Shown here one piece after another: positions 1 to 64,000 of a DNA stretch of 64,000 nt. The notes below the pieces were generated by a model. The model made no database searches. It worked only from the letters and a program-made list of their open reading frames with translations, and was not told where the DNA came from. The stretch is from Erythrobacter sp. BLCC-B19 (GTDB lineage: Bacteria > Pseudomonadota > Alphaproteobacteria > Sphingomonadales > Sphingomonadaceae): assembly GCF_028621955.1 (NCBI RefSeq), contig NZ_CP117516.1, forward strand, positions 1,324,001 to 1,388,000. Reading direction: 5' to 3'. The first letter of the stretch is position 1. Every line of letters starts with the position of its first letter. The position numbers and the translations under genes were made by a program.

Positions 1-101
1 GCAGGGGGTTCAGGCGCGAGCGAGGTGCAACCGGCCAGCGCCAGCGCGGCAAGCGAGAGGACGACGCCCGCCCGGCCGCCCCGGAGACGCGAGGCGGTCA
101 C
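1..101 (-). CDS. N-terminus of a lipoprotein; gene continues beyond the window
   Basis: Reading leftwards from a GTG at 101 there are 33 open codons to the window edge. The peptide has a basic N-region (RLRGGR), a hydrophobic stretch (VVLSLAALALA) and an LAGC lipobox with the lipidated Cys at about residue 25, followed by TSLAPEPP. This is a signal peptidase II lipoprotein signal. A proline-rich start of the mature part is common in NodT-type outer-membrane efflux lipoproteins, but the visible part is too short to assign a family. The ATG at 130 is closed by a stop within ten codons, which supports the GTG start. Confidence 0.6.
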   Translation of the reverse strand, partial: MTASRLRGGRAGVVLSLAALALAGCTSLAPEPP

Positions 102-290
102 GAACCGGCCTGCTGCGGTGTCTGTTTCATGTTCTGCGCCCCGTCGCCGCAAGATCGTGATGAAGCAGCGGGGATCCCTTGCCCGCGCAACATTCGGTCC
201 GTTTTCGGCACTTCTAATCCAATGAGTTGCTAACAGCCGCCCCGGACTCGCGCAACGTCGTTTCATCGGGCGGGCGGTATCGCTCGTCGA

Positions 291-998
291 TCACACGCTG
301 ACGCCGAACAGGCGGCCGACCGCAGCGGTGCTCGCCATCGCAAAGGCGCCCCAGCCGACGACGCGCAAAGTCGCCGGGATCAGCGGCGCGGCTCCGGCTT
401 TTGCGCCGAGCGCGCCGAGCCCCGCCAGCGCGAGGATCGACACCGCCACCACGATGGCCATGACGCTGCCCGCCGGGGCGAGCCATGCGGCCAGCAAGGG
501 CACCGCCGCCGCCCCGCTGAAGGTCGCGCCCGAGGCCAGCGCTGCCTGCAAGGGCCGAGCGGCGAGGTGATCGCTGAGGCCCAACTCGTCGCGCACATGG
601 GCGGCCAGCGGGTCGGCGGCGCTCAGTTCGCGTGCGACCAGCGCGGCAGTGGCCGGGCTGAGCCCGCGCGCGACATAGATCGCGGCAAGCTCGGCCTCCT
701 CGTCCTGCGGGGTCTGGGCGAGCGCCTCGGCCTCGCGCGCGATGTCGGCCTGCTCGGAATCGGCCTGGCTGGAGACCGAGATATATTCCCCCGCCGCCAT
801 CGACATCGCGCCCGCAATCAGCGCCGCCACCCCTGCAACCATCACCGCGCCCTTGTCGGGCGAGGCGGCGGCGACCCCGATGATCAGCGAGGCGACCGAG
901 ATGATCCCGTCATTGGCCCCCAGCACCGCCGCGCGCAGCCAGCCGGTGCGGTGGACATAATGCGGATCGTCGGGATGGGCGCTGATGGGCGGGCTCAT
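291..998 (-). CDS. VIT1/CCC1-family iron/manganese transporter
   Basis: This 235-residue protein matches the VIT1/CCC1 family of membrane transporters that move Fe2+ or Mn2+. The N-terminal half carries the family-type segment HRTGWLRAAVLGANDGIIS, then a glycine-rich helix, then the GAMSMAAGEYISVSSQ stretch. A charged cytoplasmic region rich in Asp, Glu and Ala follows (about residues 78-145). The C-terminal half has two or three further membrane helices. The length is normal for bacterial members. It stands alone on the minus strand, so the physiological metal cannot be read from context. Confidence 0.85.
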   Translation of the reverse strand: MSPPISAHPDDPHYVHRTGWLRAAVLGANDGIISVASLIIGVAAASPDKGAVMVAGVAALIAGAMSMAAGEYISVSSQADSEQADIAREAEALAQTPQDEEAELAAIYVARGLSPATAALVARELSAADPLAAHVRDELGLSDHLAARPLQAALASGATFSGAAAVPLLAAWLAPAGSVMAIVVAVSILALAGLGALGAKAGAAPLIPATLRVVGWGAFAMASTAAVGRLFGVSV

Positions 999-1050
999 GG
1001 GCTAGGGTGTCTGCCGCTTTGGCCCGCAATGCAAGCCTAGGGTCCTGACC

Positions 1051-1668
1051 CTAGCAGCGGCGGTAGTTTTCCAGCGTGATGGGCGTGTCGAAATAGTTGG
1101 GCGCGATCACCCGCCGCACGCCCCAGCGCCCCTCATCCATCGGCAAGACGATGCAATCCTGCCGCGCCTCGGTCGGGGTGCCGACATGATTGTAGAGGGG
1201 CTTGTCGATCCGCACCTGGAAGCGGCGGGCCCGGTCGCCGCGCGGGTCGGGCAGGGCAACGGTGAAGGAATAGCGCCGCCCGAACGAGCGCCGCCGCCCG
1301 CTCCGCTGGCTGTCTTCGATCACCAGCGCGGTGAGCTGCGGCGTTGTCTCGACCCCGGTGAAGGCGGCTTGCAGCGTCACAAAGCGCGTGAGGAAGGTCG
1401 CGGCCAGCAGCCCGCACACCGGCAGCGCGACCATCGTCGCGATCTGGTTGAACAGCTTGTCTTCCGGCATCTGTTCGATGATCTCGGCCGCGGCGAGAAA
1501 CCCCAGCCCTCCGCCCAGCAGCGCGGCTGCCAGCGTGAATGGCCAGGGCAGCGGATCGACCAGATTGCCGCGCTGGAACAGTTCGAACAGTAGCGCCGTG
1601 CCGATCAGCGCGACGCCGCTGAAGGTGCGCCAGGTGTAGCGCGAGGGGCGCACCGCAGCGCGCCCCAT
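1051..1668 (-). CDS. Membrane protein of unknown function
   Basis: A protein of about 205 residues with three or four hydrophobic helices in the N-terminal 110 residues (GVALIGTALLFELF, FTLAAALLGGGLGFLAAAEI, ATMVALPVCGLLAATFL). A soluble basic C-terminal half ends in VIAPNYFDTPITLENYRRC. I do not recognise the family. It follows the DUF305 gene on the same strand with almost no gap, so the two are probably co-transcribed. A GTG at 1689, overlapping the DUF305 stop, is an alternative start; I prefer the ATG at 1668 because a GGAT sequence lies about ten bases upstream. Confidence 0.6.
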   Translation of the reverse strand: MGRAAVRPSRYTWRTFSGVALIGTALLFELFQRGNLVDPLPWPFTLAAALLGGGLGFLAAAEIIEQMPEDKLFNQIATMVALPVCGLLAATFLTRFVTLQAAFTGVETTPQLTALVIEDSQRSGRRRSFGRRYSFTVALPDPRGDRARRFQVRIDKPLYNHVGTPTEARQDCIVLPMDEGRWGVRRVIAPNYFDTPITLENYRRC

Positions 1669-1681
1669 CGGCAGGATCCGA

Positions 1682-3970
1682 TTACCCACCCTTGCGGCTG
1701 GCCTCGGCGGCTTCGATCACCTTCTTGTCCCAGGTCACGCGGGTCTGGGTCTGGGGGTTGAAGCGGTTGTCTTCATACTTCGCGGCCTTAGCAGCGGCGA
1801 TTTCCGCCTTGGTCAGGAACTCGCTGGGCTTGAGGGCGAAAACGTCGATCCCGCGGGTGATCTCGGTGCCGTAGATGTGGCCCGCATACCAGTAGACCGA
1901 CCAGTACCCGCCGACGATCATCTGCTTGGAGTCGATCGGCCCGCGGTCGAAATAGGCGATCTCCTTGGGATTGGCGCTGTCGGTGAAGTCCATCACCGAA
2001 AGGCCGCCCTGATACCACGCCTGCGCGAACAGATCGCGGCCCGGCACCGGGATGATCGAGCCGTTGTGCGCGACGCAGTTTTCCTTGTCGGTCTGGGGCG
2101 CGGGCATCTTGTAGTGGGCGCGGAACACCAGCTTGCCATCGACGATGTCGTAGATCGCGTTGGCGCCCCAGGTCTTGGGGTCGGACGCCTTGCAGCGCGG
2201 CCGCCCGCCGCCGCCCCATTCGTCGGTGAAGATCACCTTGGTGCCATCATTGTTGAAGGTCGCCGAGTGCCAATAGGCGAAGGTCGTGTCGGTCACCACG
2301 TCGATCCGCTTGGGGTTCAAGGGGTCGGCGATGTCGAACAGGATGCCGTTGCCCGAACACGCGCCCGCGGCCAGCTTCAACGACGGGAACACGGTGATGT
2401 CGTGGCACTGATCGGTCGGGGCGGTGCGCTGGGTGCCGTCGCCGTGATCGCCGCCGGTCCACAGACCTGCGATGGTGCCGCTCGTCTCGTCGGCAAAGAC
2501 GCGCGGGGATTTGACGATGCGCGACTTCGACGGATCGGCCAGCGGGATCTCGATCACGTCGATCGAGAACAGCGCGGTGCGCGCATCGCCCGGAATCTCG
2601 CCGACGCAGCCCGCCAGTTCCTCGGCCTCGCGCACCCCGGCGGTGCCCGAGTTGTAGACGATCAGCCGGGTGTCATCAGCGCTGACGATCGAATGGGTGT
2701 GCGAGCCGCGGCAGGTCTGCACCTGTCCGACCTGACGCGGGGCGGCGAGATCGGAGATGTCGAAGATGCGCAAGCCGCGGAAACGCTCGGCATTGACCTT
2801 GCCCGGCGCGCCTTCCAGCCCGCAATCGATCCGCCCGCGGGTCTGCTCGACGCTCATCACGAGGATGTTGCCCACCACCGACACGTCGCCCTGCCCGCCG
2901 GGGCACACGACGCTGCTCTTTAGGGCAGGCACGCCGTCCTTGCCGAGCTGGTAGATGTTGAACCCGTGATACGAGCCTGCGACCATCACATCGCCGAAGA
3001 AGGCGATATCGGTGTTGGCGAAATCGAGCAGCGGGGAGCGCTCGGCGAATTCGGTGAGGTCTTCCTCCTCGCGCGCCGGGGCGGCCGGGTCTGCGGCGGC
3101 CTCGGCAGCGGCGACCGCGGGTTCAGCAGCGGCGGCGGCTTCCTTCTTCTCCTCGCCGTCCCCGTCCTTGTCCTTGTCCTTCTTAGGCGGCACCGGCGGG
3201 CGCAGGTCGGCCGGGTTCTCGGGATTGAAGAAGCCCGCAGGCTTGGGCAGGCTTGCGACCTTGGTGAGATTGAGGATCGCCTCGCCCGCATTGTCGAAGC
3301 CCGCCGCCAGCCCCGTGCGCGGATCGCCCGAAAGACCGGCGAGCAGCTTGTCCATCCGCTCGATCTCGGTGGTCTGCTCGCTGTCGATGTCGCTGACGAA
3401 CTGGTAGAGCACCGGATCTGCCGCCGTGCCGTCTTCATCGAGCAGCTTTTCGACCATGTCGACCGCGCCTTCGTGGTGGGCGATCATCAGGGTGAGGAAC
3501 TGGCGGTCGAACTCGGTGCCCTTGGCAGCGGCCAGCGCCTTCATCTGTTCGGGCGATGCCATGCCGCGCATCATGTGGTGCATATGCTCGCCGTGGCCCG
3601 CCATCTTCGGGTCTTCCACCGGCTCGCCGCGCTCCTTGAGCCAGGTCTGCATGAAGGTGATCTCGTCGGCCTGGCTCGATTCGATCCGGCCCGCGATCGC
3701 CACCAGATCCTCGGTGTTGGTGCGCTCCTTGACCAGCACCGCCATGTCGACCGCCTGCTGGTGGTGGACGATCATGTGCTGCATGAAGGCGACGTCCGAC
3801 GCGGTGTAGCTCGCCTGCGCCAGCTTCACCGCCTGATCGGCGGTCAGCGTCTTCGTGGCCTGCCCCGGCGCGCCCGGCTGGACGATCTGGGCGCTCTGGG
3901 CAAAGGCGAGGCCCGAGGCGGAGAGCAGCAGGGCAGCAAGCGCAGTGCGCGCGGCGGCTTGGTTGGTCAT
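1682..3970 (-). CDS. Secreted DUF305 / LVIVD-repeat fusion protein
   Basis: This 762-residue exported protein starts with a signal peptide (LAALLLSASGLAFA, cleavage near residue 25). Residues about 40-215 are a DUF305 domain with two MI(V/A)HH motifs (MIVHHQQAVDMA and MIAHHEGAVDMV) and a His/Met-rich GHGEHMHHMMRGM segment that could bind copper or another metal. A low-complexity linker rich in Lys/Asp and Ala/Glu follows (about 260-310). The C-terminal 450 residues look like an LVIVD-type beta-propeller (LRIFDISDLAAPRQVG, GILFDIADPLNPKRID, LSVMDFTDSANPKEIA). The start ATG has a GGGGACTATCC leader. Metal binding is inferred from the His/Met content. Confidence 0.8.
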   Translation of the reverse strand: MTNQAAARTALAALLLSASGLAFAQSAQIVQPGAPGQATKTLTADQAVKLAQASYTASDVAFMQHMIVHHQQAVDMAVLVKERTNTEDLVAIAGRIESSQADEITFMQTWLKERGEPVEDPKMAGHGEHMHHMMRGMASPEQMKALAAAKGTEFDRQFLTLMIAHHEGAVDMVEKLLDEDGTAADPVLYQFVSDIDSEQTTEIERMDKLLAGLSGDPRTGLAAGFDNAGEAILNLTKVASLPKPAGFFNPENPADLRPPVPPKKDKDKDGDGEEKKEAAAAAEPAVAAAEAAADPAAPAREEEDLTEFAERSPLLDFANTDIAFFGDVMVAGSYHGFNIYQLGKDGVPALKSSVVCPGGQGDVSVVGNILVMSVEQTRGRIDCGLEGAPGKVNAERFRGLRIFDISDLAAPRQVGQVQTCRGSHTHSIVSADDTRLIVYNSGTAGVREAEELAGCVGEIPGDARTALFSIDVIEIPLADPSKSRIVKSPRVFADETSGTIAGLWTGGDHGDGTQRTAPTDQCHDITVFPSLKLAAGACSGNGILFDIADPLNPKRIDVVTDTTFAYWHSATFNNDGTKVIFTDEWGGGGRPRCKASDPKTWGANAIYDIVDGKLVFRAHYKMPAPQTDKENCVAHNGSIIPVPGRDLFAQAWYQGGLSVMDFTDSANPKEIAYFDRGPIDSKQMIVGGYWSVYWYAGHIYGTEITRGIDVFALKPSEFLTKAEIAAAKAAKYEDNRFNPQTQTRVTWDKKVIEAAEASRKGG

Positions 3971-4232
3971 GGATAGTCCCCTGTGGATCAGTGCGTGGCC
4001 GCCAAACTGACGCGCAGCCGCGCGCAGTCAAGGGGTTGGACGGCGCAGCAAGACCCCTTTCGACGAACCCGCAACCCCACTCGAGCAGCCGCATGGCAGC
4101 CGTTGTCGCGGCTCTGTCGTAAGGGGCGCACCTTTCACCGCAAGCGCCGCAGCATCCGCTTGCCGCGCCAAATCGCGCGTGGATAAGTGCATCATTAAGC
4201 CTGCCGAAACCCTGTTGGAGTAGCTTGTCCGC

Positions 4233-5276
4233 ATGACACGCCCCCGCTTTCTCGCTGCCTTTACCGCCTTTGCGGCCTCGCTGGCGGCGGTTGCCAGCCC
4301 GGCAGCGGCCAGCCCGGACGACCTTGAAGAGACCTTCGCGGCGACCTTCGGCACCGAAGTGCGCCAGCCGCCGAGCTTCGAAGCGCTCTACGCCAACAAT
4401 TTCCAGCAACGCATCGCCGAGCTTGCCGACCCGGCCCAGGGACGGATCGGGGTGGCCGCGGTCGATCTGGCGACGGGCGAGGAAATCATGGTGCTGGGCG
4501 ACCAGCTGTTCCCGATGGCGTCGACCAGCAAGGTCGCGGTGGCGGCGACCTTCCTCGAAATGGTCGAGCAGGGGCGCTATTCGCTGACCAGCGAGTTTCC
4601 GCTGATGCTGCCGATCCCTTCGGCCAAATATTCCTCGGCCAAGGCGCCGGTGCGCGCCGGGCAGACCATGAGCGCGATCGACCTGATCGAGATCATGATC
4701 ACCCGTTCCTCCAACCCGGCAACCGATGCGCTGCTGGCGGCGGTCGGCGGGCCGGGGCCGGTCAATGACTGGATGCGGCGGCAGGGCATCACCAATTTCT
4801 CGATCAACCGCGACATCGCCACGCTGGTGCGCGACGATGGCGAATATAACCCCGCGACCACCATCGACACCCGCGATGCTGCCACCCCGCGCGCCATGGT
4901 GCGGCTGCTGGCCGGGCTTTATCGCGGCGATTTCCTGTCGGATCAGAGCCGCCAGGTCTTGCTCGGCGCGATGAGCCGCACGGTCACCGGCAAGCGCCGC
5001 ATCCCGGCCTATATGCCGCTGGAAGCGCGCGTCAGCCACAAGACCGGGTCGCTCAGCAACACCTCTTCCGATGTCGGGATCATCGAATGTCCCGATGGCC
5101 GGGTGATCGCGGTGGCGATCTATGTCACCGGGCAGGGCGGCAAGGCGCAGCGCGAAGAGCGGATCGCCGCCATCGCCCGCGCGCTTTACGATGGCTTTGC
5201 AATCAAGGCGCAGACCATCCTGGCGCAAGACCCGACCCGCAACTGGACGAGCGCGCCCTACGCCACCGGCGGCTGA
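4233..5276 (+). CDS. Class A beta-lactamase-like serine hydrolase, secreted
   Basis: A 347-residue protein with a signal peptide ending in the Ala-rich region near residue 26. It has the serine-lactamase/PBP signature: S97-T-S-K100 (SxxK), S159-S160-N161 at the SDN position, and K270-T-G. The RDAATPRAM segment matches the class A RDTTTP motif. The omega-loop ExxxN signature is missing: the aligned segment after N192-R193 reads DIATLV, so the Glu166 equivalent is absent or displaced. It may therefore be a slow lactamase or a related hydrolase rather than a resistance enzyme. It is a single gene, transcribed away from the DUF305 gene. Confidence 0.75.
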   Translation: MTRPRFLAAFTAFAASLAAVASPAAASPDDLEETFAATFGTEVRQPPSFEALYANNFQQRIAELADPAQGRIGVAAVDLATGEEIMVLGDQLFPMASTSKVAVAATFLEMVEQGRYSLTSEFPLMLPIPSAKYSSAKAPVRAGQTMSAIDLIEIMITRSSNPATDALLAAVGGPGPVNDWMRRQGITNFSINRDIATLVRDDGEYNPATTIDTRDAATPRAMVRLLAGLYRGDFLSDQSRQVLLGAMSRTVTGKRRIPAYMPLEARVSHKTGSLSNTSSDVGIIECPDGRVIAVAIYVTGQGGKAQREERIAAIARALYDGFAIKAQTILAQDPTRNWTSAPYATGG

Positions 5277-5299
5277 GGCAGGTCATTCAGGGTGAACGC

Positions 5300-5337
5300 A
5301 AAAAGGGCGGCGCCTTGCGGCAGCCGCCCTCTTCGTT
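5300..5337. terminator. Hairpin terminator between convergent genes
   Basis: GGGCGGC at 5305-5311 pairs with GCCGCCC at 5323-5329. An A-run lies before the hairpin on the plus strand and a T-rich run (TCTTCGTTT) after it, so it could stop transcription in both directions. It sits between the lactamase-like gene and the convergent small lipoprotein gene. Confidence 0.65.
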
Positions 5338-5371
5338 TCAGCCTCCCGCCACAAGGGCGGGCGCCAGCAGC

Positions 5372-5662
5372 TTACTGCTTGGCTTCTTCTTCGGCTTCGG
5401 CAGCGACGTTGGCAGCCGCGTCACCGATTTCGTCGGCGGTCTTTTCGGCGGTGTCGGCAGCGCCTTCAGCCGCGGCTTCGACGCCCTCGGCGGTGTCGGT
5501 CGCAGCGCCTTCGACGGCGGCACCCATTTCGTCACCGGCGGCTTCAGCGTCGGCAGCCATGGCGTCGACGGCTTCACCGGTTTCGGTTTCGGTCTTTTCG
5601 CTGCAAGCGGCAAGGCCGAGAGCCGAGGTAGCGATGGCGGCGGCGAGAATGATCTTGCGCAT
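5372..5662 (-). CDS. Small Ala/Glu-rich lipoprotein
   Basis: A 96-residue protein with a lipoprotein signal (IILAAAIATSALGLAAC, Cys near residue 20). The mature part consists almost only of Ala, Glu, Asp and Thr in heptad-like arrays, so it is probably a long amphipathic helix. I do not recognise a named family. Similar small acidic lipoproteins are common in sphingomonads. The start ATG carries the same GGACTATCC leader as the DUF305 gene. Confidence 0.7.
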   Translation of the reverse strand: MRKIILAAAIATSALGLAACSEKTETETGEAVDAMAADAEAAGDEMGAAVEGAATDTAEGVEAAAEGAADTAEKTADEIGDAAANVAAEAEEEAKQ

Positions 5663-5881
5663 GATGGATAGTCCTTCTGTCTGCGAATGAGACGCGCCCT
5701 TGCAAGGTCACGCCGAGACCGGGTTCTTAATCGACCGGTTCGTTGGCGAAGATAGGGGCAGCAGGACAGGGCGGCAAGGGCAAATGAGGCGCCGCGCCCC
5801 AATTTCGCCGTATTTTTGCCACAATTGAGGCCGCGATCCCAAACCCCTACCCGCCGCCTGCGTCCCCTGCTAGCAGGCAGC

Positions 5882-8731
5882 ATGGCCGAAAAGCAGCATC
5901 TCTATCTCGTCGATGGCTCCTCCTACATCTTCCGGGCCTATCACCGCCTGCCCCCGCTGACGAACCCGGAAGGCACGCCGGTCGGTGCGGTCTATGGTTA
6001 CACCACGATGCTGTGGAAGCTCGCCGCCGATCTCGATGCGGCGGACGGCCCGACCCACCTTGCCGTGATCCTCGATGCCAGCGGCGAGAGCTTCCGCAAC
6101 GATATCTACGAGCATTACAAGGCCAACCGCCCCGAGCCGCCCGAGGATCTGAAGCCCCAGTTCCCTCTGATCCGCGATGCCACCCGCGCCTTCAGCCTGC
6201 CGTGCATCGAGGTGCCGGGACTGGAAGCTGACGATCTGATCGCCACCTATGCCCGCCGCGCGCAGGAACGCGGGTGGGATGTCACCATCGTCAGCTCCGA
6301 CAAGGATCTGATGCAGCTGATCGGCGAGGTCGATGGTAGCCGCATCGACATGCTCGACACCATGAAGAACCAGCGCATCTGGCTGGAGGAGGTCGAGGAG
6401 AAGTTCGGCGTCCCGCCGCACCTCGTCGGCGATGTTCTGGCGCTGATGGGCGATTCGGTCGACAATGTGCCGGGGATTTTCGGGATCGGCCCGAAGACCG
6501 CGAGCAAGCTGATCGCCGAACATGGCTCGCTCACCGCCGCGCTGGATTCCGCGCCCGCGATGAAGGCCGGGAAGCTGCGCGACCGTCTGATCGAAGGGCG
6601 CGGGGATGCGGAACTCAGCAAGGTGCTGGTGACGCTCAAGGAAGATTGCGATCTCCCCCAGCCGCTCGATGAAATGAAGCTCGGCCCCGTCCCGCCCGAA
6701 CCGCTCGCCGCCTTCCTTCAGACCCACGGCTTCACCTCTCTGCTGCGGCGGCTGGATGCGGGTCATGGCAGCCCATCGCGTGCGACCGACTTGAACCCGC
6801 CCAAGCCCACCACCGCCAGCGCTGCCGCGCCCACCGGGGGCGCCGAGGGCAACCGTCAGCCGCTCCCCGAAATGCCGCCCATCGATCACGCCGCCTATGA
6901 GACGGTGCAGACGAGGGAGCGGCTCGAAGCCTGGGTCACCCGCGCCCGCGCCGCGCAGGTGGTGGCGGTCGATACCGAAACCAGCTCGCTCGATGCGATC
7001 CGCGCCGATCTGGTCGGGGTGAGCCTCGCGCTTGGCCCCAATGATGCCTGCTACATTCCCCTCGGCCACGGCGGGACGGATATGTTCGCGCAGAAGCCCG
7101 AACAGGTGCCGATGACCGAGGCCATCGCGCTGCTCAAGCCGCTGCTGGAGGATGAGGCCGTCCTCAAGATCTTCCAGAACGGCAAGTATGACCTCAACGT
7201 GCTGGCGCGGCAGGGGATCATGGTCATCCCCATCGACGATACCATGGTGATCAGCTTCGATCTCGACGCGGGCCGCGGCGAGGATGGCATGGGCGGCGGC
7301 CACGGGATGGACGAACTCTCGCAGCGCCATCTCGGCCACACCCCGATCCCGTTCAAGGAGCTGTGCGGCAGCGGCAAGAAGGCGATCTCTTTCGCCGAAG
7401 TGCCCCTCGACCGCGCCACCGCCTATGCCGCCGAGGATGCCGACGTGACTTGGCGGCTCCACGCCCTGCTCAAACCGCGCCTGTCAGTGGAAGGCGGGAG
7501 CAAGGTCTATGAACGGGTTGACCGCCCGCTGATCCCGGTGGTCGCCGCCATGGAGCGCGAGGGCATCCGGGTCGACCGCGCAAGGCTCGCCAAGCTGTCG
7601 GAGGAATTCTCGAAGGAGATCGCCCGGCTCGAGGGCGAGATTCACGCAATCGCTGGGCAGGAATTCACCGTCGGCAGCCCCAAGCAGCTGGGCGACATCC
7701 TGTTCGACAAGATGGGCTTCAAAGGCGGCAAGAAGGGCAAGAGTGGGCAATATTCGACCGACCAGTCGGTGCTCGAAAACCTCGCCAAGGATGAGGCCGC
7801 CAAGCCCATCGCTGACAAGGTGCTCGAATGGCGGCAGCTGTCGAAACTGAAATCGACCTATACCGATGCGCTGCAAGAGGCGATCAACCCCGATACGGGC
7901 CGCGTCCACACCAGCTACAGCCTCGTCGGCGCGCAGACCGGGCGGCTGTCTTCCACCGACCCCAATTTGCAGAACATCCCGATCCGCACTGCCATCGGCC
8001 GGCAGATCCGCGAGGCCTTCGTGCCCGAACCGGGCAATGTGCTGCTCGCGGCGGACTATTCGCAGATCGAGTTGCGGCTTGCAGCGCATATGGCGGGCGT
8101 TGACACGCTCAAGCAGGCTTTTGCGCAAGGCGAAGACATCCACGCCCGCACCGCGCAGGAAATGTTCGGCGAGGTCACCCGCGACACCCGTGCGCGCGCC
8201 AAGACGATCAACTTCGCGATCCTCTACGGCATCAGCCGTTGGGGTCTCGCCGGTCGGCTGGAGGTCGAGCCGGACGAGGCGCAGGCGATGATCGACACCT
8301 ATTTCCAGCGCTTCCCCGGCATCCAGCGCTATATTCACGAGACTCTCGAGAGCGTCCGGGCGCGCGGTTATTCCGAGACCTTGTTCGGCCGCAAGACGTG
8401 GTTCCCCCGGATCAATTCGAAGAACCAGGCCGAAAGGCAGGGGTCAGAGCGCGCCGCGATCAACGCGCCGATCCAGGGCACCAGCGCCGACATCATCAAG
8501 CGCGCGATGGCGCGGATGCTCCCCGCGCTGGCCGAGGCGGGGCTGCATGATGTGCGGATGCTGCTTCAGGTGCACGACGAATTGGTGTTCGAACTGCCCG
8601 AGGGGCGGGTGGAGGCTGCCACCCCGATCATCCGGCAGGTTATGGCCGAGGCGGCGCTGCCTGCGGTGGAGCTGACGGTGCCGCTCGGCGTCGAGATCGG
8701 CACCGGGCTCAGCTGGGACGCGGCGCACTGA
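5882..8731 (+). CDS. polA: DNA polymerase I
   Basis: A 949-residue three-domain enzyme for gap filling and Okazaki fragment processing. Residues 1-290 are the 5'-3' exonuclease (LYLVDGSSYIFRAYH, EADDLIATYA, GDSVDNVPGIFGIGPKTA). Residues about 335-530 are the 3'-5' proofreading domain with catalytic D364-T-E366, N433-x3-D437 and the AYAAEDADVTW motif, so proofreading looks intact. The polymerase domain has motif A (D725 in AADYSQIELR), motif B (ARAKTINFAILYG) and motif C (LLQVHDELVFE). The start is the ATG at 5882, where MAEKQHLYLVDG matches the family N-terminus; an in-frame upstream extension is unlikely. A parS palindrome follows the stop. Confidence 0.97.
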   Translation: MAEKQHLYLVDGSSYIFRAYHRLPPLTNPEGTPVGAVYGYTTMLWKLAADLDAADGPTHLAVILDASGESFRNDIYEHYKANRPEPPEDLKPQFPLIRDATRAFSLPCIEVPGLEADDLIATYARRAQERGWDVTIVSSDKDLMQLIGEVDGSRIDMLDTMKNQRIWLEEVEEKFGVPPHLVGDVLALMGDSVDNVPGIFGIGPKTASKLIAEHGSLTAALDSAPAMKAGKLRDRLIEGRGDAELSKVLVTLKEDCDLPQPLDEMKLGPVPPEPLAAFLQTHGFTSLLRRLDAGHGSPSRATDLNPPKPTTASAAAPTGGAEGNRQPLPEMPPIDHAAYETVQTRERLEAWVTRARAAQVVAVDTETSSLDAIRADLVGVSLALGPNDACYIPLGHGGTDMFAQKPEQVPMTEAIALLKPLLEDEAVLKIFQNGKYDLNVLARQGIMVIPIDDTMVISFDLDAGRGEDGMGGGHGMDELSQRHLGHTPIPFKELCGSGKKAISFAEVPLDRATAYAAEDADVTWRLHALLKPRLSVEGGSKVYERVDRPLIPVVAAMEREGIRVDRARLAKLSEEFSKEIARLEGEIHAIAGQEFTVGSPKQLGDILFDKMGFKGGKKGKSGQYSTDQSVLENLAKDEAAKPIADKVLEWRQLSKLKSTYTDALQEAINPDTGRVHTSYSLVGAQTGRLSSTDPNLQNIPIRTAIGRQIREAFVPEPGNVLLAADYSQIELRLAAHMAGVDTLKQAFAQGEDIHARTAQEMFGEVTRDTRARAKTINFAILYGISRWGLAGRLEVEPDEAQAMIDTYFQRFPGIQRYIHETLESVRARGYSETLFGRKTWFPRINSKNQAERQGSERAAINAPIQGTSADIIKRAMARMLPALAEAGLHDVRMLLQVHDELVFELPEGRVEAATPIIRQVMAEAALPAVELTVPLGVEIGTGLSWDAAH

Positions 8732-8745
8732 CGCAGGAGCGGGCG

Positions 8746-8775
8746 CCGCAAATGTTTCACGTGAAACATTTGCGG
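8746..8775. promoter_or_regulatory. parS: parS centromere site (ParB binding)
   Basis: Positions 8753-8768 read TGTTTCACGTGAAACA, a 16-bp perfect palindrome that matches the conserved bacterial parS consensus bound by ParB (known from Bacillus and Caulobacter). The symmetry extends to a perfect 30-bp palindrome, 8746-8775. It lies in the 55-bp gap between polA and the convergent CDC48-like gene. Chromosomal parS sites cluster near the replication origin, so the window is probably in the ori-proximal region. The palindrome might also act as a weak terminator for both genes. Confidence 0.9.
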
Positions 8776-8786
8776 AACACCGGGCG

Positions 8787-11093
8787 TCAGTCGTGCTTCT
8801 TCTCCCGCGTGGGCTTGAGCATCTCGGGCGAGAAGAACCCGATCGGCTGCACCGCCGCGGCGCGCTTCTTCAGTTCGCCGCGCATCTTGAGGTATTCGTC
8901 CTCCATCTCGGGCGTCACGGTGGCGCGCGAGTCCTTCAATGCGGCAGCGAAGTCCTGCGCTTCAACCGCGGTGACTTCTCCGCCCACGCGGCGCAGCGCG
9001 GCAAGGCCGGCGCGGCGGACGAGGTCTTCGAGATCGGCCCCGGTAAAGCGCTCGGTCTCCGCGGCAAGGCCCGCAAGATCGACGTCATCGGCCAGCGGCA
9101 TCTTCGCCGTGTGGATGCCGAGGATATGCTCGCGGCCCGCCTTGTCGGGGGTGCCCACGTAAACCAGCTCGTCGAAGCGGCCGGGACGCAGAAGCGCCGG
9201 ATCGACCAGCGTCGGGCGGTTGGTCGCGCCGATCACGACCACCGATTGCAGCTCTTCGAGGCCGTCCATCTCGGCGAGGATGGTGTTGACCACGCGGCCC
9301 GTGACCTGCGGTTCGCCCTGGCCTGAGCCGCGCGCGGGGACCAGGGAGTCGATCTCATCGATGAAGACGACGCAGGGCGCCACCGCGCGGGCGCGGGCGA
9401 AGAGCTTGGCGATCTGCTGCTCGCTCTCGCCATACCATTTGGAGAGGAGGTCGCTCGATTTCATCGAGATGAAGTTCGCCTCGGCCTCCTTGGCGACCGC
9501 CTTGGCGAGCAGGGTCTTGCCCGTTCCCGGGGGGCCATAGAGCAGGAAGCCCTTGGCCGGACGGATGCCGAGGCGGCGGAAGGCATCGGGGTTCTTCAAG
9601 GGGAGTTCGATCCCCTCCTTGAGCTTGCCCGTCGCCTCCCCCGCGCCGCCGATGTCGTCCCAGCCGACATTGGGCACCTGCACCATCACCTCGCGCATCG
9701 CGCTCGGCTGGACGCGCTTGAGGGCGGCGAGGAAATCCTCGCGGCACACGTAAAGATCGTCGAGCACGTCCTGCGGGATGGTGCGTTCATCAAGGTCGAG
9801 GCGCGGCATGATCCGCCGCACCGCCTCGATCGCCGCCTCGCGGGCCAGCGCGGCGATGTCGGCGCCGACAAAGCCATGGGTGACGCGGGCGAGTTCATCG
9901 AGGTCGAGCCCTTCGCCCATCGGCATCCCGCGGGTGTGGATGCCGAGAATCTCGCGCCGCCCGCGCTGGTCGGGAACGCCGATCACGATCTCGCGGTCGA
10001 AGCGGCCGGGACGGCGCAATGCCTCGTCAATCGCGTCGGGGCGGTTGGTAGCGGCGATCACGACGAGATTGGCGCGCTTTTCCAGCCCGTCCATCAGCGT
10101 GAGCAGCTGGGCGACGAGGCGCTTTTCCGCCTCGCCCGGCACCTGCGTGCGCTTGGGCGCGATCGAATCGATCTCGTCGATGAAGATGATCGCCGGGGAG
10201 GCGCGGGTCGCTTCCTCGAACACTTCGCGCAGGCGCTTTTCGGATTCGCCATAGCCCGAGCCCATGATTTCCGGGCCGTTGATTATGAAGAACTCGGCGT
10301 CCGATTCGTTCGCCACGGCCTGCGCCAGCCGGGTCTTGCCCGTGCCCGGCGGGCCGTGGAGCAGCACGCCCTTGGGCGGTTCAACGCCGAGGCGGATGAA
10401 GAGCTCGGGGTAGCGAAGCGGCAGCTCCACCATTTCGCGCAGGGCGCGGATGGTCTCCTCCATCCCGCCGACGTCGTCGTAGTTGACGACGGCACGGCCA
10501 TCGCGCGGTTCCTCGAACTCGGCGCGCAGCTCGACCTCGGTGTTCTCGTCGATATGGACGATGCCCTTGGGCGTGGTCGAGGCGACGGTGAGGCGGATCT
10601 GCGTCAGGGCATAGGCGGGCGCGCGCAGCAGCTGGCGCACATCGGCGGGCATATTCTGCACCGGCTGCTGCCCCGTGGTGGCGACGAGATCGCCAGCCAC
10701 CAGCGGGCGGCGGAAGAAGTTGCGCTTCAGCGCCTGGGTCGGCCCCTGAAGGCGCATTTCGCGCTGGGCCGGGGCGAAGACCACGCGGGTGGCAGGGCGC
10801 GATTCGCCGCGCGCGATCTCGACGTGCTCGCCCGATCCGCCTTGCGCATTGCCGCGCTGGAGCCCGTCGAGGCGCACCACGTCGAGCGCGTCATCTTCGG
10901 GATAGGCGGCCATGGCGACGGCGGCGGTGACGCGCTTGCCGCGGATTTCGACCACATCGCCCTCGGTGATGCCGAGCTTCTGGAAGGCGGCGCGCGGGAT
11001 GCGGGCGATCCCGGCCCCGGATTCCTCCTGCCGCGCAGGCGCGACCTGCAAGCGCACGGTGCGGGTCGGGGCGGTGGTTGCGGCATCGGCCAT
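8787..11093 (-). CDS. CDC48/p97-like AAA+ ATPase with two ATPase domains
   Basis: A 768-residue protein with the full CDC48/VCP layout. A double-psi beta-barrel N-domain (about residues 10-190) is followed by D1 with Walker A GPPGTGKT (about 247-254) and Walker [11 protein letters not shown]2 has GPPGTGKT (about 520-527), Walker [10 protein letters not shown] and [19 protein letters not shown]. Archaeal and eukaryotic members unfold or extract proteins for degradation; bacterial members are patchy. The start is the ATG at 11093 with an AGGA upstream; a TTG nine codons earlier is also in frame. The gene stands alone and no protease or ubiquitin-like partner is nearby. Confidence 0.92.
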
Positions 11094-11206
11094 GGGGGCA
11101 TTCCTGTTCAGCGGTTTCAATGCCGATAGCTAGGAAGGCGGGCCAGCGAATGCAATTGGCGGCAGGGCGTGCCGCGCGTCAGCGAGGATGGTGGCGGAGG
11201 GGCAAG

Positions 11207-11247
11207 AAAAAAGCCCGGCGCGTTCCTGCTGCGGATCTGTGCCGGGC
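11207..11247 (-). terminator. Second of two tandem intrinsic terminators
   Basis: On the minus strand, GCCCGGC (11247-11241) pairs with GCCGGGC (11219-11213), followed by six T (11212-11207). The loop is long (about 21 bases). It backs up the terminator at 11251-11279 and insulates the CDC48-like gene from upstream transcription. Confidence 0.7.
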
Positions 11248-11250
11248 AAG

Positions 11251-11279
11251 AAAAAAGCCCGGCACGGGGTGCCGGGCTT
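11251..11279 (-). terminator. Strong intrinsic terminator on the minus strand
   Basis: On the minus strand, GCCCGGCA (11277-11270) and TGCCGGGC (11264-11257) form an eight-pair stem with a CCCCG loop, followed by six T (11256-11251). No protein gene lies upstream of it on this strand within 330 bases, because scoA is on the plus strand. This implies a non-coding transcript ends here. Confidence 0.85.
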
Positions 11280-11350
11280 GAAAAGTTTGGGAGAGGATGC
11301 CTGAAAGGCACTGTCTAATTGCCCCACGCGGTCCGATTGTGCAAGTGCGA
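11251..11350 (-). ncRNA. Candidate small regulatory RNA
   Basis: The minus strand upstream of the terminator has the layout of a trans-acting alphaproteobacterial sRNA. A small hairpin (TGCCT-TTC-AGGCA) is followed by an unpaired pyrimidine-rich segment TCCTCTCCCAAACTTTTC, resembling an anti-Shine-Dalgarno sequence, then the terminator stem with six T. The 3' end is well defined near 11251. The 5' end is not; about 11350 is a guess, because I see no clear sigma-70 promoter. It may belong to the suhB/ar8-type or another CCUCC-bearing sRNA family, but I cannot assign one by eye. Confidence 0.45.
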
Positions 11351-11362
11351 AAGATGCGTATA

Positions 11363-11383
11363 AGGTTGCAAAGTATGCAACCT
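11363..11383. promoter_or_regulatory. Perfect inverted repeat, likely operator
   Basis: AGGTTGCA (11363-11370), a five-base spacer, then TGCAACCT (11376-11383) form a perfect dyad. It sits just upstream of the candidate minus-strand sRNA and about 260 bases before scoA. It contains the TTGCAAA core also seen in the ScfR-type site at 25426-25441, with different spacing. It could bind a dimeric repressor or activator; the regulator is not identified. Confidence 0.45.
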
Positions 11384-11406
11384 ACCCCCCGAAACGTGCA
11401 GATTTG

Positions 11407-11422
11407 TGCGCAAACTTGCAAA
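11407..11422 (-). promoter_or_regulatory. Degenerate ScfR/PccR-type TTTGC tandem site
   Basis: On the minus strand this reads TTTGCAAGTTTGCGCA. It agrees at 13 of 16 positions with the perfect site TTTGCAAATTTGCAAA in front of the ScfR-like regulator gene (25426-25441). Related regulators of this family (PccR, RamB) bind TTTGCAAA-type boxes. The site lies 224 bases before scoA. Control of scoA by the regulator encoded at 23953-25365 is an inference. Confidence 0.4.
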
Positions 11423-11645
11423 GTTCTGCCCAAACGCGCGGCAGTCGCTTAAAAAAGAGGCAGAAAATCGCTTTATGACCGTTTTGCGTCGCAACATGAA
11501 AGTTGATTCGACTTTGCGCGCCTGCAGGCGTGACAGCGCCCACCGAACGCACTAATCATCGGTTCGATCCCGCGCCCGCGGCGCGCCTCCGGGCGTCACC
11601 TTGGGGCGACCATACAAAACCACAATTGGGGGCAGGCAGGCCGCA

Positions 11646-12368
11646 ATGACCAAGATCTACTCCGACGCCGCCAGCGCGCTCGCGGGCGTGCTGCGTAATG
11701 ACATAATGATCGCTGCGGGCGGTTTTGGCCTGTGCGGCCTGCCCGAGCGGCTGCTGGACGCGATCCGAGACAGCGGTGTGACGGGCCTCACCTTCGCCAG
11801 CAACAATGCCGGGATCGACAACGAGGGCATCGGCAAGCTGCTGCGCACGCGGCAGGTCAAGAAGATGATCAGCTCCTATGTCGGCGAGAACAAGGAGTTC
11901 GAGCGGCAATATCTGAGCGGCGAGCTCGAGGTCGAATTCTGCCCCCAGGGCACGCTCGCCGAACGGATGCGGGCAGGCGGCGCGGGCATCCCCGGTTTCT
12001 ACACCCGCACCGGGGTCGGCACCGAAGTCGCCAAGGGCAAGGAGCACAAGGATTTCCCCGACCGCGATGGGGTGATGCAGACCTACATCCTCGAACACGG
12101 CATTTTCGCCGACCTCGCGATCGTCAAGGCGTGGAAGGCGGATGAGACCGGGAACCTCGTGTTCCGCAAGACCGCGCGCAATTTCAACCTGCCGGCCGCG
12201 ACCTGCGGCAAGGTGTGCGTCGCCGAGGTCGAGGAAATCGTGCCCGCGGGCGCGCTCGACCCGGATCAGATCCATTTGGCAGGCGTATTCGTGAACCGGC
12301 TTGTGCTGGGCGCGCCTTACGACAAGAAGATCGAGTTCCGCACCGTTCGTGAGAGGGAGACGGCGTGA
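11646..12368 (+). CDS. scoA: 3-oxoacid CoA-transferase subunit A
   Basis: A 240-residue family I CoA-transferase alpha subunit. It shares the (K)IYSDAASALAGVL start, the AAGGFGLCGLPERL glycine loop, the TFASNNAGIDNEGIGKLL stretch and the FNLPAATCGKVCVAEVEEIV region typical of succinyl-CoA:3-ketoacid transferase. It activates acetoacetate to acetoacetyl-CoA together with ScoB. The start is the ATG at 11646; an upstream in-frame ATG at 11601 adds residues not typical of the family. The next gene starts inside its stop codon (TGATG). The partner subunit is 1.75 kb downstream, behind two unrelated genes. Confidence 0.93.
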   Translation: MTKIYSDAASALAGVLRNDIMIAAGGFGLCGLPERLLDAIRDSGVTGLTFASNNAGIDNEGIGKLLRTRQVKKMISSYVGENKEFERQYLSGELEVEFCPQGTLAERMRAGGAGIPGFYTRTGVGTEVAKGKEHKDFPDRDGVMQTYILEHGIFADLAIVKAWKADETGNLVFRKTARNFNLPAATCGKVCVAEVEEIVPAGALDPDQIHLAGVFVNRLVLGAPYDKKIEFRTVRERETA

Positions 12369-13486
12369 TGGATAAAAGGCTTTTGGCGCTGCCGCTGCTG
12401 CTGCTGGCGGGAACGTCGCTTTCGGGCTGTGTGGCAGCCGCGATTCCCGCGCTCGCAGGGGCCGGGATGATCGGCACGCGGGTCGATGGCAAGGACGCGG
12501 GCGAGGGCAAGGAAGCGGCCAAGGGCACGGTCGAGGTCGCGCGTCCTGCTACCGTTGACGCGCCAACGCCCGTTGCTGCTGCCCCGGCCCCCGCTCCGGT
12601 CAAGCCGCAAGCTGTGCCCGCGCCGAGCATTGCGGTGGTGACCGCGCCGGCGATCATGGTGCCGCCCCCGGCCCAGCCTGCGCCCAAGCCTGCGCCCAAG
12701 CCTGCGGTTGTCCCCCCACCGGCACCGGCGCCGCAGATCATCGCTGCGCCCAATTCCCCGGCCCAGCCGGCCCGTGTCCCGGCTCCGGCACCTGCGCCCG
12801 CTCCGACTGTCGCGCCCGCGCCGGCACCGCCAGCGATGATTGCGGTCGTGCCCAACATGGTGCCGCCGCCGTCCGGCCTGCGCGAAGCCCGAGCCTATCC
12901 CGATCCGTCCAACCCGATCAGCCCTGACCGGTTCAGCTTTGCGCGGTTCGTGCGTCACGCCCAGGCCGCGGCTCTGGGCGCCAAGGGCGGGGCCGATCCG
13001 CTTTCGGCGATCCTGAGCGACCCGCTTGCGCTCGACGGCAAGCGGCGGCGCTGTTCGGCAGGCGAACAGCAGGTCGTGGTGATCGATCTCGACCCGGCAG
13101 GCGGCCTGTTCAGCCCGCCCGCCAATCCCGCCAAGCAACCGGGGCTTGCCATCGGTCTTGCCGTGCTGCGCGAGGCCGGGGTGGAGATCGCCTGGCTCTC
13201 GGATATGCCGGTCAACGAATCGGGCAGCCTGCGCAGCGCGCTCGAACTGTCCGGCCTCGATCCGCGCGGGCAGGACATCATTTCGCTGCGCCGGGACGAG
13301 GCTGACAACAAGCAGCAACGCCGCCAGAACCTCGCCGGGATCGCTTGCATCATCGCCATCGCCGGGGATGAGCGCCCGGATTTCGACGAACGCTTCAAAT
13401 ATCTGCGCAACGCCGAGGCCGGAGTCGGGATCGAGCCGGTGATCGGTGACGGATGGTTTCTGATCGAGCCGCTGCTGGGGGAGTGA
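12368..13486 (+). CDS. Lipoprotein with Pro/Ala-rich linker and HAD acid-phosphatase-like domain
   Basis: A 372-residue protein. A lipoprotein signal (LLALPLLLLAGTSLSGC, Cys near residue 20) is followed by about 140 residues of Pro/Ala repeats such as APKPAPKPA, which could span the periplasm or cell-wall zone. The C-terminal domain has HAD-like motifs in order: VVVIDLDPAGG (DxD), AWLSDMP (Ser), a Lys in DEADNKQQ and AIAGDERPDFDERF, resembling e(P4)/class B-C acid phosphatases. Phosphatase activity is inferred. It overlaps the scoA stop by one base and is probably in the same transcript. The repetitive DNA at 12570-12830 is coding. Confidence 0.7.
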   Translation: MDKRLLALPLLLLAGTSLSGCVAAAIPALAGAGMIGTRVDGKDAGEGKEAAKGTVEVARPATVDAPTPVAAAPAPAPVKPQAVPAPSIAVVTAPAIMVPPPAQPAPKPAPKPAVVPPPAPAPQIIAAPNSPAQPARVPAPAPAPAPTVAPAPAPPAMIAVVPNMVPPPSGLREARAYPDPSNPISPDRFSFARFVRHAQAAALGAKGGADPLSAILSDPLALDGKRRRCSAGEQQVVVIDLDPAGGLFSPPANPAKQPGLAIGLAVLREAGVEIAWLSDMPVNESGSLRSALELSGLDPRGQDIISLRRDEADNKQQRRQNLAGIACIIAIAGDERPDFDERFKYLRNAEAGVGIEPVIGDGWFLIEPLLGE

Positions 13487-13490
13487 GGGG

Positions 13491-14099
13491 GTGAGACCCG
13501 TCTTGCGCGCCCTCGCCGTGCTGGCGGCGGCGCTGGCTTTGCCGGGGCCGCTCGCGGCCGAAGCGGTGGCCCTGCGTCATTCGCCCTGGCTGGCTCTGCG
13601 GTTCGAGCAGGGCGGGGCCGAGGTGCCGCTCGCCAACACCGATCTGCTCCGCAGCGAGGTGACGCTGGCGCGCGCGCCCTTCACCATTGTGCTGCCGGTG
13701 CGCGGCGCGGATGACACCTACATGATTGCCGGGTGGACGGACGAGGGCATCTTTACCGCTGCCAAAGCGAGCGCGCGCGCAGGCCCTGAACCTCTCACCG
13801 AGCTGCCGCCCTATTTTCGCGAGGGCACGGGCATGGCCGATACAGCTGCAGGGTCTGGCGTGCTGATGCTGAACGCCGAGGGGCACAACCACCTCTATGG
13901 ACTGCGGCTTGGCCCCGATTACTATCGCCATGCCGTCAGCTTTTCCGCAATCGGGTCGCATGATGCCAACGGCGACTGGCGCGAAACCCCGATCAGCGCC
14001 GCCAAAGGCCCGGTCTATCTCGTCGCATGGTTCGACGAAGACGCCGACGGCATCATGCGCCATGGCGAATTCGAATTTCTCGTCCTCAATTTTCGTTAG
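13491..14099 (+). CDS. Exported protein of unknown function with EF-hand-like loop
   Basis: A 202-residue protein starting at a GTG with GAGGGG just upstream. It has a signal peptide ([21 protein letters not shown]). The rest is probably beta-rich. Near the C-terminus the segment [12 protein letters not shown] has the Dx(D)xDGxxxxxE spacing of a calcium-binding EF-hand-like loop, and a DANGDW segment precedes it. I do not recognise the family. It sits between the HAD lipoprotein and scoB with short gaps (4 and 19 bases), so it appears to be part of the operon. Confidence 0.6.
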
Positions 14100-14118
14100 T
14101 ATTCAGGAGTTTTCCCGC

Positions 14119-14775
14119 ATGGCCGATGCCGCAACCCTTACCGGCTGGACCCGCGACCAGATGGCCGCCCGCGCCGCGCGCGAGCTGAAGGACGGCTATT
14201 ACGTCAACCTCGGCATCGGCATCCCGACGCTGGTGGCGAACCATATCCCCGAAGGGATGCTGGTGACCCTGCAGAGCGAGAACGGGATGCTCGGCATCGG
14301 GCCGTTCCCCTATGACGATGAGGTCGATCCTGACCTTATCAATGCGGGCAAGCAGACCATCAGCGAACTGCCGCACAGCGCCTATTTCGACAGCGCGACC
14401 AGTTTCGCGATGATCCGCGGCGGGCATATCGACCTTACCGTGCTGGGCGCGATGGAAGTCGCCGAGAACGGCGACATCGCCAACTGGATGATCCCGGGCA
14501 AGATGATCAAGGGCATGGGCGGGGCGATGGACCTTGTCGCAGGGGTCAAGAAGATAATCGTCGTGATGGACCACACGTCGAAGGACGGGACGCCCAAGTT
14601 CATCCCCGAATGCACCCTGCCGCTGACCGGGGCGGGCGTGGTCGACATGGTGATCACCAACCTCGCGGTGTTTCAGCGCCCGGCCAAGGGTGAGCCTTTC
14701 CGCCTGATCGAGATGGCCCCCGGCGTGACCGAAGCCGATATCGCCGCGACCACCACCGCGCATTACATCGTCTGA
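14119..14775 (+). CDS. scoB: 3-oxoacid CoA-transferase subunit B
   Basis: A 218-residue family I CoA-transferase beta subunit. It contains [20 protein letters not shown] and the catalytic-glutamate motif [12 protein letters not shown] near residue 50, plus the [14 protein letters not shown] segment conserved in ScoB/AtoA/PcaJ. With ScoA it transfers CoA from succinyl-CoA to acetoacetate. The start is the ATG at 14119, eight bases after AGGAGT. The next gene begins in its stop codon. Its separation from scoA by two genes is unusual, since these subunits are normally adjacent. Confidence 0.93.
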
Positions 14776-15659
14776 TGAAGCGGAAACTGGCGCTTGGCGG
14801 GCTCGCGGTTGTCGCGGCGATCGGCGGCTTTCTGGCCTTCACCTCGCCGCCGCGGCTGCTGTCGCATTATGACCGGATCGCCGGTGGCACGGCAGGGGCT
14901 GCGCTGGTGGCCGAGGGCGTGGCTTTCGGCTCGCACGGACAGGCGCTCGACATCTGGGCGCCTGATCCTGCTCCGGCGGGCAAGGCACCGGTCGTGATCT
15001 TCTGGTATGGCGGCGGCTGGGCCAAGGGTGACCGCGCCTCCTATGCTTTCGCGGGCCGCGCTCTGGCACGCGCCGGGTTCCTGGTGGTCGTGCCCGACTA
15101 TCGCAAGGTGCCCGAAGTGCTGTTTCCGGCCTTCCTCGACGACGGAGCCGAGGCGGTCGCCTGGACCCAGGACAACATCGCCAAGCACGGCGGCGATCCC
15201 GCGCGGCTTGCGTTCATGGGCCATTCTGCCGGTGCCTATCAGGCCGTGATGCTCGCGCTTGATTCCAAGCGGCTGACCGCGGCGGGTGCCGATCCTGCCA
15301 ATGTAAAGGCGGTGGTGGGATTGTCCGGGCCTTACGATTTCCACCCCTTCACCTCCGACCGCGCGATTGCCGCCTTCAGCCAGTGGCCGCACCCCGCTGA
15401 AACCCAGCCGATCACCTTTGCCCGCGCCGATGCGCCTGCCATGCTGCTGGTCACGTCCGACGGCGACGAGACCGTGCGCCCGAAGAACGCCAACAACCTC
15501 GGCGCGAAGCTGCGCCAGCTTGGCGCTGTGGTGGAGGTGACAAACTACGGCCCGCTCGATCACGAGGAGATCGTGATGGCGCTTTCGGTGCCGTTCCGCA
15601 GCAAAGGCCCGGTGCTGGCGGATTCGGTCGCCTTCCTGAAATCGCATCTCGGGGAATAG
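14775..15659 (+). CDS. Alpha/beta-hydrolase, membrane-anchored or secreted esterase
   Basis: A 294-residue protein with an N-terminal hydrophobic segment (LALGGLAVVAAIGGFLAF), so exported or anchored. It has the esterase/lipase layout: oxyanion loop FWYGGGWAKGD (HGGGW with Tyr in place of His), nucleophile GHSAG near residue 153, acid TSDGDETV and catalytic His in GPLDHEE. This resembles carboxylesterase/BD-FAE-type enzymes. The start overlaps the scoB stop (TGATG), so it is co-translated with scoB. The substrate is unknown. Confidence 0.8.
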   Translation: MKRKLALGGLAVVAAIGGFLAFTSPPRLLSHYDRIAGGTAGAALVAEGVAFGSHGQALDIWAPDPAPAGKAPVVIFWYGGGWAKGDRASYAFAGRALARAGFLVVVPDYRKVPEVLFPAFLDDGAEAVAWTQDNIAKHGGDPARLAFMGHSAGAYQAVMLALDSKRLTAAGADPANVKAVVGLSGPYDFHPFTSDRAIAAFSQWPHPAETQPITFARADAPAMLLVTSDGDETVRPKNANNLGAKLRQLGAVVEVTNYGPLDHEEIVMALSVPFRSKGPVLADSVAFLKSHLGE

Positions 15660-15663
15660 GACG

Positions 15664-16815
15664 ATGTGGCGCGCCGAACCCCGTAACCCCAACGCGCCGC
15701 TTGCAGGCCTCAAGGTGGTCGAGCTGGCGCGGGTGCTGGCGGGGCCGTTCTGTGGGCAGATCCTTGCCGATCTGGGCGCGGACGTCATCAAGGTCGAAAG
15801 CCCGGAAGGCGACGGCACCCGGCTGTGGGGCCCGCCCTGGGTGGAACGCAAGGACGCCTCGGGCAAGGTTCACCGCGAGGCCGCCTATTACCACGCCTGC
15901 AATCGCGGCAAGCGCTCGATCATCGCCGACTTTGGCGATGCCGACGACCTTGCTCGTGTGCGTGAGCTGTGCGCCGGGGCGGATGTGGTGATCGAGAACT
16001 TCAAGACCGGCAGCCTCGCCAAGTTCGGGCTCGACTACGCCAGTCTCGCCGCCGCCAATCCGGGCCTCGTCTATTGCTCGATCACCGGCTTCGGCCAGAC
16101 CGGGCCGCGCGCGCATGAGGCGGGGTATGATTTCGTGGTGCAGGGGATGAGCGGCTTCATGTCGCTGACCGGCGAGCCGGAGGCGCACCCCGTCAAGATG
16201 GGCATCTCGATCAGCGATCTGGCGACCGGCGTCTGGGCGGCGAACGGCGTGCAAGCCGCGCTGCTGATGCGGGCGCGGACGGGCCGGGGCCAGCAGGTCG
16301 ACATGAGCCTGATGGATTGCAGCGTGGGCCTGCTCGCCAATCAGGCGACCTACCTCTTCACCACCGGCCACAACCCGCCTCGGATGGGCAATGCCCACGC
16401 GCAGGTCGCGCCCTATGGCGTGTTCGCGGTGAGCGATGGCCATGTGATCCTCGCGCCTGCCAATGACGGGCTGTTCCACAAGCTGATGGCGGTGCTGGGC
16501 CTCGATCACCTGACCACTGATCCGCGCTTTATCGCCAATGGTGATCGCACCGCCAACGCCAAGGCATTGGACGCCGAGATCGCGGCGGCGACAGCCGGGT
16601 GGACGAAGCAGGGCTTGCTCGATGCCTGCCATGCGGCAGGCGTGCCTGCTGGCCCGATCAACCGGCTGGACGAGGTCTTCGCCGATCCGCAGGTGATCGC
16701 AAGGGGCATGCGGGTGGAACTGGGCGGGATGGCGGGGGTGAGGAGCCCCTTCACCTTCTCCGATGCCGAACTGGCCTTGGACCGCCCCTCGCCGATCCAC
16801 GGGGTGGACGGCTAG
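15664..16815 (+). CDS. CaiB/BaiF family III CoA-transferase
   Basis: A 383-residue family III CoA-transferase. The N-terminus has LAGLKVVELARVLAGPFCGQ and ADLGADVIKVESPEGD. The region around residue 219 has the catalytic Asp in QVDMSLMDCSVGL, and YCSITGFGQTGP is also typical. Such enzymes move CoA between organic acids such as formate/oxalate, succinate/citramalate or carnitine derivatives; the substrate cannot be told here. It lies four bases after the esterase gene, ending a run of six same-strand genes from scoA. It overlaps the convergent DUF418 gene by four bases. Confidence 0.9.
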   Translation: MWRAEPRNPNAPLAGLKVVELARVLAGPFCGQILADLGADVIKVESPEGDGTRLWGPPWVERKDASGKVHREAAYYHACNRGKRSIIADFGDADDLARVRELCAGADVVIENFKTGSLAKFGLDYASLAAANPGLVYCSITGFGQTGPRAHEAGYDFVVQGMSGFMSLTGEPEAHPVKMGISISDLATGVWAANGVQAALLMRARTGRGQQVDMSLMDCSVGLLANQATYLFTTGHNPPRMGNAHAQVAPYGVFAVSDGHVILAPANDGLFHKLMAVLGLDHLTTDPRFIANGDRTANAKALDAEIAAATAGWTKQGLLDACHAAGVPAGPINRLDEVFADPQVIARGMRVELGGMAGVRSPFTFSDAELALDRPSPIHGVDG

Positions 16816-18002
16816 GACAGCGCCCGCGCGGCGCTGCGCCACAGCCGCTCGAACGGGCCTTGGCCCGCCTGCGCGACCCATGCCGGCGACCACAGCAGCA
16901 TCCCCGCCACCGGCACCAGCCCGAGCGCGAAGGCCTGCCACCGGCTGACCTCCCCGAACAGCCCCAGCCCCCATGACGCGAAGATGCTCGCGAGAATAAC
17001 ACTCGTCATCAGATAGTTGGTGAGCGACAGCCGGCCCACCGCCGCCAGCCGCTCAGCGCCTGCGCCGCTGCCGAGGAAGGCCATGGCGAGCGCGGCGTAA
17101 CTCACCGCCAGCAGCATATCGAAGGGGGCCGACAGCACCAGCGCCACCGGGCCGACCACCGGCGCGGCAAAGCCGCTGCGCACCAGCCACACGGCCAGTC
17201 CCAGCAGCCCCGGCAGCGCCACCAGCGCAGCGAGGCCCGCCGCGCGTTGCAGCCGGAAGATGCGCCACTCGCCCTTCAGCATGGCGGCCCGCCATAGCCC
17301 CATCCCCAGCGCCATCGCCGACAGGTTGAGCGGGAGCGCCGCCATCAGAGCGGTGAATTGCGCCGGGATTCCGGTGATGCGGCGCGCCACGCGATCCGGC
17401 AGGCTCTCGCGCCCCTGTTCCAGCAGCATCACGATGGTCGGCGAATCATGCCCGAACTGCCGCTCGGCCCACAAGAGCGCGTCGGTGCCGGTGTAGCCGA
17501 GGTAATGCAGAACCAGCGGCGTGCCGAGCGCCACCATGCCGAGCGCGACGTGCACTCCCAGCAGCCCCAGCGCCACCGTCACCAGCGCGCGGGCCGAAAG
17601 CCCGGCAAGCCACGGCAGCGCGAGGCCTGCCAGCGCATAGGCGCGCAGCACATCATTGCTGGCGAGAAGCGTCGCATGGACAAGCCCGATCGCGAACAAC
17701 ACGATCATGCGGGCAGAATGCGCGCGCCACGGCCGCGCGCCACCACGATCAAGCAGGATCAGGCATCCCGCGCCGAACAGCATCGCGAACAGCGTGCGGA
17801 ACTTGTCTTCGATGAAGACAAAGCTGGCCAGCCACACCCAGGCATCGACCGGGCCGACCGCGCCATAGGCGTTCGGGTTGTAATAGGCTGGCCCCGGAAG
17901 AGCGAAGGCATGGACGTTCATGCCGACGATCCCGATCACCGCAATCCCGCGCAGCGCGTCAAGCGCGAGGATGCGGGGCGGGGGCGGAGAGGGTGCCGTC
18001 AT
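16812..18002 (-). CDS. DUF418 membrane protein
   Basis: A 396-residue protein with about eight to ten membrane helices. It has the DUF418/YeiB-type N-terminus (ILALDALRGIAVIGIVGMNV) and the FRTLFAMLFGAGCLILLDRGG motif. The C-terminal DUF418 part contains GRLSLTNYLMTSVI. The family is widespread and without firmly assigned function; it resembles acyltransferase-3-like membrane proteins. The ATG at 18002 is preferred over a GTG three codons upstream. It follows metK on the same strand with a 22-base gap. Confidence 0.85.
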   Translation of the reverse strand: MTAPSPPPPRILALDALRGIAVIGIVGMNVHAFALPGPAYYNPNAYGAVGPVDAWVWLASFVFIEDKFRTLFAMLFGAGCLILLDRGGARPWRAHSARMIVLFAIGLVHATLLASNDVLRAYALAGLALPWLAGLSARALVTVALGLLGVHVALGMVALGTPLVLHYLGYTGTDALLWAERQFGHDSPTIVMLLEQGRESLPDRVARRITGIPAQFTALMAALPLNLSAMALGMGLWRAAMLKGEWRIFRLQRAAGLAALVALPGLLGLAVWLVRSGFAAPVVGPVALVLSAPFDMLLAVSYAALAMAFLGSGAGAERLAAVGRLSLTNYLMTSVILASIFASWGLGLFGEVSRWQAFALGLVPVAGMLLWSPAWVAQAGQGPFERLWRSAARALS

Positions 18003-18024
18003 GGACAGCACCCTTACCGCAAAT

Positions 18025-19236
18025 TCAGCCCAGCGCAGCCTTCAGATCAGCCACCAGATCAAGGCGCTCCCACGGGAAGAAATCGCCTTCCGGCGTGCGG
18101 CCGAAGTGGCCGTAGGCCGCCGTCGGCTGGTAGATCGGCTTGTTGAGGCCGAGATGCGTGCGGATCGAGCGCGGGGTCAGCCCGCCTAGCTTGGCGATGC
18201 CGAGGATCGCTTCCTCGATCTTGTCGTCGCCAACGGTGCCGGTCTCGTGCGTGTCGACATAGAGGCTCAGAGGCTTCGACACGCCGATCGCATAGGCGAT
18301 CTGGATGGTGCAACGCGTGGCAAGGCCCGCCGCAACCACGTTCTTGGCGAGATAGCGCGTGATATAGGCCGCCGAACGGTCAACCTTGGTCGGGTCCTTG
18401 CCGCTGAACGCGCCGCCGCCATGCGGAGCCGCGCCGCCATAGGTGTCGACGATGATCTTGCGGCCCGTCAGACCCGCATCGCCATCCGGGCCGCCGATTT
18501 CGAAGCTGCCGGTGGGGTTGATGAAATATTCGGTCTCGCGCAGCAGCACCGGCGGGATCACGTCGGCGACGACCTTCTTGACGTAGGCTTCCAGTTCCGC
18601 CTGCTTGGCCGGGTCGTTCTCGTCATAGCCCTTCTTGTGCTGGGTCGAGACCACCACGGCGGTCGCGGCGACGGGCAGCGAACCTTCATAGCGTAGGGTC
18701 ACCTGGCTCTTGGCGTCAGGTTCAAGGAAGGGAGCCGCGCCCGAATGGCGGTCGGCGGCCATGCGCTCAAGGATCTTGTGGCTGTAATAGAGCGTCGCCG
18801 GCATATAGCCCGGCGTCTCGTCGGTGGCATAGCCGAACATGATGCCCTGATCGCCCGCGCCTTCATCCTTGTTCTCGCCCGCGTCCACGCCCTGCGCGAT
18901 GTGGGCGGACTGGCCGTGCAGGTTGTTCTCGAAGCGGAAGGTCTTCCAATGGAAACCGTCCTGCTCATAGCCGATGCGCTTCACTGTGTTGCGGACGACC
19001 TGTTCGATCTCTTCCTTGGCGCCCTCGGCCCATTCGCCGTTCTCGAACACGCCCTTGCAGCGGATTTCGCCCGCCAGCACGACGAGCTGGGTGGTGGTCA
19101 GGGTTTCGCAGGCGATGCGCGCTTCGGGGTCTTTCGACAGGAACAGGTCGACGATCGCGTCCGAAATCTGGTCGGCAACCTTGTCGGGGTGGCCTTCGGA
19201 CACGCTTTCGGAGGTGAACAGGTAATTGGTGCGCAT
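18025..19236 (-). CDS. metK: S-adenosylmethionine synthetase
   Basis: A 403-residue enzyme that makes SAM from methionine and ATP. It has the N-terminal [20 protein letters not shown] motif, the hexapeptide-like [12 protein letters not shown], and the phosphate-binding [19 protein letters not shown] loop. It is slightly longer than the E. coli enzyme because of insertions around residues 125-170. It is preceded by a repeat-rich promoter region (19285-19312) that probably controls it in response to SAM or its by-product. lnt lies upstream on the same strand. Confidence 0.97.
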
Positions 19237-19284
19237 GATGTCCCCCGGGGGCTGGAATGGGCGGTGCGGAGCGGGTGATGGGCA

Positions 19285-19312
19285 CCTTATAGAGATATAA
19301 GGAAACCTTTAT
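19285..19312. promoter_or_regulatory. Inverted-repeat operator upstream of metK
   Basis: CCTTATA (19285-19291), four bases, then TATAAGG (19296-19302) form a perfect dyad. A third, related half-site CCTTTAT follows at 19306-19312. The cluster lies 48-76 bases upstream of the metK start. Repeats of this kind upstream of methionine-cycle genes in Proteobacteria fit operators of an ArsR-type SahR or similar regulator. That link is an inference; no regulator gene is in the window. Confidence 0.5.
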
Positions 19313-19335
19313 GTCCCGCTTTTCTGCCGACCGCC

Positions 19336-20952
19336 CTAGCCGCGCGAGCGGGCCAGCGCAAGCACTCTCGGCAGACCAAGGCCGAGGATCAGGAATAGCC
19401 CTGCCCAGGCGAGCGTCAGGACATGGCCCCACTGGCTGAACAGCGTCGGCGGCTTGGCTGGAGGGATGAGGCCTTCGATCGCGGCCGCCTTGCCCATGCC
19501 GATGGACTGTTCGATCACGCCGTTCGCGTCGATCACCGCGCTGATCCCGGTGGTGGTCGAGCGCAGCACCGGCAGCCCTTCCTCGATCGCCCGCATCCGC
19601 GCCTGCGCCAGATGCTGCGGCGGACCCCAGGTGCCGAACCAGCCGTCATTGCTGGGGTTGAAGATATAGTCGGGCCGATTCGCCTTGTCGGCGACGTGAC
19701 CGGAAAAGACGATCTCGTAGCAGATCATCACCCCCGCCTTGCCCTGCGGCCCCAGATCGAGCGTGCGCGCGCCCGGCCCGGGGAGGTAGTCGATGGAGCC
19801 TGCCACCAGCCGCGACAGGCCGAGCGGCTGAAGGATCGTGCGCATCGGCAGATATTCGCCATAGGGCACCAGATGCGCCTTGTCGTAGCCGCCGATGATC
19901 GCGCCCTTGCCATCCAGCGCCATCACCGAATTGCGCGCGCTGACCGCTGCCGGAACGCCCGAGGCATTGGTGCCGATGTTGAGGTTCACCACGCCCGTCA
20001 GCAGCGTCGATTGCGGCCCGATCACCGTGCCGATCCGCGCGCGGGCCAGCTTGGGATCGCCGCCTGCGGTCATCTGGAGATAGTAGCGCGTGGGGTAGCC
20101 GTCCTCGAGATAGTCGGGCACGCCGCTTTCGGGCCACAGCACAAGGCGCGAGCGGTCACGGCCCTTGGCGCTCAGGCGCGCAAGGCGGGCGAACTGCTCC
20201 TCGAACTTGGAGCCATCGTTGATCTCGGACTGCGGGATATAGGGCTGGACGAGGGTGTATTCGACCGCGTCTGCGGATCGTGTCACCGCGATATGCAGCG
20301 AGGGTGCCAGCATGGTGCCGGTTACAACCAGCGCCAATCCTGCGGCATTCACCCAGCGCCGCTCGGCCAGAACGGCAAGGAACGATGCCGCGATGAACAG
20401 GGTCAATCCCGACAAGGCATAGGTGCCTGTGACCGGCAGCGCCCGCGCGAGCCCCGGCGTGTCCCACCCGCCCAGCAGCATCAGCCCCAGCGGCGGCCAC
20501 GGATAGCCGGTGAACACCCAGCCGCGCAGCCATTCGGTGACGATCCACGCGCCGGCCAGCACCAGCCCGAAGGCCCACAGCGGGCGCTTCCTCGCCAGCA
20601 GATGCGCCGCCAGCGCGGCAAGGGCGGGATAGATCGCAAGGTAGATGCACAGCAGCGGCACCGCCAGCCACCCGAGAAACTCGGGCATCTTGGCCTGATG
20701 GGTAAAGGCCGTCGCGATCCAGTTGTTGGCGAGCGTCAGATGCGCCCAGCCGAACCACCATCCACGCCACAGCGCCTGCTTCCAGCTGCCGGCGGTAAAG
20801 ACCAGCCACACGAACCCCGCGATACCCGCAAGGCCCAGCGGCCACAGGTGGAGCGGCGGATAGGCGCAGGCCGCAATCAGCCCGAGCGCGATGGCCGCCA
20901 GCGCCGGAAAGCGCTGCGCCAGCGCGGCAACCGCAGCCAGCCGCTCGGTCAT
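19336..20952 (-). CDS. lnt: Apolipoprotein N-acyltransferase
   Basis: A 538-residue inner-membrane enzyme that adds the third acyl chain to lipoproteins. About seven N-terminal membrane helices (residues 15-215) are followed by a nitrilase-fold periplasmic domain. The catalytic triad is visible: E275 in LWPESGVPD, K358 in YDKAHLVPYGEYLP and C411 in VMICYEIVFSG. A last membrane helix lies at the C-terminus (LTLAWAGLFLILGLGLP). Its presence fits the several lipoproteins encoded in the window. It ends 99 bases before the metK start. Confidence 0.96.
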   Translation of the reverse strand: MTERLAAVAALAQRFPALAAIALGLIAACAYPPLHLWPLGLAGIAGFVWLVFTAGSWKQALWRGWWFGWAHLTLANNWIATAFTHQAKMPEFLGWLAVPLLCIYLAIYPALAALAAHLLARKRPLWAFGLVLAGAWIVTEWLRGWVFTGYPWPPLGLMLLGGWDTPGLARALPVTGTYALSGLTLFIAASFLAVLAERRWVNAAGLALVVTGTMLAPSLHIAVTRSADAVEYTLVQPYIPQSEINDGSKFEEQFARLARLSAKGRDRSRLVLWPESGVPDYLEDGYPTRYYLQMTAGGDPKLARARIGTVIGPQSTLLTGVVNLNIGTNASGVPAAVSARNSVMALDGKGAIIGGYDKAHLVPYGEYLPMRTILQPLGLSRLVAGSIDYLPGPGARTLDLGPQGKAGVMICYEIVFSGHVADKANRPDYIFNPSNDGWFGTWGPPQHLAQARMRAIEEGLPVLRSTTTGISAVIDANGVIEQSIGMGKAAAIEGLIPPAKPPTLFSQWGHVLTLAWAGLFLILGLGLPRVLALARSRG

Positions 20953-20958
20953 GCCGGA

Positions 20959-21732
20959 TTACTCGACGGTTTCGAGCGTGCCGCTGTCGCCGCCGGTGTC
21001 ATCGCCGCGGATCGAGGGCGGGAGGATCGACGAATCGATACCAGCCGGAGCCCCATCATCGGCAGCCTTGCGCGGCTTGCGCCCGCGTGCGGGCTTGGCG
21101 GCGGGCGCTTCCGGCGCACGTTCGGCGCGCTCGGCACGCTTCTCGCTGCGTTCGGCCCGTTCGGGACGATCCTGACGCTCGCCGCGTTCCTGACGGTCAC
21201 TCCGATTGCCGTCGCGCTCCTTGCGGGGTTGGCGGCGCTGGCCGCGCTCACGCCCTTCGCTCCGGTTTCCGCGATCGTCCTGACGATCTTCGGCGAGGAA
21301 GCTTTCGCCCTCCTGCCCCGGCTCGCCTTCGCTGACCTCGGCATCGCCATTGGGCTGGGGCTGTTCATAGGGCGAGCGGGTCGGCGTGTCGCTGCGGCGG
21401 CCGAAATCGAAATCGTCCTCGAAATCCTCGGCCGAATCGCGCTCGTCATTGCGGCGGTTGTTGTTGCCGCCATTGCCACCGCCGCGCTGTTCGTCCTGCC
21501 GGGCCTTGTTGTCGGCGATGACGCGGAAGTAGTGGTCGGCGAACTGGAGGTAGTACTCCATCTGCACCCGGTCGCCATTGTGCTGGGCGTCCTGTGCGAG
21601 CTTCTTGTACTTGTCGAGCATCTGCGGGGCATTGCCCCGCGCCCGGCTGTCGATCCGGTTCAATTGGGCGCCATTGCCACCCTGGTTGCGGTTGCCGCGG
21701 CCGCGACGCCGGTTATTGCGGTTGTTATTCAA
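20959..21732 (-). CDS. DUF4167 protein, probably RNA-binding
   Basis: A 257-residue alphaproteobacterial protein. It has a very basic Asn/Arg N-terminus (NNRRRGRGNRNQ) and the conserved DUF4167 core about residues 34-72 (NAPQMLDKYKKLAQDA, DRVQMEYYLQFADHYFRV). A long low-complexity tail of Arg/Glu/Asp repeats ends in RGRKPRK. Function is not established; the composition suggests nucleic-acid binding. The start is a TTG at 21732 with AAGGAA upstream, and MNNNR matches family N-termini. It lies seven bases before lnt's start and downstream of prmC, an arrangement common in alphaproteobacteria. Confidence 0.88.
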   Translation of the reverse strand: MNNNRNNRRRGRGNRNQGGNGAQLNRIDSRARGNAPQMLDKYKKLAQDAQHNGDRVQMEYYLQFADHYFRVIADNKARQDEQRGGGNGGNNNRRNDERDSAEDFEDDFDFGRRSDTPTRSPYEQPQPNGDAEVSEGEPGQEGESFLAEDRQDDRGNRSEGRERGQRRQPRKERDGNRSDRQERGERQDRPERAERSEKRAERAERAPEAPAAKPARGRKPRKAADDGAPAGIDSSILPPSIRGDDTGGDSGTLETVE

Positions 21733-21746
21733 GGAAATTGTTCCTT
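21730..21746 (-). promoter_or_regulatory. Hairpin enclosing the Shine-Dalgarno and TTG start of the DUF4167 gene
   Basis: On the minus strand AAGGAA (Shine-Dalgarno, 21746-21741) and TTCCTT (21736-21731) form a six-pair stem with a CAAT loop. The last two T of the stem are the first bases of the TTG start codon (21732-21730). Ribosome access would require opening the stem, so translation may be controlled. Confidence 0.5.
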
Positions 21747-21991
21747 ATCAGCGACCTGGCGCGGAAAAACACATTACGCGCGGTCAACAGACCCCTTGCC
21801 CATGCGCCATGCCGGCTCGTGCCCGGGCCATGCCGCGCGCTCCGCGCTGCCGCAGCCGGGGGCGTGCCCTGACGGCCGTATCAGCCAAGTTTAGGAGCTT
21901 GGTCCAGCGGTTTGCGCCCTTCGCAATCCGTCTGTCCTGCCGATGACGTAGCGATGCGGAATGGGTTTGCCAAGCCCTGCTGCGCTTTTCC

Positions 21992-22813
21992 TCATGTGAG
22001 CACCAACGCCCGTGCGCGCCCGGCCAGATCGCGGCGCAGACGGGTCGCAAAGCCCGCAGCCTCGGCAAGCGCTCCGACCGAATCAGCCTGATTCGCGCCG
22101 ATTTCCACGATCGCCGCCGCGCCTGCGTTCATCAGGGCGCGCAGCTGCGGGATCAGCACGCGGTAATCGTCAAGTCCCTCAGGTCCGGCGAACAGCGCCG
22201 TGGCCGGCTCGAAGGCAGCCACTTGCCGGTCAAGCGCCGCCCCCGTCTCGACATAGGGCGGATTGCACAAGATGAGGTCGAAGGTGCCGAGATCCCTCGC
22301 CCAGCCTGCCGCGTGCCAATCGGCGGCGCGGAAGGCGGTTTGCGGGCGCAGGCCGAGCTGTTCGGCGTTGCGCATCGCCACTTCCAGCGCTTCGGGAGAC
22401 CGGTCGATGCCGAGCCCTTGCGCGGCGCGGCAATAGGCCAGCACCGCCAGCAGCAGCGCGCCTGAACCCGTGCCGAGATCGAGCACGCGCGCGGCATCGG
22501 GCCGCTCTGCCAGCGCGGCCTCGACCAGCGTCTCGCTGTCGCCGCGCGGGATCAGGGTGGCGGGCGTGACGATGAAGGGCAGGCCGTAGAACTCCTGGCG
22601 CCCGGTGATGTAGGCGACGGGTTCATGGGCGGCGCGCCGCTCGACCAGCGCGGCAAATCCCGGCGGCGCGGGATCGCGCATATGGCGCAGCAGCAGTTCG
22701 GAGCGGGTCACGCCGAACAGGTGCGCCATCAGCAATTCGGCATCGAGCCGCGCGGTATCGCTGGCGGAGGCCAAGGCTTCGGCAGCGGCGCGGATCGCTT
22801 CGCCGACGGTCAT
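21992..22813 (-). CDS. prmC: Release factor glutamine methyltransferase
   Basis: A 273-residue SAM-dependent methyltransferase that methylates the GGQ glutamine of release factors. It has an N-terminal helical release-factor-binding domain, the PVAYITGRQEFYG motif, motif I VLDLGTGSGALLLA and the catalytic NPPY (LILCNPPYVE). The start ATG overlaps the prfA stop (TAATG), so the two are translationally coupled and the enzyme sits beside its substrate's gene. Confidence 0.96.
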   Translation of the reverse strand: MTVGEAIRAAAEALASASDTARLDAELLMAHLFGVTRSELLLRHMRDPAPPGFAALVERRAAHEPVAYITGRQEFYGLPFIVTPATLIPRGDSETLVEAALAERPDAARVLDLGTGSGALLLAVLAYCRAAQGLGIDRSPEALEVAMRNAEQLGLRPQTAFRAADWHAAGWARDLGTFDLILCNPPYVETGAALDRQVAAFEPATALFAGPEGLDDYRVLIPQLRALMNAGAAAIVEIGANQADSVGALAEAAGFATRLRRDLAGRARALVLT

Positions 22814-23880
22814 TATTCGGCGAGCGCCGCCAGCCGCTTGCCCTCGTCCTCGGCGATTAGGGCATCGACCAGTTCGGCAAGCCCCGGCCCGGCGAGCACT
22901 TCCTCGAGCTTGTGCAGGGTCAGCCCGATGCGGTGATCGGTCACGCGGCCTTGCGGGAAGTTGTAGGTGCGGATGCGTTCCGAGCGGTCGCCGCTGCCGA
23001 CCATCGCCTTGCGCGCCTCGGCCTCGGCGCCCTGGGTCGCCTCGCGCTGGGCATCGTAGAGCCGCGTGCGCAGCACCTGCATCGCTTTTTCGCGGTTCTT
23101 GTGCTGGCTGCGCCCGTCCTGACAGGTGACGACGGTGCCGGTGGGCAGGTGGGTGATGCGCACCGCCGAATCGGTGGTGTTGACGTGCTGGCCGCCTGCG
23201 CCGGAGGCGCGGTAGACGTCGATCTTGAGGTCCTTGTCCTCGATCTGCACATCGACCTCGTCGGGCTCCGCCAGCACCGCGACGGTCGCCGCCGAGGTGT
23301 GGATGCGCCCGCCGCTCTCGGTCACGGGCACGCGCTGGACGCGGTGGACGCCGCTTTCGAACTTCAGCTTGGCGAAAACCCCGGTGCCGGTGACGTTGGC
23401 GATGACTTCCTTGTAGCCACCGATGTCCGAGGCGTTGACGCTGACCGGTTCGACCTTCCAGCCCTGCTCGGCGGCGTAGCGTTCGTACATCCGGTAGAGA
23501 TCGGCCGCGAACAGCGCGGCTTCATCGCCCCCGGTGCCGGCGCGGATTTCGAGCATGGCAGGCTTGGCGTCGGCCGAATCGCGCGGCAGCAGCGCGATGG
23601 CAAGGCGGCGTTCGAGCTCGGGGAGGGTGGCCTTGAGGCTAGCCAGCTCTTCCTCGGCCATCGCCTTCATTTCAGGATCGGCGAGCATCTCGGTGAGCCC
23701 CGTCATCTCCTCACGCGCGGCTTTCACCTCGGCGGCGATCTTCGCCACGGGTTCCAGCTCGGCATAATCGCGCGAGGCGCGCACGAAGGCCTCGCCCTCG
23801 AGCGTGCCCGACGCCATGCGCGCTTCCAGCTCTGCAAAGCGGTGCGCGATCTGATCGAGGCGTTCGGGGGGGATGGTCAT
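22813..23880 (-). CDS. prfA: Peptide chain release factor 1
   Basis: A 355-residue class I release factor. It contains the GGQ motif ([11 protein letters not shown]) near residue 230 and a C-terminal domain with [21 protein letters not shown]. The codon-recognition region [17 protein letters not shown] lies before GGQ. It terminates at UAA/UAG. The start is the ATG at 23880, where [11 protein letters not shown] matches the family; the longer frame begins with a GTG inside an atypical stretch. It forms an operon with prmC. Confidence 0.97.
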
Positions 23881-23952
23881 GTCCGGCTTCTCTTGTTCGT
23901 CCTGTCCCGGCTGATCCGAAAGGCTGGTGCCCGGATTGCGGATCACGCCGCC

Positions 23953-25365
23953 TTAGGGAGCGACCTTGAACGGCACAATGCCGCGCTGGAACAGATCGAC
24001 CGAAATGCTCCGGTCGCTGGGCGGATAGGCGCGCTGGTCGCAGTCCGTGCGCGGGCAGATGCGGCAGGACACGCCGATCGGCGTGATCGCCTTGGGCGAG
24101 GCAATGTCGAGCCCGTCGGCATAGATGAACGCCTCGGCGTGTTCGAGTTCGCACCCGAGCGCGACCGCATAGCGACGCGGCGTGCGGTCAAAGCGGCCCG
24201 AGGCCTTCACCAGCCCCTTGGCGATCGAGACATAGCGCAGCCCGTCCGGCGTTTCGGCCAGCTGGACAAGGATCCGGTCGGGGATGGCGGCGGCTTCGTG
24301 CACCACCCACAGCGGGCAGGCGCCGCCGAAGCGGGCGAACTGGAAACGCGTGGCGCTGTGCCGCTTGGTGATGTTGCCGGCCATGTCGACCCGGCAGAAG
24401 AAGATCGGCAAACCCCGTTCGCCTTCGCGCTGCATGGTCGAGAGGCGGTGGCAGGTCTGTTCGAAACTGGTGTTGAAGAACAGCGCGAGCCGGTCGACAT
24501 CGTGGCGGAAGTCGCGGGCGAGACGGCGAAAGTGGCCATAGGGCATCAGCAGCGCACCGGCCGCATAATTGGCAAGCCCCACGGTCAGCAGCTCGCGGGC
24601 GACTTCGCTGCGCAGGTTTGCGGCGGCGGCAATTTCGTGGATCGCCGGCCCGAGCGTCATTGCGACAACGTGATAGGCGATCTGGAAGCGAATGCTGGTG
24701 CTGGTCTGGTTCGCGCCGATCCGCAGCACCCGCTGGCTCGCATCGAAATTGCGCAGAGCGGCATCGTGGGTCAGTTCGACGGTGCTGGCGTGCTGGTCGA
24801 GCAGGTGCTGCCGCAAGGCTTCGGTGGTCGCCACCTGCCCTTCTCCGGCGATGGCTATGGCGAGCTGTTCGGCGGCGCGGTCGATGGGGTCGACGTAGTT
24901 GTTCGAGAGGTGGAACCAGTCGCGCACCTCCTCCCACGGCAGCCGCGCGCCGTCCTCGGCATCGACCGTCAGCGCCTCGTCGATCATTTCGAGCCGCTGG
25001 TTGGCGCGGCGCAAGGCTTCGTGAAGCGCGACGAAGCGGCGCGCAAACAGCGGTTGCTGCTCGGCCATCCGCGCGACCGTATCCAGCGGCATGGGCTCGG
25101 CGAACAGGGGGTCGCTGGCGGCCTCGCGCAGCATCAGGGCGAGCTGATCGGTATCCTCGCCCGGAAACTCCTGCCAATCGAGCGGGAACAGGCTGGCCAC
25201 CCGTTCGATCAGGCGCGGCGTGAGCGGGCGGTCGTCATGTTCGAGCTGGCTGAGATAGGCCGGGCTGATGCCAAGCTGGCTCGCCAGTTCGGCCTGCAAC
25301 AAGTGCCGCTTTTCGCGCAGTTCGCGCAGCTGTGCGCCTGCAAAGATCCGGTGCCGCTTGCTCAT
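23953..25365 (-). CDS. ScfR/PccR-family short-chain acyl-CoA regulator
   Basis: A 470-residue transcription factor. An XRE helix-turn-helix (about residues 10-65: LRELREKRHLLQAELASQLGIS, YLSQLEHDDRPLTP) is followed by an IrrE-like helical core. The C-terminal DUF2083-type domain ends in a Cys cluster (GVSCRICPRTDCDQRAYPP). Family members sense short-chain acyl-CoA and control propionyl-CoA, glyoxylate and acetate genes. Its own promoter carries TTTGCAAATTTGCAAA. The ATG at 25365 is the start; a longer in-frame extension lacks family features. It is divergent from the LuxR-type gene at 25549. Confidence 0.88.
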   Translation of the reverse strand: MSKRHRIFAGAQLRELREKRHLLQAELASQLGISPAYLSQLEHDDRPLTPRLIERVASLFPLDWQEFPGEDTDQLALMLREAASDPLFAEPMPLDTVARMAEQQPLFARRFVALHEALRRANQRLEMIDEALTVDAEDGARLPWEEVRDWFHLSNNYVDPIDRAAEQLAIAIAGEGQVATTEALRQHLLDQHASTVELTHDAALRNFDASQRVLRIGANQTSTSIRFQIAYHVVAMTLGPAIHEIAAAANLRSEVARELLTVGLANYAAGALLMPYGHFRRLARDFRHDVDRLALFFNTSFEQTCHRLSTMQREGERGLPIFFCRVDMAGNITKRHSATRFQFARFGGACPLWVVHEAAAIPDRILVQLAETPDGLRYVSIAKGLVKASGRFDRTPRRYAVALGCELEHAEAFIYADGLDIASPKAITPIGVSCRICPRTDCDQRAYPPSDRSISVDLFQRGIVPFKVAP

Positions 25366-25425
25366 GTCCTGCCTTCGGGGCGCAGAGGATCGCCCAAAGA
25401 TTGCCCAAAGATTGCTAAGTGGTGC

Positions 25426-25441
25426 TTTGCAAATTTGCAAA
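25426..25441. promoter_or_regulatory. Tandem TTTGCAAA boxes, likely ScfR autoregulatory operator
   Basis: The sequence TTTGCAAATTTGCAAA consists of two directly abutting perfect palindromic TTTGCAAA boxes. It lies 61 bases upstream of the ScfR-like start and 107 bases upstream of the divergent LuxR-type gene. PccR and RamB, relatives of the adjacent regulator, are known to bind TTTGCAAA-type boxes, so self-regulation and control of the divergent gene are likely. Confidence 0.75.
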
Positions 25442-25548
25442 TTAACATTGGACGACGCCAAGCGCTTGCGCAAGTCTGGGATGGCGCTCTTGCCGGACAC
25501 CTGGTTGCGTGTCCGAATCGGCTCGCGGCGCCTTCCCGGAGGATCAGC

Positions 25549-26403
25549 ATGGCAAGCAATGTTCTGGAATTACGGCGTCCCGGCAGCACCTCGCCCGCCA
25601 GCAGCGCGCTGCACGACCTTGCGATCCAGGAGCCTGCCGACATCCTCAGCGTCGCCCGCGCCCTGGCGCGCGAAGCCGATCGCCTCGGGTTGCGGCTGAT
25701 GACCTGGCACAATCTTGCGACAATGGAGCCGATGGTCGACGATGCGGGCGATCCGCTCAACCTCGGCGTGTTTGGCTGGGACAGTCAGGCCGTGGCGCCG
25801 TGGCGCTGTGTCGAGGCGGCGATTACCTCACCGCTGCTCAAGCTCTGCCGCGTGGCCAGCGAGCCGATCTGGATCAACCGCCAAGGCGTCCACGCACAGG
25901 GCCGCAACCGCTTTGTCGAGAGGATCGATTGCGCCGGCTTCGAGACCCTTGCCGGCGCCAAGGCCGCGATCGTCCTGCCGGTGCGCTTGCCCTTCGGTTC
26001 GCTCGGGGCGGCGATCCTGACCAGCGTCGATCCGGCGGCAGACGATCTTGCCGAAGAATTCGCCGCCTTCACCCGCTATCTTGCGGTGCCAGTGCATCGC
26101 TTCGTGCGCGAATATGCCCAGCTCGCCTTCGATGAGCGCTATCTGCCCACCAGCAGCCCGCTGACAGCCCGCGAGATCGAGTGCCTGAACTGGGTGGCGC
26201 AGGGCAAGACCGACTTCGAGATCAGCATCATTCTGGGATGCAGCCACGCCGGTGTCCGCTATCACCTCACCCGCGTCTGCGCGAAGCTGGGCGCGGTGAA
26301 CCGGGCGCAATGCGTCTTCATGGCGTGCCAACTGGGCTATCTTGGCGTGCCATCCCGGTCGGTGGCCGCCAAGCCGCTGCGCAGCCAGGGCGTGCCGGGC
26401 TGA
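25549..26403 (+). CDS. LuxR-family transcriptional regulator
   Basis: A 284-residue regulator. Residues about 30-205 form a sensor domain of the autoinducer-binding/GAF-like type (LMTWHNLATMEP, AKAAIVLPVRLPFGSLGAAIL). Residues about 213-275 are a LuxR/GerE helix-turn-helix (SPLTAREIECLNWVAQGKTD, RYHLTRVCAKLGAVNRAQCV). The start ATG follows GGAGGATCAGC. No luxI-type synthase is in the window, so it is an orphan regulator with unknown ligand. It shares a promoter region and the TTTGCAAA boxes with the ScfR-like gene. Confidence 0.83.
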   Translation: MASNVLELRRPGSTSPASSALHDLAIQEPADILSVARALAREADRLGLRLMTWHNLATMEPMVDDAGDPLNLGVFGWDSQAVAPWRCVEAAITSPLLKLCRVASEPIWINRQGVHAQGRNRFVERIDCAGFETLAGAKAAIVLPVRLPFGSLGAAILTSVDPAADDLAEEFAAFTRYLAVPVHRFVREYAQLAFDERYLPTSSPLTAREIECLNWVAQGKTDFEISIILGCSHAGVRYHLTRVCAKLGAVNRAQCVFMACQLGYLGVPSRSVAAKPLRSQGVPG

Positions 26404-26490
26404 CCACGCGTCAGACCCGGGCGACGGCGCCCAGCACAGGCGCGCCGTCCACGGCCAGCTCTGCATCGCGCATCGCCATCATCGCGTCTT

Positions 26491-28398
26491 TCACTTGAGC
26501 GGCATCAGCTTGCGGACGATGTACTCCGCCGCCTCGTCCACGCTCATCGCGCCCGTGTCGATGCGGATTTCGGGGCTCAAGGGCTCCTCATAGGGGCTGT
26601 CGATCCCGGTGAAGTTCTTGAGGCTGCCCGAACGGGCCTTCTTGTAGAGCCCCTTCACATCGCGGCTCTCGGCGACCTCCAGCGGGGTGTCGACGAAGAT
26701 CTCGATGAACTCGCCTTCGGGAAGCATCGCGCGCACCATCTCGCGCTCGGCGCGGAAGGGGCTGATGAAGGCGGTGAGCACGATCAGCCCCGCATCGGCC
26801 ATCAGCTTGGCAACCTCGCCCACGCGCCGGATATTCTCGATCCGGTCGGCCTCGGTGAAGCCCAGGTCCTTGTTCAGCCCGTGGCGCACGTTGTCGCCAT
26901 CGAGCAGGAAGGTGTGGCGGTTCATCAGCGCGAGCCGCTTTTCGACCGCGTTGGCGATGGTCGATTTGCCCGCGCCCGAAAGCCCGGTGAACCACAGCAC
27001 CCGCGGGGTCTGGTTCTTCATCGCCGCGTGGTCGGCGCGGGTGATGTCGGTCGGCTGCCAGTGCACGTTCTGCGCGCGGCGCAGGCTGAAGTGGAGCATC
27101 CCGGCGGCGACCGTGGCGTTGGTCAGCTTGTCGATCAGGATGAACCCGCCCAGCGTGCGGTTGTCGGCATAGGGCTCGAACACGATCGGCTTGTCGGTGA
27201 TGATCTCCGCGACCCCGATCGCATTCAAATCGAGCGTCTTGACCGCCAGATGATCCATCGTGTTGACGTTGACGGCATATTTGGGCTGCTGGATGGCGAC
27301 CGAGACGGTCTGCGTGCCCAGCTTCAACCAATAGGCCCGCCCCACCACCATTGGCGCGTCGTTGAGCCACACCAGCGTCGCCTCGAACTGGTCGGCGGCT
27401 TCGGGGGGCTGGTCGGCCGCCGCGATCACATCCCCGCTCGAGCAATCGATCTCGTCGGCAAAGCACACAGTCACCGATTGGCCCGCAGCTGCTTCATCAA
27501 GGTCGCCGTCGAGCGTCACGATCCGCGTCACCGTGCTGGTCTTGCCCGAGGGCAGCACGCGGATGGCATCGCCGGGGCGCACGGCTCCGCTGGCGATGAG
27601 GCCGGAAAAGCCGCGGAAGTCGAGATTGGGGCGGTTGACCCACTGCACCGGCAGGCGGAACGGCTTGGCCGCATCGACCGAGGACAGCACCTCGACGCTT
27701 TCGAGATGCTCGATCAGGGTCGGCCCGGCATACCACGGGGTATTGGCTGACAGCGCGGTGATGTTGTCGCCCTTGAAGCCGCTGATCGGCATGGCGGTGA
27801 AGCTCTCGATGCCGATGCTCTGCGCGAAGGCGCGGTAGTCGGCGACGATGTCGTCGAACACCTGCTGGCTGTAGTCCACCAGGTCCATCTTGTTGACCGC
27901 CAGCACCACGTTGCGGATGCCGATCAGGTGGCACAGGTAGGAGTGGCGGCGGGTCTGCACCAGCACGCCCTTCCTCGCGTCGATCAGGATCACCGCCAGA
28001 TCGGCGGTCGAAGCGCCGGTCACCATGTTGCGGGTGTACTGCTCGTGCCCCGGGCAATCGGCGACGATGAACTTGCGCTTTTCGGTGTTGAAGAAGCGAT
28101 AGGCGACATCGATCGTGATGCCCTGCTCGCGCTCGGCGGCGAGGCCATCGACCAGCAGCGCGAAATCGATCTCGCCGCCTTGCGTGCCGACCTTCTTGCT
28201 GTCGGTCTCGAGCGCGGCGAGCTGATCTTCGAAGATCATCTTGCTGTCATAGAGCAGCCGTCCGATCAGGGTCGACTTGCCATCGTCCACGCTGCCGCAG
28301 GTGATGAAGCGCAGCATCGACTTCTTCTGATGCGTGTCGAGATAGGCGTCGATGTCCTCGGCGATGAGGGCTTCGGTTTGGTAAGTCGGCTCGGTCAT
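26491..28398 (-). CDS. cysNC: Bifunctional sulfate adenylyltransferase subunit 1 / adenylylsulfate kinase
   Basis: A 635-residue fusion. Residues 1-440 are the CysN GTPase: G1 GSVDDGKS (35-42), [23 protein letters not shown] and NKMD. The C-terminal part, after about residue 455, is APS kinase CysC with Walker [10 protein letters not shown] near residue 470 and the [10 protein letters not shown] motif. Together with CysD it converts sulfate to APS and then PAPS for assimilation. cysD lies upstream in the same operon, 114 bases away with a GC-rich hairpin between. Confidence 0.96.
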
Positions 28399-28458
28399 GT
28401 TGCCTCGGCTGTCCGGCTTCGGGCCGGTCTCCAGATAGGGTGTCGGTGGGGGCTACGG

Positions 28459-28477
28459 CCCCGGATCACGTCCGGGG
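28459..28477. repeat. CCCCGGA-TCACG-TCCGGGG hairpin between cysD and cysNC
   Basis: Perfect seven-pair stem with a five-base loop in the cysD-cysNC gap. It belongs to the same type as the GC-rich palindromes at 32603-32678 and 61359-61435, but occurs here as a single unit. It could stabilise or attenuate the transcript between the two genes. Confidence 0.6.
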
Positions 28478-28512
28478 TTGACGCTTCGGAACGCTTCGCA
28501 TTCCGTGGCGCG

Positions 28513-29442
28513 TCAAAAGTAACCTTCCTGCTTCTTCTTCTCCATGCCGGCACCGCCCGCATCCTTGTCGATCACGCGGCCCTGGCGCTCGCTGGTGGTG
28601 GTGAGGAGGGTTTCTTGAATGACTTCCGACAGCGTGGTGGCAGCGCTCTCGACCGCGCCGGTCAGCGGGAAGCAGCCCAGCGTGCGGAAGCGGATCGACC
28701 TTTCGGTGATCTCCGGGCGGTAGCCGAGCACGCGTTCAAGCCGGGGGATATCATCGGCCATGAACAGCTGGCCTTCCCATTCGAAGGTCGGGCGCACGGC
28801 GGAGAAATAGAGCGGCACGATCTCGATCCGGTTGAGCTGGATATACTGCCAGATGTCGAGCTCGGTCCAGTTGCTGATCGGGAAGACGCGGATGCTTTCG
28901 CCCTTGGCCTTCTTGGCGTTGTAGAGGTTCCACAGTTCCGGGCGCTGGTTCTTGGGGTCCCAGCCGTGGCTGGCGGTGCGGAAGCTGAAGATGCGCTCCT
29001 TGGCGCGGCTCTTCTCCTCGTCGCGCCGCGCGCCGCCGAAGGCTGCATCGAAGCCGTAATGGTCGAGCGCCTGCTTCAGCCCCTCGGTCTTCCACATATC
29101 GGTGTGCAGCGGGCCGTGGTCGAAGGGGTTGATGCCCTTTTCGGCCGCCTCGGGGTTCTGCCAGACGAGCAGCTCCATCCCGGCATCGGCCGCAGCCTTT
29201 TCGCGCAGGGCGTACATATCCTGAAACTTCCAGGTCGTGTCGACATGGAGCAGCGGGAAGGGCGGGGGCGAGGGGTAGAAGGCCTTCTTGGCGAGGTGCA
29301 GCATCACTGCGCTGTCCTTGCCCACCGAATACATCATCACCGGCTTTTCCGCCTGTGCGACGACTTCGCGCATGATGTGGATCGCCTCGGCCTCAAGGCG
29401 GGCGAGGTGGGTAAGGGCGGCAGGGCTGGGTCGGGCGGACAT
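28513..29442 (-). CDS. cysD: Sulfate adenylyltransferase subunit 2
   Basis: A 309-residue ATP pyrophosphatase-fold enzyme that adenylates sulfate, driven by the CysN GTPase. It has the PP-loop [54 protein letters not shown] and the C-terminal [13 protein letters not shown] segment. The ATG at 29442 is chosen; another ATG five codons upstream (29457) is possible and neither has a strong Shine-Dalgarno sequence. It is the first gene of the sulfate activation operon. Confidence 0.95.
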
Positions 29443-29664
29443 GGCAGGCAATTCCATCAGGGTCAGATTGCCGCTCGGCCAGATCGGCACAGCGGCGCAG
29501 CGGGGCTTGCCCCATACTCGCATATCACGGCAAAACACGCATGGCTCTTCTACCAAGCCCACAAGCCGACCTTTTCGTGGGGCGACCCCTTGCGCATGGT
29601 GGCGATCCCGCGCAGGAAATCGCGCCTGACCCACTGACCCCACACTGACCGGGACCAAGCACCG

Positions 29665-30540
29665 ATGACCCCGATGAGAATGCGTTCCTGGCTGTTCGCG
29701 CCGGGTGACAGCGAGAAGAAGATGGCCAAGGCGCTGGCCGGGCCTGCCGATATCGTGCTGCTCGATCTGGAAGATGCGGTTGCAATCGAAGCCAAGCCGC
29801 AGGCCCGCGCGATGGTGCGCGCGTTCCTCGAAGCGAACGCCGCGGATCGGGCGCGGATCTGGGTGCGGATCAACCCGCTCGACGGGCCGCATACGCTCGA
29901 TGATCTGGTCGCGATCATGCCCGGTCAGCCCGGCGGCCTCATGCTGCCCAAGTGCAATGGACGGCAGGATGTCGAACGGCTCGACCACACGCTTTCGGCC
30001 TTCGAGGCGGTGCATGGGTTGGTGCGCGGCTCGACCGGGGTGATCCCGCTCGTCACCGAGACCGCCGAAGGAATGTTCCACACCGGCAGCTACAAGGGCG
30101 CACCGCGCCTTGCTGCGCTGACCTGGGGGGCAGAAGATCTCGCCGACGCGCTCGGGGCCAGCAGCAATCGCCTTCCCGACGGCCGCTACAGCTTCACCTA
30201 CGAGCTCGCGCGCAGCCTCACGCTGGTCGGGGCGGCGAGCGCCGGGGTGCCGGCCATCGACACGATCATGGGGGATTTCCGCGATCTCGAAGGCCTGCGC
30301 CTGCGCGCCGAGTCCGTGCGGCGCGAAGGGTTTCGCGGGATGCTGGCGATCCACCCGGCGCAGGTCGAGGTGATCAACGCTGCCTTCACGCCCTCTGCAG
30401 ACGAGCTTGCCGAAGCGCGCGAGATCGTGGCGATCTTCGCCGCCAATCCGGGGGTGGGCGCGATCGGCTGGAAGGGCGGGATGCTCGACCGCCCCTATCT
30501 CAGCCGCGCACAGGCCTTGCTGGCGCAAGCGGGCGAATGA
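29665..30540 (+). CDS. HpcH/HpaI (CitE-like) acyl-CoA lyase
   Basis: A 291-residue member of the citrate-lyase-beta/malyl-CoA/citramalyl-CoA lyase family. Typical motifs are [51 protein letters not shown] and [16 protein letters not shown]. Such TIM-barrel, Mg-dependent lyases cleave acyl-CoAs, for example citramalyl-CoA to acetyl-CoA plus pyruvate. It is the first gene of a tight three-gene operon with a CoA-transferase and an enoyl-CoA hydratase, a set that resembles itaconate degradation (rip) operons. Confidence 0.88.
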
Positions 30541-31811
30541 TGACGGCCACGGCCGCCCCGGACATACACGATCTGGCCGCCTGGCTGAAACCCGGTGACC
30601 GGATCGTCATGGGGCAGGCTTGCGGCGAACCTTCCTCGCTGGTTGACGCGCTGATTGCGCAAGGCTCAGCGATTCCTGGCCTGTCTTTGTTCATCGCTAC
30701 CAGCTTTTCGGGCGCCTTCACGCCCGACACCGCCAGCGCCTTTGCGCTTTCCAGCATGGGTGCGATTGGCCAGCTGCGCGGCATGGCAACGGGCGGGCAT
30801 CTCCGGATCGTGCCCTGTCACGTCAGCCAGATCGGCCCGCTGATCGAAGCGGGCATCATCGGCTGCGACGTGGCAATGATCCAGGTCAGCCGGGCGGACG
30901 AGCATGGCAACCACAGCTGCGGCCTGATTGCCGATTACGTCCGCGCAGCCGTCGCGCGCGCGCGGGTGGTGATTGCCGAGGTCAACGCCGCCGTGCCCTT
31001 TACCTTTGGCGAGACGATCCACGCCTCGGAAATTGATGTGGCCGTCCATGTCGACCGCGCGCCGGTGGAAGTGCCCGCTGCTCCCGTCAGCGACACCGAT
31101 GCCGCCATCGCCCGCCATTGCGCGGCGTTCATTGGCGACGGCGCGGTGATCCAGACCGGCGTTGGCGCAGTGCCGGACGCGATCCTGCGCCTGCTCAATG
31201 ATCGGAAGGATCTCGGCGTTCATTCGGGGATGCTGGGCGATGGCCTTGCCGATCTGGTCGAGGCGGGCGTCATCACCAATGCCCGCAAGGAAATCGACGC
31301 GGGCGTCTCGATCAACGGCGCGCTGATCGGCACCCGGCGGCTGTTTGCCTTCTGCCACCGCAATCCGGCGATCCGGATGTGCGCCACCAGCTATACCCAC
31401 GATGCCGCCGTGCTGGGGCAGCTGTCGCGCCTCGTTTCGATCAATTCCGCGATCGAGGTTGACCTCACCGGGCAGGTCAATGCCGAAGCCTCGGGCAGCA
31501 CCTATCTGGGCGGCACGGGCGGGCAGGTCGATTTCGTGCGGGCCGCCGCGCGCTCGCCCGGCGGCCATGCGCTGATCGTGCTGGCCTCCACGGCCAAGGG
31601 CGGCGCTGTCAGCAAGATCGTGCCAGTCCTGTCCGGCCCGGTCACCACCGCGCGCAGCGAGGTGGATGTGATCGTGACCGAATATGGCGCGGCGCAATTG
31701 AAGGGCCGCTCGCTGGCCGAACGGGCGCAGGCGCTGGTCGCCATCGCTCATCCCGCTTTCCGTGAAACACTAGAGCGCGAGGCCCTTGCCATCGCGCGCC
31801 GGGGGTTCTGA
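30537..31811 (+). CDS. Acetyl-CoA hydrolase/transferase family CoA-transferase
   Basis: A 424-residue CoA-transferase of the acetyl-CoA hydrolase / 4-hydroxybutyrate CoA-transferase family. It has the N-terminal [49 protein letters not shown], and the C-terminal [17 protein letters not shown] (with the likely catalytic Glu) and [13 protein letters not shown]. Its start overlaps the lyase stop by ATGA, so the two are translationally coupled. In rip operons of Yersinia the homologous gene encodes itaconate CoA-transferase; the substrate here is an inference. Confidence 0.88.
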
Positions 31812-31813
31812 CC

Positions 31814-32581
31814 ATGACTGACGCCGTGCTTTACCAATGCAGCGATGAAGGCATCGCCACCATCACCATCAACCGCCCCGATCAGCGCAATTGCCTGAGC
31901 CGCGAAGTGCGCGAGGGCTTGCGTGCCGCCTGGGCGCGGTTCGAGAGCGATCCGGCAGCGCGCATCGCGATCCTCACCGGCAGCGGCGAGAAAGCCTTCT
32001 GTGCAGGCGGCGACCTCAAGGAGATGGTCGAAACCGGCCTCAAGACCCCGTCGCGCGATATGTTCCCCGTGCCTTACGAGAACCTGCGTCTGACCAAGCC
32101 GACCATCGCCGCCGTCAATGGCGTCGCCTTTGCGGGCGGGTGGATGATCGCGCAGGGCTGCGATCTGTGCGTCGCCAGCACCAACGCGCAATTCGCGATC
32201 ACCGAGGTCAAGGTGGGCCGCGGCTCGCCCTGGTCGGCCCCGCTGATCCACATGATCCCGCAGCGCATTTACATGGAGATCGTGCTCACCGGAAAGCCGA
32301 TCACCGCCGCGCGGGCTTATGAAATCGGCCTCGTCAACCGGATGTGCGAACCGGGCGAGGCGCTGGCCTGCGCGGTGGAACTGGCCCGCGAAGTGCTGGC
32401 CGGCGCGCCGCTATCGGTGGCGGCTGCGCGCGAGACGGTGATGCTGGCGACCGAAATGGGCCGCTCCGCCGCGCTCGACATGGCCTACGCCGTCCACGAA
32501 CGCGCCTACAACAGCGAGGATGCGCAGGAGGGCCCGCGCGCCTTTGCCGAAAAGCGCAAGCCGGAGTGGAAGGGTCGGTAG
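31814..32581 (+). CDS. Enoyl-CoA hydratase/isomerase (crotonase family)
   Basis: A 255-residue crotonase. Visible are the ATITINRPDQRNCLSREV start, the oxyanion-hole loop EKAFCAGGDLKEM, the second oxyanion segment VNGVAFAGGWMIAQGCD and ITEVKVGRGSPW near the catalytic Glu positions. It begins two bases after the CoA-transferase stop. In the operon it would hydrate the unsaturated acyl-CoA formed by the transferase before cleavage by the lyase. Classical itaconate operons use a MaoC-type hydratase here instead. Confidence 0.9.
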   Translation: MTDAVLYQCSDEGIATITINRPDQRNCLSREVREGLRAAWARFESDPAARIAILTGSGEKAFCAGGDLKEMVETGLKTPSRDMFPVPYENLRLTKPTIAAVNGVAFAGGWMIAQGCDLCVASTNAQFAITEVKVGRGSPWSAPLIHMIPQRIYMEIVLTGKPITAARAYEIGLVNRMCEPGEALACAVELAREVLAGAPLSVAAARETVMLATEMGRSAALDMAYAVHERAYNSEDAQEGPRAFAEKRKPEWKGR

Positions 32582-32602
32582 GGGGGGGACTACTCTCCCC
32601 AT

Positions 32603-32678
32603 CCCGGGCTTGACCCGGGACCCCGCTTCCTGATGCTCCGCCGCGAGAAGAAAGCCTGGCCCCGGGTCAAGCCCGGGG
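32603..32678. repeat. Inverted pair of CCGGG palindromes (REPIN-like)
   Basis: CCCGGG-CTTGA-CCCGGG (32603-32619) is followed about 40 bases later by its inverted counterpart CCCCGGG-TCAA-GCCCGGGG (32660-32678). The same arrangement, with the shared flank ACCCCGCTTC, occurs at 61359-61435. It fills the gap between the hydratase gene and the convergent hisS and may also terminate transcription. Confidence 0.7.
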
Positions 32679-32689
32679 AGACGATGAGG

Positions 32690-33940
32690 CTATTGCGCGG
32701 AGAGAATGAAGCTTTCGACAGCGGTGTGGCGTTCTCCGCCGTCACCCATGATCCGCATGGGTGCCCCGACATCGCCGACAGCGAAGGAAACCAGCGCGTG
32801 CGAGGGCAGCTTCTTGGCCTTGTCGAACCGCTTGCGGGGCGAGCCTGAGGCAACGAGTTCTGCCGAGAAACCGGCCGCCCTCAGTCGCCCCATCAGCGTA
32901 ATGGCATCGGTCAGACGATCTTCATTTTCGACCACCACAACGGCATCGGCCTTCGCCTCCTCCCGCGCCCCCACCAGCATCGCCAGCCGCTCGATCCCGG
33001 CGGCCCAGCCCACGGCAGGCGTGGGCGCGCCGCCGAGGCTTTCCATCAGCCCGTCATAGCGCCCGCCGCCCAGCACCGTGCTCTGCGAGCCGAGCGCCGC
33101 TGCCGAGGCGCTGCCCTCGTCGGGAATGAATTCGAACGCCGTGTGGCGGTAGTAGTCGAGGCCGCGCACGAGGCTTTCGGCCCGAACCCACTTCACCCCT
33201 GCTGCATCCAGCCCGCTGGTGACGGCGGCGAAGAAGGCGCTCGCCTCCTCCGACAAAAACGCGTCGATCCTGGGCGCGTCGGCGACGAACGGCTTGTCGC
33301 GCGGGTCTTTCGAATCGAGGATTCGCAGCGGGTTCTTCTCCAGCCGCTCCTGCGATTCCTCGGAGAGCTGATCCTTCACCGCCCGGAAATAGTCGATCAG
33401 CGCCGCCCGCCACGCCTCGCGGCTGGCCGCATCGCCCAGCGTGTTGAGGTGCAGGGTGACATCGTTGATGCCAAGCTCGCGCAAGATCTGATCCGCCATC
33501 GCCAGCAGCTCGACATCGGCCTGCGGCTCGCCCGCGCCGATCACTTCGGCGTCGATCTGGTGGAACTGGCGGTAGCGCCCCTTCTGCGGGCGCTCGTAGC
33601 GGAACAGCGGGCCGTGGGTCGCGACCTTCAGCGGCGCAAATTGCTGCCAGCCGTTGGTGAGGAAGGCCCGCGCGATCCCGGCGGTGAATTCGGGCCGCAG
33701 GGTCAGCGATTCGCCGCCGCGATCCTCGAAGGAATACATCTCCTTCGACACCACATCGGTCGTCTCGCCGAGGCTGCGCGCGAACACCTCGGTCTTTTCG
33801 AACACCGGCATTTCCACCCGGCGGAAGCGATAGAGCCGCCGCACGCGCTCGAAGGTTTCGACCACGAAGGCGAAGGCCTCGGCATCGGCGCCGAAGATGT
33901 CCTGGGTGCCGCGAATGGCCTGCGGTGTTTTCTTGCTCAT
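32690..33940 (-). CDS. hisS: Histidyl-tRNA synthetase
   Basis: A 416-residue class II synthetase. It shows RGTQDIFG at the start, motif 2 [20 protein letters not shown], the histidine-binding [15 protein letters not shown], motif 3 [14 protein letters not shown] and an anticodon-binding C-terminal domain. It is single, divergent from ppa with a 126-bp shared upstream region. Confidence 0.97.
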
Positions 33941-34066
33941 AGCGGCGCGCGATTACGCCCACACAGCCCCTTTCGCAATCCTGCGCCACGCATTAAGGGG
34001 GCGCGTCGCCATTCAACCTCTCCGCCGCAAGCGAACACGCGCGGCTCCAAGCAGAAGAGAAAATCC

Positions 34067-34600
34067 ATGCGCATCGACAAGATTCCGACCGGCGTGAATC
34101 CCCCCGACGATCTCAACGTCATCATCGAAGTGCCGACTGGGGGCGAGCCGGTGAAGTATGAGTTCGACAAGGAATCGGGCGCGCTGTTCGTCGACCGCAT
34201 CCTGCACACGCCGATGCGCTACCCCGCGAACTACGGCTTCGTGCCGCACACCCTCTCGCCCGATGGCGACCCGCTCGATGCGCTGGTGATCTCGCGCTCG
34301 CCCTTCATCCCGGGCTGCGTGGTGCGCGCGCGCCCCATTGGTGTGCTGAACCTCGAAGACGAGCAGGGCGGCGATGAAAAGCTGGTCTGCGTGCCGGTGA
34401 ACGAGACCTTCCCGTACTATGCCGAGGTCAAGGAAACCACCGACCTGCCGAGCATCATCTTCCAGCAGATCGAGCACTTCTTCACCCACTACAAGGATCT
34501 GGAAGCCGAAAAGTGGGTGCGTGTGGGCAAGTGGGGCGATGCTGCCGAAGCGCGCAAGATCACCATCGAGGCGATCGAAAGGTATGGTGAGGGCAAGTGA
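34067..34600 (+). CDS. ppa: Inorganic pyrophosphatase
   Basis: A 177-residue family I soluble pyrophosphatase. It has the substrate-binding VKYEFDKESGALFVDRIL, RYPANYGFVPHTL and the signature DGDPLDALV with its metal-binding Asp residues. It hydrolyses PPi produced by synthetases such as the neighbouring HisS and by sulfate adenylylation. A hairpin without a U-tract follows the stop. Confidence 0.97.
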   Translation: MRIDKIPTGVNPPDDLNVIIEVPTGGEPVKYEFDKESGALFVDRILHTPMRYPANYGFVPHTLSPDGDPLDALVISRSPFIPGCVVRARPIGVLNLEDEQGGDEKLVCVPVNETFPYYAEVKETTDLPSIIFQQIEHFFTHYKDLEAEKWVRVGKWGDAAEARKITIEAIERYGEGK

Positions 34601-34607
34601 GGCCGTA

Positions 34608-34642
34608 AGTCCCTCCCCGTCCTGAAAGGATCGGGAGGGACT
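34608..34642 (+). terminator. Stem-loop after ppa
   Basis: AGTCCCTCCC (34608-34617) and GGGAGGGACT (34633-34642) form a perfect ten-pair stem nine bases after the ppa stop. There is no T-run behind it, so it may stabilise the 3' end or need Rho. Confidence 0.55.
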
Positions 34643-34677
34643 GATCTCCATCAGTCCCGCCTGTTACACGCTGCAAT

Positions 34678-34776
34678 CGGTCGCGCTAGCGACCGCAAGG
34701 CCGACCGGCCGCCCGCAGGCGCCCGGAGCGTAGCGGAGGAACAGCGCCGAGGACGCAGCCGCGGCGGCGGCTGCGA
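34678..34776 (+). ncRNA. Four-hairpin intergenic structured element, copy A
   Basis: Reading the plus strand there are four consecutive hairpins: CGGTCGC/GCGACCG (34678-34695), GGCC/GGCC (34699-34710), an outer GGCGC/GCGCC stem (about 34718-34748) and GCAGCCGC-GGCG-GCGGCTGC (34755-34774). The linkers CAA, GCCCGCA and GAGGAC are shared with copies B and C, while three of the four stem sequences differ from both other copies. The last stem ends five bases before the stop codon of the convergent small membrane-protein gene. Orientation and function are unknown. Confidence 0.6.
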
Positions 34777-34779
34777 AAT

Positions 34780-35169
34780 CTAAAACAAACTCAAAACCAT
34801 CTTGAAGATCAGCGTCAGGCCAAAGGGCAGGCCGATCGCCATCGCCCACAGCGCGGCAATATCGCGCTTGAAGGCCGGGGCATAACAGGGGTCGGCCGCC
34901 TGCGCATCGCTGAGGCCGGCCCAGCGTTTCTCGAACCACCGGCACACCGGAATGATCGCTGCCACCAGCACAATCAGCGCAAGATAGGGCAGCAGGCTCG
35001 ACGAGCCTTCCGCCAGCGCCTTGACCGTCACGAAAATCTGCAGGGCCGTGTATGCCAGCAGGCCATAGGCGACATGATCGCTCATCGCCTTGCGCCAGTC
35101 GCGCACCTTGTTTGCGGCCAGTACCTGCCCCTTGGCGCGCCGCTTGCTGCTGACGTCGGAATTCACCAT
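34780..35169 (-). CDS. Small membrane protein, unknown function
   Basis: A 129-residue protein with a basic N-terminus (SSKRRAKGQVLAANKVRDWRK) and three predicted membrane helices (YGLLAYTALQIFVTV, YLALIVLVAAIIPVC, LWAMAIGLPFGLTLIFKMVLSLF). I do not recognise the family. The ATG at 35169 is preferred to longer in-frame starts. Its stop codon is five bases from the four-hairpin element at 34678-34776. It is divergent from lptB. Confidence 0.6.
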   Translation of the reverse strand: MVNSDVSSKRRAKGQVLAANKVRDWRKAMSDHVAYGLLAYTALQIFVTVKALAEGSSSLLPYLALIVLVAAIIPVCRWFEKRWAGLSDAQAADPCYAPAFKRDIAALWAMAIGLPFGLTLIFKMVLSLF

Positions 35170-35410
35170 CTGTGCCGCTCCCCAACGGTCTGTCTTCGTC
35201 GTGACACTATCGCAAAGACGCCTCTGCCTTGCAAGAAGGCGCGGAAATCCGACGCTTTGTTGCGTCACGCGCATCAGACGGGCAACAACTGGCGGGAATC
35301 CCTACGCCTTTGCCCGGAGCCGCCCTGCCGCTGACGGGTTAAGCAAAAATCCTGCCAAATGCCCCCAGCCTCTTTCCTGCGCTTCGAAGGCTGCTAAAGG
35401 TTGCCGTGCC

Positions 35411-36184
35411 ATGAGCACCACCACTCTTCCAGACGCCCCGGGCGCAACGGTTCAGCCCACAGGCAGCGGGCTTGAAGTGATCTCGATTGCCAAGAGCTAT
35501 GACAAGCGCTCGGTGCTGACGGATATCTCGCTGACTGTCGCCAAGGGCGAAGTTCTCGGCCTGCTGGGGCCGAACGGGGCGGGCAAGACCACTTGCTTCT
35601 ATTCGATCATGGGTCTGGTGAAGCCGGATTCGGGCCGCATCCTGATGGACGGCGAGGATGTGACCAAGCTGCCGATGTATCGCCGCGCGATCCTGGGTCT
35701 TGGCTATCTCCCGCAGGAAACCAGCATCTTTCGCGGCATGACGGTGGAGCAGAACATCAACTGCGTGCTCGAACTGGTCGAGCCCGACAAGGCCACCCGC
35801 GCCAGCGAGTTGGAGCGCCTGCTCGACGAATTCGGCCTTACCCGCCTGCGCGAATCGCCCGCGATGGCGCTGTCGGGCGGGGAGCGCCGCCGCTGCGAGA
35901 TTGCCCGTGCGCTCGCCGCCAAGCCTTCGATCATGCTGCTCGACGAGCCTTTCGCGGGCATCGACCCGCTCTCGATCAGCGACATCCGCGATCTGGTGAA
36001 AGACCTCAAGCAGCGCGGCATCGGGGTGCTGATCACCGATCACAACGTGCGCGAAACGCTCGACATCGTCGACCGCGCCTGCATCATCTATGGCGGACAG
36101 GTGCTGTTTGCCGGAAGCCCGCAGGAACTGGTCGCCGACGAGAATGTGCGCCGCCTTTATCTTGGCGAAAGCTTCACGCTCTAG
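35411..36184 (+). CDS. lptB: LPS export ABC transporter ATP-binding protein
   Basis: A 257-residue ABC ATPase. It has Walker A GPNGAGKTT (near residue 54), Q-loop GYLPQETSIFRGMTVEQN, signature LSGGERRRCEIARAL, Walker B IMLLDEPFAGIDP and the switch His in ITDHNVRE. The segment sequences are typical of LptB, which drives lipopolysaccharide transport with LptFG. The usual partner lptA is not upstream here. rpoN follows 11 bases downstream, the common lptB-rpoN arrangement. Confidence 0.93.
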   Translation: MSTTTLPDAPGATVQPTGSGLEVISIAKSYDKRSVLTDISLTVAKGEVLGLLGPNGAGKTTCFYSIMGLVKPDSGRILMDGEDVTKLPMYRRAILGLGYLPQETSIFRGMTVEQNINCVLELVEPDKATRASELERLLDEFGLTRLRESPAMALSGGERRRCEIARALAAKPSIMLLDEPFAGIDPLSISDIRDLVKDLKQRGIGVLITDHNVRETLDIVDRACIIYGGQVLFAGSPQELVADENVRRLYLGESFTL

Positions 36185-36195
36185 CGGGAACAGGC

Positions 36196-37692
36196 ATGGC
36201 TCTCGGCCCCCGCCTCGATATCCGGCAGACGCAATCGCTGGTGATGACGCCGCAATTGCAGCAGGCGATCAAGCTGCTGGCGGCCTCCAATCTCGAAATC
36301 GAGACTTTCATATCCGAAGCGCTGGAAGCCAATCCGCTGCTCGACACCGGCGGCCCAGCTGAACCCGGAGAGCCCGAGCGGATAGAGATTGCCGCGTCTG
36401 CGGGGGAGGAGGCGACCGCCGATCAGCTGATGCTGGCAGGCGGGGGCGAGGGGGATGCGCCGCTCGACCTCGGCTCGGTCGACCGCGATTTCGACACCGG
36501 CGACGGCGCGGGGCCATCAATGCGCGATGCCGAATGGGGCGCAGCCTCCGGTTCGGGCGGTGACTTCGACGACATGCCCGACTGGGAGCAGCTGCGCGCT
36601 GCCGAAGTCACGCTGGCCGAGCATCTCGAAGGCCAGATCGGCGCACTCGCCAGCGATCCGCAAACCGCCTTCATCGCGCGCCACATCATCGGCCTGCTCG
36701 ACGAGGCGGGGTATCTCACGATCCCGCTGGAGGAAGTGGCAGAAGATCTCGGGGTCGATTTCTTTGACGCAAAGGCGGGGTTGCGCCTGGTGCAGTCGCT
36801 CGACCCTTCGGGCGTCGGCGCTCGCAACCTTGCCGAGTGCATCGCGATCCAGGCGCGCGAGGCGGATCGCTACGACCCTTGCATGAAGGCGCTGATCGAC
36901 AACCTCGATCTGGTGGCGCGCGGCGAGGTGGAGCGATTGAAGCGCCTGTGCCGGGTGGATGACGAGGATTTCGCCGACATGCTGCGCGAGCTGCGCAGCT
37001 ACAACCCGCGCCCCGGGCTTGCTTTCGCAACCTCGGATGCAGGCACGGTCGTGCCCGACATCCTCGTCACCGGCAATGCGGCTGGCGGGTGGGACATTGC
37101 CCTGAACGAGGACACGCTGCCCAAGCTGATCGTCAATCGCGGCTATTTCCTCGAACTCAACGCCGGGGCGACCACCCGCGAATCGCAGGGTTGGCTCAAG
37201 GAGAAGCTGGCCGATGCGCACTGGCTGATCCGCGCGCTCGACCAGCGCCAGAAAACCATCCTCAAGACTGCCGCCGAGATCGTGAAGCAGCAGGACGGTT
37301 TCTTCCGCCGCGGCGTTGCCGAACTGCGCCCGCTCACCTTGCGCGAGGTGGCCGAGCAGATCGGGATGCACGAAAGCACCGTCTCGCGCGTCACCAGCAA
37401 CAAGTACCTCGCCTGCGCGCGCGGGACGTTCGAGCTGAAATATTTCTTCACCAGCGGGGTCGCATCTGCCGATGGCGAGGGCGCATCGAGCGCCGCGATC
37501 AAGGCCAGGATCAAGGCGCTGATCGATGCCGAGACGGTGAAGAATATCCTCTCCGACCAGCAACTTGCCGAAATGCTGCAGAAGGAAGGCTTCGACCTCG
37601 CCCGCCGCACCGTTGCCAAATACCGCGAGGCAATCGGGCTGGGGTCGAGCGCCGAGCGGCGCAGGGCGAAGAAGCTCGCGGGCGCATCCTAG
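36196..37692 (+). CDS. rpoN: RNA polymerase sigma-54 factor
   Basis: A 498-residue sigma-54. Region I has QTQSLVMTPQLQQAIKLLAASN. An acidic region II spans about residues 55-130. The core-binding and HTH parts follow (REVAEQIGMHESTVSRVTSN), and the RpoN box ARRTVAKYRE lies near residue 470. It needs AAA+ activators for promoter opening; no clear sigma-54 activator is in the window. It follows lptB and precedes ctrA. No hpf/PTS genes follow, unlike in many Proteobacteria. Confidence 0.96.
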   Translation: MALGPRLDIRQTQSLVMTPQLQQAIKLLAASNLEIETFISEALEANPLLDTGGPAEPGEPERIEIAASAGEEATADQLMLAGGGEGDAPLDLGSVDRDFDTGDGAGPSMRDAEWGAASGSGGDFDDMPDWEQLRAAEVTLAEHLEGQIGALASDPQTAFIARHIIGLLDEAGYLTIPLEEVAEDLGVDFFDAKAGLRLVQSLDPSGVGARNLAECIAIQAREADRYDPCMKALIDNLDLVARGEVERLKRLCRVDDEDFADMLRELRSYNPRPGLAFATSDAGTVVPDILVTGNAAGGWDIALNEDTLPKLIVNRGYFLELNAGATTRESQGWLKEKLADAHWLIRALDQRQKTILKTAAEIVKQQDGFFRRGVAELRPLTLREVAEQIGMHESTVSRVTSNKYLACARGTFELKYFFTSGVASADGEGASSAAIKARIKALIDAETVKNILSDQQLAEMLQKEGFDLARRTVAKYREAIGLGSSAERRRAKKLAGAS

Positions 37693-37895
37693 CATTTGCC
37701 CGCAATGGGCGGGCCAATCGTAAACGCCTATCGTGCCTGCACTTTCCGCTTCCACGGGGGTGTGACTCGAAAGACTCACCTCAAAACGTTAACGCTCTAA
37801 ACTTCTTATTAACCTTTTTTGGTGAGAAGTGGCGTGGTTAACAGGCAGCAACCTCTCCTAAGCGGGGGTTACCAGGGGTAAGACAGGGGACGAAA
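37693..37895 (+). promoter_or_regulatory. ctrA promoter region with GANTC sites and TTAAC boxes
   Basis: The 203-bp rpoN-ctrA gap is locally AT-rich. Two GACTC sites (GANTC, target of the CcrM methylase) lie at 37764-37768 and 37773-37777, as in the methylation-controlled ctrA promoter of Caulobacter. TTAAC occurs at 37789-37793, 37809-37813 and 37838-37842. The segment 37798-37812 reads TAAA-N7-TTAA, one mismatch from the CtrA box TTAA-N7-TTAA. Control by CcrM/GcrA and CtrA autoregulation is inferred. Confidence 0.65.
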
Positions 37896-38591
<696 letters not shown>

Positions 38592-38599
38592 CTGGTTGC

Positions 38600-38694
38600 G
38601 AGGGCGCCTCCGCGCCCTCGTCCTCGCTGCGTTTCGATCCTTTCAGGATCGAGCAGCTGCGGGCGGCCGGTCGGCCTTGCGGCCCTTCGGGCCG
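38600..38694 (-). ncRNA. Four-hairpin intergenic structured element, copy C
   Basis: In the minus orientation the order is CGGCCC-GAA-GGGCCG (38694-38680), GGCC/GGCC (38676-38665), an outer GCTGC/GCAGC stem (38657-38653 with 38630-38626) enclosing CGATCCT-GAA-AGGATCG, and GAGGGCGC-GGAG-GCGCCCTC (38619-38600). Linkers GCAA, GCCCGCA, GAAAC and GAGGAC match copies A and B. Its last stem begins nine bases after the ctrA stop, so as a ctrA 3'-UTR element it would be read in reverse. It may affect ctrA mRNA stability. Confidence 0.6.
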
Positions 38695-38720
38695 GAACAG
38701 CGCCTCAACTGTTAACGGGT

Positions 38721-38754
38721 AGGCCCGGGGCGATCGCTCCGGGCCTTCGCGTTT
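38721..38754. terminator. Hairpin terminator between ctrA and the convergent LuxR-type gene
   Basis: AGGCCCGG (38721-38728) and CCGGGCCT (38739-38746) form an eight-pair stem, followed by TCGCGTTT on the plus strand. It sits between convergent genes, beyond the structured element, and is the best candidate for the ctrA transcript end. Confidence 0.6.
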
Positions 38755-39587
38755 CAGCCCACCCGCCTGAACACCAGCGCCTTGGGCTCGGGCATTTCGC
38801 CATTCGCCCAAACGATCGTCTCGGTCATGCTCCGGCCGTCCTTCGCGACCGTGTAGACCCGGGTCGAGAACCGCTCGCCGCCCTTGGCAAGCGTCATCAC
38901 CAGCGTGTCGGGCGCGGGCTGGCGCAGGGCGACCGAGTCAATTTCCGCGAAGTTCCCTCCCACCGGCACAGGCACACCATCGGTGGCGGCAGTGGATTCG
39001 GACTTGATCGTCCCGCCGTCGCGGTTGGTGATCCACACCAGCGTGTGCATCCGCCCGTCGGCCTGCGGCGTGAAAGTGATCGTCACCGACTCCGGGCGCT
39101 CGTTCTCGGGCAGCCGCGCGACATCGAGCGACCATTTCCCGGCGAGCGGCGAGGCGGCCTGTGCGGTCTGGGCGGGTTCTGCGTTCTGCGCGGTGTCCGG
39201 GAGGGCGGCTGAGCCGGCAGCCAGCGCGAGGCTGAGGGCGGCGGCGGGGAGCATGATGGCCATGGCAATTCGTCCTTTCGTCCATTCGAACCCCTTCCTG
39301 CGGGGAACGGATGGAGCCTCCTCGAACGCCGGATCGTCGGACAGATCAGTTTTCCTGTCCCAGATTTTCTGTTCTGCCAGAAGCCGGGCCAGCTCGCGGC
39401 TGCTGCCCACGCCGGTCTTGCGCCGTGCTTCGCGCAGGCGCTCGTTGATCGAGGCCTCGGAGCGGCCCAGCCCTGTTGCAATCGACTTTACCGTGTGCCC
39501 ACCTGCCAGCAGGCGCAGGATTTCCAGCTCCTTTTCATTGAGGGCAGTGCGCAGCGCATCGGGGCAGTCGGCAGACGGGGTGGACAT
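38754..39587 (-). CDS. Membrane-anchored LuxR-type regulator with periplasmic sensor
   Basis: A 277-residue protein with reversed sensor architecture. Residues about 10-72 are a LuxR/GerE helix-turn-helix (LNEKELEILRLLAGGHTVKSI, SEASINERLREARRKTGV). One membrane helix (about 107-127, IAMAIMLPAAALSLALAAG) follows. A periplasmic domain of about 140 residues contains LAGKWSLDVARLPENERPES and VTITFTPQADGRMHTLVWITNR. The last part looks like a small lipocalin-type beta domain. This suggests a one-component membrane-bound regulator. It faces a tiny secreted peptide gene across 217 bases. Confidence 0.75.
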   Translation of the reverse strand: MSTPSADCPDALRTALNEKELEILRLLAGGHTVKSIATGLGRSEASINERLREARRKTGVGSSRELARLLAEQKIWDRKTDLSDDPAFEEAPSVPRRKGFEWTKGRIAMAIMLPAAALSLALAAGSAALPDTAQNAEPAQTAQAASPLAGKWSLDVARLPENERPESVTITFTPQADGRMHTLVWITNRDGGTIKSESTAATDGVPVPVGGNFAEIDSVALRQPAPDTLVMTLAKGGERFSTRVYTVAKDGRSMTETIVWANGEMPEPKALVFRRVG

Positions 39588-39804
39588 GGCCCGAGATCAC
39601 CACAAGCCGCGCGCCCGCGTCCAGCACGATTTTCTTGTGCGCGGCCGCCTGCGCACCGGCCGGTCGGGGGCGGTGGCAATCGCTCCATCGGGGCAAGGGA
39701 AAAGATTTCCGCACACAAGCGGAATAAGCCGCGCACCCATCCCGTTGTGGTGATGCCCTGAGCCGCTGTGGCCATTCGGGCGCCTGATAAAAGGAAACAC
39801 CACC

Positions 39805-39969
39805 ATGAAGACCATCAAGAACGCCGTGCTTGCCGCCGTTACCATCGCCCTGGGCGCGGCTGCGCTTCCCGCCCCCGTGCTGGCCGGTGAAGGCCACTGG
39901 TCGATCGGCAAGGGCGTGCAGTGCCGCGTGATCGCCGGCAAGGTGGTGTGCAGCAAGTCCCGCCCGTGA
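39805..39969 (+). CDS. 54-residue secreted peptide with two cysteines
   Basis: A short gene starting ATG at 39805, with AAGGAAAC about ten bases upstream, and ending TGA at 39969. The peptide has a clear signal sequence (MKTIKNAVLAAVTIALG, then AAALPAPVLA) with cleavage near residue 27. The mature part is about 27 residues: GEGHWSIGKG, then VQCRVIAGKVVCSKSRP with two Cys nine residues apart, possibly a disulfide. No family is recognised. It is divergent from the membrane-anchored LuxR-type gene, whose target or ligand it might be. A stem-loop follows it. Confidence 0.6.
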   Translation: MKTIKNAVLAAVTIALGAAALPAPVLAGEGHWSIGKGVQCRVIAGKVVCSKSRP

Positions 39970-40000
39970 TGCGTTAAGCTGTCCAACAGGTCAACGCATG

Positions 40001-40050
40001 GCAAGGAGGGCGGCTCTTGCGGCCTCGCAACCGCCCACCTTGCTTCCCTT
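40001..40050. terminator. Bidirectional stem-loop terminator
   Basis: GCAAGGAGGGCGG (40001-40013) pairs with CCGCCCACCTTGC (40031-40043) with one mismatch, followed by TTCCCTT. It lies between the small peptide gene and the convergent S41-like gene. Confidence 0.55.
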
Positions 40051-40074
40051 ACTCCGGCGCTTGTCCCAAGAGGT

Positions 40075-41544
40075 TCAGAACCGCGCCACCAGATCGTCCT
40101 CGATCCACTTGAGGAAGTTCGCCGTCGACCAGTCGAAATCGGCCATTTCGATGTCGGGCGTGTAGGACACCCCGTTGCCGCGTGGACGGTCGACATACAT
40201 CTTCATCGGAATGATCCCGCGCGCCATGCCCGATGGCAGGGGCGGGTTGCGCACCTCCATATAGGTCGAATCCGCGCTGGAGGGCGCGCCAATCAGGATC
40301 GTGTTCGGGAACAGCTTGAACGTGTCGATCGCATCAAGGCACGCGCTCGCGCACTGGCCGGGGACGACGACATAGACCGGCACGGTCAGTTGCGGTGCGG
40401 GCGGGGCCGCATCGGTCTTGGCCGGAGGGTCGAAGTCAGGTTCGACAAACCACGTCTCGCCCTTGGCAATCGCCTTCTCGAACAGGGGGATGAATTGCGC
40501 GACGATCGCGGCGGTTTCCGCCTGACCCTGTTCCTTCAGCAGATCGACAAAGCCGCGCACCTCGGCAAGGTTGCCGGGGGTGGGCCGCCACCACACCTGT
40601 GTCTTGGCGGAGCGGGCTGCGGCGCGCAGGCCGACCGCGTCCTTGCCCCACAGGTGCTCGGCCACGCGGCGGCTCCAGAGCGATGATCCGCCGTTGTTGT
40701 AGCGCAAATCCAGCACCACCGCCCGCGCGCTGCGCAGGCTATCGGCCTTGGCTGCGAGCGTCTCGAACAGCGCGTCATAGGCCGCCACGCCCGCTTCGTC
40801 GGGCTGGAAATCGGGCATGGCGATCCAGTGGATGCCGGGCGCGCATTCTTCGATTCCGATGGGGAGCAGATCGCCGTTGATCGATCCGTTGCGCCATTCG
40901 CGGTAATAATCCGGCACCGGGCTCCAGCTCAGGGTGCGGTCTTCGGCCTTGCCATCGAACACGAAACGGCAGGTCTGCGGCAGAGCGGCAAAGGGGTTGC
41001 CGTCGTCGATCAGCGCCAGCCGCGCCGAGGCCCACCACGCGCCGGGGATGCTCGCCCCGTTGCGCCAGCCGAACACCCGGGTCTTGACGAGATCGGTGAC
41101 AGGCGTGCCGTCGCAGCTTTCGATCCGGCTTCCCGCCAGCGGACCGCCCTCTGCCGACTTGTAGACATACATCGCATCCCCGCGCCACGCCGCGACAAAG
41201 CCCGGCCAGCGGATCGTGGGGGCATAGCCTTCCGGCAACGTGGCATAGGCGCCCGCGTGCACATCGTTGAGCACCGCGGAGAAGCGATCGAGGCTCGCCT
41301 CGAAGCCTGCCGCGCTTGTCGCCTTGCCGGCATAGGCCAGCGCCTCGCTGCGCGCCTGTTCGAGCAGGGCGGGGAAGGCCGGGTTGGCGGGATCGTGCAT
41401 TCCCGGATGATTGGCCTTGGTCTCGGCATAGAGCGCCTCGATGTCCTGCGCGGCGAGGGCGGCCCAATCGGGGGTTTCGGCGGCAAGCGGGGCGGCAAGC
41501 AGCGCGGCGGCGCAGATGGCGAAGTGCTTCACGGTGAACTCCAT
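40075..41544 (-). CDS. S41-family peptidase-like secreted protein
   Basis: A 489-residue protein with a signal peptide (FAICAAALLAAPLAAE). It has a C-terminal processing-peptidase type core: ARAVVLDLRYNNGGSS and, further on, VVVPGQCASACLDAIDTF, where a Ser sits at the nucleophile position, followed by LIGAPSSADSTYM. The N-terminal part (residues 25-120) is a helical capping region with DVHAGAYATLPEG. The catalytic Lys of classical S41 enzymes is not obvious by eye, so it could be a degenerate member. It is probably periplasmic. Confidence 0.72.
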   Translation of the reverse strand: MEFTVKHFAICAAALLAAPLAAETPDWAALAAQDIEALYAETKANHPGMHDPANPAFPALLEQARSEALAYAGKATSAAGFEASLDRFSAVLNDVHAGAYATLPEGYAPTIRWPGFVAAWRGDAMYVYKSAEGGPLAGSRIESCDGTPVTDLVKTRVFGWRNGASIPGAWWASARLALIDDGNPFAALPQTCRFVFDGKAEDRTLSWSPVPDYYREWRNGSINGDLLPIGIEECAPGIHWIAMPDFQPDEAGVAAYDALFETLAAKADSLRSARAVVLDLRYNNGGSSLWSRRVAEHLWGKDAVGLRAAARSAKTQVWWRPTPGNLAEVRGFVDLLKEQGQAETAAIVAQFIPLFEKAIAKGETWFVEPDFDPPAKTDAAPPAPQLTVPVYVVVPGQCASACLDAIDTFKLFPNTILIGAPSSADSTYMEVRNPPLPSGMARGIIPMKMYVDRPRGNGVSYTPDIEMADFDWSTANFLKWIEDDLVARF

Positions 41545-41661
41545 GCGGGTTTGGCGATATTCCTAATCACGCTGCCTGGTCTGCGCGAGAGGCAGATCGA
41601 CGAACCGCACCCATTTTTTCCGTGCTGGAGCGGCGCGCGGCTTTTGCTAAGGGCCGTCCCC

Positions 41662-42363
41662 ATGACGGCATTCAAGGAAGGCGATCCGACCACCATTGCG
41701 CGGCTCTATGGCCGCTCGGTCGGCAAGAAGCTGCGCACCTATCAGCAGGGGTTGGTCGACAACCTCCTGCCCCAGATCAGCGTGCCTGCCGAGGGCGCGG
41801 TGACGAGCGAGGCGCTGTTCGGAGACGCGCGCCCGCTCCATTTCGAGATCGGCTTCGGCGGGGGAGAGCATCTCGCCTACCGCGCCGATCTGCTGCCCGA
41901 TCACGGTTTCATCGGGGCCGAGCCCTTCGTCAATGGGGTGGCGCAGGCGCTGACCCATGTGGCCGACCAGAAGCTCGCCAATATCCGCCTGCATCATGGT
42001 GACGCCTTGGAGGTGCTCCAGCGCATTCCCGATGGCGCGCTGACGATGCTCTATCTGCTCCACCCCGATCCCTGGCCCAAGGCCCGCCATGCCAAGCGGC
42101 GGATGATGAACGACGGCCCGGTGCGATTGTTCGCGCAGAAAATGAAGCCCGGCGGCGAATTCCGCTTCGGCACCGATCATGCGGTCTATCTGCGCCACGC
42201 GCTGATGGTGATGCAGCGCCACACCGACCTGTTCGAATGGGTGGTGGAGAAGCCGTCCGACTGGCAGGTCCGCCCCTCCGGCTGGCCCGAGACGCGCTAC
42301 GAACACAAGGCGCGCACGGTCTATGGGCACGAGGTGTGGTATTTCCGGTTCCGGCGGAAATGA
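41662..42363 (+). CDS. trmB: tRNA (guanine-N7)-methyltransferase
   Basis: A 233-residue SAM-dependent enzyme that makes m7G46 in tRNA. It has motif I HFEIGFGGGEHLAYRA, GAEPFVNGV, and the diagnostic LLHPDPWPKARHAKRRM. The C-terminal YEHKARTVYGHEVWYFRF is typical. The ATG at 41662 is the start; longer in-frame sequence upstream overlaps the S41-like gene antisense. It lies just upstream of the tRNA-Arg gene, on the opposite strand. Confidence 0.95.
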   Translation: MTAFKEGDPTTIARLYGRSVGKKLRTYQQGLVDNLLPQISVPAEGAVTSEALFGDARPLHFEIGFGGGEHLAYRADLLPDHGFIGAEPFVNGVAQALTHVADQKLANIRLHHGDALEVLQRIPDGALTMLYLLHPDPWPKARHAKRRMMNDGPVRLFAQKMKPGGEFRFGTDHAVYLRHALMVMQRHTDLFEWVVEKPSDWQVRPSGWPETRYEHKARTVYGHEVWYFRFRRK

Positions 42364-42499
42364 TACAATCGCCTAAAGAGAAACGTTCATTTTCCTCAAA
42401 GATTTAGGCTCACCTTGGGCTCCGGCCTCCGTGCGCCATTCCAACACCAATCCGCATGTAGCAGCGAATTGATAAGCAACTGTTATTGTGTTGGAAAAG

Positions 42500-42576
<77 letters not shown>

Positions 42577-42730
42577 TGATGCCGCGGTGGGGCGGCATTG
42601 TTGCGTGCCGGGCGGCGCTTAGCAAGTGGGGCGGGGCGGCGCTACAGTTTTTGTGCCGGGGCGGAGCACCGCAGCCCTCGCGGGCACGGGCTTAACCTCT
42701 CGGCAAGGATGCGCCCATAGGCTCCACGCC

Positions 42731-43111
42731 ATGGCAACGCTCCCGCCCGAGACGATTCTCCCGCCCGCCGCGCAGGCCGCAGATGCTGCGCCCGAAGTGC
42801 TGGCCGAGGCGCTGATCGCGCTGCACGGGCAGGCAGCGGCGCTTGCCATGCTTGCCCGGATCGCGCCCGAACCGGTGGAGATTGGCGGCGAACTGGGCAC
42901 GGTGATCGCGCGGGCCGCGCCGTGGCAGCGCGCGCTGGTGGCGCAGAATGTCGCTGATTGTGCCGCGATGCTCGACACGGGACTTGGCGCGCTGGGGACG
43001 CTCGCCCGCCGCGGGCAGGACACCGCTGCACCCGCGCTGGTGCTCTGGCGCGAGTTTCATGCGGCGCGTGCGGCGATGGTGAGCGTGCTCGAATCAACCG
43101 CTTCGGCTTGA
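42731..43111 (+). CDS. Small Ala-rich hypothetical protein
   Basis: A 126-residue, mostly helical protein (LAEALIALHGQAAALAMLARIAP, LWREFHAARAAMVSVLE). No signal peptide and no recognised domain. The ATG at 42731 is the likely start. It lies 31 bases before the mmcB start on the same strand, so the two may be co-transcribed. Function is unknown. Confidence 0.55.
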   Translation: MATLPPETILPPAAQAADAAPEVLAEALIALHGQAAALAMLARIAPEPVEIGGELGTVIARAAPWQRALVAQNVADCAAMLDTGLGALGTLARRGQDTAAPALVLWREFHAARAAMVSVLESTASA

Positions 43112-43142
43112 CGGCGTTCCACTTTCGTTCCAACTCTGCGCC

Positions 43143-43637
43143 ATGACTGGCGCTCCGCTTGCCCTGCCTGATTCGCTGCCGCTGGCCGCGACCGATGTTG
43201 CGCGTGGGATCGGGCGCTTGTTTGCCCGCAACGACATCTGGTGCCTGCCTGAAGTGCCGCTGAGGAATGGCCGCCGCGCCGATCTGATGGGGATCGATGC
43301 CAAGGGGCTGATCGTGATTGTCGAGATCAAGGTCGCGCGCAGCGATCTGCTGGGCGATGCCAAGTGGCCCGATTATCTCGACTATTGCGACCGGTTCTAC
43401 TGGGGTCTGCCGCCTGCGCTCGATCGTAGCCCGCTCGAGAGTGCGGCCTACCGGCCCGACACGTGCGGAGTGATCGTGGCAGATGGCTATGATGCCGAAA
43501 TCCTGCGCCCCGCCGCGCTTGCCCCGCTGGCGGCAGCGCGGCGCAAGACGCAGGTGGAGCATCTCGCGCGGGTGGCGATGCGGCGGCATACGGCGCTGAT
43601 CGACCCGCTGTGCGCGGCGCTCGATTCGCACCCCTGA
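43143..43637 (+). CDS. mmcB: MmcB-family DNA repair protein
   Basis: A 164-residue protein of the alphaproteobacterial MmcB family. It looks like a restriction-endonuclease-type nuclease fold: RRADLMGIDAKGLIVIVEIKVARSDLLGDAKWPDYLDYCDRF contains the D-x(n)-ExK core (EIK). Caulobacter mmcB is SOS-linked and associated with mitomycin C resistance. No LexA box is evident near the start. It sits between a small hypothetical gene and a sterol-desaturase-like gene. Confidence 0.85.
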   Translation: MTGAPLALPDSLPLAATDVARGIGRLFARNDIWCLPEVPLRNGRRADLMGIDAKGLIVIVEIKVARSDLLGDAKWPDYLDYCDRFYWGLPPALDRSPLESAAYRPDTCGVIVADGYDAEILRPAALAPLAAARRKTQVEHLARVAMRRHTALIDPLCAALDSHP

Positions 43638-43695
43638 AAGCGCACGCGCCTTTGCCCTGTCGCCTGCCCGCGATTTGCGGCATAGCAGGCTTGCG

Positions 43696-44469
43696 ATGCT
43701 GCCTGCCGACACGCCTGTCCCGCTTGCGCTGCTGATCGTCAGCCTGGTCGTCACGGTAATCGTGGCGCTGCGATACCTGCTGACGAGCGGGCTGTTCGCC
43801 TATGCCACCGCCAAGCTGCGCCCCGGGCTCTATGCCGGCAAATCCGCGCAGATCCGCCGCGAGGTGCGCTGGTCGCTGCTCTCGGCCGCGATCTATGGTG
43901 CGCCCGCCGGGATCGTGCTGTGGGGCTGGAGGCACCACGGCTGGACGCAGATGACCGCCGACTGGGGGGCGCTGCCGCTGTGGTATCACCCGCTCTCCGT
44001 GCTGATCTATCTCTTCGTGCAGGATACCTGTTTCTACTGGAGCCACCGCTGGATGCATCGGCCGAAGTGGTTTCGCCTCGCCCATGCCGTCCATCACGAC
44101 AGCCGCCCGCCGACGGCATGGACGGCGATGAGCTTTCACCCGATCGAAGCGATCACGGGCGCCATCGTCGTGCCGGTGCTGGCGTTTATCGTCCCGATCC
44201 ACCTTGCCATGCTGGGCGTGGTGCTGACTGTGGCGACAGTGATGGGGGTCACCAATCACATGGGGTGGGAGATGTTCCCGCGCTGGCTTGTTCACTCGGC
44301 GTTGGGGGATTGGCTGATAACGGCCAGCCATCACGAGCGCCATCACGAGGAATACAGATGCAATTTCGGGCTATATTTCCGGGTCTGGGACCGGTGGTGC
44401 GGGACGGACAAGGGGCTCTCGAAGCGGATCGTGGCCGAGGCCGGGCACGGCGCGGCGGTGCAATCGTGA
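43696..44469 (+). CDS. Sterol desaturase/fatty-acid hydroxylase family membrane protein
   Basis: A 257-residue di-iron membrane oxygenase. Histidine boxes are visible: YWSHRWMHRP, HAVHHDSRPPT, NHMGWE and ASHHERHHEEY. It has four to five membrane helices. Family members hydroxylate or desaturate sterols, carotenoids or fatty acids; the substrate cannot be inferred. The ATG at 43696 is preferred over an in-frame TTG at 43675. The next gene starts inside its stop codon (GTGA). Confidence 0.88.
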   Translation: MLPADTPVPLALLIVSLVVTVIVALRYLLTSGLFAYATAKLRPGLYAGKSAQIRREVRWSLLSAAIYGAPAGIVLWGWRHHGWTQMTADWGALPLWYHPLSVLIYLFVQDTCFYWSHRWMHRPKWFRLAHAVHHDSRPPTAWTAMSFHPIEAITGAIVVPVLAFIVPIHLAMLGVVLTVATVMGVTNHMGWEMFPRWLVHSALGDWLITASHHERHHEEYRCNFGLYFRVWDRWCGTDKGLSKRIVAEAGHGAAVQS

Positions 44470-44903
44470 GGGCGGCGGCTGCGCTGGGCGGTGCTGCGGC
44501 GATGCTGGCGGCGGCGGCTCCGGCGCAGGCGGCGGATGTGGTGATTACGGTGACCGACATCCGTTCGACCAAAGGCGTGGTGCGCGCCTGCATGACGGCG
44601 CGGGCCGACGTCTTTCCCAAGTGCAATAAGGACCCCAACGCCTATCGCGTGGTGGTTCCGGCGGCCAAGAAAGTGGAAATCCGCTTCACCGGGGTGAAAC
44701 CGGGCCAATATGCCATCGCGCTGCTGCATGATGAGAACGACAACGGCAAGGCCGACCGCGCAATGGGGATGATGCCCAAGGAAGGCTACGGCTTTTCGCG
44801 CGATGCGCCGGTCAACATGGCCCCGCCCAAGTTCAAGGACGCAGTGCTGGCCATCGGCGAAAGCCTCAGCCGGCTTACCATCAAGATGCGGTATTTCCTG
44901 TAA
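44466..44903 (+). CDS. DUF2141 exported protein
   Basis: A 145-residue protein starting at GTG 44466, which overlaps the previous stop. It has a signal peptide (LGGAAAMLAAAAPAQAA) and a DUF2141 beta-sandwich with the characteristic GVVRACMTARADVFP, VKPGQYAIALLHDENDNGK and GMMPKEGYGFS segments. Function is unknown. Coupling to the hydroxylase-like gene suggests a shared role, and this pair is frequent in sphingomonads. Confidence 0.85.
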   Translation: MRAAAALGGAAAMLAAAAPAQAADVVITVTDIRSTKGVVRACMTARADVFPKCNKDPNAYRVVVPAAKKVEIRFTGVKPGQYAIALLHDENDNGKADRAMGMMPKEGYGFSRDAPVNMAPPKFKDAVLAIGESLSRLTIKMRYFL

Positions 44904-44964
44904 GGGCAACCTTTGGTGCTGTGCGGTTCGTGCAAGTGATCGCGCCAACAACAAGCAGCCCCGT

Positions 44965-44979
44965 TTAACGTGATGTTTA
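44965..44979 (+). promoter_or_regulatory. Near-consensus CtrA box before the PAS_5 gene
   Basis: TTAA (44965-44968), seven bases, then TTTA (44976-44979) match the CtrA box TTAA-N7-TTAA with one mismatch, followed by CC. It lies 55 bases before the PAS_5 gene start. CtrA itself is encoded in the window at 37896-38591. Binding is not demonstrated. Confidence 0.4.
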
Positions 44980-45033
44980 CCACACCGCGCCAGAACCTCT
45001 CCAAACAGGTTCACCAAGGGGCGGATTACAGCC

Positions 45034-46770
45034 ATGGACACTCTGCGCGGCACCTTTGATCCCGACGCTTCTGCGGCGCGGGACTGGGATGCATCCGAAG
45101 AGGACAGTGCCGATACGGCCCGCGTACGCGAGCTCCCGCCCGAGGCCATCGGGCAGGACGAACGCCGGATGCAGGTGCGCGCCTACAACCATTGGGCCAG
45201 CCTGCTGGGCGAGCGTGTTTTCCCGCACATCGACGATCTCGATCCTGTGGCCTTGCCCGATTTCGGCCCGCACAGCGTGCTGCTCGATTTCTCGCTGGGG
45301 ATCGACAATCCGGCGGTGCGTTTCCTCGGCGACAAGCTTGCGCAGGAATGCGGCGCGAACGGGGTCATCACCCGGCTTTCGGACGTCCCCCCGCGCTCGC
45401 TCCTGAGCCGCATCACCGACCACTATATGCAGATCCTCGCCAATCAGGCGCCGATCGGATTCGAGGCGGAGTTCGTCAATCACGCCGGAATCGCGATCCT
45501 CTATCGCGGCATCCTGCTGCCCTTTTCGAGCGACGATGAGCGGATCGACTTCATTTATGGCGTGATCAACTGGAAGGAAATGGCCGACCAGCTGGTTGCA
45601 GACGAGCTGCTGCTCGAAATCGATCAGGCGCTGGAGCTGGGGGCCGAACTGGAGGTCGCAGACGAGCCGGTGCGGCGTCCGGCCGACCCGGTCACCGACT
45701 GGGCCGATTCGCCCGCGCATGAAACCGACGCGGACGAGCCCGAGCACGATTACAATGACTTCGCCGCCGATTTCGGAACGCTGTCGCCCTTCGACAGCGC
45801 GCCCGAAGAGGAGCACGGCCTGCCCGATTTCAGCCAGTATGGCCTCGCCGATGACGACGAGGACTATGACGAGGACGAAGGCGAGGGCGACAGCGCAGGC
45901 TACAACTTCGCCAGCCTTGCCGACTATATCGAGGCGCCCACCAAGAAGGCGATCGACCTTGCCGAGTTCGATCTTCAGCCCCTGCCGGAAGAACCCTTGG
46001 CCGACGAGGCTCTGGCCGAGATTGCAGGCGCGCATGACGAGCCTGCCGAAGACGACGATATTGCCGCGCTCGAAGCCTTCGCCGCAGCAGCTGCGACCCC
46101 GGTCGCTCCGCTCCTCGCGGACGATGGTGAGGATGAGCCGCTGCCGGTCGCCGATCTGCCTGAGGATGCAGGGCTCTATGATTGCCTCGCTGCGGCGCGC
46201 GAACTGGCCCGCGCGGCAGACAGCACCGAAGATCGCAGCCGTTCGGCGCTTTATGCCGCTGTCAGCCGCGCTTACGACTTCTCGCTCGCGGCCGAAGCTG
46301 CGCCTGAAGACTATGCCGAACTGATCCAGGATGCCGGGCTGACCGTGCAGGAACGTGCGCCGATGACCCCGGTGGTCAAGCTCGTGTTCGGGCATGATTA
46401 CGACAAGACCCGCCTGACCGAATATGCCGCCGTGCTGAGCCACGCCCATCGCCTCAGGCTGCCCCACGGCGGCCTTGCATCCTTCCTCGCCGAGACCGAG
46501 GGCGGGGTGAAGGCGATCGTCAAGGCCGAACGCCGTCTGCGCCGCGAGGAGCAGGGCAAGCCGGTCGAGGAACCGGGTGCCGTGCGCGAAGCCCTGGCCC
46601 AGCAATTGCGAGCGCTGGAGGCGATCACGCTCGAACATCTCGATGGCGCAGGCGCGGAGTTCGCGCTGGTGCTGATCCGCCGCGACGAAATCGGCTGCGC
46701 GGAAATCCTCGCCGAATTGCCCGAGGATGTCGCGATGATCGAACGCGCGGCCCGCAAGGTGGTAGGTTAG
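45034..46770 (+). CDS. PAS_5-domain protein with acidic linker
   Basis: A 578-residue soluble protein. Residues about 45-200 are a PAS_5 (PF07310-type) domain (AYNHWASLLGERVFPHIDDL, VNHAGIAILYRGILLPFSSD). A very acidic disordered linker (about 205-370, EDYDEDEGEGDSAG) follows, and a helical C-terminal region (DSTEDRSRSALYAAVSRAYDFS onward) closes it. PAS_5 proteins are alphaproteobacterial, with unknown signals. No signal peptide is present. A near-consensus CtrA box precedes it. It is transcribed alone. Confidence 0.82.
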   Translation: MDTLRGTFDPDASAARDWDASEEDSADTARVRELPPEAIGQDERRMQVRAYNHWASLLGERVFPHIDDLDPVALPDFGPHSVLLDFSLGIDNPAVRFLGDKLAQECGANGVITRLSDVPPRSLLSRITDHYMQILANQAPIGFEAEFVNHAGIAILYRGILLPFSSDDERIDFIYGVINWKEMADQLVADELLLEIDQALELGAELEVADEPVRRPADPVTDWADSPAHETDADEPEHDYNDFAADFGTLSPFDSAPEEEHGLPDFSQYGLADDDEDYDEDEGEGDSAGYNFASLADYIEAPTKKAIDLAEFDLQPLPEEPLADEALAEIAGAHDEPAEDDDIAALEAFAAAAATPVAPLLADDGEDEPLPVADLPEDAGLYDCLAAARELARAADSTEDRSRSALYAAVSRAYDFSLAAEAAPEDYAELIQDAGLTVQERAPMTPVVKLVFGHDYDKTRLTEYAAVLSHAHRLRLPHGGLASFLAETEGGVKAIVKAERRLRREEQGKPVEEPGAVREALAQQLRALEAITLEHLDGAGAEFALVLIRRDEIGCAEILAELPEDVAMIERAARKVVG

Positions 46771-46847
46771 GTTCTCCGATCGCGCCAAAGGGCGGCGCAG
46801 ACCCGCTTCACTTGGCGTTCAGGCGCAATGGCGGTAGGGTGCGCGCA

Positions 46848-48215
46848 ATGCGCGGTCGCACCCACCCCCTTGCCGCTTTTCTCGCCCTGCTTGCGAGCCT
46901 GATCTTCGCTGCGCACCCTGCCGCAGCGCAATCGATTCTGCGCGATGCCGAAACCGAGGAACTGCTCAAGGACCTCGCCGCCCCGCTGATCGAGGCGAGC
47001 GAGTTGCAGCCGGGCAATGTCGAGCTGGTGCTGATCAATGACGGCTCGATCAATGCCTTTGTCGCAGGCGGGCAGGCGATCTATGTCCACACCGGCCTGA
47101 TCGCCGCGGCCGAGACCGCCAACGAGGTGCAGGGCGTTCTGGCGCACGAGCTTGGCCACATCACCGCCGGGCACGTGGTGCGCTTCAACGAACGCACCAA
47201 GGCTGCCAACGGCATCTCGATCCTCTCGCTGCTGCTCGGTGTCGGCGCGGCGCTGGCTGGCGCGGGCGAGGGCGCGATGGGGATTATCGCTGCCGGGCAG
47301 CAGGCCGCGATGGGCAGCTTCCTCGCCTTCAACCGCGATCAGGAAGCCTCGACCGACCTTGCCGGCGCGCGTTACCTGTCGGGCGCGGGGATCACCGGCA
47401 AGGGCATGATCAAGTTCTTCGAGCGGCTGCGCGGCAACGAAATCCGCGCGGGCTACAGTCAGGCCGATGAAGCCGCCTATGCCCGCACCCACCCGCTCAC
47501 CGGCGACCGAATCCAGACGCTGCGGGTGCTCTTGGAACAGGATCCCGCATGGGAGACCCCGCCCGATCCGGCGTTGCAGGAACGCTTCATCCGCGCCAAG
47601 GCCAAGCTGTTCGGATACCTCTCCGAACCGCGCCGCACGCTCAACGTCTATCCCCCGCGCGACACCAGCATCCCGGCGCGTTATGCCCGCGCCTATGCCT
47701 ATCACAAGGACGCCCGCGTCGAATTGGCGCTGGCCGAGGCCGATGCCTTGCTTGCCGCCGAACCGGACAATCCGTGGTTTCTGGAGCTGAAGGGCCAGGT
47801 GCTGCTCGAATCCGGTCGCCCTCTCGAAGCGCTCGCCCCCTTGCGCCGCGCGACCGAGATCACCCGCGCCCATCCGCTGATTGCCGGGATGCTCGGCCAC
47901 GCCCTGATCGCGACCGAGGACAAGGCCAATTTCCCCGAAGCCGAACAGGTGCTGCGCGCTTCGGTGCAGCGTGATCGGTACAACCCCTTCGCCTGGTATC
48001 AGCTCGGCGTCGTCTATGAAGCGCGCGGCGATATTCCGCGCGCGCGGCTCGCCAGCGCCGAGGTGCAGGTGATGAACCGGCAATATCCGGCAGCGCTCGC
48101 CAATGCCCAGGCGGCGGAGGCCTACCTGCCCTACGGCTCGCCCGACTGGATCCGCGCACAGGATGTCGCGCTTGAAGCGCGTGCCGAACTGGAACGGGTG
48201 CAAAAGCGTCGCTAG
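46848..48215 (+). CDS. M48 zinc metalloprotease with TPR repeats (BepA-like)
   Basis: A 455-residue periplasmic protease. It has a signal peptide (AAFLALLASLIFAAHPAAAQ), the HExxH motif GVLAHELGHITAGH and a downstream third-ligand region FNRDQEASTDLAGARYL. A C-terminal TPR region (DNPWFLELKGQVLLESGRPLEAL, YNPFAWYQLGVVYEARGD) closes it. The layout matches BepA/YfgC, which assists or degrades outer-membrane proteins such as LptD. The start is the ATG at 46848. It heads a cluster with a DsbA-like protein and a second metalloprotease. Confidence 0.9.
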   Translation: MRGRTHPLAAFLALLASLIFAAHPAAAQSILRDAETEELLKDLAAPLIEASELQPGNVELVLINDGSINAFVAGGQAIYVHTGLIAAAETANEVQGVLAHELGHITAGHVVRFNERTKAANGISILSLLLGVGAALAGAGEGAMGIIAAGQQAAMGSFLAFNRDQEASTDLAGARYLSGAGITGKGMIKFFERLRGNEIRAGYSQADEAAYARTHPLTGDRIQTLRVLLEQDPAWETPPDPALQERFIRAKAKLFGYLSEPRRTLNVYPPRDTSIPARYARAYAYHKDARVELALAEADALLAAEPDNPWFLELKGQVLLESGRPLEALAPLRRATEITRAHPLIAGMLGHALIATEDKANFPEAEQVLRASVQRDRYNPFAWYQLGVVYEARGDIPRARLASAEVQVMNRQYPAALANAQAAEAYLPYGSPDWIRAQDVALEARAELERVQKRR

Positions 48216-48261
48216 GCTGACGCCCGTCATCCTGCCAACCCTCTGCGAGAAGCACCCGCCA

Positions 48262-48966
48262 ATGTCGACCGAACCGCCCCGCACCTTTGGCCAGACCCTG
48301 CTGACTGCGCTGATGGCGCTGGTGTTCGGCTTTCTTGGCGCGGCGGTGTGGTCCTATTCGGGCCTGGCTGACAATCGCACCCGCAGCTTCCTGCTCGGCA
48401 ATCCCGAACTGCTGCCGCAGATGGCCGAAGCCTACGAACAGCAGCAGGCGACCGAGCGGCTGACCAAGGTCGACAAGGCGGTCTACGACCCCTTCCCCGG
48501 CGTGGTGCTCGGCAACCCGCAAGGCAGCAAGGTGCTGGTCGAGTTCACCGATTATAACTGCCCCTATTGCGAGGCGAGCCTCAAGGACGTGAACCGCCTG
48601 ATCGAAGACGACCCCGATCTCAAGGTGGTGATCCGCGAATGGCCGATCTTCGAAGGTTCGGACGCGGTCTCGCGCATGGCGCTGGCCGCGGGGATGCAGG
48701 GCAAGTACCGCGCCTTCCACGACGCGATGTTTGCCACGGGCGATGTCGATGCGGCGGCCAAGGCAGCGGGGCTCGATCTCGATCAGGCCGCGCGCGATGC
48801 GGCATCCGAGGTGGTCTCGACCGAGATCGCGCGCAATCTCGACTTCGCCCGCCAGCTGGGCTTTTCCGGCACGCCGGCGTGGATTGCGGGCACGACCCCG
48901 CTCGGCGGCGCGGTCGGCTACGACAAACTCAAGGCCGCGCTGGCGGAGACAGGCGCGGCGCGCTGA
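48262..48966 (+). CDS. DsbA-family thiol oxidoreductase, membrane-anchored
   Basis: A 234-residue protein with one N-terminal membrane helix (LLTALMALVFGFLGAAVWSYS) and a thioredoxin/DsbA domain. The active site is CPYC in FTDYNCPYCEASLKDVN, the cis-Pro loop is SGTPAWIAG. It resembles ScsC/BdbD-type proteins that form or isomerise disulfides in the periplasm. The start is the ATG at 48262, 46 bases after the metalloprotease gene. It overlaps the next gene by one base. Confidence 0.9.
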   Translation: MSTEPPRTFGQTLLTALMALVFGFLGAAVWSYSGLADNRTRSFLLGNPELLPQMAEAYEQQQATERLTKVDKAVYDPFPGVVLGNPQGSKVLVEFTDYNCPYCEASLKDVNRLIEDDPDLKVVIREWPIFEGSDAVSRMALAAGMQGKYRAFHDAMFATGDVDAAAKAAGLDLDQAARDAASEVVSTEIARNLDFARQLGFSGTPAWIAGTTPLGGAVGYDKLKAALAETGAAR

Positions 48967-49964
48967 TGCGATGGGCTGGGGGGCTGGTCTGTGCGGCAGC
49001 GGCGCTGTTGGCCGCACCCGTGCCGGCTGCCCCGCAGGAGGCTGCGGCCCCGCCGCGCATTGATTACGCCGCCGAGCGCGCCGCGATCGGGCGCTATCAG
49101 GACGCCGACCAGCGCTTGCAGGATGTGGGCTGGCAGTTGGCGCGCGCCAATGCGCCCTTCTGCCCCCGCGTCGTGCCGAGCATCGGTCTGCAATTGCAGG
49201 ACATGGCGAGTTATGGCGCGCCCGGCATCGCCCGCGCAGCGCTTGGTCTGGAGCGGGACTTTGCGGTTGAAACCGCCGCGCGCGGATCGCCCGCTGCGCT
49301 GTCGGGCGCGTTCCGGCGCAACCGCGAGATCGCGCAGTTGCAAGGCTTCGACCCCAACCAATGGCCCGCAGGCGCGGCAATGGAATGGCAGCGGCTGGTG
49401 CGCGCGCATGACCATATCGAGGCGATGCTGACCGAGCACGGCGGCATCACCATCACCTTTGCCGATGGGGCGGCGGTGCGGGTGCAGCCGGTCGAGGTCT
49501 GCGCCACCCGCTTCGAACTGATGGGCGATGGCCGCAAGGCGGTGGCCGATGGCAACCGGGTGGTGATCGGGATCGGCTTTCCGGCCTTTGAATACCCCGA
49601 AGAACAGGTCTTCGCCGCGCTGGTCGCGCACGAGCTGGCGCATAATGTGCTCGGCCACGATGCCTGGCTCGATGCCAATGGGCGCAGCGCGCGCAATGTC
49701 CGCCGGATCGAGCGTGAGGCTGACCGGCTGGTGCCGTGGCTGCTCGCCAATGCGGGCTATGATCCGGCCGCCGCCGTCACCTTCATGACCCGCTGGGGAT
49801 CGACCCATGACGCCGGCCTCAAGCTGCGCCGCACCCACGAAGGGTGGGACGAACGCGCCGAGGCGATGGCGGCCGAGCTGCCCGCGGTCAAAGCCTGGAT
49901 GACGAGCGAGGGACAGGCTGACTGGGCCCGGCAATTCCGCCGCGAAATCAGCGTGGGACGCTAG
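48966..49964 (+). CDS. Exported metalloprotease-like protein (HELAH)
   Basis: A 332-residue protein with a signal peptide (GLVCAAAALLAAPVPAAP). The zinc motif is HELAH in ALVAHELAHNVLGHDAW near residue 226, and READRLVPWLLANAGYDP provides a likely third ligand Glu, a gluzincin pattern as in M48. The N-terminal half contains conserved Cys and a charged domain. The start ATG lies in the stop of the DsbA-like gene. Co-operon with BepA-like and DsbA-like proteins suggests envelope quality control. Confidence 0.8.
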   Translation: MRWAGGLVCAAAALLAAPVPAAPQEAAAPPRIDYAAERAAIGRYQDADQRLQDVGWQLARANAPFCPRVVPSIGLQLQDMASYGAPGIARAALGLERDFAVETAARGSPAALSGAFRRNREIAQLQGFDPNQWPAGAAMEWQRLVRAHDHIEAMLTEHGGITITFADGAAVRVQPVEVCATRFELMGDGRKAVADGNRVVIGIGFPAFEYPEEQVFAALVAHELAHNVLGHDAWLDANGRSARNVRRIEREADRLVPWLLANAGYDPAAAVTFMTRWGSTHDAGLKLRRTHEGWDERAEAMAAELPAVKAWMTSEGQADWARQFRREISVGR

Positions 49965-50096
49965 GGCACTGCTGCCCCTTGCGGCGCGGTGCCGGCCCGC
50001 AGCCCGGTCGATCTTGCGCCGAGCCGTTCCTGCCCCAAGATAATGCGACCGATTAACGGTGCCCATTGCGACGAAATGAGTTAGACCGGGACCACT

Positions 50097-51293
50097 ATGG
50101 CAGTGCTCCAGATCCAGGCGGCGCCGTTCTTCGCGAGCAAGAACCGGGCGTTCTGGAACCTCCAGCTGGCAGGCTGGGGCGCGGCTTTCCTGTTGCGCGC
50201 GGTCTCTGCGCTGGCGAACAAGCAGGAACTCGACGTGCTGGCGCTGATCCTCGTCACCACGATCACCGGCTTTTCGATCAGCCTGATCCTGTCGGTGATC
50301 TACCGCCAGCTGATCCGCCAGCAGCCGCTGGTGACCTGGGGGCTGACAGCCGTGGTGCTGATCTTTGCGGTGGTGCTCCACGCGTCGATCGATGCCTGGG
50401 TGCAGGGGGTCTATACCGGCGGCAGCCGTGACAATTTTGCCCAGCGCCTGATCGGCCTGCTCTATCTGCCCATGACGCTGCTTGGCGGGTGGAGCGCGCT
50501 TTATTACGCGATCAACTTCTTCCTGACGGTGGAACAGCAGGCCGACCGGCTCGAACGGCTGGAAGCGCAGGCGACCGCTGCGCAGCTCGCCATGCTGCGC
50601 TATCAGCTCAACCCGCACTTCCTGTTCAACACGCTGAATTCGATCTCGACGCTGGTGCTGCTCAAGCAGACCGAGCCTGCCAATGCGATGCTGACGCGGC
50701 TGTCGGGCTTCCTGCGCCACACGCTGGTCGCCGAGCCGGGCAGTCAGGTGACGCTCGAGCAGGAGATCGAGACGCTGCAGCTCTATCTCGACATTGAGCG
50801 GATGCGCTTCGAAGAACGCCTGCGCACCCAGTTCGAGATTGAGGATGCGGCGCTCAAGGCGCAATTGCCCGCGATGCTGCTGCAACCGCTGGTCGAGAAC
50901 GCGATCAAATATGCCGTCAGCCCGCAGGAGGAAGGCGCGCAGATCGCCCTCACCGCGCGGGTGATCGGCGATCGGCTGCGCCTGACGGTCGAGGATACCG
51001 GGCCGGGCGTGGATGATCTGTTCGCCTCGCGTGATCCGGTGCCGGGCCGCCCGGTGTCGACCGGCGTGGGCCTTGCCAATATCCGCAATCGCCTGGCGCA
51101 GGCCTATGGCGACAATCACCTGTTCGAAACCCGTTCGGAAGCTGGGGGCGGCTTTACCGTGCTGATCGAGATCCCGTTCAACCGGGCCGATGCCGTCGCC
51201 CCTGAACCGCCCGCCCTCCCCGCGGCGGCGAGTCAGGCCGGCAATGTCGTGCCCCTCAACCCCCCCCAACGCCTAATCGGAACTCCCCTATGA
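50097..51293 (+). CDS. LytS-type sensor histidine kinase
   Basis: A 398-residue kinase with four membrane helices in residues about 22-140. A His_kinase domain has phospho-acceptor H174 in QLNPHFLFNTLNS, and a GHKL ATPase domain has LLQPLVENAIKYA and VEDTGPGV, then GVGLANIRNRL. It resembles the LytS/YehU/AlgZ class. It has no extracytoplasmic domain of size. The stop overlaps the response-regulator start (ATGA), so the two are translationally coupled. Confidence 0.93.
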   Translation: MAVLQIQAAPFFASKNRAFWNLQLAGWGAAFLLRAVSALANKQELDVLALILVTTITGFSISLILSVIYRQLIRQQPLVTWGLTAVVLIFAVVLHASIDAWVQGVYTGGSRDNFAQRLIGLLYLPMTLLGGWSALYYAINFFLTVEQQADRLERLEAQATAAQLAMLRYQLNPHFLFNTLNSISTLVLLKQTEPANAMLTRLSGFLRHTLVAEPGSQVTLEQEIETLQLYLDIERMRFEERLRTQFEIEDAALKAQLPAMLLQPLVENAIKYAVSPQEEGAQIALTARVIGDRLRLTVEDTGPGVDDLFASRDPVPGRPVSTGVGLANIRNRLAQAYGDNHLFETRSEAGGGFTVLIEIPFNRADAVAPEPPALPAAASQAGNVVPLNPPQRLIGTPL

Positions 51294-52096
51294 CCATCAG
51301 AACGATCCTTGTTGATGACGAAAAGCTCGCCATTCAGGGCTTGCAACTGCGGCTTCAGCCGTTCGAGGACGTCGAGATCATCGACACCTGCGCCAACGGG
51401 CGCGAGGCGATCCGCAAGATCAAGACCGAGAAGCCCGATCTGGTCTTCCTCGACATCCAGATGCCCGGCTTTGACGGCTTTTCCGTCGTCAAGGGCGTGA
51501 TGGAGATCGAACCCCCGCTGTTCGTCTTCGTCACCGCTTACGAAGAACACGCGATCCGCGCCTTCGAGGCGAATGCCGTCAATTACCTGATGAAGCCGGT
51601 GGATGAGCAAAAGCTCGCCGACACCATCGAACGCGTGCGCCAGCGCCTCGCCGAGAAGAAATCGGCCGAGGATGCCGGGCAATTGCTCGACGTGCTCAAC
51701 GAAATCGCCCCTGAACGTGCGGCTGACTTCGTCGAGACCGCTGCGCCGACCACCGAAAGCGCCGACCGCTTCGAAAAACTCATCAACGTCAAGGATCGCG
51801 GGCAGATCTTCCGCGTCGAAGTCGACACGATCGAGCATATCGAGGCGGCGGGCGACTACATGATCATCTCGACCGGCGACAATTCGCTGGTGCTGCGCGA
51901 GACGATGAAGGATCTGGAGCGCCGCCTTGATCCGCGCAAGTTCCAGCGCGTCCACCGCTCGACCATCGTCAACCTCGATCTGGTGCGGCAAGTGAAGCCC
52001 CACACCAACGGCGAATGCTTCCTGGTGCTGGAAAGCGGCGCCGAGGTGAAGGTGAGCCGCAGCTACCGCGATGTGGTCGCGCGGTTCGTGCATTGA
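51290..52096 (+). CDS. LytTR-type response regulator
   Basis: A 268-residue regulator. The receiver domain has VDD at 8-10, phospho-acceptor D55 (LVFLDIQMPGFDG), and Lys in YLMKPVDEQKL. The C-terminal LytTR DNA-binding domain (about residues 165-265) includes VDTIEHIEAAGDYM and KFQRVHRSTIVNL. It forms a two-component pair with the kinase upstream. Target genes are not evident in the window. A palindromic repeat follows. Confidence 0.94.
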   Translation: MTIRTILVDDEKLAIQGLQLRLQPFEDVEIIDTCANGREAIRKIKTEKPDLVFLDIQMPGFDGFSVVKGVMEIEPPLFVFVTAYEEHAIRAFEANAVNYLMKPVDEQKLADTIERVRQRLAEKKSAEDAGQLLDVLNEIAPERAADFVETAAPTTESADRFEKLINVKDRGQIFRVEVDTIEHIEAAGDYMIISTGDNSLVLRETMKDLERRLDPRKFQRVHRSTIVNLDLVRQVKPHTNGECFLVLESGAEVKVSRSYRDVVARFVH

Positions 52097-52106
52097 CCAA
52101 TCCCCT

Positions 52107-52211
52107 CGTCATTGCGAGGAGCATGGCGACGAAGCAATCCATGGCCTGATGCTCCCAGACAGGGCGTGGGCCATGGATCGCCGCGGGCCTACCGGCCCTC
52201 GCGATGACGAA
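52107..52211. repeat. Inverted-repeat (REP-like) element overlapping the 5' end of nadC
   Basis: CGTCATTGCGAGG with GCAATCCATGGCC (left arm, 52107-52146) is repeated inverted to the right as GGCCATGGATCGCC to CCTCGCGATGACG (about 52169-52209). It is the CGTCATTGCGAG type of dispersed repeat common in alphaproteobacteria. The right arm supplies the ATG at 52204 and the sequence just before the AAGGA ribosome site of nadC. Confidence 0.7.
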
Positions 52212-52221
52212 GGATGTATTG

Positions 52222-53097
52222 GTGCCTGACTTCACCCTCCCCGGCTTCGACCTCGCCACATTCATCCACGCCACGCTGGCGGAGGACTTGGGCGAAGGCC
52301 TCCCCGGCGGCGGGCGCGATGTCACGTCGGAGAGCGTGATCCCGGCGGACGCGCGGTTTTCCGGCGTGATGGACAGCCGTGATGCGATCGTCGTCGCAGG
52401 CCTGCCGCTGGCCGAAGCCTTCTTCCGCCATCTTGATCCCGATTGCACCCTCGAAACCCTCGTCCATGATGGCGACAAGGTGCCTGCGGGCACCGATCTG
52501 ATGCGGATCGAAGGACGCGCCCGCGCGCTGCTGACAGCGGAGCGCAGCGCCTTGAACATCGTCCAGCACCTCTCCGGCATCGCCACCCTGACCCACGCCT
52601 ATGTCACCGCCATGCGCGGGGAAGGCGGCAATCCGGCCTGCACGCTGCTCGACACCCGCAAGACCATCCCCGGCCTCAGGTTTCTCGAAAAATACGCCAC
52701 CCGGCAAGGCGGGGCGCAGAACCACCGCATGGGGCTGTGGGATGCGGCGATGATCAAGGACAACCACGTCGCGGTCGCAGGCAGCGTCGGCGAGGCGGTG
52801 CGCCGGGCGCGCGAGGCGGGGGTCGAGAAGATCATCTGCGAGGTCGACAACCTCGACCAGATCGAACCCGCGCTGGCGGCGGGCGCGCATCACCTGCTGC
52901 TCGACAACATGGATCCCGCAACGCTGGCCGAGGCCGTCCGCATCGTCGCAGGCCGCGTGCCGACCGAGGCGAGCGGGGGCGTCAACCTCCAGACCATCGC
53001 AGCGAAGGCGGCGAGCGGGGTCGATTACATCTCGGTCGGGCGACTGACCCAGAGCGCACCTGCGGCTGACATCGGGCTGGATTTCAAGCCGCTATGA
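52222..53097 (+). CDS. nadC: Nicotinate-nucleotide pyrophosphorylase (carboxylating)
   Basis: A 291-residue enzyme of NAD synthesis that converts quinolinate and PRPP to nicotinate mononucleotide. It has the family segments FIHATLAEDLGEG, LTAERSALNIVQHLSGIAT, LDTRKTIPGLRFLEKYA, MIKDNHVAVAG, EVDNLDQI and ASGGVNLQTI. I choose the GTG at 52222, because AAGGA lies seven bases upstream and VPDFTLPGFDL fits the family start. An ATG at 52204 is in frame but lies inside the repeat and lacks a Shine-Dalgarno sequence. It overlaps the next gene by four bases. Confidence 0.92.
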   Translation: MPDFTLPGFDLATFIHATLAEDLGEGLPGGGRDVTSESVIPADARFSGVMDSRDAIVVAGLPLAEAFFRHLDPDCTLETLVHDGDKVPAGTDLMRIEGRARALLTAERSALNIVQHLSGIATLTHAYVTAMRGEGGNPACTLLDTRKTIPGLRFLEKYATRQGGAQNHRMGLWDAAMIKDNHVAVAGSVGEAVRRAREAGVEKIICEVDNLDQIEPALAAGAHHLLLDNMDPATLAEAVRIVAGRVPTEASGGVNLQTIAAKAASGVDYISVGRLTQSAPAADIGLDFKPL

Positions 53098-53513
53098 AGC
53101 TGATCCGGGGGCCAAGGCCGCTGGCGATCCGGGTGTTTGCCGCCGCCTTCCTCTCGGCTGCACTGCTGCGGCTGGTGCGCGGCCTCGGCGATCTGCCGCT
53201 CGCCCAGCTGGTCTATGCACTGCATCTGCCGTGGGACGGCTGGAACCGCGACTGGACGATTGTGGCGCTGTCAGCCGAGTTCACGATCGCGCTGATCCCG
53301 CTTGCATGGATATACCTCTTCGCCGCGCCCTTCGCGCGCTGGCTGGTACTGGGCTTCGGGGCGCTGCGGCTGGCCTTCCTCGATCCTGCCGCGCTCGCAG
53401 GGGCGCTGCTGGTGGCAGTGGCGATGGCGAGCCTCCTGACCCCGCAGGCCGCCCGCTGGTTTGCCCGCACCCCCCAGCCCGGAGAGGAAGATGGCCCTGC
53501 GGTGTTCGAGTAA
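53094..53513 (+). CDS. Small membrane protein, unknown function
   Basis: A 139-residue protein with three or four membrane helices (VFAAAFLSAALLRLVRG, IALIPLAWIYLFAAPFARWL, ALAGALLVAVAMASLLT) and an acidic C-terminus. No family is recognised. Its start overlaps the nadC stop by ATGA, and its last 23 bases overlap the RNase T2 gene in another frame, so all three are likely co-transcribed. Confidence 0.65.
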   Translation: MKLIRGPRPLAIRVFAAAFLSAALLRLVRGLGDLPLAQLVYALHLPWDGWNRDWTIVALSAEFTIALIPLAWIYLFAAPFARWLVLGFGALRLAFLDPAALAGALLVAVAMASLLTPQAARWFARTPQPGEEDGPAVFE

Positions 53514-54204
53514 ATTTGCGCTCGCCGCGCTCGCGCTGGCCCTGCCCGGTGTCGCCCATGCGCAGGCCTATCAGTGCCGCGCTCCGCAGGTCACCCGCGT
53601 GCCCGCGATCAGCCCCGACGGCCCGCGCCGGGTGGTGCCGATCACCGGCTATACCCTCGCGCTCAGCTGGAGCCCGGAGTTCTGCAAGTCCCGCCAGAGC
53701 GACCGCAGCCACGCCTTCCAGTGCGGCGGGCGCAGCGGCAGCTTTGGCCTTGTCGTCCACGGGCTGTGGCCCGAAGGCGGGCAGAGCTGGCCGCAATGGT
53801 GCGCCGCGCCCAATGCCCTCACCCCCGCCGATGTGCGCGCGAATATGTGCCTGATGCCGTCTGACTGGCTGATCGCGCGGCAGTGGGCCAAGCATGGTAG
53901 CTGCATGGTCAAGCGCCCGGCGAATTACCTCAAGGTGATCCGCATCCTGCGCTCCGGCCTGCGCTTTCCCGATTACGACCGCATCAGCCGCGAAGACGGC
54001 CTCACGGCAGGCCGCATCCGCGCCGCCTTTGCCGATGCCAATCCGGAATGGCCCGAGGCCGCGATCGGGGTGAAGCTGAATGGCCGGGGCTGGCTGGAGG
54101 AAATCCGCCTGTGCTATTCCAAACGCTTCCGCCCGGCGCGCTGCACACCCTCGCGCTGGGGGGCCGCAGACACGGCTCCGGCGCAGATCTGGCGGGGATT
54201 GTAG
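53491..54204 (+). CDS. RNase T2-family ribonuclease, secreted
   Basis: A 237-residue protein with a signal peptide (KFALAALALALPGVAHA). The RNase T2 active-site motifs are present: CAS1 GLVVHGLWPEGG (His in HGLWP) and CAS2 ARQWAKHGSCMV (KHG with catalytic His and Lys). Several Cys pairs fit a disulfide-rich extracellular enzyme. It would be a periplasmic or secreted non-specific RNase. The ATG at 53491 overlaps the previous gene by 23 bases. Confidence 0.92.
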   Translation: MALRCSSKFALAALALALPGVAHAQAYQCRAPQVTRVPAISPDGPRRVVPITGYTLALSWSPEFCKSRQSDRSHAFQCGGRSGSFGLVVHGLWPEGGQSWPQWCAAPNALTPADVRANMCLMPSDWLIARQWAKHGSCMVKRPANYLKVIRILRSGLRFPDYDRISREDGLTAGRIRAAFADANPEWPEAAIGVKLNGRGWLEEIRLCYSKRFRPARCTPSRWGAADTAPAQIWRGL

Positions 54205-54233
54205 CGTGCGCTGTGCTTAATATGTGGCAATTG

Positions 54234-54620
54234 ATGGCCTACGCTCTCGATCACCTCACGATCCTCTCGCGCGATCCCGATAGGGCCGCAGCCTTTTATG
54301 GCTTCCTGCTCCCCCGGATCGGCTTCACGCAAAAGAAGCGTGGCATCTGGGCCAATGCGTCGGGGCTCCACATCCAGTTCACGAAGGCAAAGGAAGGGAC
54401 GGGCGATTATGGCCGCTACGCCCCCGGCCTCAACCATTTCGGATTTTCCGCGCCCAGCGCCGAGGCGGTAGAGGCCCTTGCTGCGGAGTTTGCCCAGGCG
54501 GGGATCGAAGCAAGGCTCCAGCGTTTCGAACCCGGCATCACCGCGCTGTTCGTGCCCGATCCCGATGGCCTCAGGGTGGAGATCAGCCACTATCCGCCGG
54601 GCGTCCCGCCAGTCGATTGA
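54234..54620 (+). CDS. VOC-family (glyoxalase-like) protein
   Basis: A 128-residue glyoxalase/bleomycin-resistance fold protein. It begins YALDHLTILSRDPDRAAAFYG, has GLNHFGFSAPSAEAV in the middle and ALFVPDPDGLRVEISHYPP at the C-terminus, with His and Glu at the usual metal-ligand positions. The substrate is unknown. Two starts are possible (54222 and 54234); the latter gives the usual family N-terminus, and neither has a strong Shine-Dalgarno sequence. Confidence 0.82.
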   Translation: MAYALDHLTILSRDPDRAAAFYGFLLPRIGFTQKKRGIWANASGLHIQFTKAKEGTGDYGRYAPGLNHFGFSAPSAEAVEALAAEFAQAGIEARLQRFEPGITALFVPDPDGLRVEISHYPPGVPPVD

Positions 54621-54633
54621 GAGAGACTTTCCG

Positions 54634-55155
54634 ATGACCTTCGCTGACAGGTCGAGACCGTCAAGGCCGAGCCTCGGACAGCGCATCGGGGCCGCTTGCC
54701 TGAGCGTGCTTCTGCTCTTGATCGGCAGCTGCACCGCCTATGATTACGGGTCGCGCTATGCCTCGTGGATGGGGCTCGACAAGGCAGGCGTCGTTGCCGC
54801 GGCGCAGTGGTATGTGCGCGAGCGGGCGCCGGGGCAGAAGGTCTGCCTCTACGTCGCGACCTGCGCCAAGGGCCGCGCTCGGCTGGCGCTGGTCAAGGAT
54901 ATGGCGGCGTGGGATGTCGAGGCGACCCGCCAGCTGGCATGGGATCGGCGCTTCAGCGATGCCTGCCCGGGCTATACCGCCAATCTCGCGCTCGAAGTGG
55001 CACAGGGCGGGCCGCAGTCGCCGCCGCTGGGCACGGAGCGCGCGGTGTGGTCGTTCTACCTCGACCGCTTCCGGCCATGGCAGACGCATGACTTCTCGGC
55101 CTTCAGCGAGAAGCCAACGGAGCCCTGCACGCCCGAACACGCGATCGCCGGCTAA
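54634..55155 (+). CDS. Small membrane-anchored or lipo-protein, unknown function
   Basis: A 173-residue protein with a basic N-terminus and one hydrophobic segment (AACLSVLLLLIGSC) that resembles a weak lipobox. The mature part contains several Cys (VCLYVATC, DACPGYTANLALEV) and no recognised domain. It follows the VOC gene by 13 bases. It overlaps the convergent carboxylesterase gene by four bases at the stop codons. Confidence 0.6.
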   Translation: MTFADRSRPSRPSLGQRIGAACLSVLLLLIGSCTAYDYGSRYASWMGLDKAGVVAAAQWYVRERAPGQKVCLYVATCAKGRARLALVKDMAAWDVEATRQLAWDRRFSDACPGYTANLALEVAQGGPQSPPLGTERAVWSFYLDRFRPWQTHDFSAFSEKPTEPCTPEHAIAG

Positions 55156-56138
55156 CGCGGAATATCGCGCCGCTCGTAAACCGGCACGCCGCCTGTGCGG
55201 ACATGGGCATCAATGAAGCTCGCGGTCTTGTCGGCGATCGATTGCCCGTCGACCGTCAGCACGAAGAATCCGCTGCCGTTGAAATCGTGCTCGCCGCCGA
55301 TGATCGAATAGAGCGTGAAGGGCACGCCTGCGCGCTGCGCCTGATTGGTCAGCTCGGTTGCGCGCAGATAGGGCACCGTGCTGTCAGCGGTGCCGTGCAT
55401 CACGAACAGCGGCGGCTCGCCCGCTTCCATGTCGCCGACGCGGAAATGGCCACCCCAGTAATCGACCGCGACCCGCACCGGGGGCCGGGCAATCGCATAT
55501 TCGTCGAGACTATAGGCCAAATGCATCACCGTGAAGGCTCCGGCCGAACTGCCCCACAGGCCGAAGCGCTGCGGGTCGATGCACCAGGCGGCGGCATTGG
55601 TCTCGGCCCAGCGCAGCGCGCGCGTCGCATCCTCGACCGCCGCGGTGAAAGCGGTGACGCGCGCGGGCGGCTCGGTGGTGTTGAGCGCCTGAAAGTCGCG
55701 TTCGAACTGCGCGAATTCGCTGCCGATCACCGGATTGTCGCCCTGCAAGCGATAGGAGATCGAGACGAGGTTGATCCCCCGGTTCGCCAGCGCCTGCGCG
55801 ATCGTATCGACATTGCCGCCCCGCCGACTGCCGCCGACAAAGCCGCCCCCATGGACGAACATCACCGTCGGGCGCGGAGCGGTGCAGGGTGTATCGGGAC
55901 GGTAGATATCGAGCTGGAGCGTCTGTGTGCCGCCCGCCACCGCGCCGCTGCCATAGGTGATGTTGGGGGTCTGGACGACACCGACCGGGGCGGGGGTGGG
56001 GGTGGGGGTCGGAGTGGGAGAAGGCGAGGGCGTTGGCGTGCCCCCGGTGGGCGGCGGGGCGCTGGTGTCTTCACCCCCGCACCCTGCGACCATGACGGCC
56101 AGTGCCGTACCGATTGCCCATGCCGCTTTGCGTCCCAT
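55152..56138 (-). CDS. Carboxylesterase-like lipoprotein (alpha/beta-hydrolase)
   Basis: A 328-residue lipoprotein: signal WAIGTALAVMVAGC, then a Pro/Thr/Ser linker (TPTPSPSPTPTPTPTP). The hydrolase domain has HGGGFVGGSRRGG (oxyanion), nucleophile GSSAGAF, acid HGTADSTVP and catalytic His EHDF. It looks like an esterase or acetyl-xylan-type enzyme of the outer envelope. The start ATG at 56138 is supported by GAGGG seven bases upstream. It lies 44 bases downstream of tadA on the same strand. Confidence 0.82.
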   Translation of the reverse strand: MGRKAAWAIGTALAVMVAGCGGEDTSAPPPTGGTPTPSPSPTPTPTPTPAPVGVVQTPNITYGSGAVAGGTQTLQLDIYRPDTPCTAPRPTVMFVHGGGFVGGSRRGGNVDTIAQALANRGINLVSISYRLQGDNPVIGSEFAQFERDFQALNTTEPPARVTAFTAAVEDATRALRWAETNAAAWCIDPQRFGLWGSSAGAFTVMHLAYSLDEYAIARPPVRVAVDYWGGHFRVGDMEAGEPPLFVMHGTADSTVPYLRATELTNQAQRAGVPFTLYSIIGGEHDFNGSGFFVLTVDGQSIADKTASFIDAHVRTGGVPVYERRDIPR

Positions 56139-56182
56139 GCCAGACCCTCGTGCTGCGCCGCCCATGCCGCGCCATCGCACAC

Positions 56183-56638
56183 TCAACGCCGAGCGCTGAA
56201 AAACCCTTTGAGAAGCGCGGCGGATTCAGACTCGCCCATGCCGGAATAGACCTCGGGTCGATGCAGGCACTGCGGTTGGTCGAACACCCGCGCGCCGTGT
56301 TCCACCGCGCCGCCCTTGGGATCGCTCGCCGCGTAATAGAGCCGCGCGATCCGGGCATGGGCGATGGCCCCTGCACACATCGCGCAGGGTTCAAGCGTCA
56401 CCCAAAGCTCGCACCCGGTCAGCCGTTCATCCCCCAGCGCCTTGGCCGCGGCGCGAATCGCCATGATTTCGGCATGGGCGGTGGGGTCGTGATCGGTGCG
56501 GGGCGCGTTATGCGCCTGTGCGATGATCGCGCCACCCTTGACGATCACCGCGCCAATCGGCACTTCGCCCGCATCGGCGGCGGCGCGCGCAGCGTCGAGC
56601 GCGGCTTGCATCGGCGGGGGAAGCGGCCAGCTGTTCAT
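56183..56638 (-). CDS. tadA: tRNA-specific adenosine deaminase (TadA-like)
   Basis: A 151-residue cytidine-deaminase-fold enzyme. The zinc site is visible: HAE ([14 protein letters not shown]) and PCAMC ([12 protein letters not shown]). The sequence [14 protein letters not shown] and [18 protein letters not shown] fit TadA, which converts A34 to inosine in tRNA-Arg(ACG). The ATG at 56638 is chosen. It is divergent from rpmB. Confidence 0.92.
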
Positions 56639-56768
56639 CCCCCGCGGGCTAGCCCCGTCAGCGCAGGCGCGCAACTTGCTTGACGATTCGGGTCTGCCCC
56701 GTTATGCGCGCCGCTTTCCTTGCCCAGCCTCGTGCCCGGGCCTGACCTTTATCGAGAAGAGACACATC

Positions 56769-57056
56769 ATGTCGCGCATCTGCGAACTGACCGGCAAGGG
56801 CCGCCAGGTCGGCCACAATGTGAGCCACGCCAACAACAAGACCAAGCGCGTGTTTCTGCCCAACCTGCAGAACGTGACGCTGATGAGCGAAAAGCTGGAG
56901 CGCAGCTTCAAGTTCCGCGTCTCGACCCACGGTCTGCGCTCGGTCGAGCACAATGGTGGGCTCGACAACTGGCTGCTCAAGACCAGCGACGACAAGCTTT
57001 CGGCCAACGCGCAGAAGGTGAAGCGCGAGCTGGTGAAGGCCAACGCCGCCGCTTAA
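56769..57056 (+). CDS. rpmB: 50S ribosomal protein L28
   Basis: A 95-residue ribosomal protein: [23 protein letters not shown] at the start matches L28. The central [22 protein letters not shown] and KRELVKANA at the end also fit. A strong intrinsic terminator follows at 57098-57122. Confidence 0.97.
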
Positions 57057-57097
57057 GCCGCGCCTGTCCCCTTGAGGGCTGGTAGCGAATCGAACAA

Positions 57098-57122
57098 GCG
57101 TCCGGGTTTCCGGGCGCTTTTT
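57098..57122 (+). terminator. Intrinsic terminator of rpmB
   Basis: GCGTCCGG (57098-57105) and CCGGGCGC (57110-57117) pair with one G-U, four-base loop, followed by five T (57118-57122). It lies 42 bases after the rpmB stop. Confidence 0.85.
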
Positions 57123-57151
57123 CGTATTTGTTTTCCGATCGCGCTTTGCGC

Positions 57152-57246
57152 GATGCAGACTTCCCGTCGCGCCTCCCCACCCGGCCACCAAGAATACCAT
57201 TACGGTATGGTGGCCGGGTGGGGAGGCGGGGCGGGAGGTCTGCGTC
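57152..57246. repeat. Large imperfect palindrome with 39-base arms
   Basis: The arm 57152-57190 is repeated inverted at 57208-57246, with 35 of 39 positions matching. The inner 21 bases of each arm (CGCCTCCCCACCCGGCCACCA and its complement) match perfectly. The 17-base centre contains a small inner stem ATACC/GGTAT. It fills the gap between rpmB and the convergent phytase-like gene. It resembles a REPIN or small inverted-repeat mobile element. Confidence 0.75.
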
Positions 57247-57279
57247 ACCGCAGGTGGCCGCCAACCAAGCACGCCTCCC

Positions 57280-58248
57280 TCACCCCTTCCAGTCGAACCG
57301 CACCAGCAGGCTCTTCTGGAAGGCTGAGAGATTGTCGTCCGAGATCAGCCAGACGGCGCCCTTGGCCGGATCATCGGCTGAGGGGATGAAGGCGATTCCT
57401 TCGAAATTGTCGGCAAAGATGCCGCCCTGCAGCCGTTGGATGATCCGCGCGCGCCATGTGCTGCCGGGCTTGATCATGCGCGAATCGGCGATGGCGATGG
57501 CGGTGTCGAAGCGCACCGGAAAGGCATATTCGACCCGGCGCAGGAGGATCAGCACCCGCCCGTCGGGCAGCGCGGTGGCGTCGACGGGGTCGTAATCGGG
57601 CCAGGACTGGAACTGGAAGCGGGCCGCCTCGCCGGGTTTCACCGGGTCGCCGGGGAACAGCAGTGCCCGGTGCAGCAACGCCTCGCCGCGCTTGGAGCCC
57701 TCGGCGATCACCACGAACCGCCCGTCGGCAAGGCGCACCATCGTCTCGGGCCCGCTATTGTCGCTCCAGCGCTCCATTTCGGGCGGCTCGCGATGCGCGC
57801 GCGCGCCGCCGGGCGACAGGCGTTCGATGCGGTTGTAATACTCATAGGCCGCCCACAAGGTGCCGCTCGCCGGATCATGCGCGAGCGCTTCGAGATCGAC
57901 CACCTCGCTGCGGGTGCTGGCGCGCAGGGCGATGAAGCGGAAGCTGTCGGGGGCGACCTTCGGGGCAGGGCCGGTGAGGTCGATGTCGAGCAGCCAGCCG
58001 CGGTCGCTGCCCGCGATCAGCTTTGTGCGCCCTGCGGCGACGAGTGCGGAAAAGCCCCCGAACCAGCCATGTGCTGCGGTCAGTTCCCACACCCCGGTCA
58101 GCGCCAGCTCGCCTGCCACCCCTTCGCGTGTCGCCAGCGGCGTGACCGTGACCACGGCGCCATTCTGGCGAAGGCCCGTGGGGGTGCGCAGGAACGTGCC
58201 GGGGGCCAGCCCGATGACGACAAGAGCGAGAAGCAGCCAGCGGACCAT
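57280..58248 (-). CDS. Esterase-like activity of phytase family protein
   Basis: A 322-residue protein with an N-terminal hydrophobic signal (WLLLALVVIGLAPGTFL). It has the beta-propeller style of the phytase-like esterase family: GGFSALVAAG, DLEALAHDPASGTLWAAYE, FVVIAEGSKRGEAL, FADNFEGIAF and VWLISDDNLSAFQKSLLV. The name describes the family; the reaction is not established here. The ATG at 58248 is preferred to an in-frame GTG at 58272. Confidence 0.8.
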   Translation of the reverse strand: MVRWLLLALVVIGLAPGTFLRTPTGLRQNGAVVTVTPLATREGVAGELALTGVWELTAAHGWFGGFSALVAAGRTKLIAGSDRGWLLDIDLTGPAPKVAPDSFRFIALRASTRSEVVDLEALAHDPASGTLWAAYEYYNRIERLSPGGARAHREPPEMERWSDNSGPETMVRLADGRFVVIAEGSKRGEALLHRALLFPGDPVKPGEAARFQFQSWPDYDPVDATALPDGRVLILLRRVEYAFPVRFDTAIAIADSRMIKPGSTWRARIIQRLQGGIFADNFEGIAFIPSADDPAKGAVWLISDDNLSAFQKSLLVRFDWKG

Positions 58249-58340
58249 GCTTTCAAGGCCTTGAGGCTTCACGTGAGCATGGTCAACCGCGATGGCGGTC
58301 TAGGCGGCCATCGCGGGCGACCGGTTGCTTCGAGAGAGGA

Positions 58341-58544
58341 TCAGCCGAGGCCGAGCAGGCGCCGGGTCGCGATCTCGCACGAGGCATAGGCCTCTTGCCG
58401 CTCGGCGCTCCAGTAGAGCAGCTCGGCAAGCGGGATCGCCTCGCCCGTCACCGCGCACAGCACATGGCTGCCCGGGCGCAGGACGCGGAAGCTCGAGGGG
58501 CCGTAGTAAAGCTTGGCCGTCTTGTCGGCGGAGGACATCAACAT
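58341..58544 (-). CDS. DUF2093 protein
   Basis: A 67-residue protein matching the small alphaproteobacterial DUF2093 family: KLYYGPSSFRVLRPGSHVLCAVTG and AIPLAELLYWSAERQEAY. The function is unknown. It lies 24 bases after xseA on the same strand, a common alphaproteobacterial neighbour. The ATG at 58544 is chosen; nearby in-frame starts at 58538 and 58550 are possible. Confidence 0.85.
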   Translation of the reverse strand: MLMSSADKTAKLYYGPSSFRVLRPGSHVLCAVTGEAIPLAELLYWSAERQEAYASCEIATRRLLGLG

Positions 58545-58568
58545 GGGCACAAGGATAGCACCGAGTGG

Positions 58569-60056
58569 CTAGCTGAACAAATCATCTTGTTGCGGCGAGG
58601 GGGCGACGGGCCGTTTGCGCGGAGGCGAAGCTGGCGGCGCGGCCGGGGCCGGGGCCGGGGCGGGCGCGGCGCCAGCCGGATGTGCCGCAAGCGTGCCGTC
58701 GCGGAATTGCACCGTCAGCAGCGCCGCGCTTGCTGCCTCGGCGCGGGTGGTCAACGCGCGTCCCTCGGCATTGCGGATGATGGCGTAGCCGCGCTCCAGC
58801 GGCTTTTCGGGATGGAGCTGGCTCATCACCCGCGTCAGTGCGGCGAGCCGGTCAGACCCGTGCCGCAAGGGCCGCTCGATCAACGCCGCGCTGAGGCGCG
58901 CCCGGTCAAGCCGCCGCTGCGCCTCGCTCGCCGAGCGGGTCAGCAGGCTGGGCGAAAGCCGCGCGCCCACCCCGGCGAGCCGCTCGCGTCCCTTGGCCGA
59001 ACGGTCACCCAGCGCGCGGCGCAGGCGGTCGGACAGGTCATCGAGCCGCTGGGCCTGCGGGGCGAGGAGATGTTCCGGGCGCGGCAGCAAGCGGGCCCGC
59101 GCTTCGAGCCGCTCGCGTCCCAGCTCGACCGGACGATACACCGCGCGGCGCTGGCGGGCGGCGAGATCGGTGAGGGTGAAGGCAAGGTCGGCGCGCACCG
59201 GCACGGCCATTTCGGCGGCAGCGGTGGGCGTGGGCGCGCGGCGATCGGCGGCGAAATCGGCGAGCGTGGTGTCGGTCTCATGCCCTACGGCGCTGATGAC
59301 GGGGATCGAGCATTCGGCGATGGCGCGCACCACCACTTCCTCGTTGAAGCTCCACAGATCCTCGATCGAGCCGCCCCCGCGTGCGACGATCACCACGTCG
59401 GGGCGGGGGATGGGGCCACCCGCTTCCAGCGCCGAGAACCCGCGCACCGCCGCCGCCACCTGCTCGGCCGCGCCTTGTCCTTGCACCAGCACCGGCCAGA
59501 CCAGCACGTGGCTCGGGAAACGGTCGGCGAGGCGGTGGAGAATGTCGCGGATCACCGCGCCGGTCGGCGAGGTGACGACCCCGATCACACGCGGCAGGAA
59601 GGGCAGGGGACGCTTGCGGCCCGCGTCGAACAGCCCTTCAGCTGCCAGCCGAGCGCGGGTCTTCTCCAGCAGCGCCAGCAGCGCGCCCTCGCCCGCCAGC
59701 TCCATGGAATCGATCACGATCTGGTATTTGGAGCGCCCGGGATAGGTCGTCAGCTTGCCGGTGGCGATCACCTCAAGGCCATCTTCGGCGCGGAAGTTGA
59801 GGCGGGCCGCGTTGCCCTTCCACATCACCCCGTCGATCACCGCGCCGTCATCCTTCAGGGCGCAGTAGAAGTGGCCGGATGCCGCGCGCTTCACCCCCGA
59901 CAATTCGCCGCGCAGCCGCACGAAGCCGAAGCGGTCCTCGACCGTGCGCTTCAGCAGCGCGGAAATCTCGCTGATGGTCAGCGGCTGGGCGTTGTCGCCC
60001 TGCCGTTCGCGCGCTACCAGCCCGGCATCACTTTCGGAGTTGGGCGGAGGGGCCAT
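58569..60056 (-). CDS. xseA: Exodeoxyribonuclease VII large subunit
   Basis: A 495-residue nuclease subunit. The N-terminal OB-fold has [26 protein letters not shown], and the catalytic core includes [32 protein letters not shown], and [29 protein letters not shown] long coiled region and a C-terminal Pro/Ala tail ending in QQDDLFS complete it. It degrades single-stranded DNA with XseB (not in the window). Its ATG overlaps the purD ATG on the other strand (CATG), and AGGA six bases upstream lies within purD codons. Confidence 0.95.
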
Positions 60057-61329
60057 GAATATCCTGCTTCTGGGGTCTGGGGGCCGCGAACATGCGCTGG
60101 CGTGGAAGCTGGCGCAATCCCCTGCCTGCGACCGGCTCTATGCTGCCCCCGGAAATCCCGGTATCGCCGAGGAAGCCGAGTGCGTGGCGCTCGACGCGAC
60201 CGATCATGGCGCGGTGATCGCCTTTTGCCGCGAGCACACCATCGGCCTCGTGGTCGTCGGCCCCGAGGCGCCGCTGGTCGACGGGCTGTCGGATTCGCTG
60301 CGGGCGGCGGGCGTGCCGGTGTTCGGCCCTTCGCAGGCGGCGGCGCAGCTCGAGGGCTCCAAGGGCTTTACCAAGGACCTCTGCGCCCGCGCCGGCATCC
60401 CCACCGCAGGCTATGTCCGCACCAGCAGCCTTGAGGAAGCCCGCGCTGCCCTTGCCAGCTTCCAGCCGCCTTACGTGCTCAAGGCCGATGGCCTCGCGGC
60501 AGGCAAGGGCGTGGTGATCGCCGCGACCCTCGCCGAGGCCGAGGAAACCCTCGCCGATATGTTCGGCGGCGCCTTCGGCGGGGCGGGCGCGCAGGTGGTG
60601 ATCGAGGAATTCATGGAAGGCGAGGAAGCGAGCTTCTTCGCGCTCACCGACGGCACCGCGATCGTCCCCTTCGGCTCGGCGCAGGACCACAAGCGCGTGG
60701 GCGACGGCGACACCGGCCCCAACACCGGCGGGATGGGCGCCTATTCCCCCGCGCCGGTGCTGACGAGCGAATTGCAGGCCCGCGTGATGGCCGAGATCAT
60801 CGCACCCACGGTGCGCACCATGCGCGCAGAGGGGAACCCCTATCAGGGCGTGCTCTTTGCCGGGCTGATGTTGACCGCCGACGGCCCCAAACTGATTGAA
60901 TACAACGCCCGCTTCGGCGACCCCGAATGTCAGGTGCTGATGATGCGCCTTGAGAGTGATCTGGTGGCGCTGATGCTCGCCTGTGCCACGGGCACGCTCG
61001 AAGGCACCGAGGTCGCCCTCAGCGATGCAACCGCGCTGACCGTGGTGATGGCGGCCAAGGGCTACCCCGGCACGCCCGTGAAGGGTGGCGCGATCGACTT
61101 GGCGGGGGTGGAGCCGGGCGCGGTCAAGATATTCCACGCCGGCACCGCGCTTGCGGACGGCGCGCTGGTGGCGAATGGCGGCCGGGTGCTCGCCGTCACC
61201 GCGATGGGCGCCAGCGTCACCGAAGCGCAGGCCAAGGCCTATGCCGCGGTCAATGCGATCCGCTTCCCCTCAGGCTTCTGCCGCCGCGACATCGGCTGGC
61301 GGGAAGTGGCGCGGGAGCAGGCGGTATAA
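60055..61329 (+). CDS. purD: Phosphoribosylamine-glycine ligase
   Basis: A 424-residue ATP-grasp enzyme of purine synthesis. It starts [19 protein letters not shown] and has [58 protein letters not shown] and the [15 protein letters not shown] metal site. The length is normal. The ribosome site GGAGG (60047-60051) lies inside the xseA coding region on the opposite strand, since the two start codons overlap. A GC-rich inverted repeat follows the stop. Confidence 0.97.
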
Positions 61330-61358
61330 CCAGCCACTCCTCTGGCTTATTCCGCCTT

Positions 61359-61435
61359 CCCGGGCTTGACCCGGGACCCCGCTTCTCCTTCTTTCCAGCG
61401 TGACAAGGCAGTGGGGCCCCGGATCAAGTCCGGGG
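61359..61435. repeat. Inverted pair of CCGGG palindromes (REPIN-like), second copy
   Basis: CCCGGG-CTTGA-CCCGGG (61359-61375) with the flank ACCCCGCTTC is followed by the inverted unit CCCCGGA-TCAAG-TCCGGGG (61417-61435). The left unit and its flank match the pair at 32603-32678 base for base. It lies after purD and could act as its transcript end. Confidence 0.7.
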
Positions 61436-61528
61436 AGGCGAGTTGGCGATCAACCCCTCCAGGTGTGCCGATCAGCAAATTTGATCCCGATCAAAGACGC
61501 TGGCCTTGGGCAGGCCCACAAGGCCAGC

Positions 61529-61912
61529 ATGACCCACCGCCTCACCTTCATCGCCGCTGCGACCTTGGCCCTCGCCGCCTGCGCCGCCGCGCCCGGCATC
61601 GACAATCCGCCGCCCATGCTCGGCAAGGCGACCGCGCCCTCGCCCGATACCCGTGCGCCGGCCTTTATCGAGGCGGCTTGCGGGGGGTGTCATGCGGTCG
61701 AGCCACCGTTCCTCTCGCCCAATCCGGCCTCGCCCAGCTTTGCCGCGATTGCCAACCGGCCGGGGCTGTCGGAGCGGTCGCTCGCGGATTGGCTGGCCGA
61801 CGCGCACAATTACCCGGAGGATATGGACTTCACCCTCACCCGCCCTCAGATCGACCAGATCGCGGGCTACATGGTGACCCTGCGCGACGCGGGCTACGTG
61901 CCCGACGAATAG
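61529..61912 (+). CDS. Small c-type cytochrome
   Basis: A 127-residue protein with an exported N-terminus (LTFIAAATLALAACAAAPG) whose AAC resembles a lipobox. The haem-binding motif is CGGCH (FIEAACGGCHAVEPP), near residue 53. SFAAIANRPGLSERSLADWL and YMVTLRDAGYVPDE fit a class I mono-haem cytochrome; a distal Met is in MDFTLTRPQ or YMVTL. It probably transfers electrons in the periplasm. The start is the ATG at 61529. Confidence 0.85.
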   Translation: MTHRLTFIAAATLALAACAAAPGIDNPPPMLGKATAPSPDTRAPAFIEAACGGCHAVEPPFLSPNPASPSFAAIANRPGLSERSLADWLADAHNYPEDMDFTLTRPQIDQIAGYMVTLRDAGYVPDE

Positions 61913-61966
61913 CGCCGCGTCATCGCACACGGCGATCCAGGCGCAGACCCACCGTGTGGCGTTGAT

Positions 61967-62067
61967 CGGCTGTGAAGCAGCCGCGAGCGCACGCGCGTGA
62001 GCCGCAGGTGCTCAAGCCCGCAGGGCTTGAAACAGCACCGAGGACGTGCCCGCGGAGGCGGGCACGC
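61967..62067 (+). ncRNA. Four-hairpin intergenic structured element, copy B
   Basis: Plus strand order: CGGCTG/CAGCCG (61967-61983), CACG-CG-CGTG (61990-61999), an outer GGTGCT/AGCACC stem (62007-62012 with 62034-62039) enclosing CAAGCCC-GCA-GGGCTTG, and GTGCCCGC-GGAG-GCGGGCAC (62046-62065). The linkers GCGA, GCCGCA, AAAC and GAGGAC match copies A and C while every stem differs. Its last stem ends eight bases before the stop of the convergent PfkB-kinase gene. Confidence 0.6.
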
Positions 62068-62073
62068 AAGGCA

Positions 62074-63072
62074 TCAAAGCCTTTCTTCCATCAGCTTGAG
62101 CATATCGGCCTCGGGCCGCGGGCCGTAATGCGCGATCACTTCCGAGGCGCAGATCGCGCCGCGCTTGAGGCAGCGGGTCAGCGGCTCGCCCTTGGCATAG
62201 CCCGACAGGAAGCCTGCCGCGAACTGATCGCCCGCGCCGGTGGTGTCGACCACCTTGATCACCGGCACCGCGGCGACTTCGGCGCGCTCGCCGTGCGCGA
62301 TCGCGACGGCGCCCTTCTCGCTGCGGGTCGCCACCAGCACCGGCACCTTGCCGGCGACAGCGGCGAGGCCCGCCTCGAAGTCGTCCTCGCCCGTCAGCGT
62401 CGCCAGCTCGGTTTCGTTGACGAACAGGATGTCGATGATGCCGTCCTCGATCATGCTGCGGAAATCGTCGCCGTGGCGGGCGATCACGAAGCTTTCGGAG
62501 GCGGTGAAGGCGACCTTGCGGCCCGCTTCGCGCGCGACTTCGATGGCGCGGCGCATGGCGCGGCGGGGCTCTTCGGGATCCCACAGATAGCCTTCGAGAT
62601 AGAGGATCGCGGCGCTGGCGATCAGCTCTTCATCGAGCGCTGCGGCAGGCAGGAACTGGCCTGCGCCGAGGAAGGTGTTCATCGTGCGCTCGCCATCGGG
62701 CGTCACGAAGATCAGCACGCGGCCCGTCGCCGGTTCGCCGCTGCGGGCGGGCGTGTCGAAGTCGATGCCGGTGGCGCGCATATCGTGGCGGAACACCTTG
62801 CCGAGCTGGTCGTCGGCGACCTGCCCGATGAAGGCGCATTGCAGGCCGAGCGTGGCGAGCCCCGCCAGCGTGTTCGCCGCCGACCCGCCCGAAAGCTCGC
62901 GGGCGGGCGGCATGGCTTCGTAGAGTTCCTCGGCCCGCGCCTCGTCGATCAGGGTCATGCCGCCGCGGTTCAGTTGCAGCTCCTCGATCAGCTCCTCCTC
63001 GCAAGAGGCGATCACGTCGACCACGGCATTGCCGATGGCGATCACGTCGTAACGGGGGGCGGTGTCGGGCAC
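62074..63072 (-). CDS. PfkB-family carbohydrate/adenosine kinase
   Basis: A 332-residue ribokinase-fold kinase. It has YDVIAIGNAVVDVIAS, the LSGGSAANTLAGLATLG motif, and the C-terminal DTTGAGDQFAAGFLSGYA with the catalytic Asp. The pattern is that of the alphaproteobacterial adenosine/sugar kinases of the PfkB family. The substrate cannot be fixed from sequence alone. The start is a GTG at 63072 with AAGGA upstream; the longer in-frame sequence lacks homology-like features. Copy B of the structured element abuts its stop. Confidence 0.88.
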   Translation of the reverse strand: MPDTAPRYDVIAIGNAVVDVIASCEEELIEELQLNRGGMTLIDEARAEELYEAMPPARELSGGSAANTLAGLATLGLQCAFIGQVADDQLGKVFRHDMRATGIDFDTPARSGEPATGRVLIFVTPDGERTMNTFLGAGQFLPAAALDEELIASAAILYLEGYLWDPEEPRRAMRRAIEVAREAGRKVAFTASESFVIARHGDDFRSMIEDGIIDILFVNETELATLTGEDDFEAGLAAVAGKVPVLVATRSEKGAVAIAHGERAEVAAVPVIKVVDTTGAGDQFAAGFLSGYAKGEPLTRCLKRGAICASEVIAHYGPRPEADMLKLMEERL

Positions 63073-63200
63073 TTGGGGGTTCCTTGGGTTGAGAAAAAGC
63101 GCGCTCCGCCTAGCCGCCTTCGTCGCGTGCGCCAAGCCATCTGTGCGTGGGGACGGCAGGTGCGTTGACTTCACGCGAGGGCCGCCGCATCGGGTGGGCC

Positions 63201-63917
63201 ATGTCCGCCGTCCTCGCCGCGATGATGAAAGCCATTGGCCAGCTGGGCGACCGTGCCGTGGTGGCGGTGCTGGTCAAGAGCGTGGCGGTGACGCTGGTGC
63301 TGTTCGCCGTGGCGGGCGCGGGGCTCTATGCCGCGATCCCGCTGATGGCGGAGAGTGAGTGGTTCGCGGCGCTGATCCCCCCGGTCATCGGCGGGCCGTT
63401 GCTGATCGCTGCGATGGTGCTGGTCGCGCTTGTGGCGTTCTGGCTGCTGTTCCGGGTGGTGGCGCTGATGGTGCTCCAGTTCTTCGCCGACGAGGTGGTG
63501 GCGGCGGTCGAGGCGCGGCACTACCCGGCGCTGGCCGAGCGGGCGCGGCCTCTGCCGCTGGCGCGCGAGGTGTCGCTGGCGCTGCGGGGGCTGCTGCGGG
63601 TGCTGGGCTATAACCTGCTGGCGCTGCCATTGGCGGTGCTGTTGCTGTTCACCGCGATTGGGCCGGGGCTGGTATTCCTTGGCGTGAATGCTGTGCTGAT
63701 GGGGCGCGAATTCACCGATATGGCGTGGGTGCGGCATTGCGGGCCGGGCGGGGAGCGCGCCAATCCGGTGCCGTGGGGCGAGCGGGTGCTGCTGGGCGCA
63801 GGCGTGGCCGGGCTGATGCTGGTGCCGCTGGTCAATTTCCTCGCGCCAGTGATCGGCGCGGCGGCGGGGACGCATCTGGTGCTGCGCCGGATCGCGGCAG
63901 ACGGGGGCGCGGCATGA
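63201..63917 (+). CDS. EI24/CysZ-like membrane protein
   Basis: A 238-residue protein with four to five membrane helices of the EI24 domain family. Recognisable parts are LVALVAFWLLFRVVALMVLQFFADEVVAAVE, the ARPLPLAREVSLALRGLLRVLGYNLLALP segment, and GREFTDMAWVRH. Bacterial CysZ-type members transport sulfate, while other members have no clear role. The ATG at 63201 is the start. The last gene of the window begins inside its stop codon. Confidence 0.8.
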   Translation: MSAVLAAMMKAIGQLGDRAVVAVLVKSVAVTLVLFAVAGAGLYAAIPLMAESEWFAALIPPVIGGPLLIAAMVLVALVAFWLLFRVVALMVLQFFADEVVAAVEARHYPALAERARPLPLAREVSLALRGLLRVLGYNLLALPLAVLLLFTAIGPGLVFLGVNAVLMGREFTDMAWVRHCGPGGERANPVPWGERVLLGAGVAGLMLVPLVNFLAPVIGAAAGTHLVLRRIAADGGAA

Positions 63918-64000
63918 GGCGCGCGTTCGCCCTCCTTGCGCTTGCGGCGCTGGTGCTCGGAGGCTGCGGCTCGGGCGGGAGCGGCCCGCGCCCGGCCCGC
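63914..64000 (+). CDS. N-terminus of a lipoprotein; gene continues beyond the window
   Basis: The ATG at 63914 overlaps the EI24 stop (ATGA) and opens 29 codons to the edge: MRRAFALLALAALVLGGC, then GSGGSGPRPAR. The signal and LGGC lipobox (Cys at residue 18) are clear, so it is an exported lipoprotein. The mature part is a Gly/Ser/Pro-rich start. No family can be named from this fragment. Confidence 0.7.
   Translation, partial: MRRAFALLALAALVLGGCGSGGSGPRPAR

Follow-up and report, generated by a model that had tools for sequence, protein, structure and literature searches.

Three structured intergenic elements located in the window, i.e., the 64,000-nt stretch of the Erythrobacter sp. BLCC-B19 genome analyzed here, were found to be members of a dispersed family of non-coding repeats, approximately 100–120 nt long and composed of three or four hairpins. 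On balance, and with about even confidence, we regard this as a REP/BIME-like family of short, non-autonomous interspersed repeats in 3'-untranslated regions (3'-UTRs). It is presented as new: no published description of this repeat family was found in literature searches, and its polarity relative to stop codons is unusual.

Copies, architecture, and distribution of the element

Copy A (34678..34779, + strand; genome model match C1:1358671-1358785) consisted of the hairpin hp0, also designated H4 (34678-34695), H3 (34699-34710), a linker to 34718, H1 (34718-34748), the motif GAGGA (34749-34753), H2 (34754-34775), and a tail (34776-34779). The corresponding parts of copy C (38592..38694, − strand; model match 1362589-1362704) were hp0 at 38680-38694, H3 at 38665-38676, H1 at 38626-38657, GAGGA at 38621-38625, H2 at 38599-38620, and the tail at 38592-38598. 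Copy B (61967..62073, + strand; model match 1385959-1386076) contained hp0 at 61967-61983, H3 in its second form at about 61987-62002, H1 at 62007-62039, GAGGA at 62040-62044, H2 at 62045-62066, and the tail at 62067-62073.

These copies exist as the original prediction had claimed, and end-to-end alignment showed the order hp0(H4)-H3-H1-GAGGAC-H2 and common linkers. The number of copies had been put at three, which proved far too low; the covariance-model search of the genome and the family that had been suggested as a check found homologous copies, with 55 matches at E < 0.002 in the 3.6-Mb genome (model built from 33 type-I sequences). The interval first given for copy C began at 38591 and thus included the final nucleotide of the stop codon of ctrA. 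Copies B and C folded better than all 200 dinucleotide shuffles (z = −3.4 and −3.7, respectively), and the fold of copy A was weaker (z = −1.9, equalled by 6 of 200 shuffles). The GAGGACG-hairpin pattern matched only the three copies without mismatch, and four more matches appeared in the window at three mismatches.

The common architecture was derived from the copies in the same genome and from at least 120 stretches of named genomes carrying the core pattern, a tally that is a lower bound. It comprised, in order, hp0 (free sequence), GCAAG, H3 with a GACC loop, CGCCCGCAG, H1 in several forms, GAGGA, H2, and the tail. H2 was a hairpin of free sequence with the loop GGA plus G, T, or C, followed by an A-rich tail of the kind CAAACAAA. 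The loop had been described from the window as GGAG or GGCG; GGA plus G, T, or C was the rule (215 of the 239 elements with a 4-nt-loop hairpin after GAGGA), and the GGCG of copy A was unusual. H3 had been taken as the exception to stem variation, which was not the case, as it alternated among the stems GGCC, GGGC, GCGC, and GCCC with the GACC loop. The second form, present in copy B (GCGAGCGCACGCGCG.GAGCCGCAG), was common to other copies in the genome.

The H1 hairpin distinguished several types. In type I, which included the window copies, it was GGTGCTC...GAAAC.GCACC and variants thereof, and in type II it was CGAYGC-hairpin-GCRTGAGC. A third form occurred in Qipengyuania and others, and very short H1 hairpins, down to GCGAAGC, were also found. 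In addition, a distinct subfamily with GCAAGCGCGACCGCGCG.CCGCAGCGAAGCGAGGA, mostly with GATGAG/CTCATC flanking hairpins, was recognized at nine loci (L047, L051, L072, L077, L091, L097, L104, L106, and L113), whose hosts were Kiloniellales and Rhodospirillales bins where titled; this suggests old age or transfer between orders. In Croceibacterium xixiisoli (L082:2387-4671), eight exact cores lay within 2.3 kb on one strand, in three spacers, and these are direct-repeat arrays, unlike the head-to-head pairs described below.

With copy C as BLAST query, 46 matches were obtained in its own genome at E ≤ 10. Of 59 family genomes searched with the covariance model, 30 had matches at E ≤ 0.01; some of them had just one weak match, and the weakest matches may be due to chance. 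In an order-level sample, 34 of 113 genomes belonging to the same family carried the exact core, versus none of 83 genomes from other families of the order. In a class-level sample, the core was found in 4 of 289 genomes; one of these, from outside the family, had its H3 unpaired and is probably a chance match. Among the matches listed, Woodsholea, Glycocaulis, Oceanicaulis, and a Kiloniellales metagenome bin carried the core outside the family. Within the Erythrobacter genome, 20 of 42 sites were clustered in one 600-kb stretch that included the window (C1:1.07-1.66 Mb), and at least 20 sites in one such stretch were reached once in 2000 random placements.

A plasmid or phage was considered as a vector and rejected on the grounds that copy C had no BLAST match in plasmid and phage collections, although the core pattern was present in 57 stretches of IMG/VR contigs. 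The Rfam search of the window returned no family for the element, only tRNA and suhB/mmgR elsewhere in the window, the latter small RNA being located at 11241-11316 (− strand; 50.2 bits, cut-off 41). Rfam searches of four loci at E ≤ 1 yielded just microRNA models, under their cut-offs and outside the element.

Placement relative to genes and stop codons

All three window copies ended close to a stop codon of a gene on the opposite strand. The ctrA gene (37896..38591, + strand), encoding the response regulator transcription factor CtrA (NCBIfam NF045991, 420.6 bits, cut-off 350), had its stop codon at 38589-38591, 7 nt from the H2 end of copy C. The stop codon (62074-62076) of a PfkB-family sugar kinase gene (62074..63072, − strand; Pfam PF00294) was likewise 7 nt from H2 of copy B. 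Copy A lay 4 nt from the stop codon (34780-34782) of an unknown-family gene (34780..35169, − strand; start from our own gene caller) without Pfam or NCBIfam match. An inorganic pyrophosphatase gene (34067..34600, + strand; PF00719, NF002317) was located on the head side of copy A and formed a convergent pair with the former gene. Hence, the distance from the H2 end to the opposite-strand stop codon was 4-7 nt in all three cases (gaps 34776-34779, 38592-38598, and 62067-62073 for A, C, and B).

The same placement was examined across the family, on the basis of gene calls from our own simple codon-usage caller rather than from an annotation. Of 291 distinct elements, 261 were situated between two called genes, and the context counts leave out 28 elements at stretch ends and 2 inside a called gene. 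The intergenic elements comprised 112 in convergent spacers, 79 with both genes antisense, 56 with both genes sense, and 14 in divergent spacers; 680 background spacers comprised 111 convergent, 447 co-directional, and 122 divergent ones.

The distance to stop codons was determined for 205 of the 295 elements outside the viral-contig set, namely those that had a GGA-loop H2 and were flanked on each side by a called gene. Of the 152 cases in which the tail side faced a stop codon, 96 had the tail no more than 20 nt away from it, compared with a mean of 31 and a maximum of 45 in 2000 trials of random placement in the same spacers. When the head side faced a stop codon, closeness was depleted (13 of 125, versus 27 expected). 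Thus, about half of the classified elements (96/205) ended, at the tail, no more than 20 nt from a stop codon, and this closeness was equal in convergent (63% of 83) and co-directional spacers (63% of 67). The rule was weaker in the viral-contig set, where it held for 7 of 19 cases at the same distance limit.

In 103 stop-adjacent copies, selected because the gap measured 0-25 nt, H2 lay a median of 9 nt from the stop codon, and 15 nt or less from it in 90. The distance was variable, mostly 3-16 nt, and stop codons of all three kinds were represented. In the sense of the gene, the spacer between the stop codon and H2 contained 52% T, versus 21% in the first 10 nt after stop codons generally. 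The position of the element fits a 3'-UTR.

Many elements were paired, as detected with a loose pattern. A reversed partner was found on the head side of 77 elements (plus 3 that had a same-strand partner too, and 24 in the viral-contig set) and on the tail side of 1. Opposite-strand partners thus stood head to head with the tails outward and almost never tail to tail, so that convergent spacers often hold two elements head to head, with their tails toward both stop codons. Only a same-strand partner was found for 24 elements (plus 1 in the viral-contig set), many of which probably stem from the Croceibacterium arrays.

The frequency of convergent spacers (112 of 261 elements) would agree with ordinary bidirectional terminators between convergent genes. 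We consider this the least probable of the explanations weighed here, and a highly improbable one. The intrinsic-terminator pattern of a GC-rich hairpin directly followed by a T-run, scored at H2, was not found: in the sense in which the element is described here, H2 was followed by an A-rich tail and no U-run, and in the opposite sense the T-rich stretch was located ahead of H2. Further, the elements were also found in co-directional spacers and within a gene-transfer-agent-like operon. At the ctrA locus, a separate terminator-like hairpin with a T-run was seen by eye beyond the element in 7 of 10 filled sites, so the element does not look like the terminator there and was rejected as such; most empty sites had this hairpin too, and no such hairpin was seen by eye downstream of the other 3 filled sites.

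The operon copies came from IMG/VR contigs. In L397 (14,630 nt), and also in L401 and others, copies were present between genes of a gene-transfer-agent-like cluster, which in L397 included terminase, portal, protease, capsid, tail tube, and Rcc01698-like tail protein genes, and were thus inside the operon. Of 26 sense copies in the viral-contig set, 11 had the tail 22-27 nt ahead of the start of the following gene.

Conserved pairing, the folding strand, and turnover of copies

In the 33 type-I sequences, 95.3% of the cells were paired, and both sides had changed in 19 of 26 pairs. The covariation score was 0.531 versus 0.147 in shuffled data, with none of 500 shuffles reaching any of the measures, and pairing fell to 27-40% when the partner was slid by one to three columns. 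For two H2 pairs, each of the four Watson-Crick types was observed and every sequence was paired, and pairing was poorest in the inner H1 stem (86.5%). Pairing in the 30 type-II sequences was 97.3%, which was not equalled in 500 shuffles. Chance as the cause of pairing was ruled out by the shuffles and slid-column controls, which take the sequences as independent and are uncorrected for relatedness. The original prediction that pairing is preserved while the stems change was accordingly borne out on both sets of relatives.

If a palindrome were maintained solely in double-stranded form, G.T mismatches would be expected as often as A.C mismatches. In H2, 16 distinct G.T events were found versus 2 distinct A.C events in the sense of the element (p = 0.0013), where events were distinguished by position, pair, and neighbors, the 57 viral-contig stretches were included, and G.T and A.C were treated alike in stem finding. 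The ratio was 12 to 2 without the viral-contig loci and 17 to 2 by unique arms; under the harshest merging, by distinct position and pair only, it was 8 to 2 (p = 0.11). A looser count gave 41 to 6, a figure raised artificially by haplotypes shared through inheritance and by a fixed T.G pair at the outer end. The other stems leaned to G.T non-significantly (distinct events: hp0, 13 to 6; H1 outer, 4 to 1; H1 inner, 6 to 4), and H3 showed no lean (4 to 4, unique-arm counts). The excess in H2 indicates that the strand on which the element is described is probably the strand required to fold, whether as RNA or as single-stranded DNA (ssDNA), and that one folded strand rather than a symmetric DNA palindrome is probably under constraint.

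This bias bears on the proposal that the element is a selected structured RNA. In such a case, the folding strand would be transcribed by convergent read-through or from an antisense start, the GGA loops and the free GAGGA would bind a protein or RNA, and the copies would represent one regulatory module. The tolerance of G.U over A.C on one strand, the near-invariant unpaired motifs between covarying stems, and the recurrence of elements behind homologous genes (22 clusters of at least two homologues among 113 stop-adjacent genes) are in line with it. However, single copies in co-directional spacers were antisense to both genes in 56 cases and sense to both in 30, so that read-through from an upstream gene would often be unavailable to the folding strand, and the proposal lacks a consistent side for a promoter. 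CsrA is the best-known binder of GGA hairpin loops; a role as a CsrA sponge or CsrA/RsmA-binding RNA was rejected, as PF02599 had 0 matches in the genome. Moreover, the G.T bias equally suits ssDNA. A selected RNA structure is thus unlikely in our estimation, though it ranks first among the alternatives; of this part of the original prediction, the conserved pairing and the one-strand bias are supported, and selection as RNA as such is not.

Copies at corresponding sites were compared among relatives. Classified by eye, the site behind ctrA carried a plain element in 10 of 30 genomes of the genus, including the present one, and a variant element in one genome (G372), the remainder being empty or holding remnants. 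CtrA was 97-100% identical to that of the present genome at the sites with an element, and in at least one genome (G368) the element was absent with CtrA 100% identical. The H2 stems at ctrA sites included GAGGGCGC, GCTCGCCC, GAGCGCGC, and GGAACCCGC, and the H1 and H3 forms appeared by eye in different combinations among near relatives. At the pfkB locus of copy B, relatives had a type I or a type II element or other repeats, and some had none, as judged by eye. One of these other repeats, at or near the pfkB stop codon by eye, was the inverted repeat GACAAA...GACAC with its complement, with GTAGGAAA some 150-200 nt further on (L333, L334, L337, L339, L340, L348, and L358).

The 51 pairs of elements at shared sites across genomes had a mean identity of 73%, and random copies had 70% between genomes and 73% within one genome. 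The nearest neighbor of 67 of 112 elements was in the same genome (expected 21, maximum 35 in 500 shuffles). Shared-site identity near that of random copies, together with nearest neighbors in the same genome, amounts to concerted evolution, whether through recombination among copies or through repeated replacement. The best within-genome identity was 0.94 in the present genome and 0.98 in G303; with so few near-identical copies, recent movement is hardly seen.

A caveat of the original prediction, that rapidly evolving repeats may mimic a conserved structure, holds, since the copies form an interspersed, concertedly evolving family. For this reason, part of the apparent covariation stems from the exchange of whole hairpin modules, besides compensatory change. 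The stronger version of this idea, in which template switching corrects palindrome arms and gene conversion copies hairpins, giving covariation without structural selection, appears very unlikely to us. It would account for the concerted evolution, the different whole H2 stems among close relatives at ctrA, where CtrA is 97-100% identical, and the recombined H1 and H3 forms noted there by eye. Yet a strand-symmetric process predicts equal mismatches, at odds with the 16 to 2 in H2 (8 to 2 under the harshest merging, and non-significant in other stems), and it leaves the conserved unpaired linkers and the stop-codon polarity unexplained.

Comparison with known repeats, mobilization, and significance

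BIMEs are formed by inverted pairing of REPs, and RAYTs recognize REPs. Like E. coli REP/BIME, the present elements are short extragenic hairpin repeats in many copies. They differ in being a longer composite of three to four hairpins with linkers of its own (set apart by description), in that no RAYT was found in the genome, and in head-to-head pairing and tail-to-stop polarity. The broad REP/BIME features in the text available for PMC12306157 (palindromic, extragenic, multi-copy, and with a common consensus) were all found here; of the 14-40 nt given there for E. coli REPs, only single hairpins fall in the range. The family is therefore called REP-like and not REP, its elements being about 100-120 nt. 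Gene conversion has also been proposed for REP evolution, to judge from the title of Higgins (1988) as cited in PMC12306157.

Two alphaproteobacterial groups were also compared. According to the available text of PMC5082802, Br-REP1 of Bradyrhizobium is part of a three-palindrome element situated where the 3'-UTRs of convergent genes overlap, at about 200 sites, and shows fast turnover between relatives. The present family resembles Br-REP1/Br-REP2 in being alphaproteobacterial and, for Br-REP1, in the convergent 3'-UTR position and fast turnover; in contrast, the published consensus of Br-REP1/Br-REP2 differs, and the same text does not mention stem covariation with fixed linkers or stop-codon polarity for them. 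The Caulobacter CerM-associated intergenic repeats (CIRs) are described, in the portion of PMC2229807 consulted, as alphaproteobacterial repeats of about 110 bp with conserved RNA-like folds, GANTC methylation sites, and two long arms. The length, intergenic location, and conserved fold given there are shared by the present elements. Identity with CIRs was rejected because GANTC was found in the body of just 6 of 220 elements; it occurred within 25 nt past H2 in 30 of 220.

An ssDNA-mobile element was also considered, in which the described strand folds and is recognized by a transposase-like protein, with insertion polarity fixed at stop codons. In IS200/IS605 and RAYT-mobilized elements, single-strand-specific hairpins could be recognition structures. 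A strand-specific fold, partners standing head to head rather than tail to tail, dispersal without coding capacity, patchiness across genera, and relatives with element-free ctrA sites are all compatible with this. In contrast to IS200/IS605/RAYT elements, however, no such enzyme was found for the family: Y1_Tnp/RAYT gave 0 matches in the genome and showed no correlation with element content across 24 genomes, being present in 2 of 12 rich in elements and 4 of 12 free of them, so that RAYT was rejected as the mobilizer. The copies were also balanced in chromosome orientation, 28 forward and 27 reverse (orientation along the chromosome as distinct from replication strand), and a sequence-reading transposase leaves the variable stop distance, mostly 3-16 nt with all three stop kinds, unexplained. 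This explanation is ranked behind the structured RNA and is considered doubtful. A reverse transcriptase was likewise rejected as the mobilizer (PF00078, 0 matches in the genome).

For the REP/BIME-like family that we prefer, copies would have spread at the DNA level by some enzyme and would be kept alike by recombination, with modules exchanged through the conserved linkers. REPs are usually transcribed, from extragenic regions, in the text available for PMC12306157. In transcripts of the stop-adjacent gene, the element would form the first part of the 3'-UTR, which would begin with a U-rich spacer and then a strong hairpin at a median of 9 nt after the stop codon. Most likely, a hairpin block so near the stop codon would affect ribosome clearance and 3'-to-5' mRNA decay, by analogy with E. 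coli REPs. According to PMC5082802, the latter impede 3'-to-5' decay, and ribosomes stall where a REP is located no more than 15 nt from the stop codon; the spacing observed in the present family matches this closely. The G.T bias favors the strand antisense to the stop-adjacent gene and is therefore a misfit with a pure 3'-UTR role there. Also speaking against this reading are the weaker stop-codon rule in the viral-contig set, the scarcity of near-identical copies, the three filled ctrA sites with no terminator-like hairpin seen downstream, and the searches that found no mobilizing enzyme.

Another possibility, which we consider unlikely, is a new class of non-autonomous elements in which one strand has a fixed multi-hairpin fold, as RNA or ssDNA, and is placed tail-first at stop codons by machinery that is neither RAYT/IS200 nor a resident reverse transcriptase. 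If this were true, many 3'-UTRs across part of the family would carry a structured module that is rewritten by concerted evolution.

The REP/BIME-like repeats offer a clean natural case of a dispersed repeat in which pairing is well kept and stem turnover is fast, and the measurable strand bias can distinguish whether a folded strand is constrained or the palindromes are corrected symmetrically. They also serve as a warning for RNA discovery pipelines, as covariation in repeats can arise partly by module exchange between copies. The location of the tail within about 15 nt of a stop codon provides a specific, testable tie to translation termination, for which ctrA is a convenient locus.
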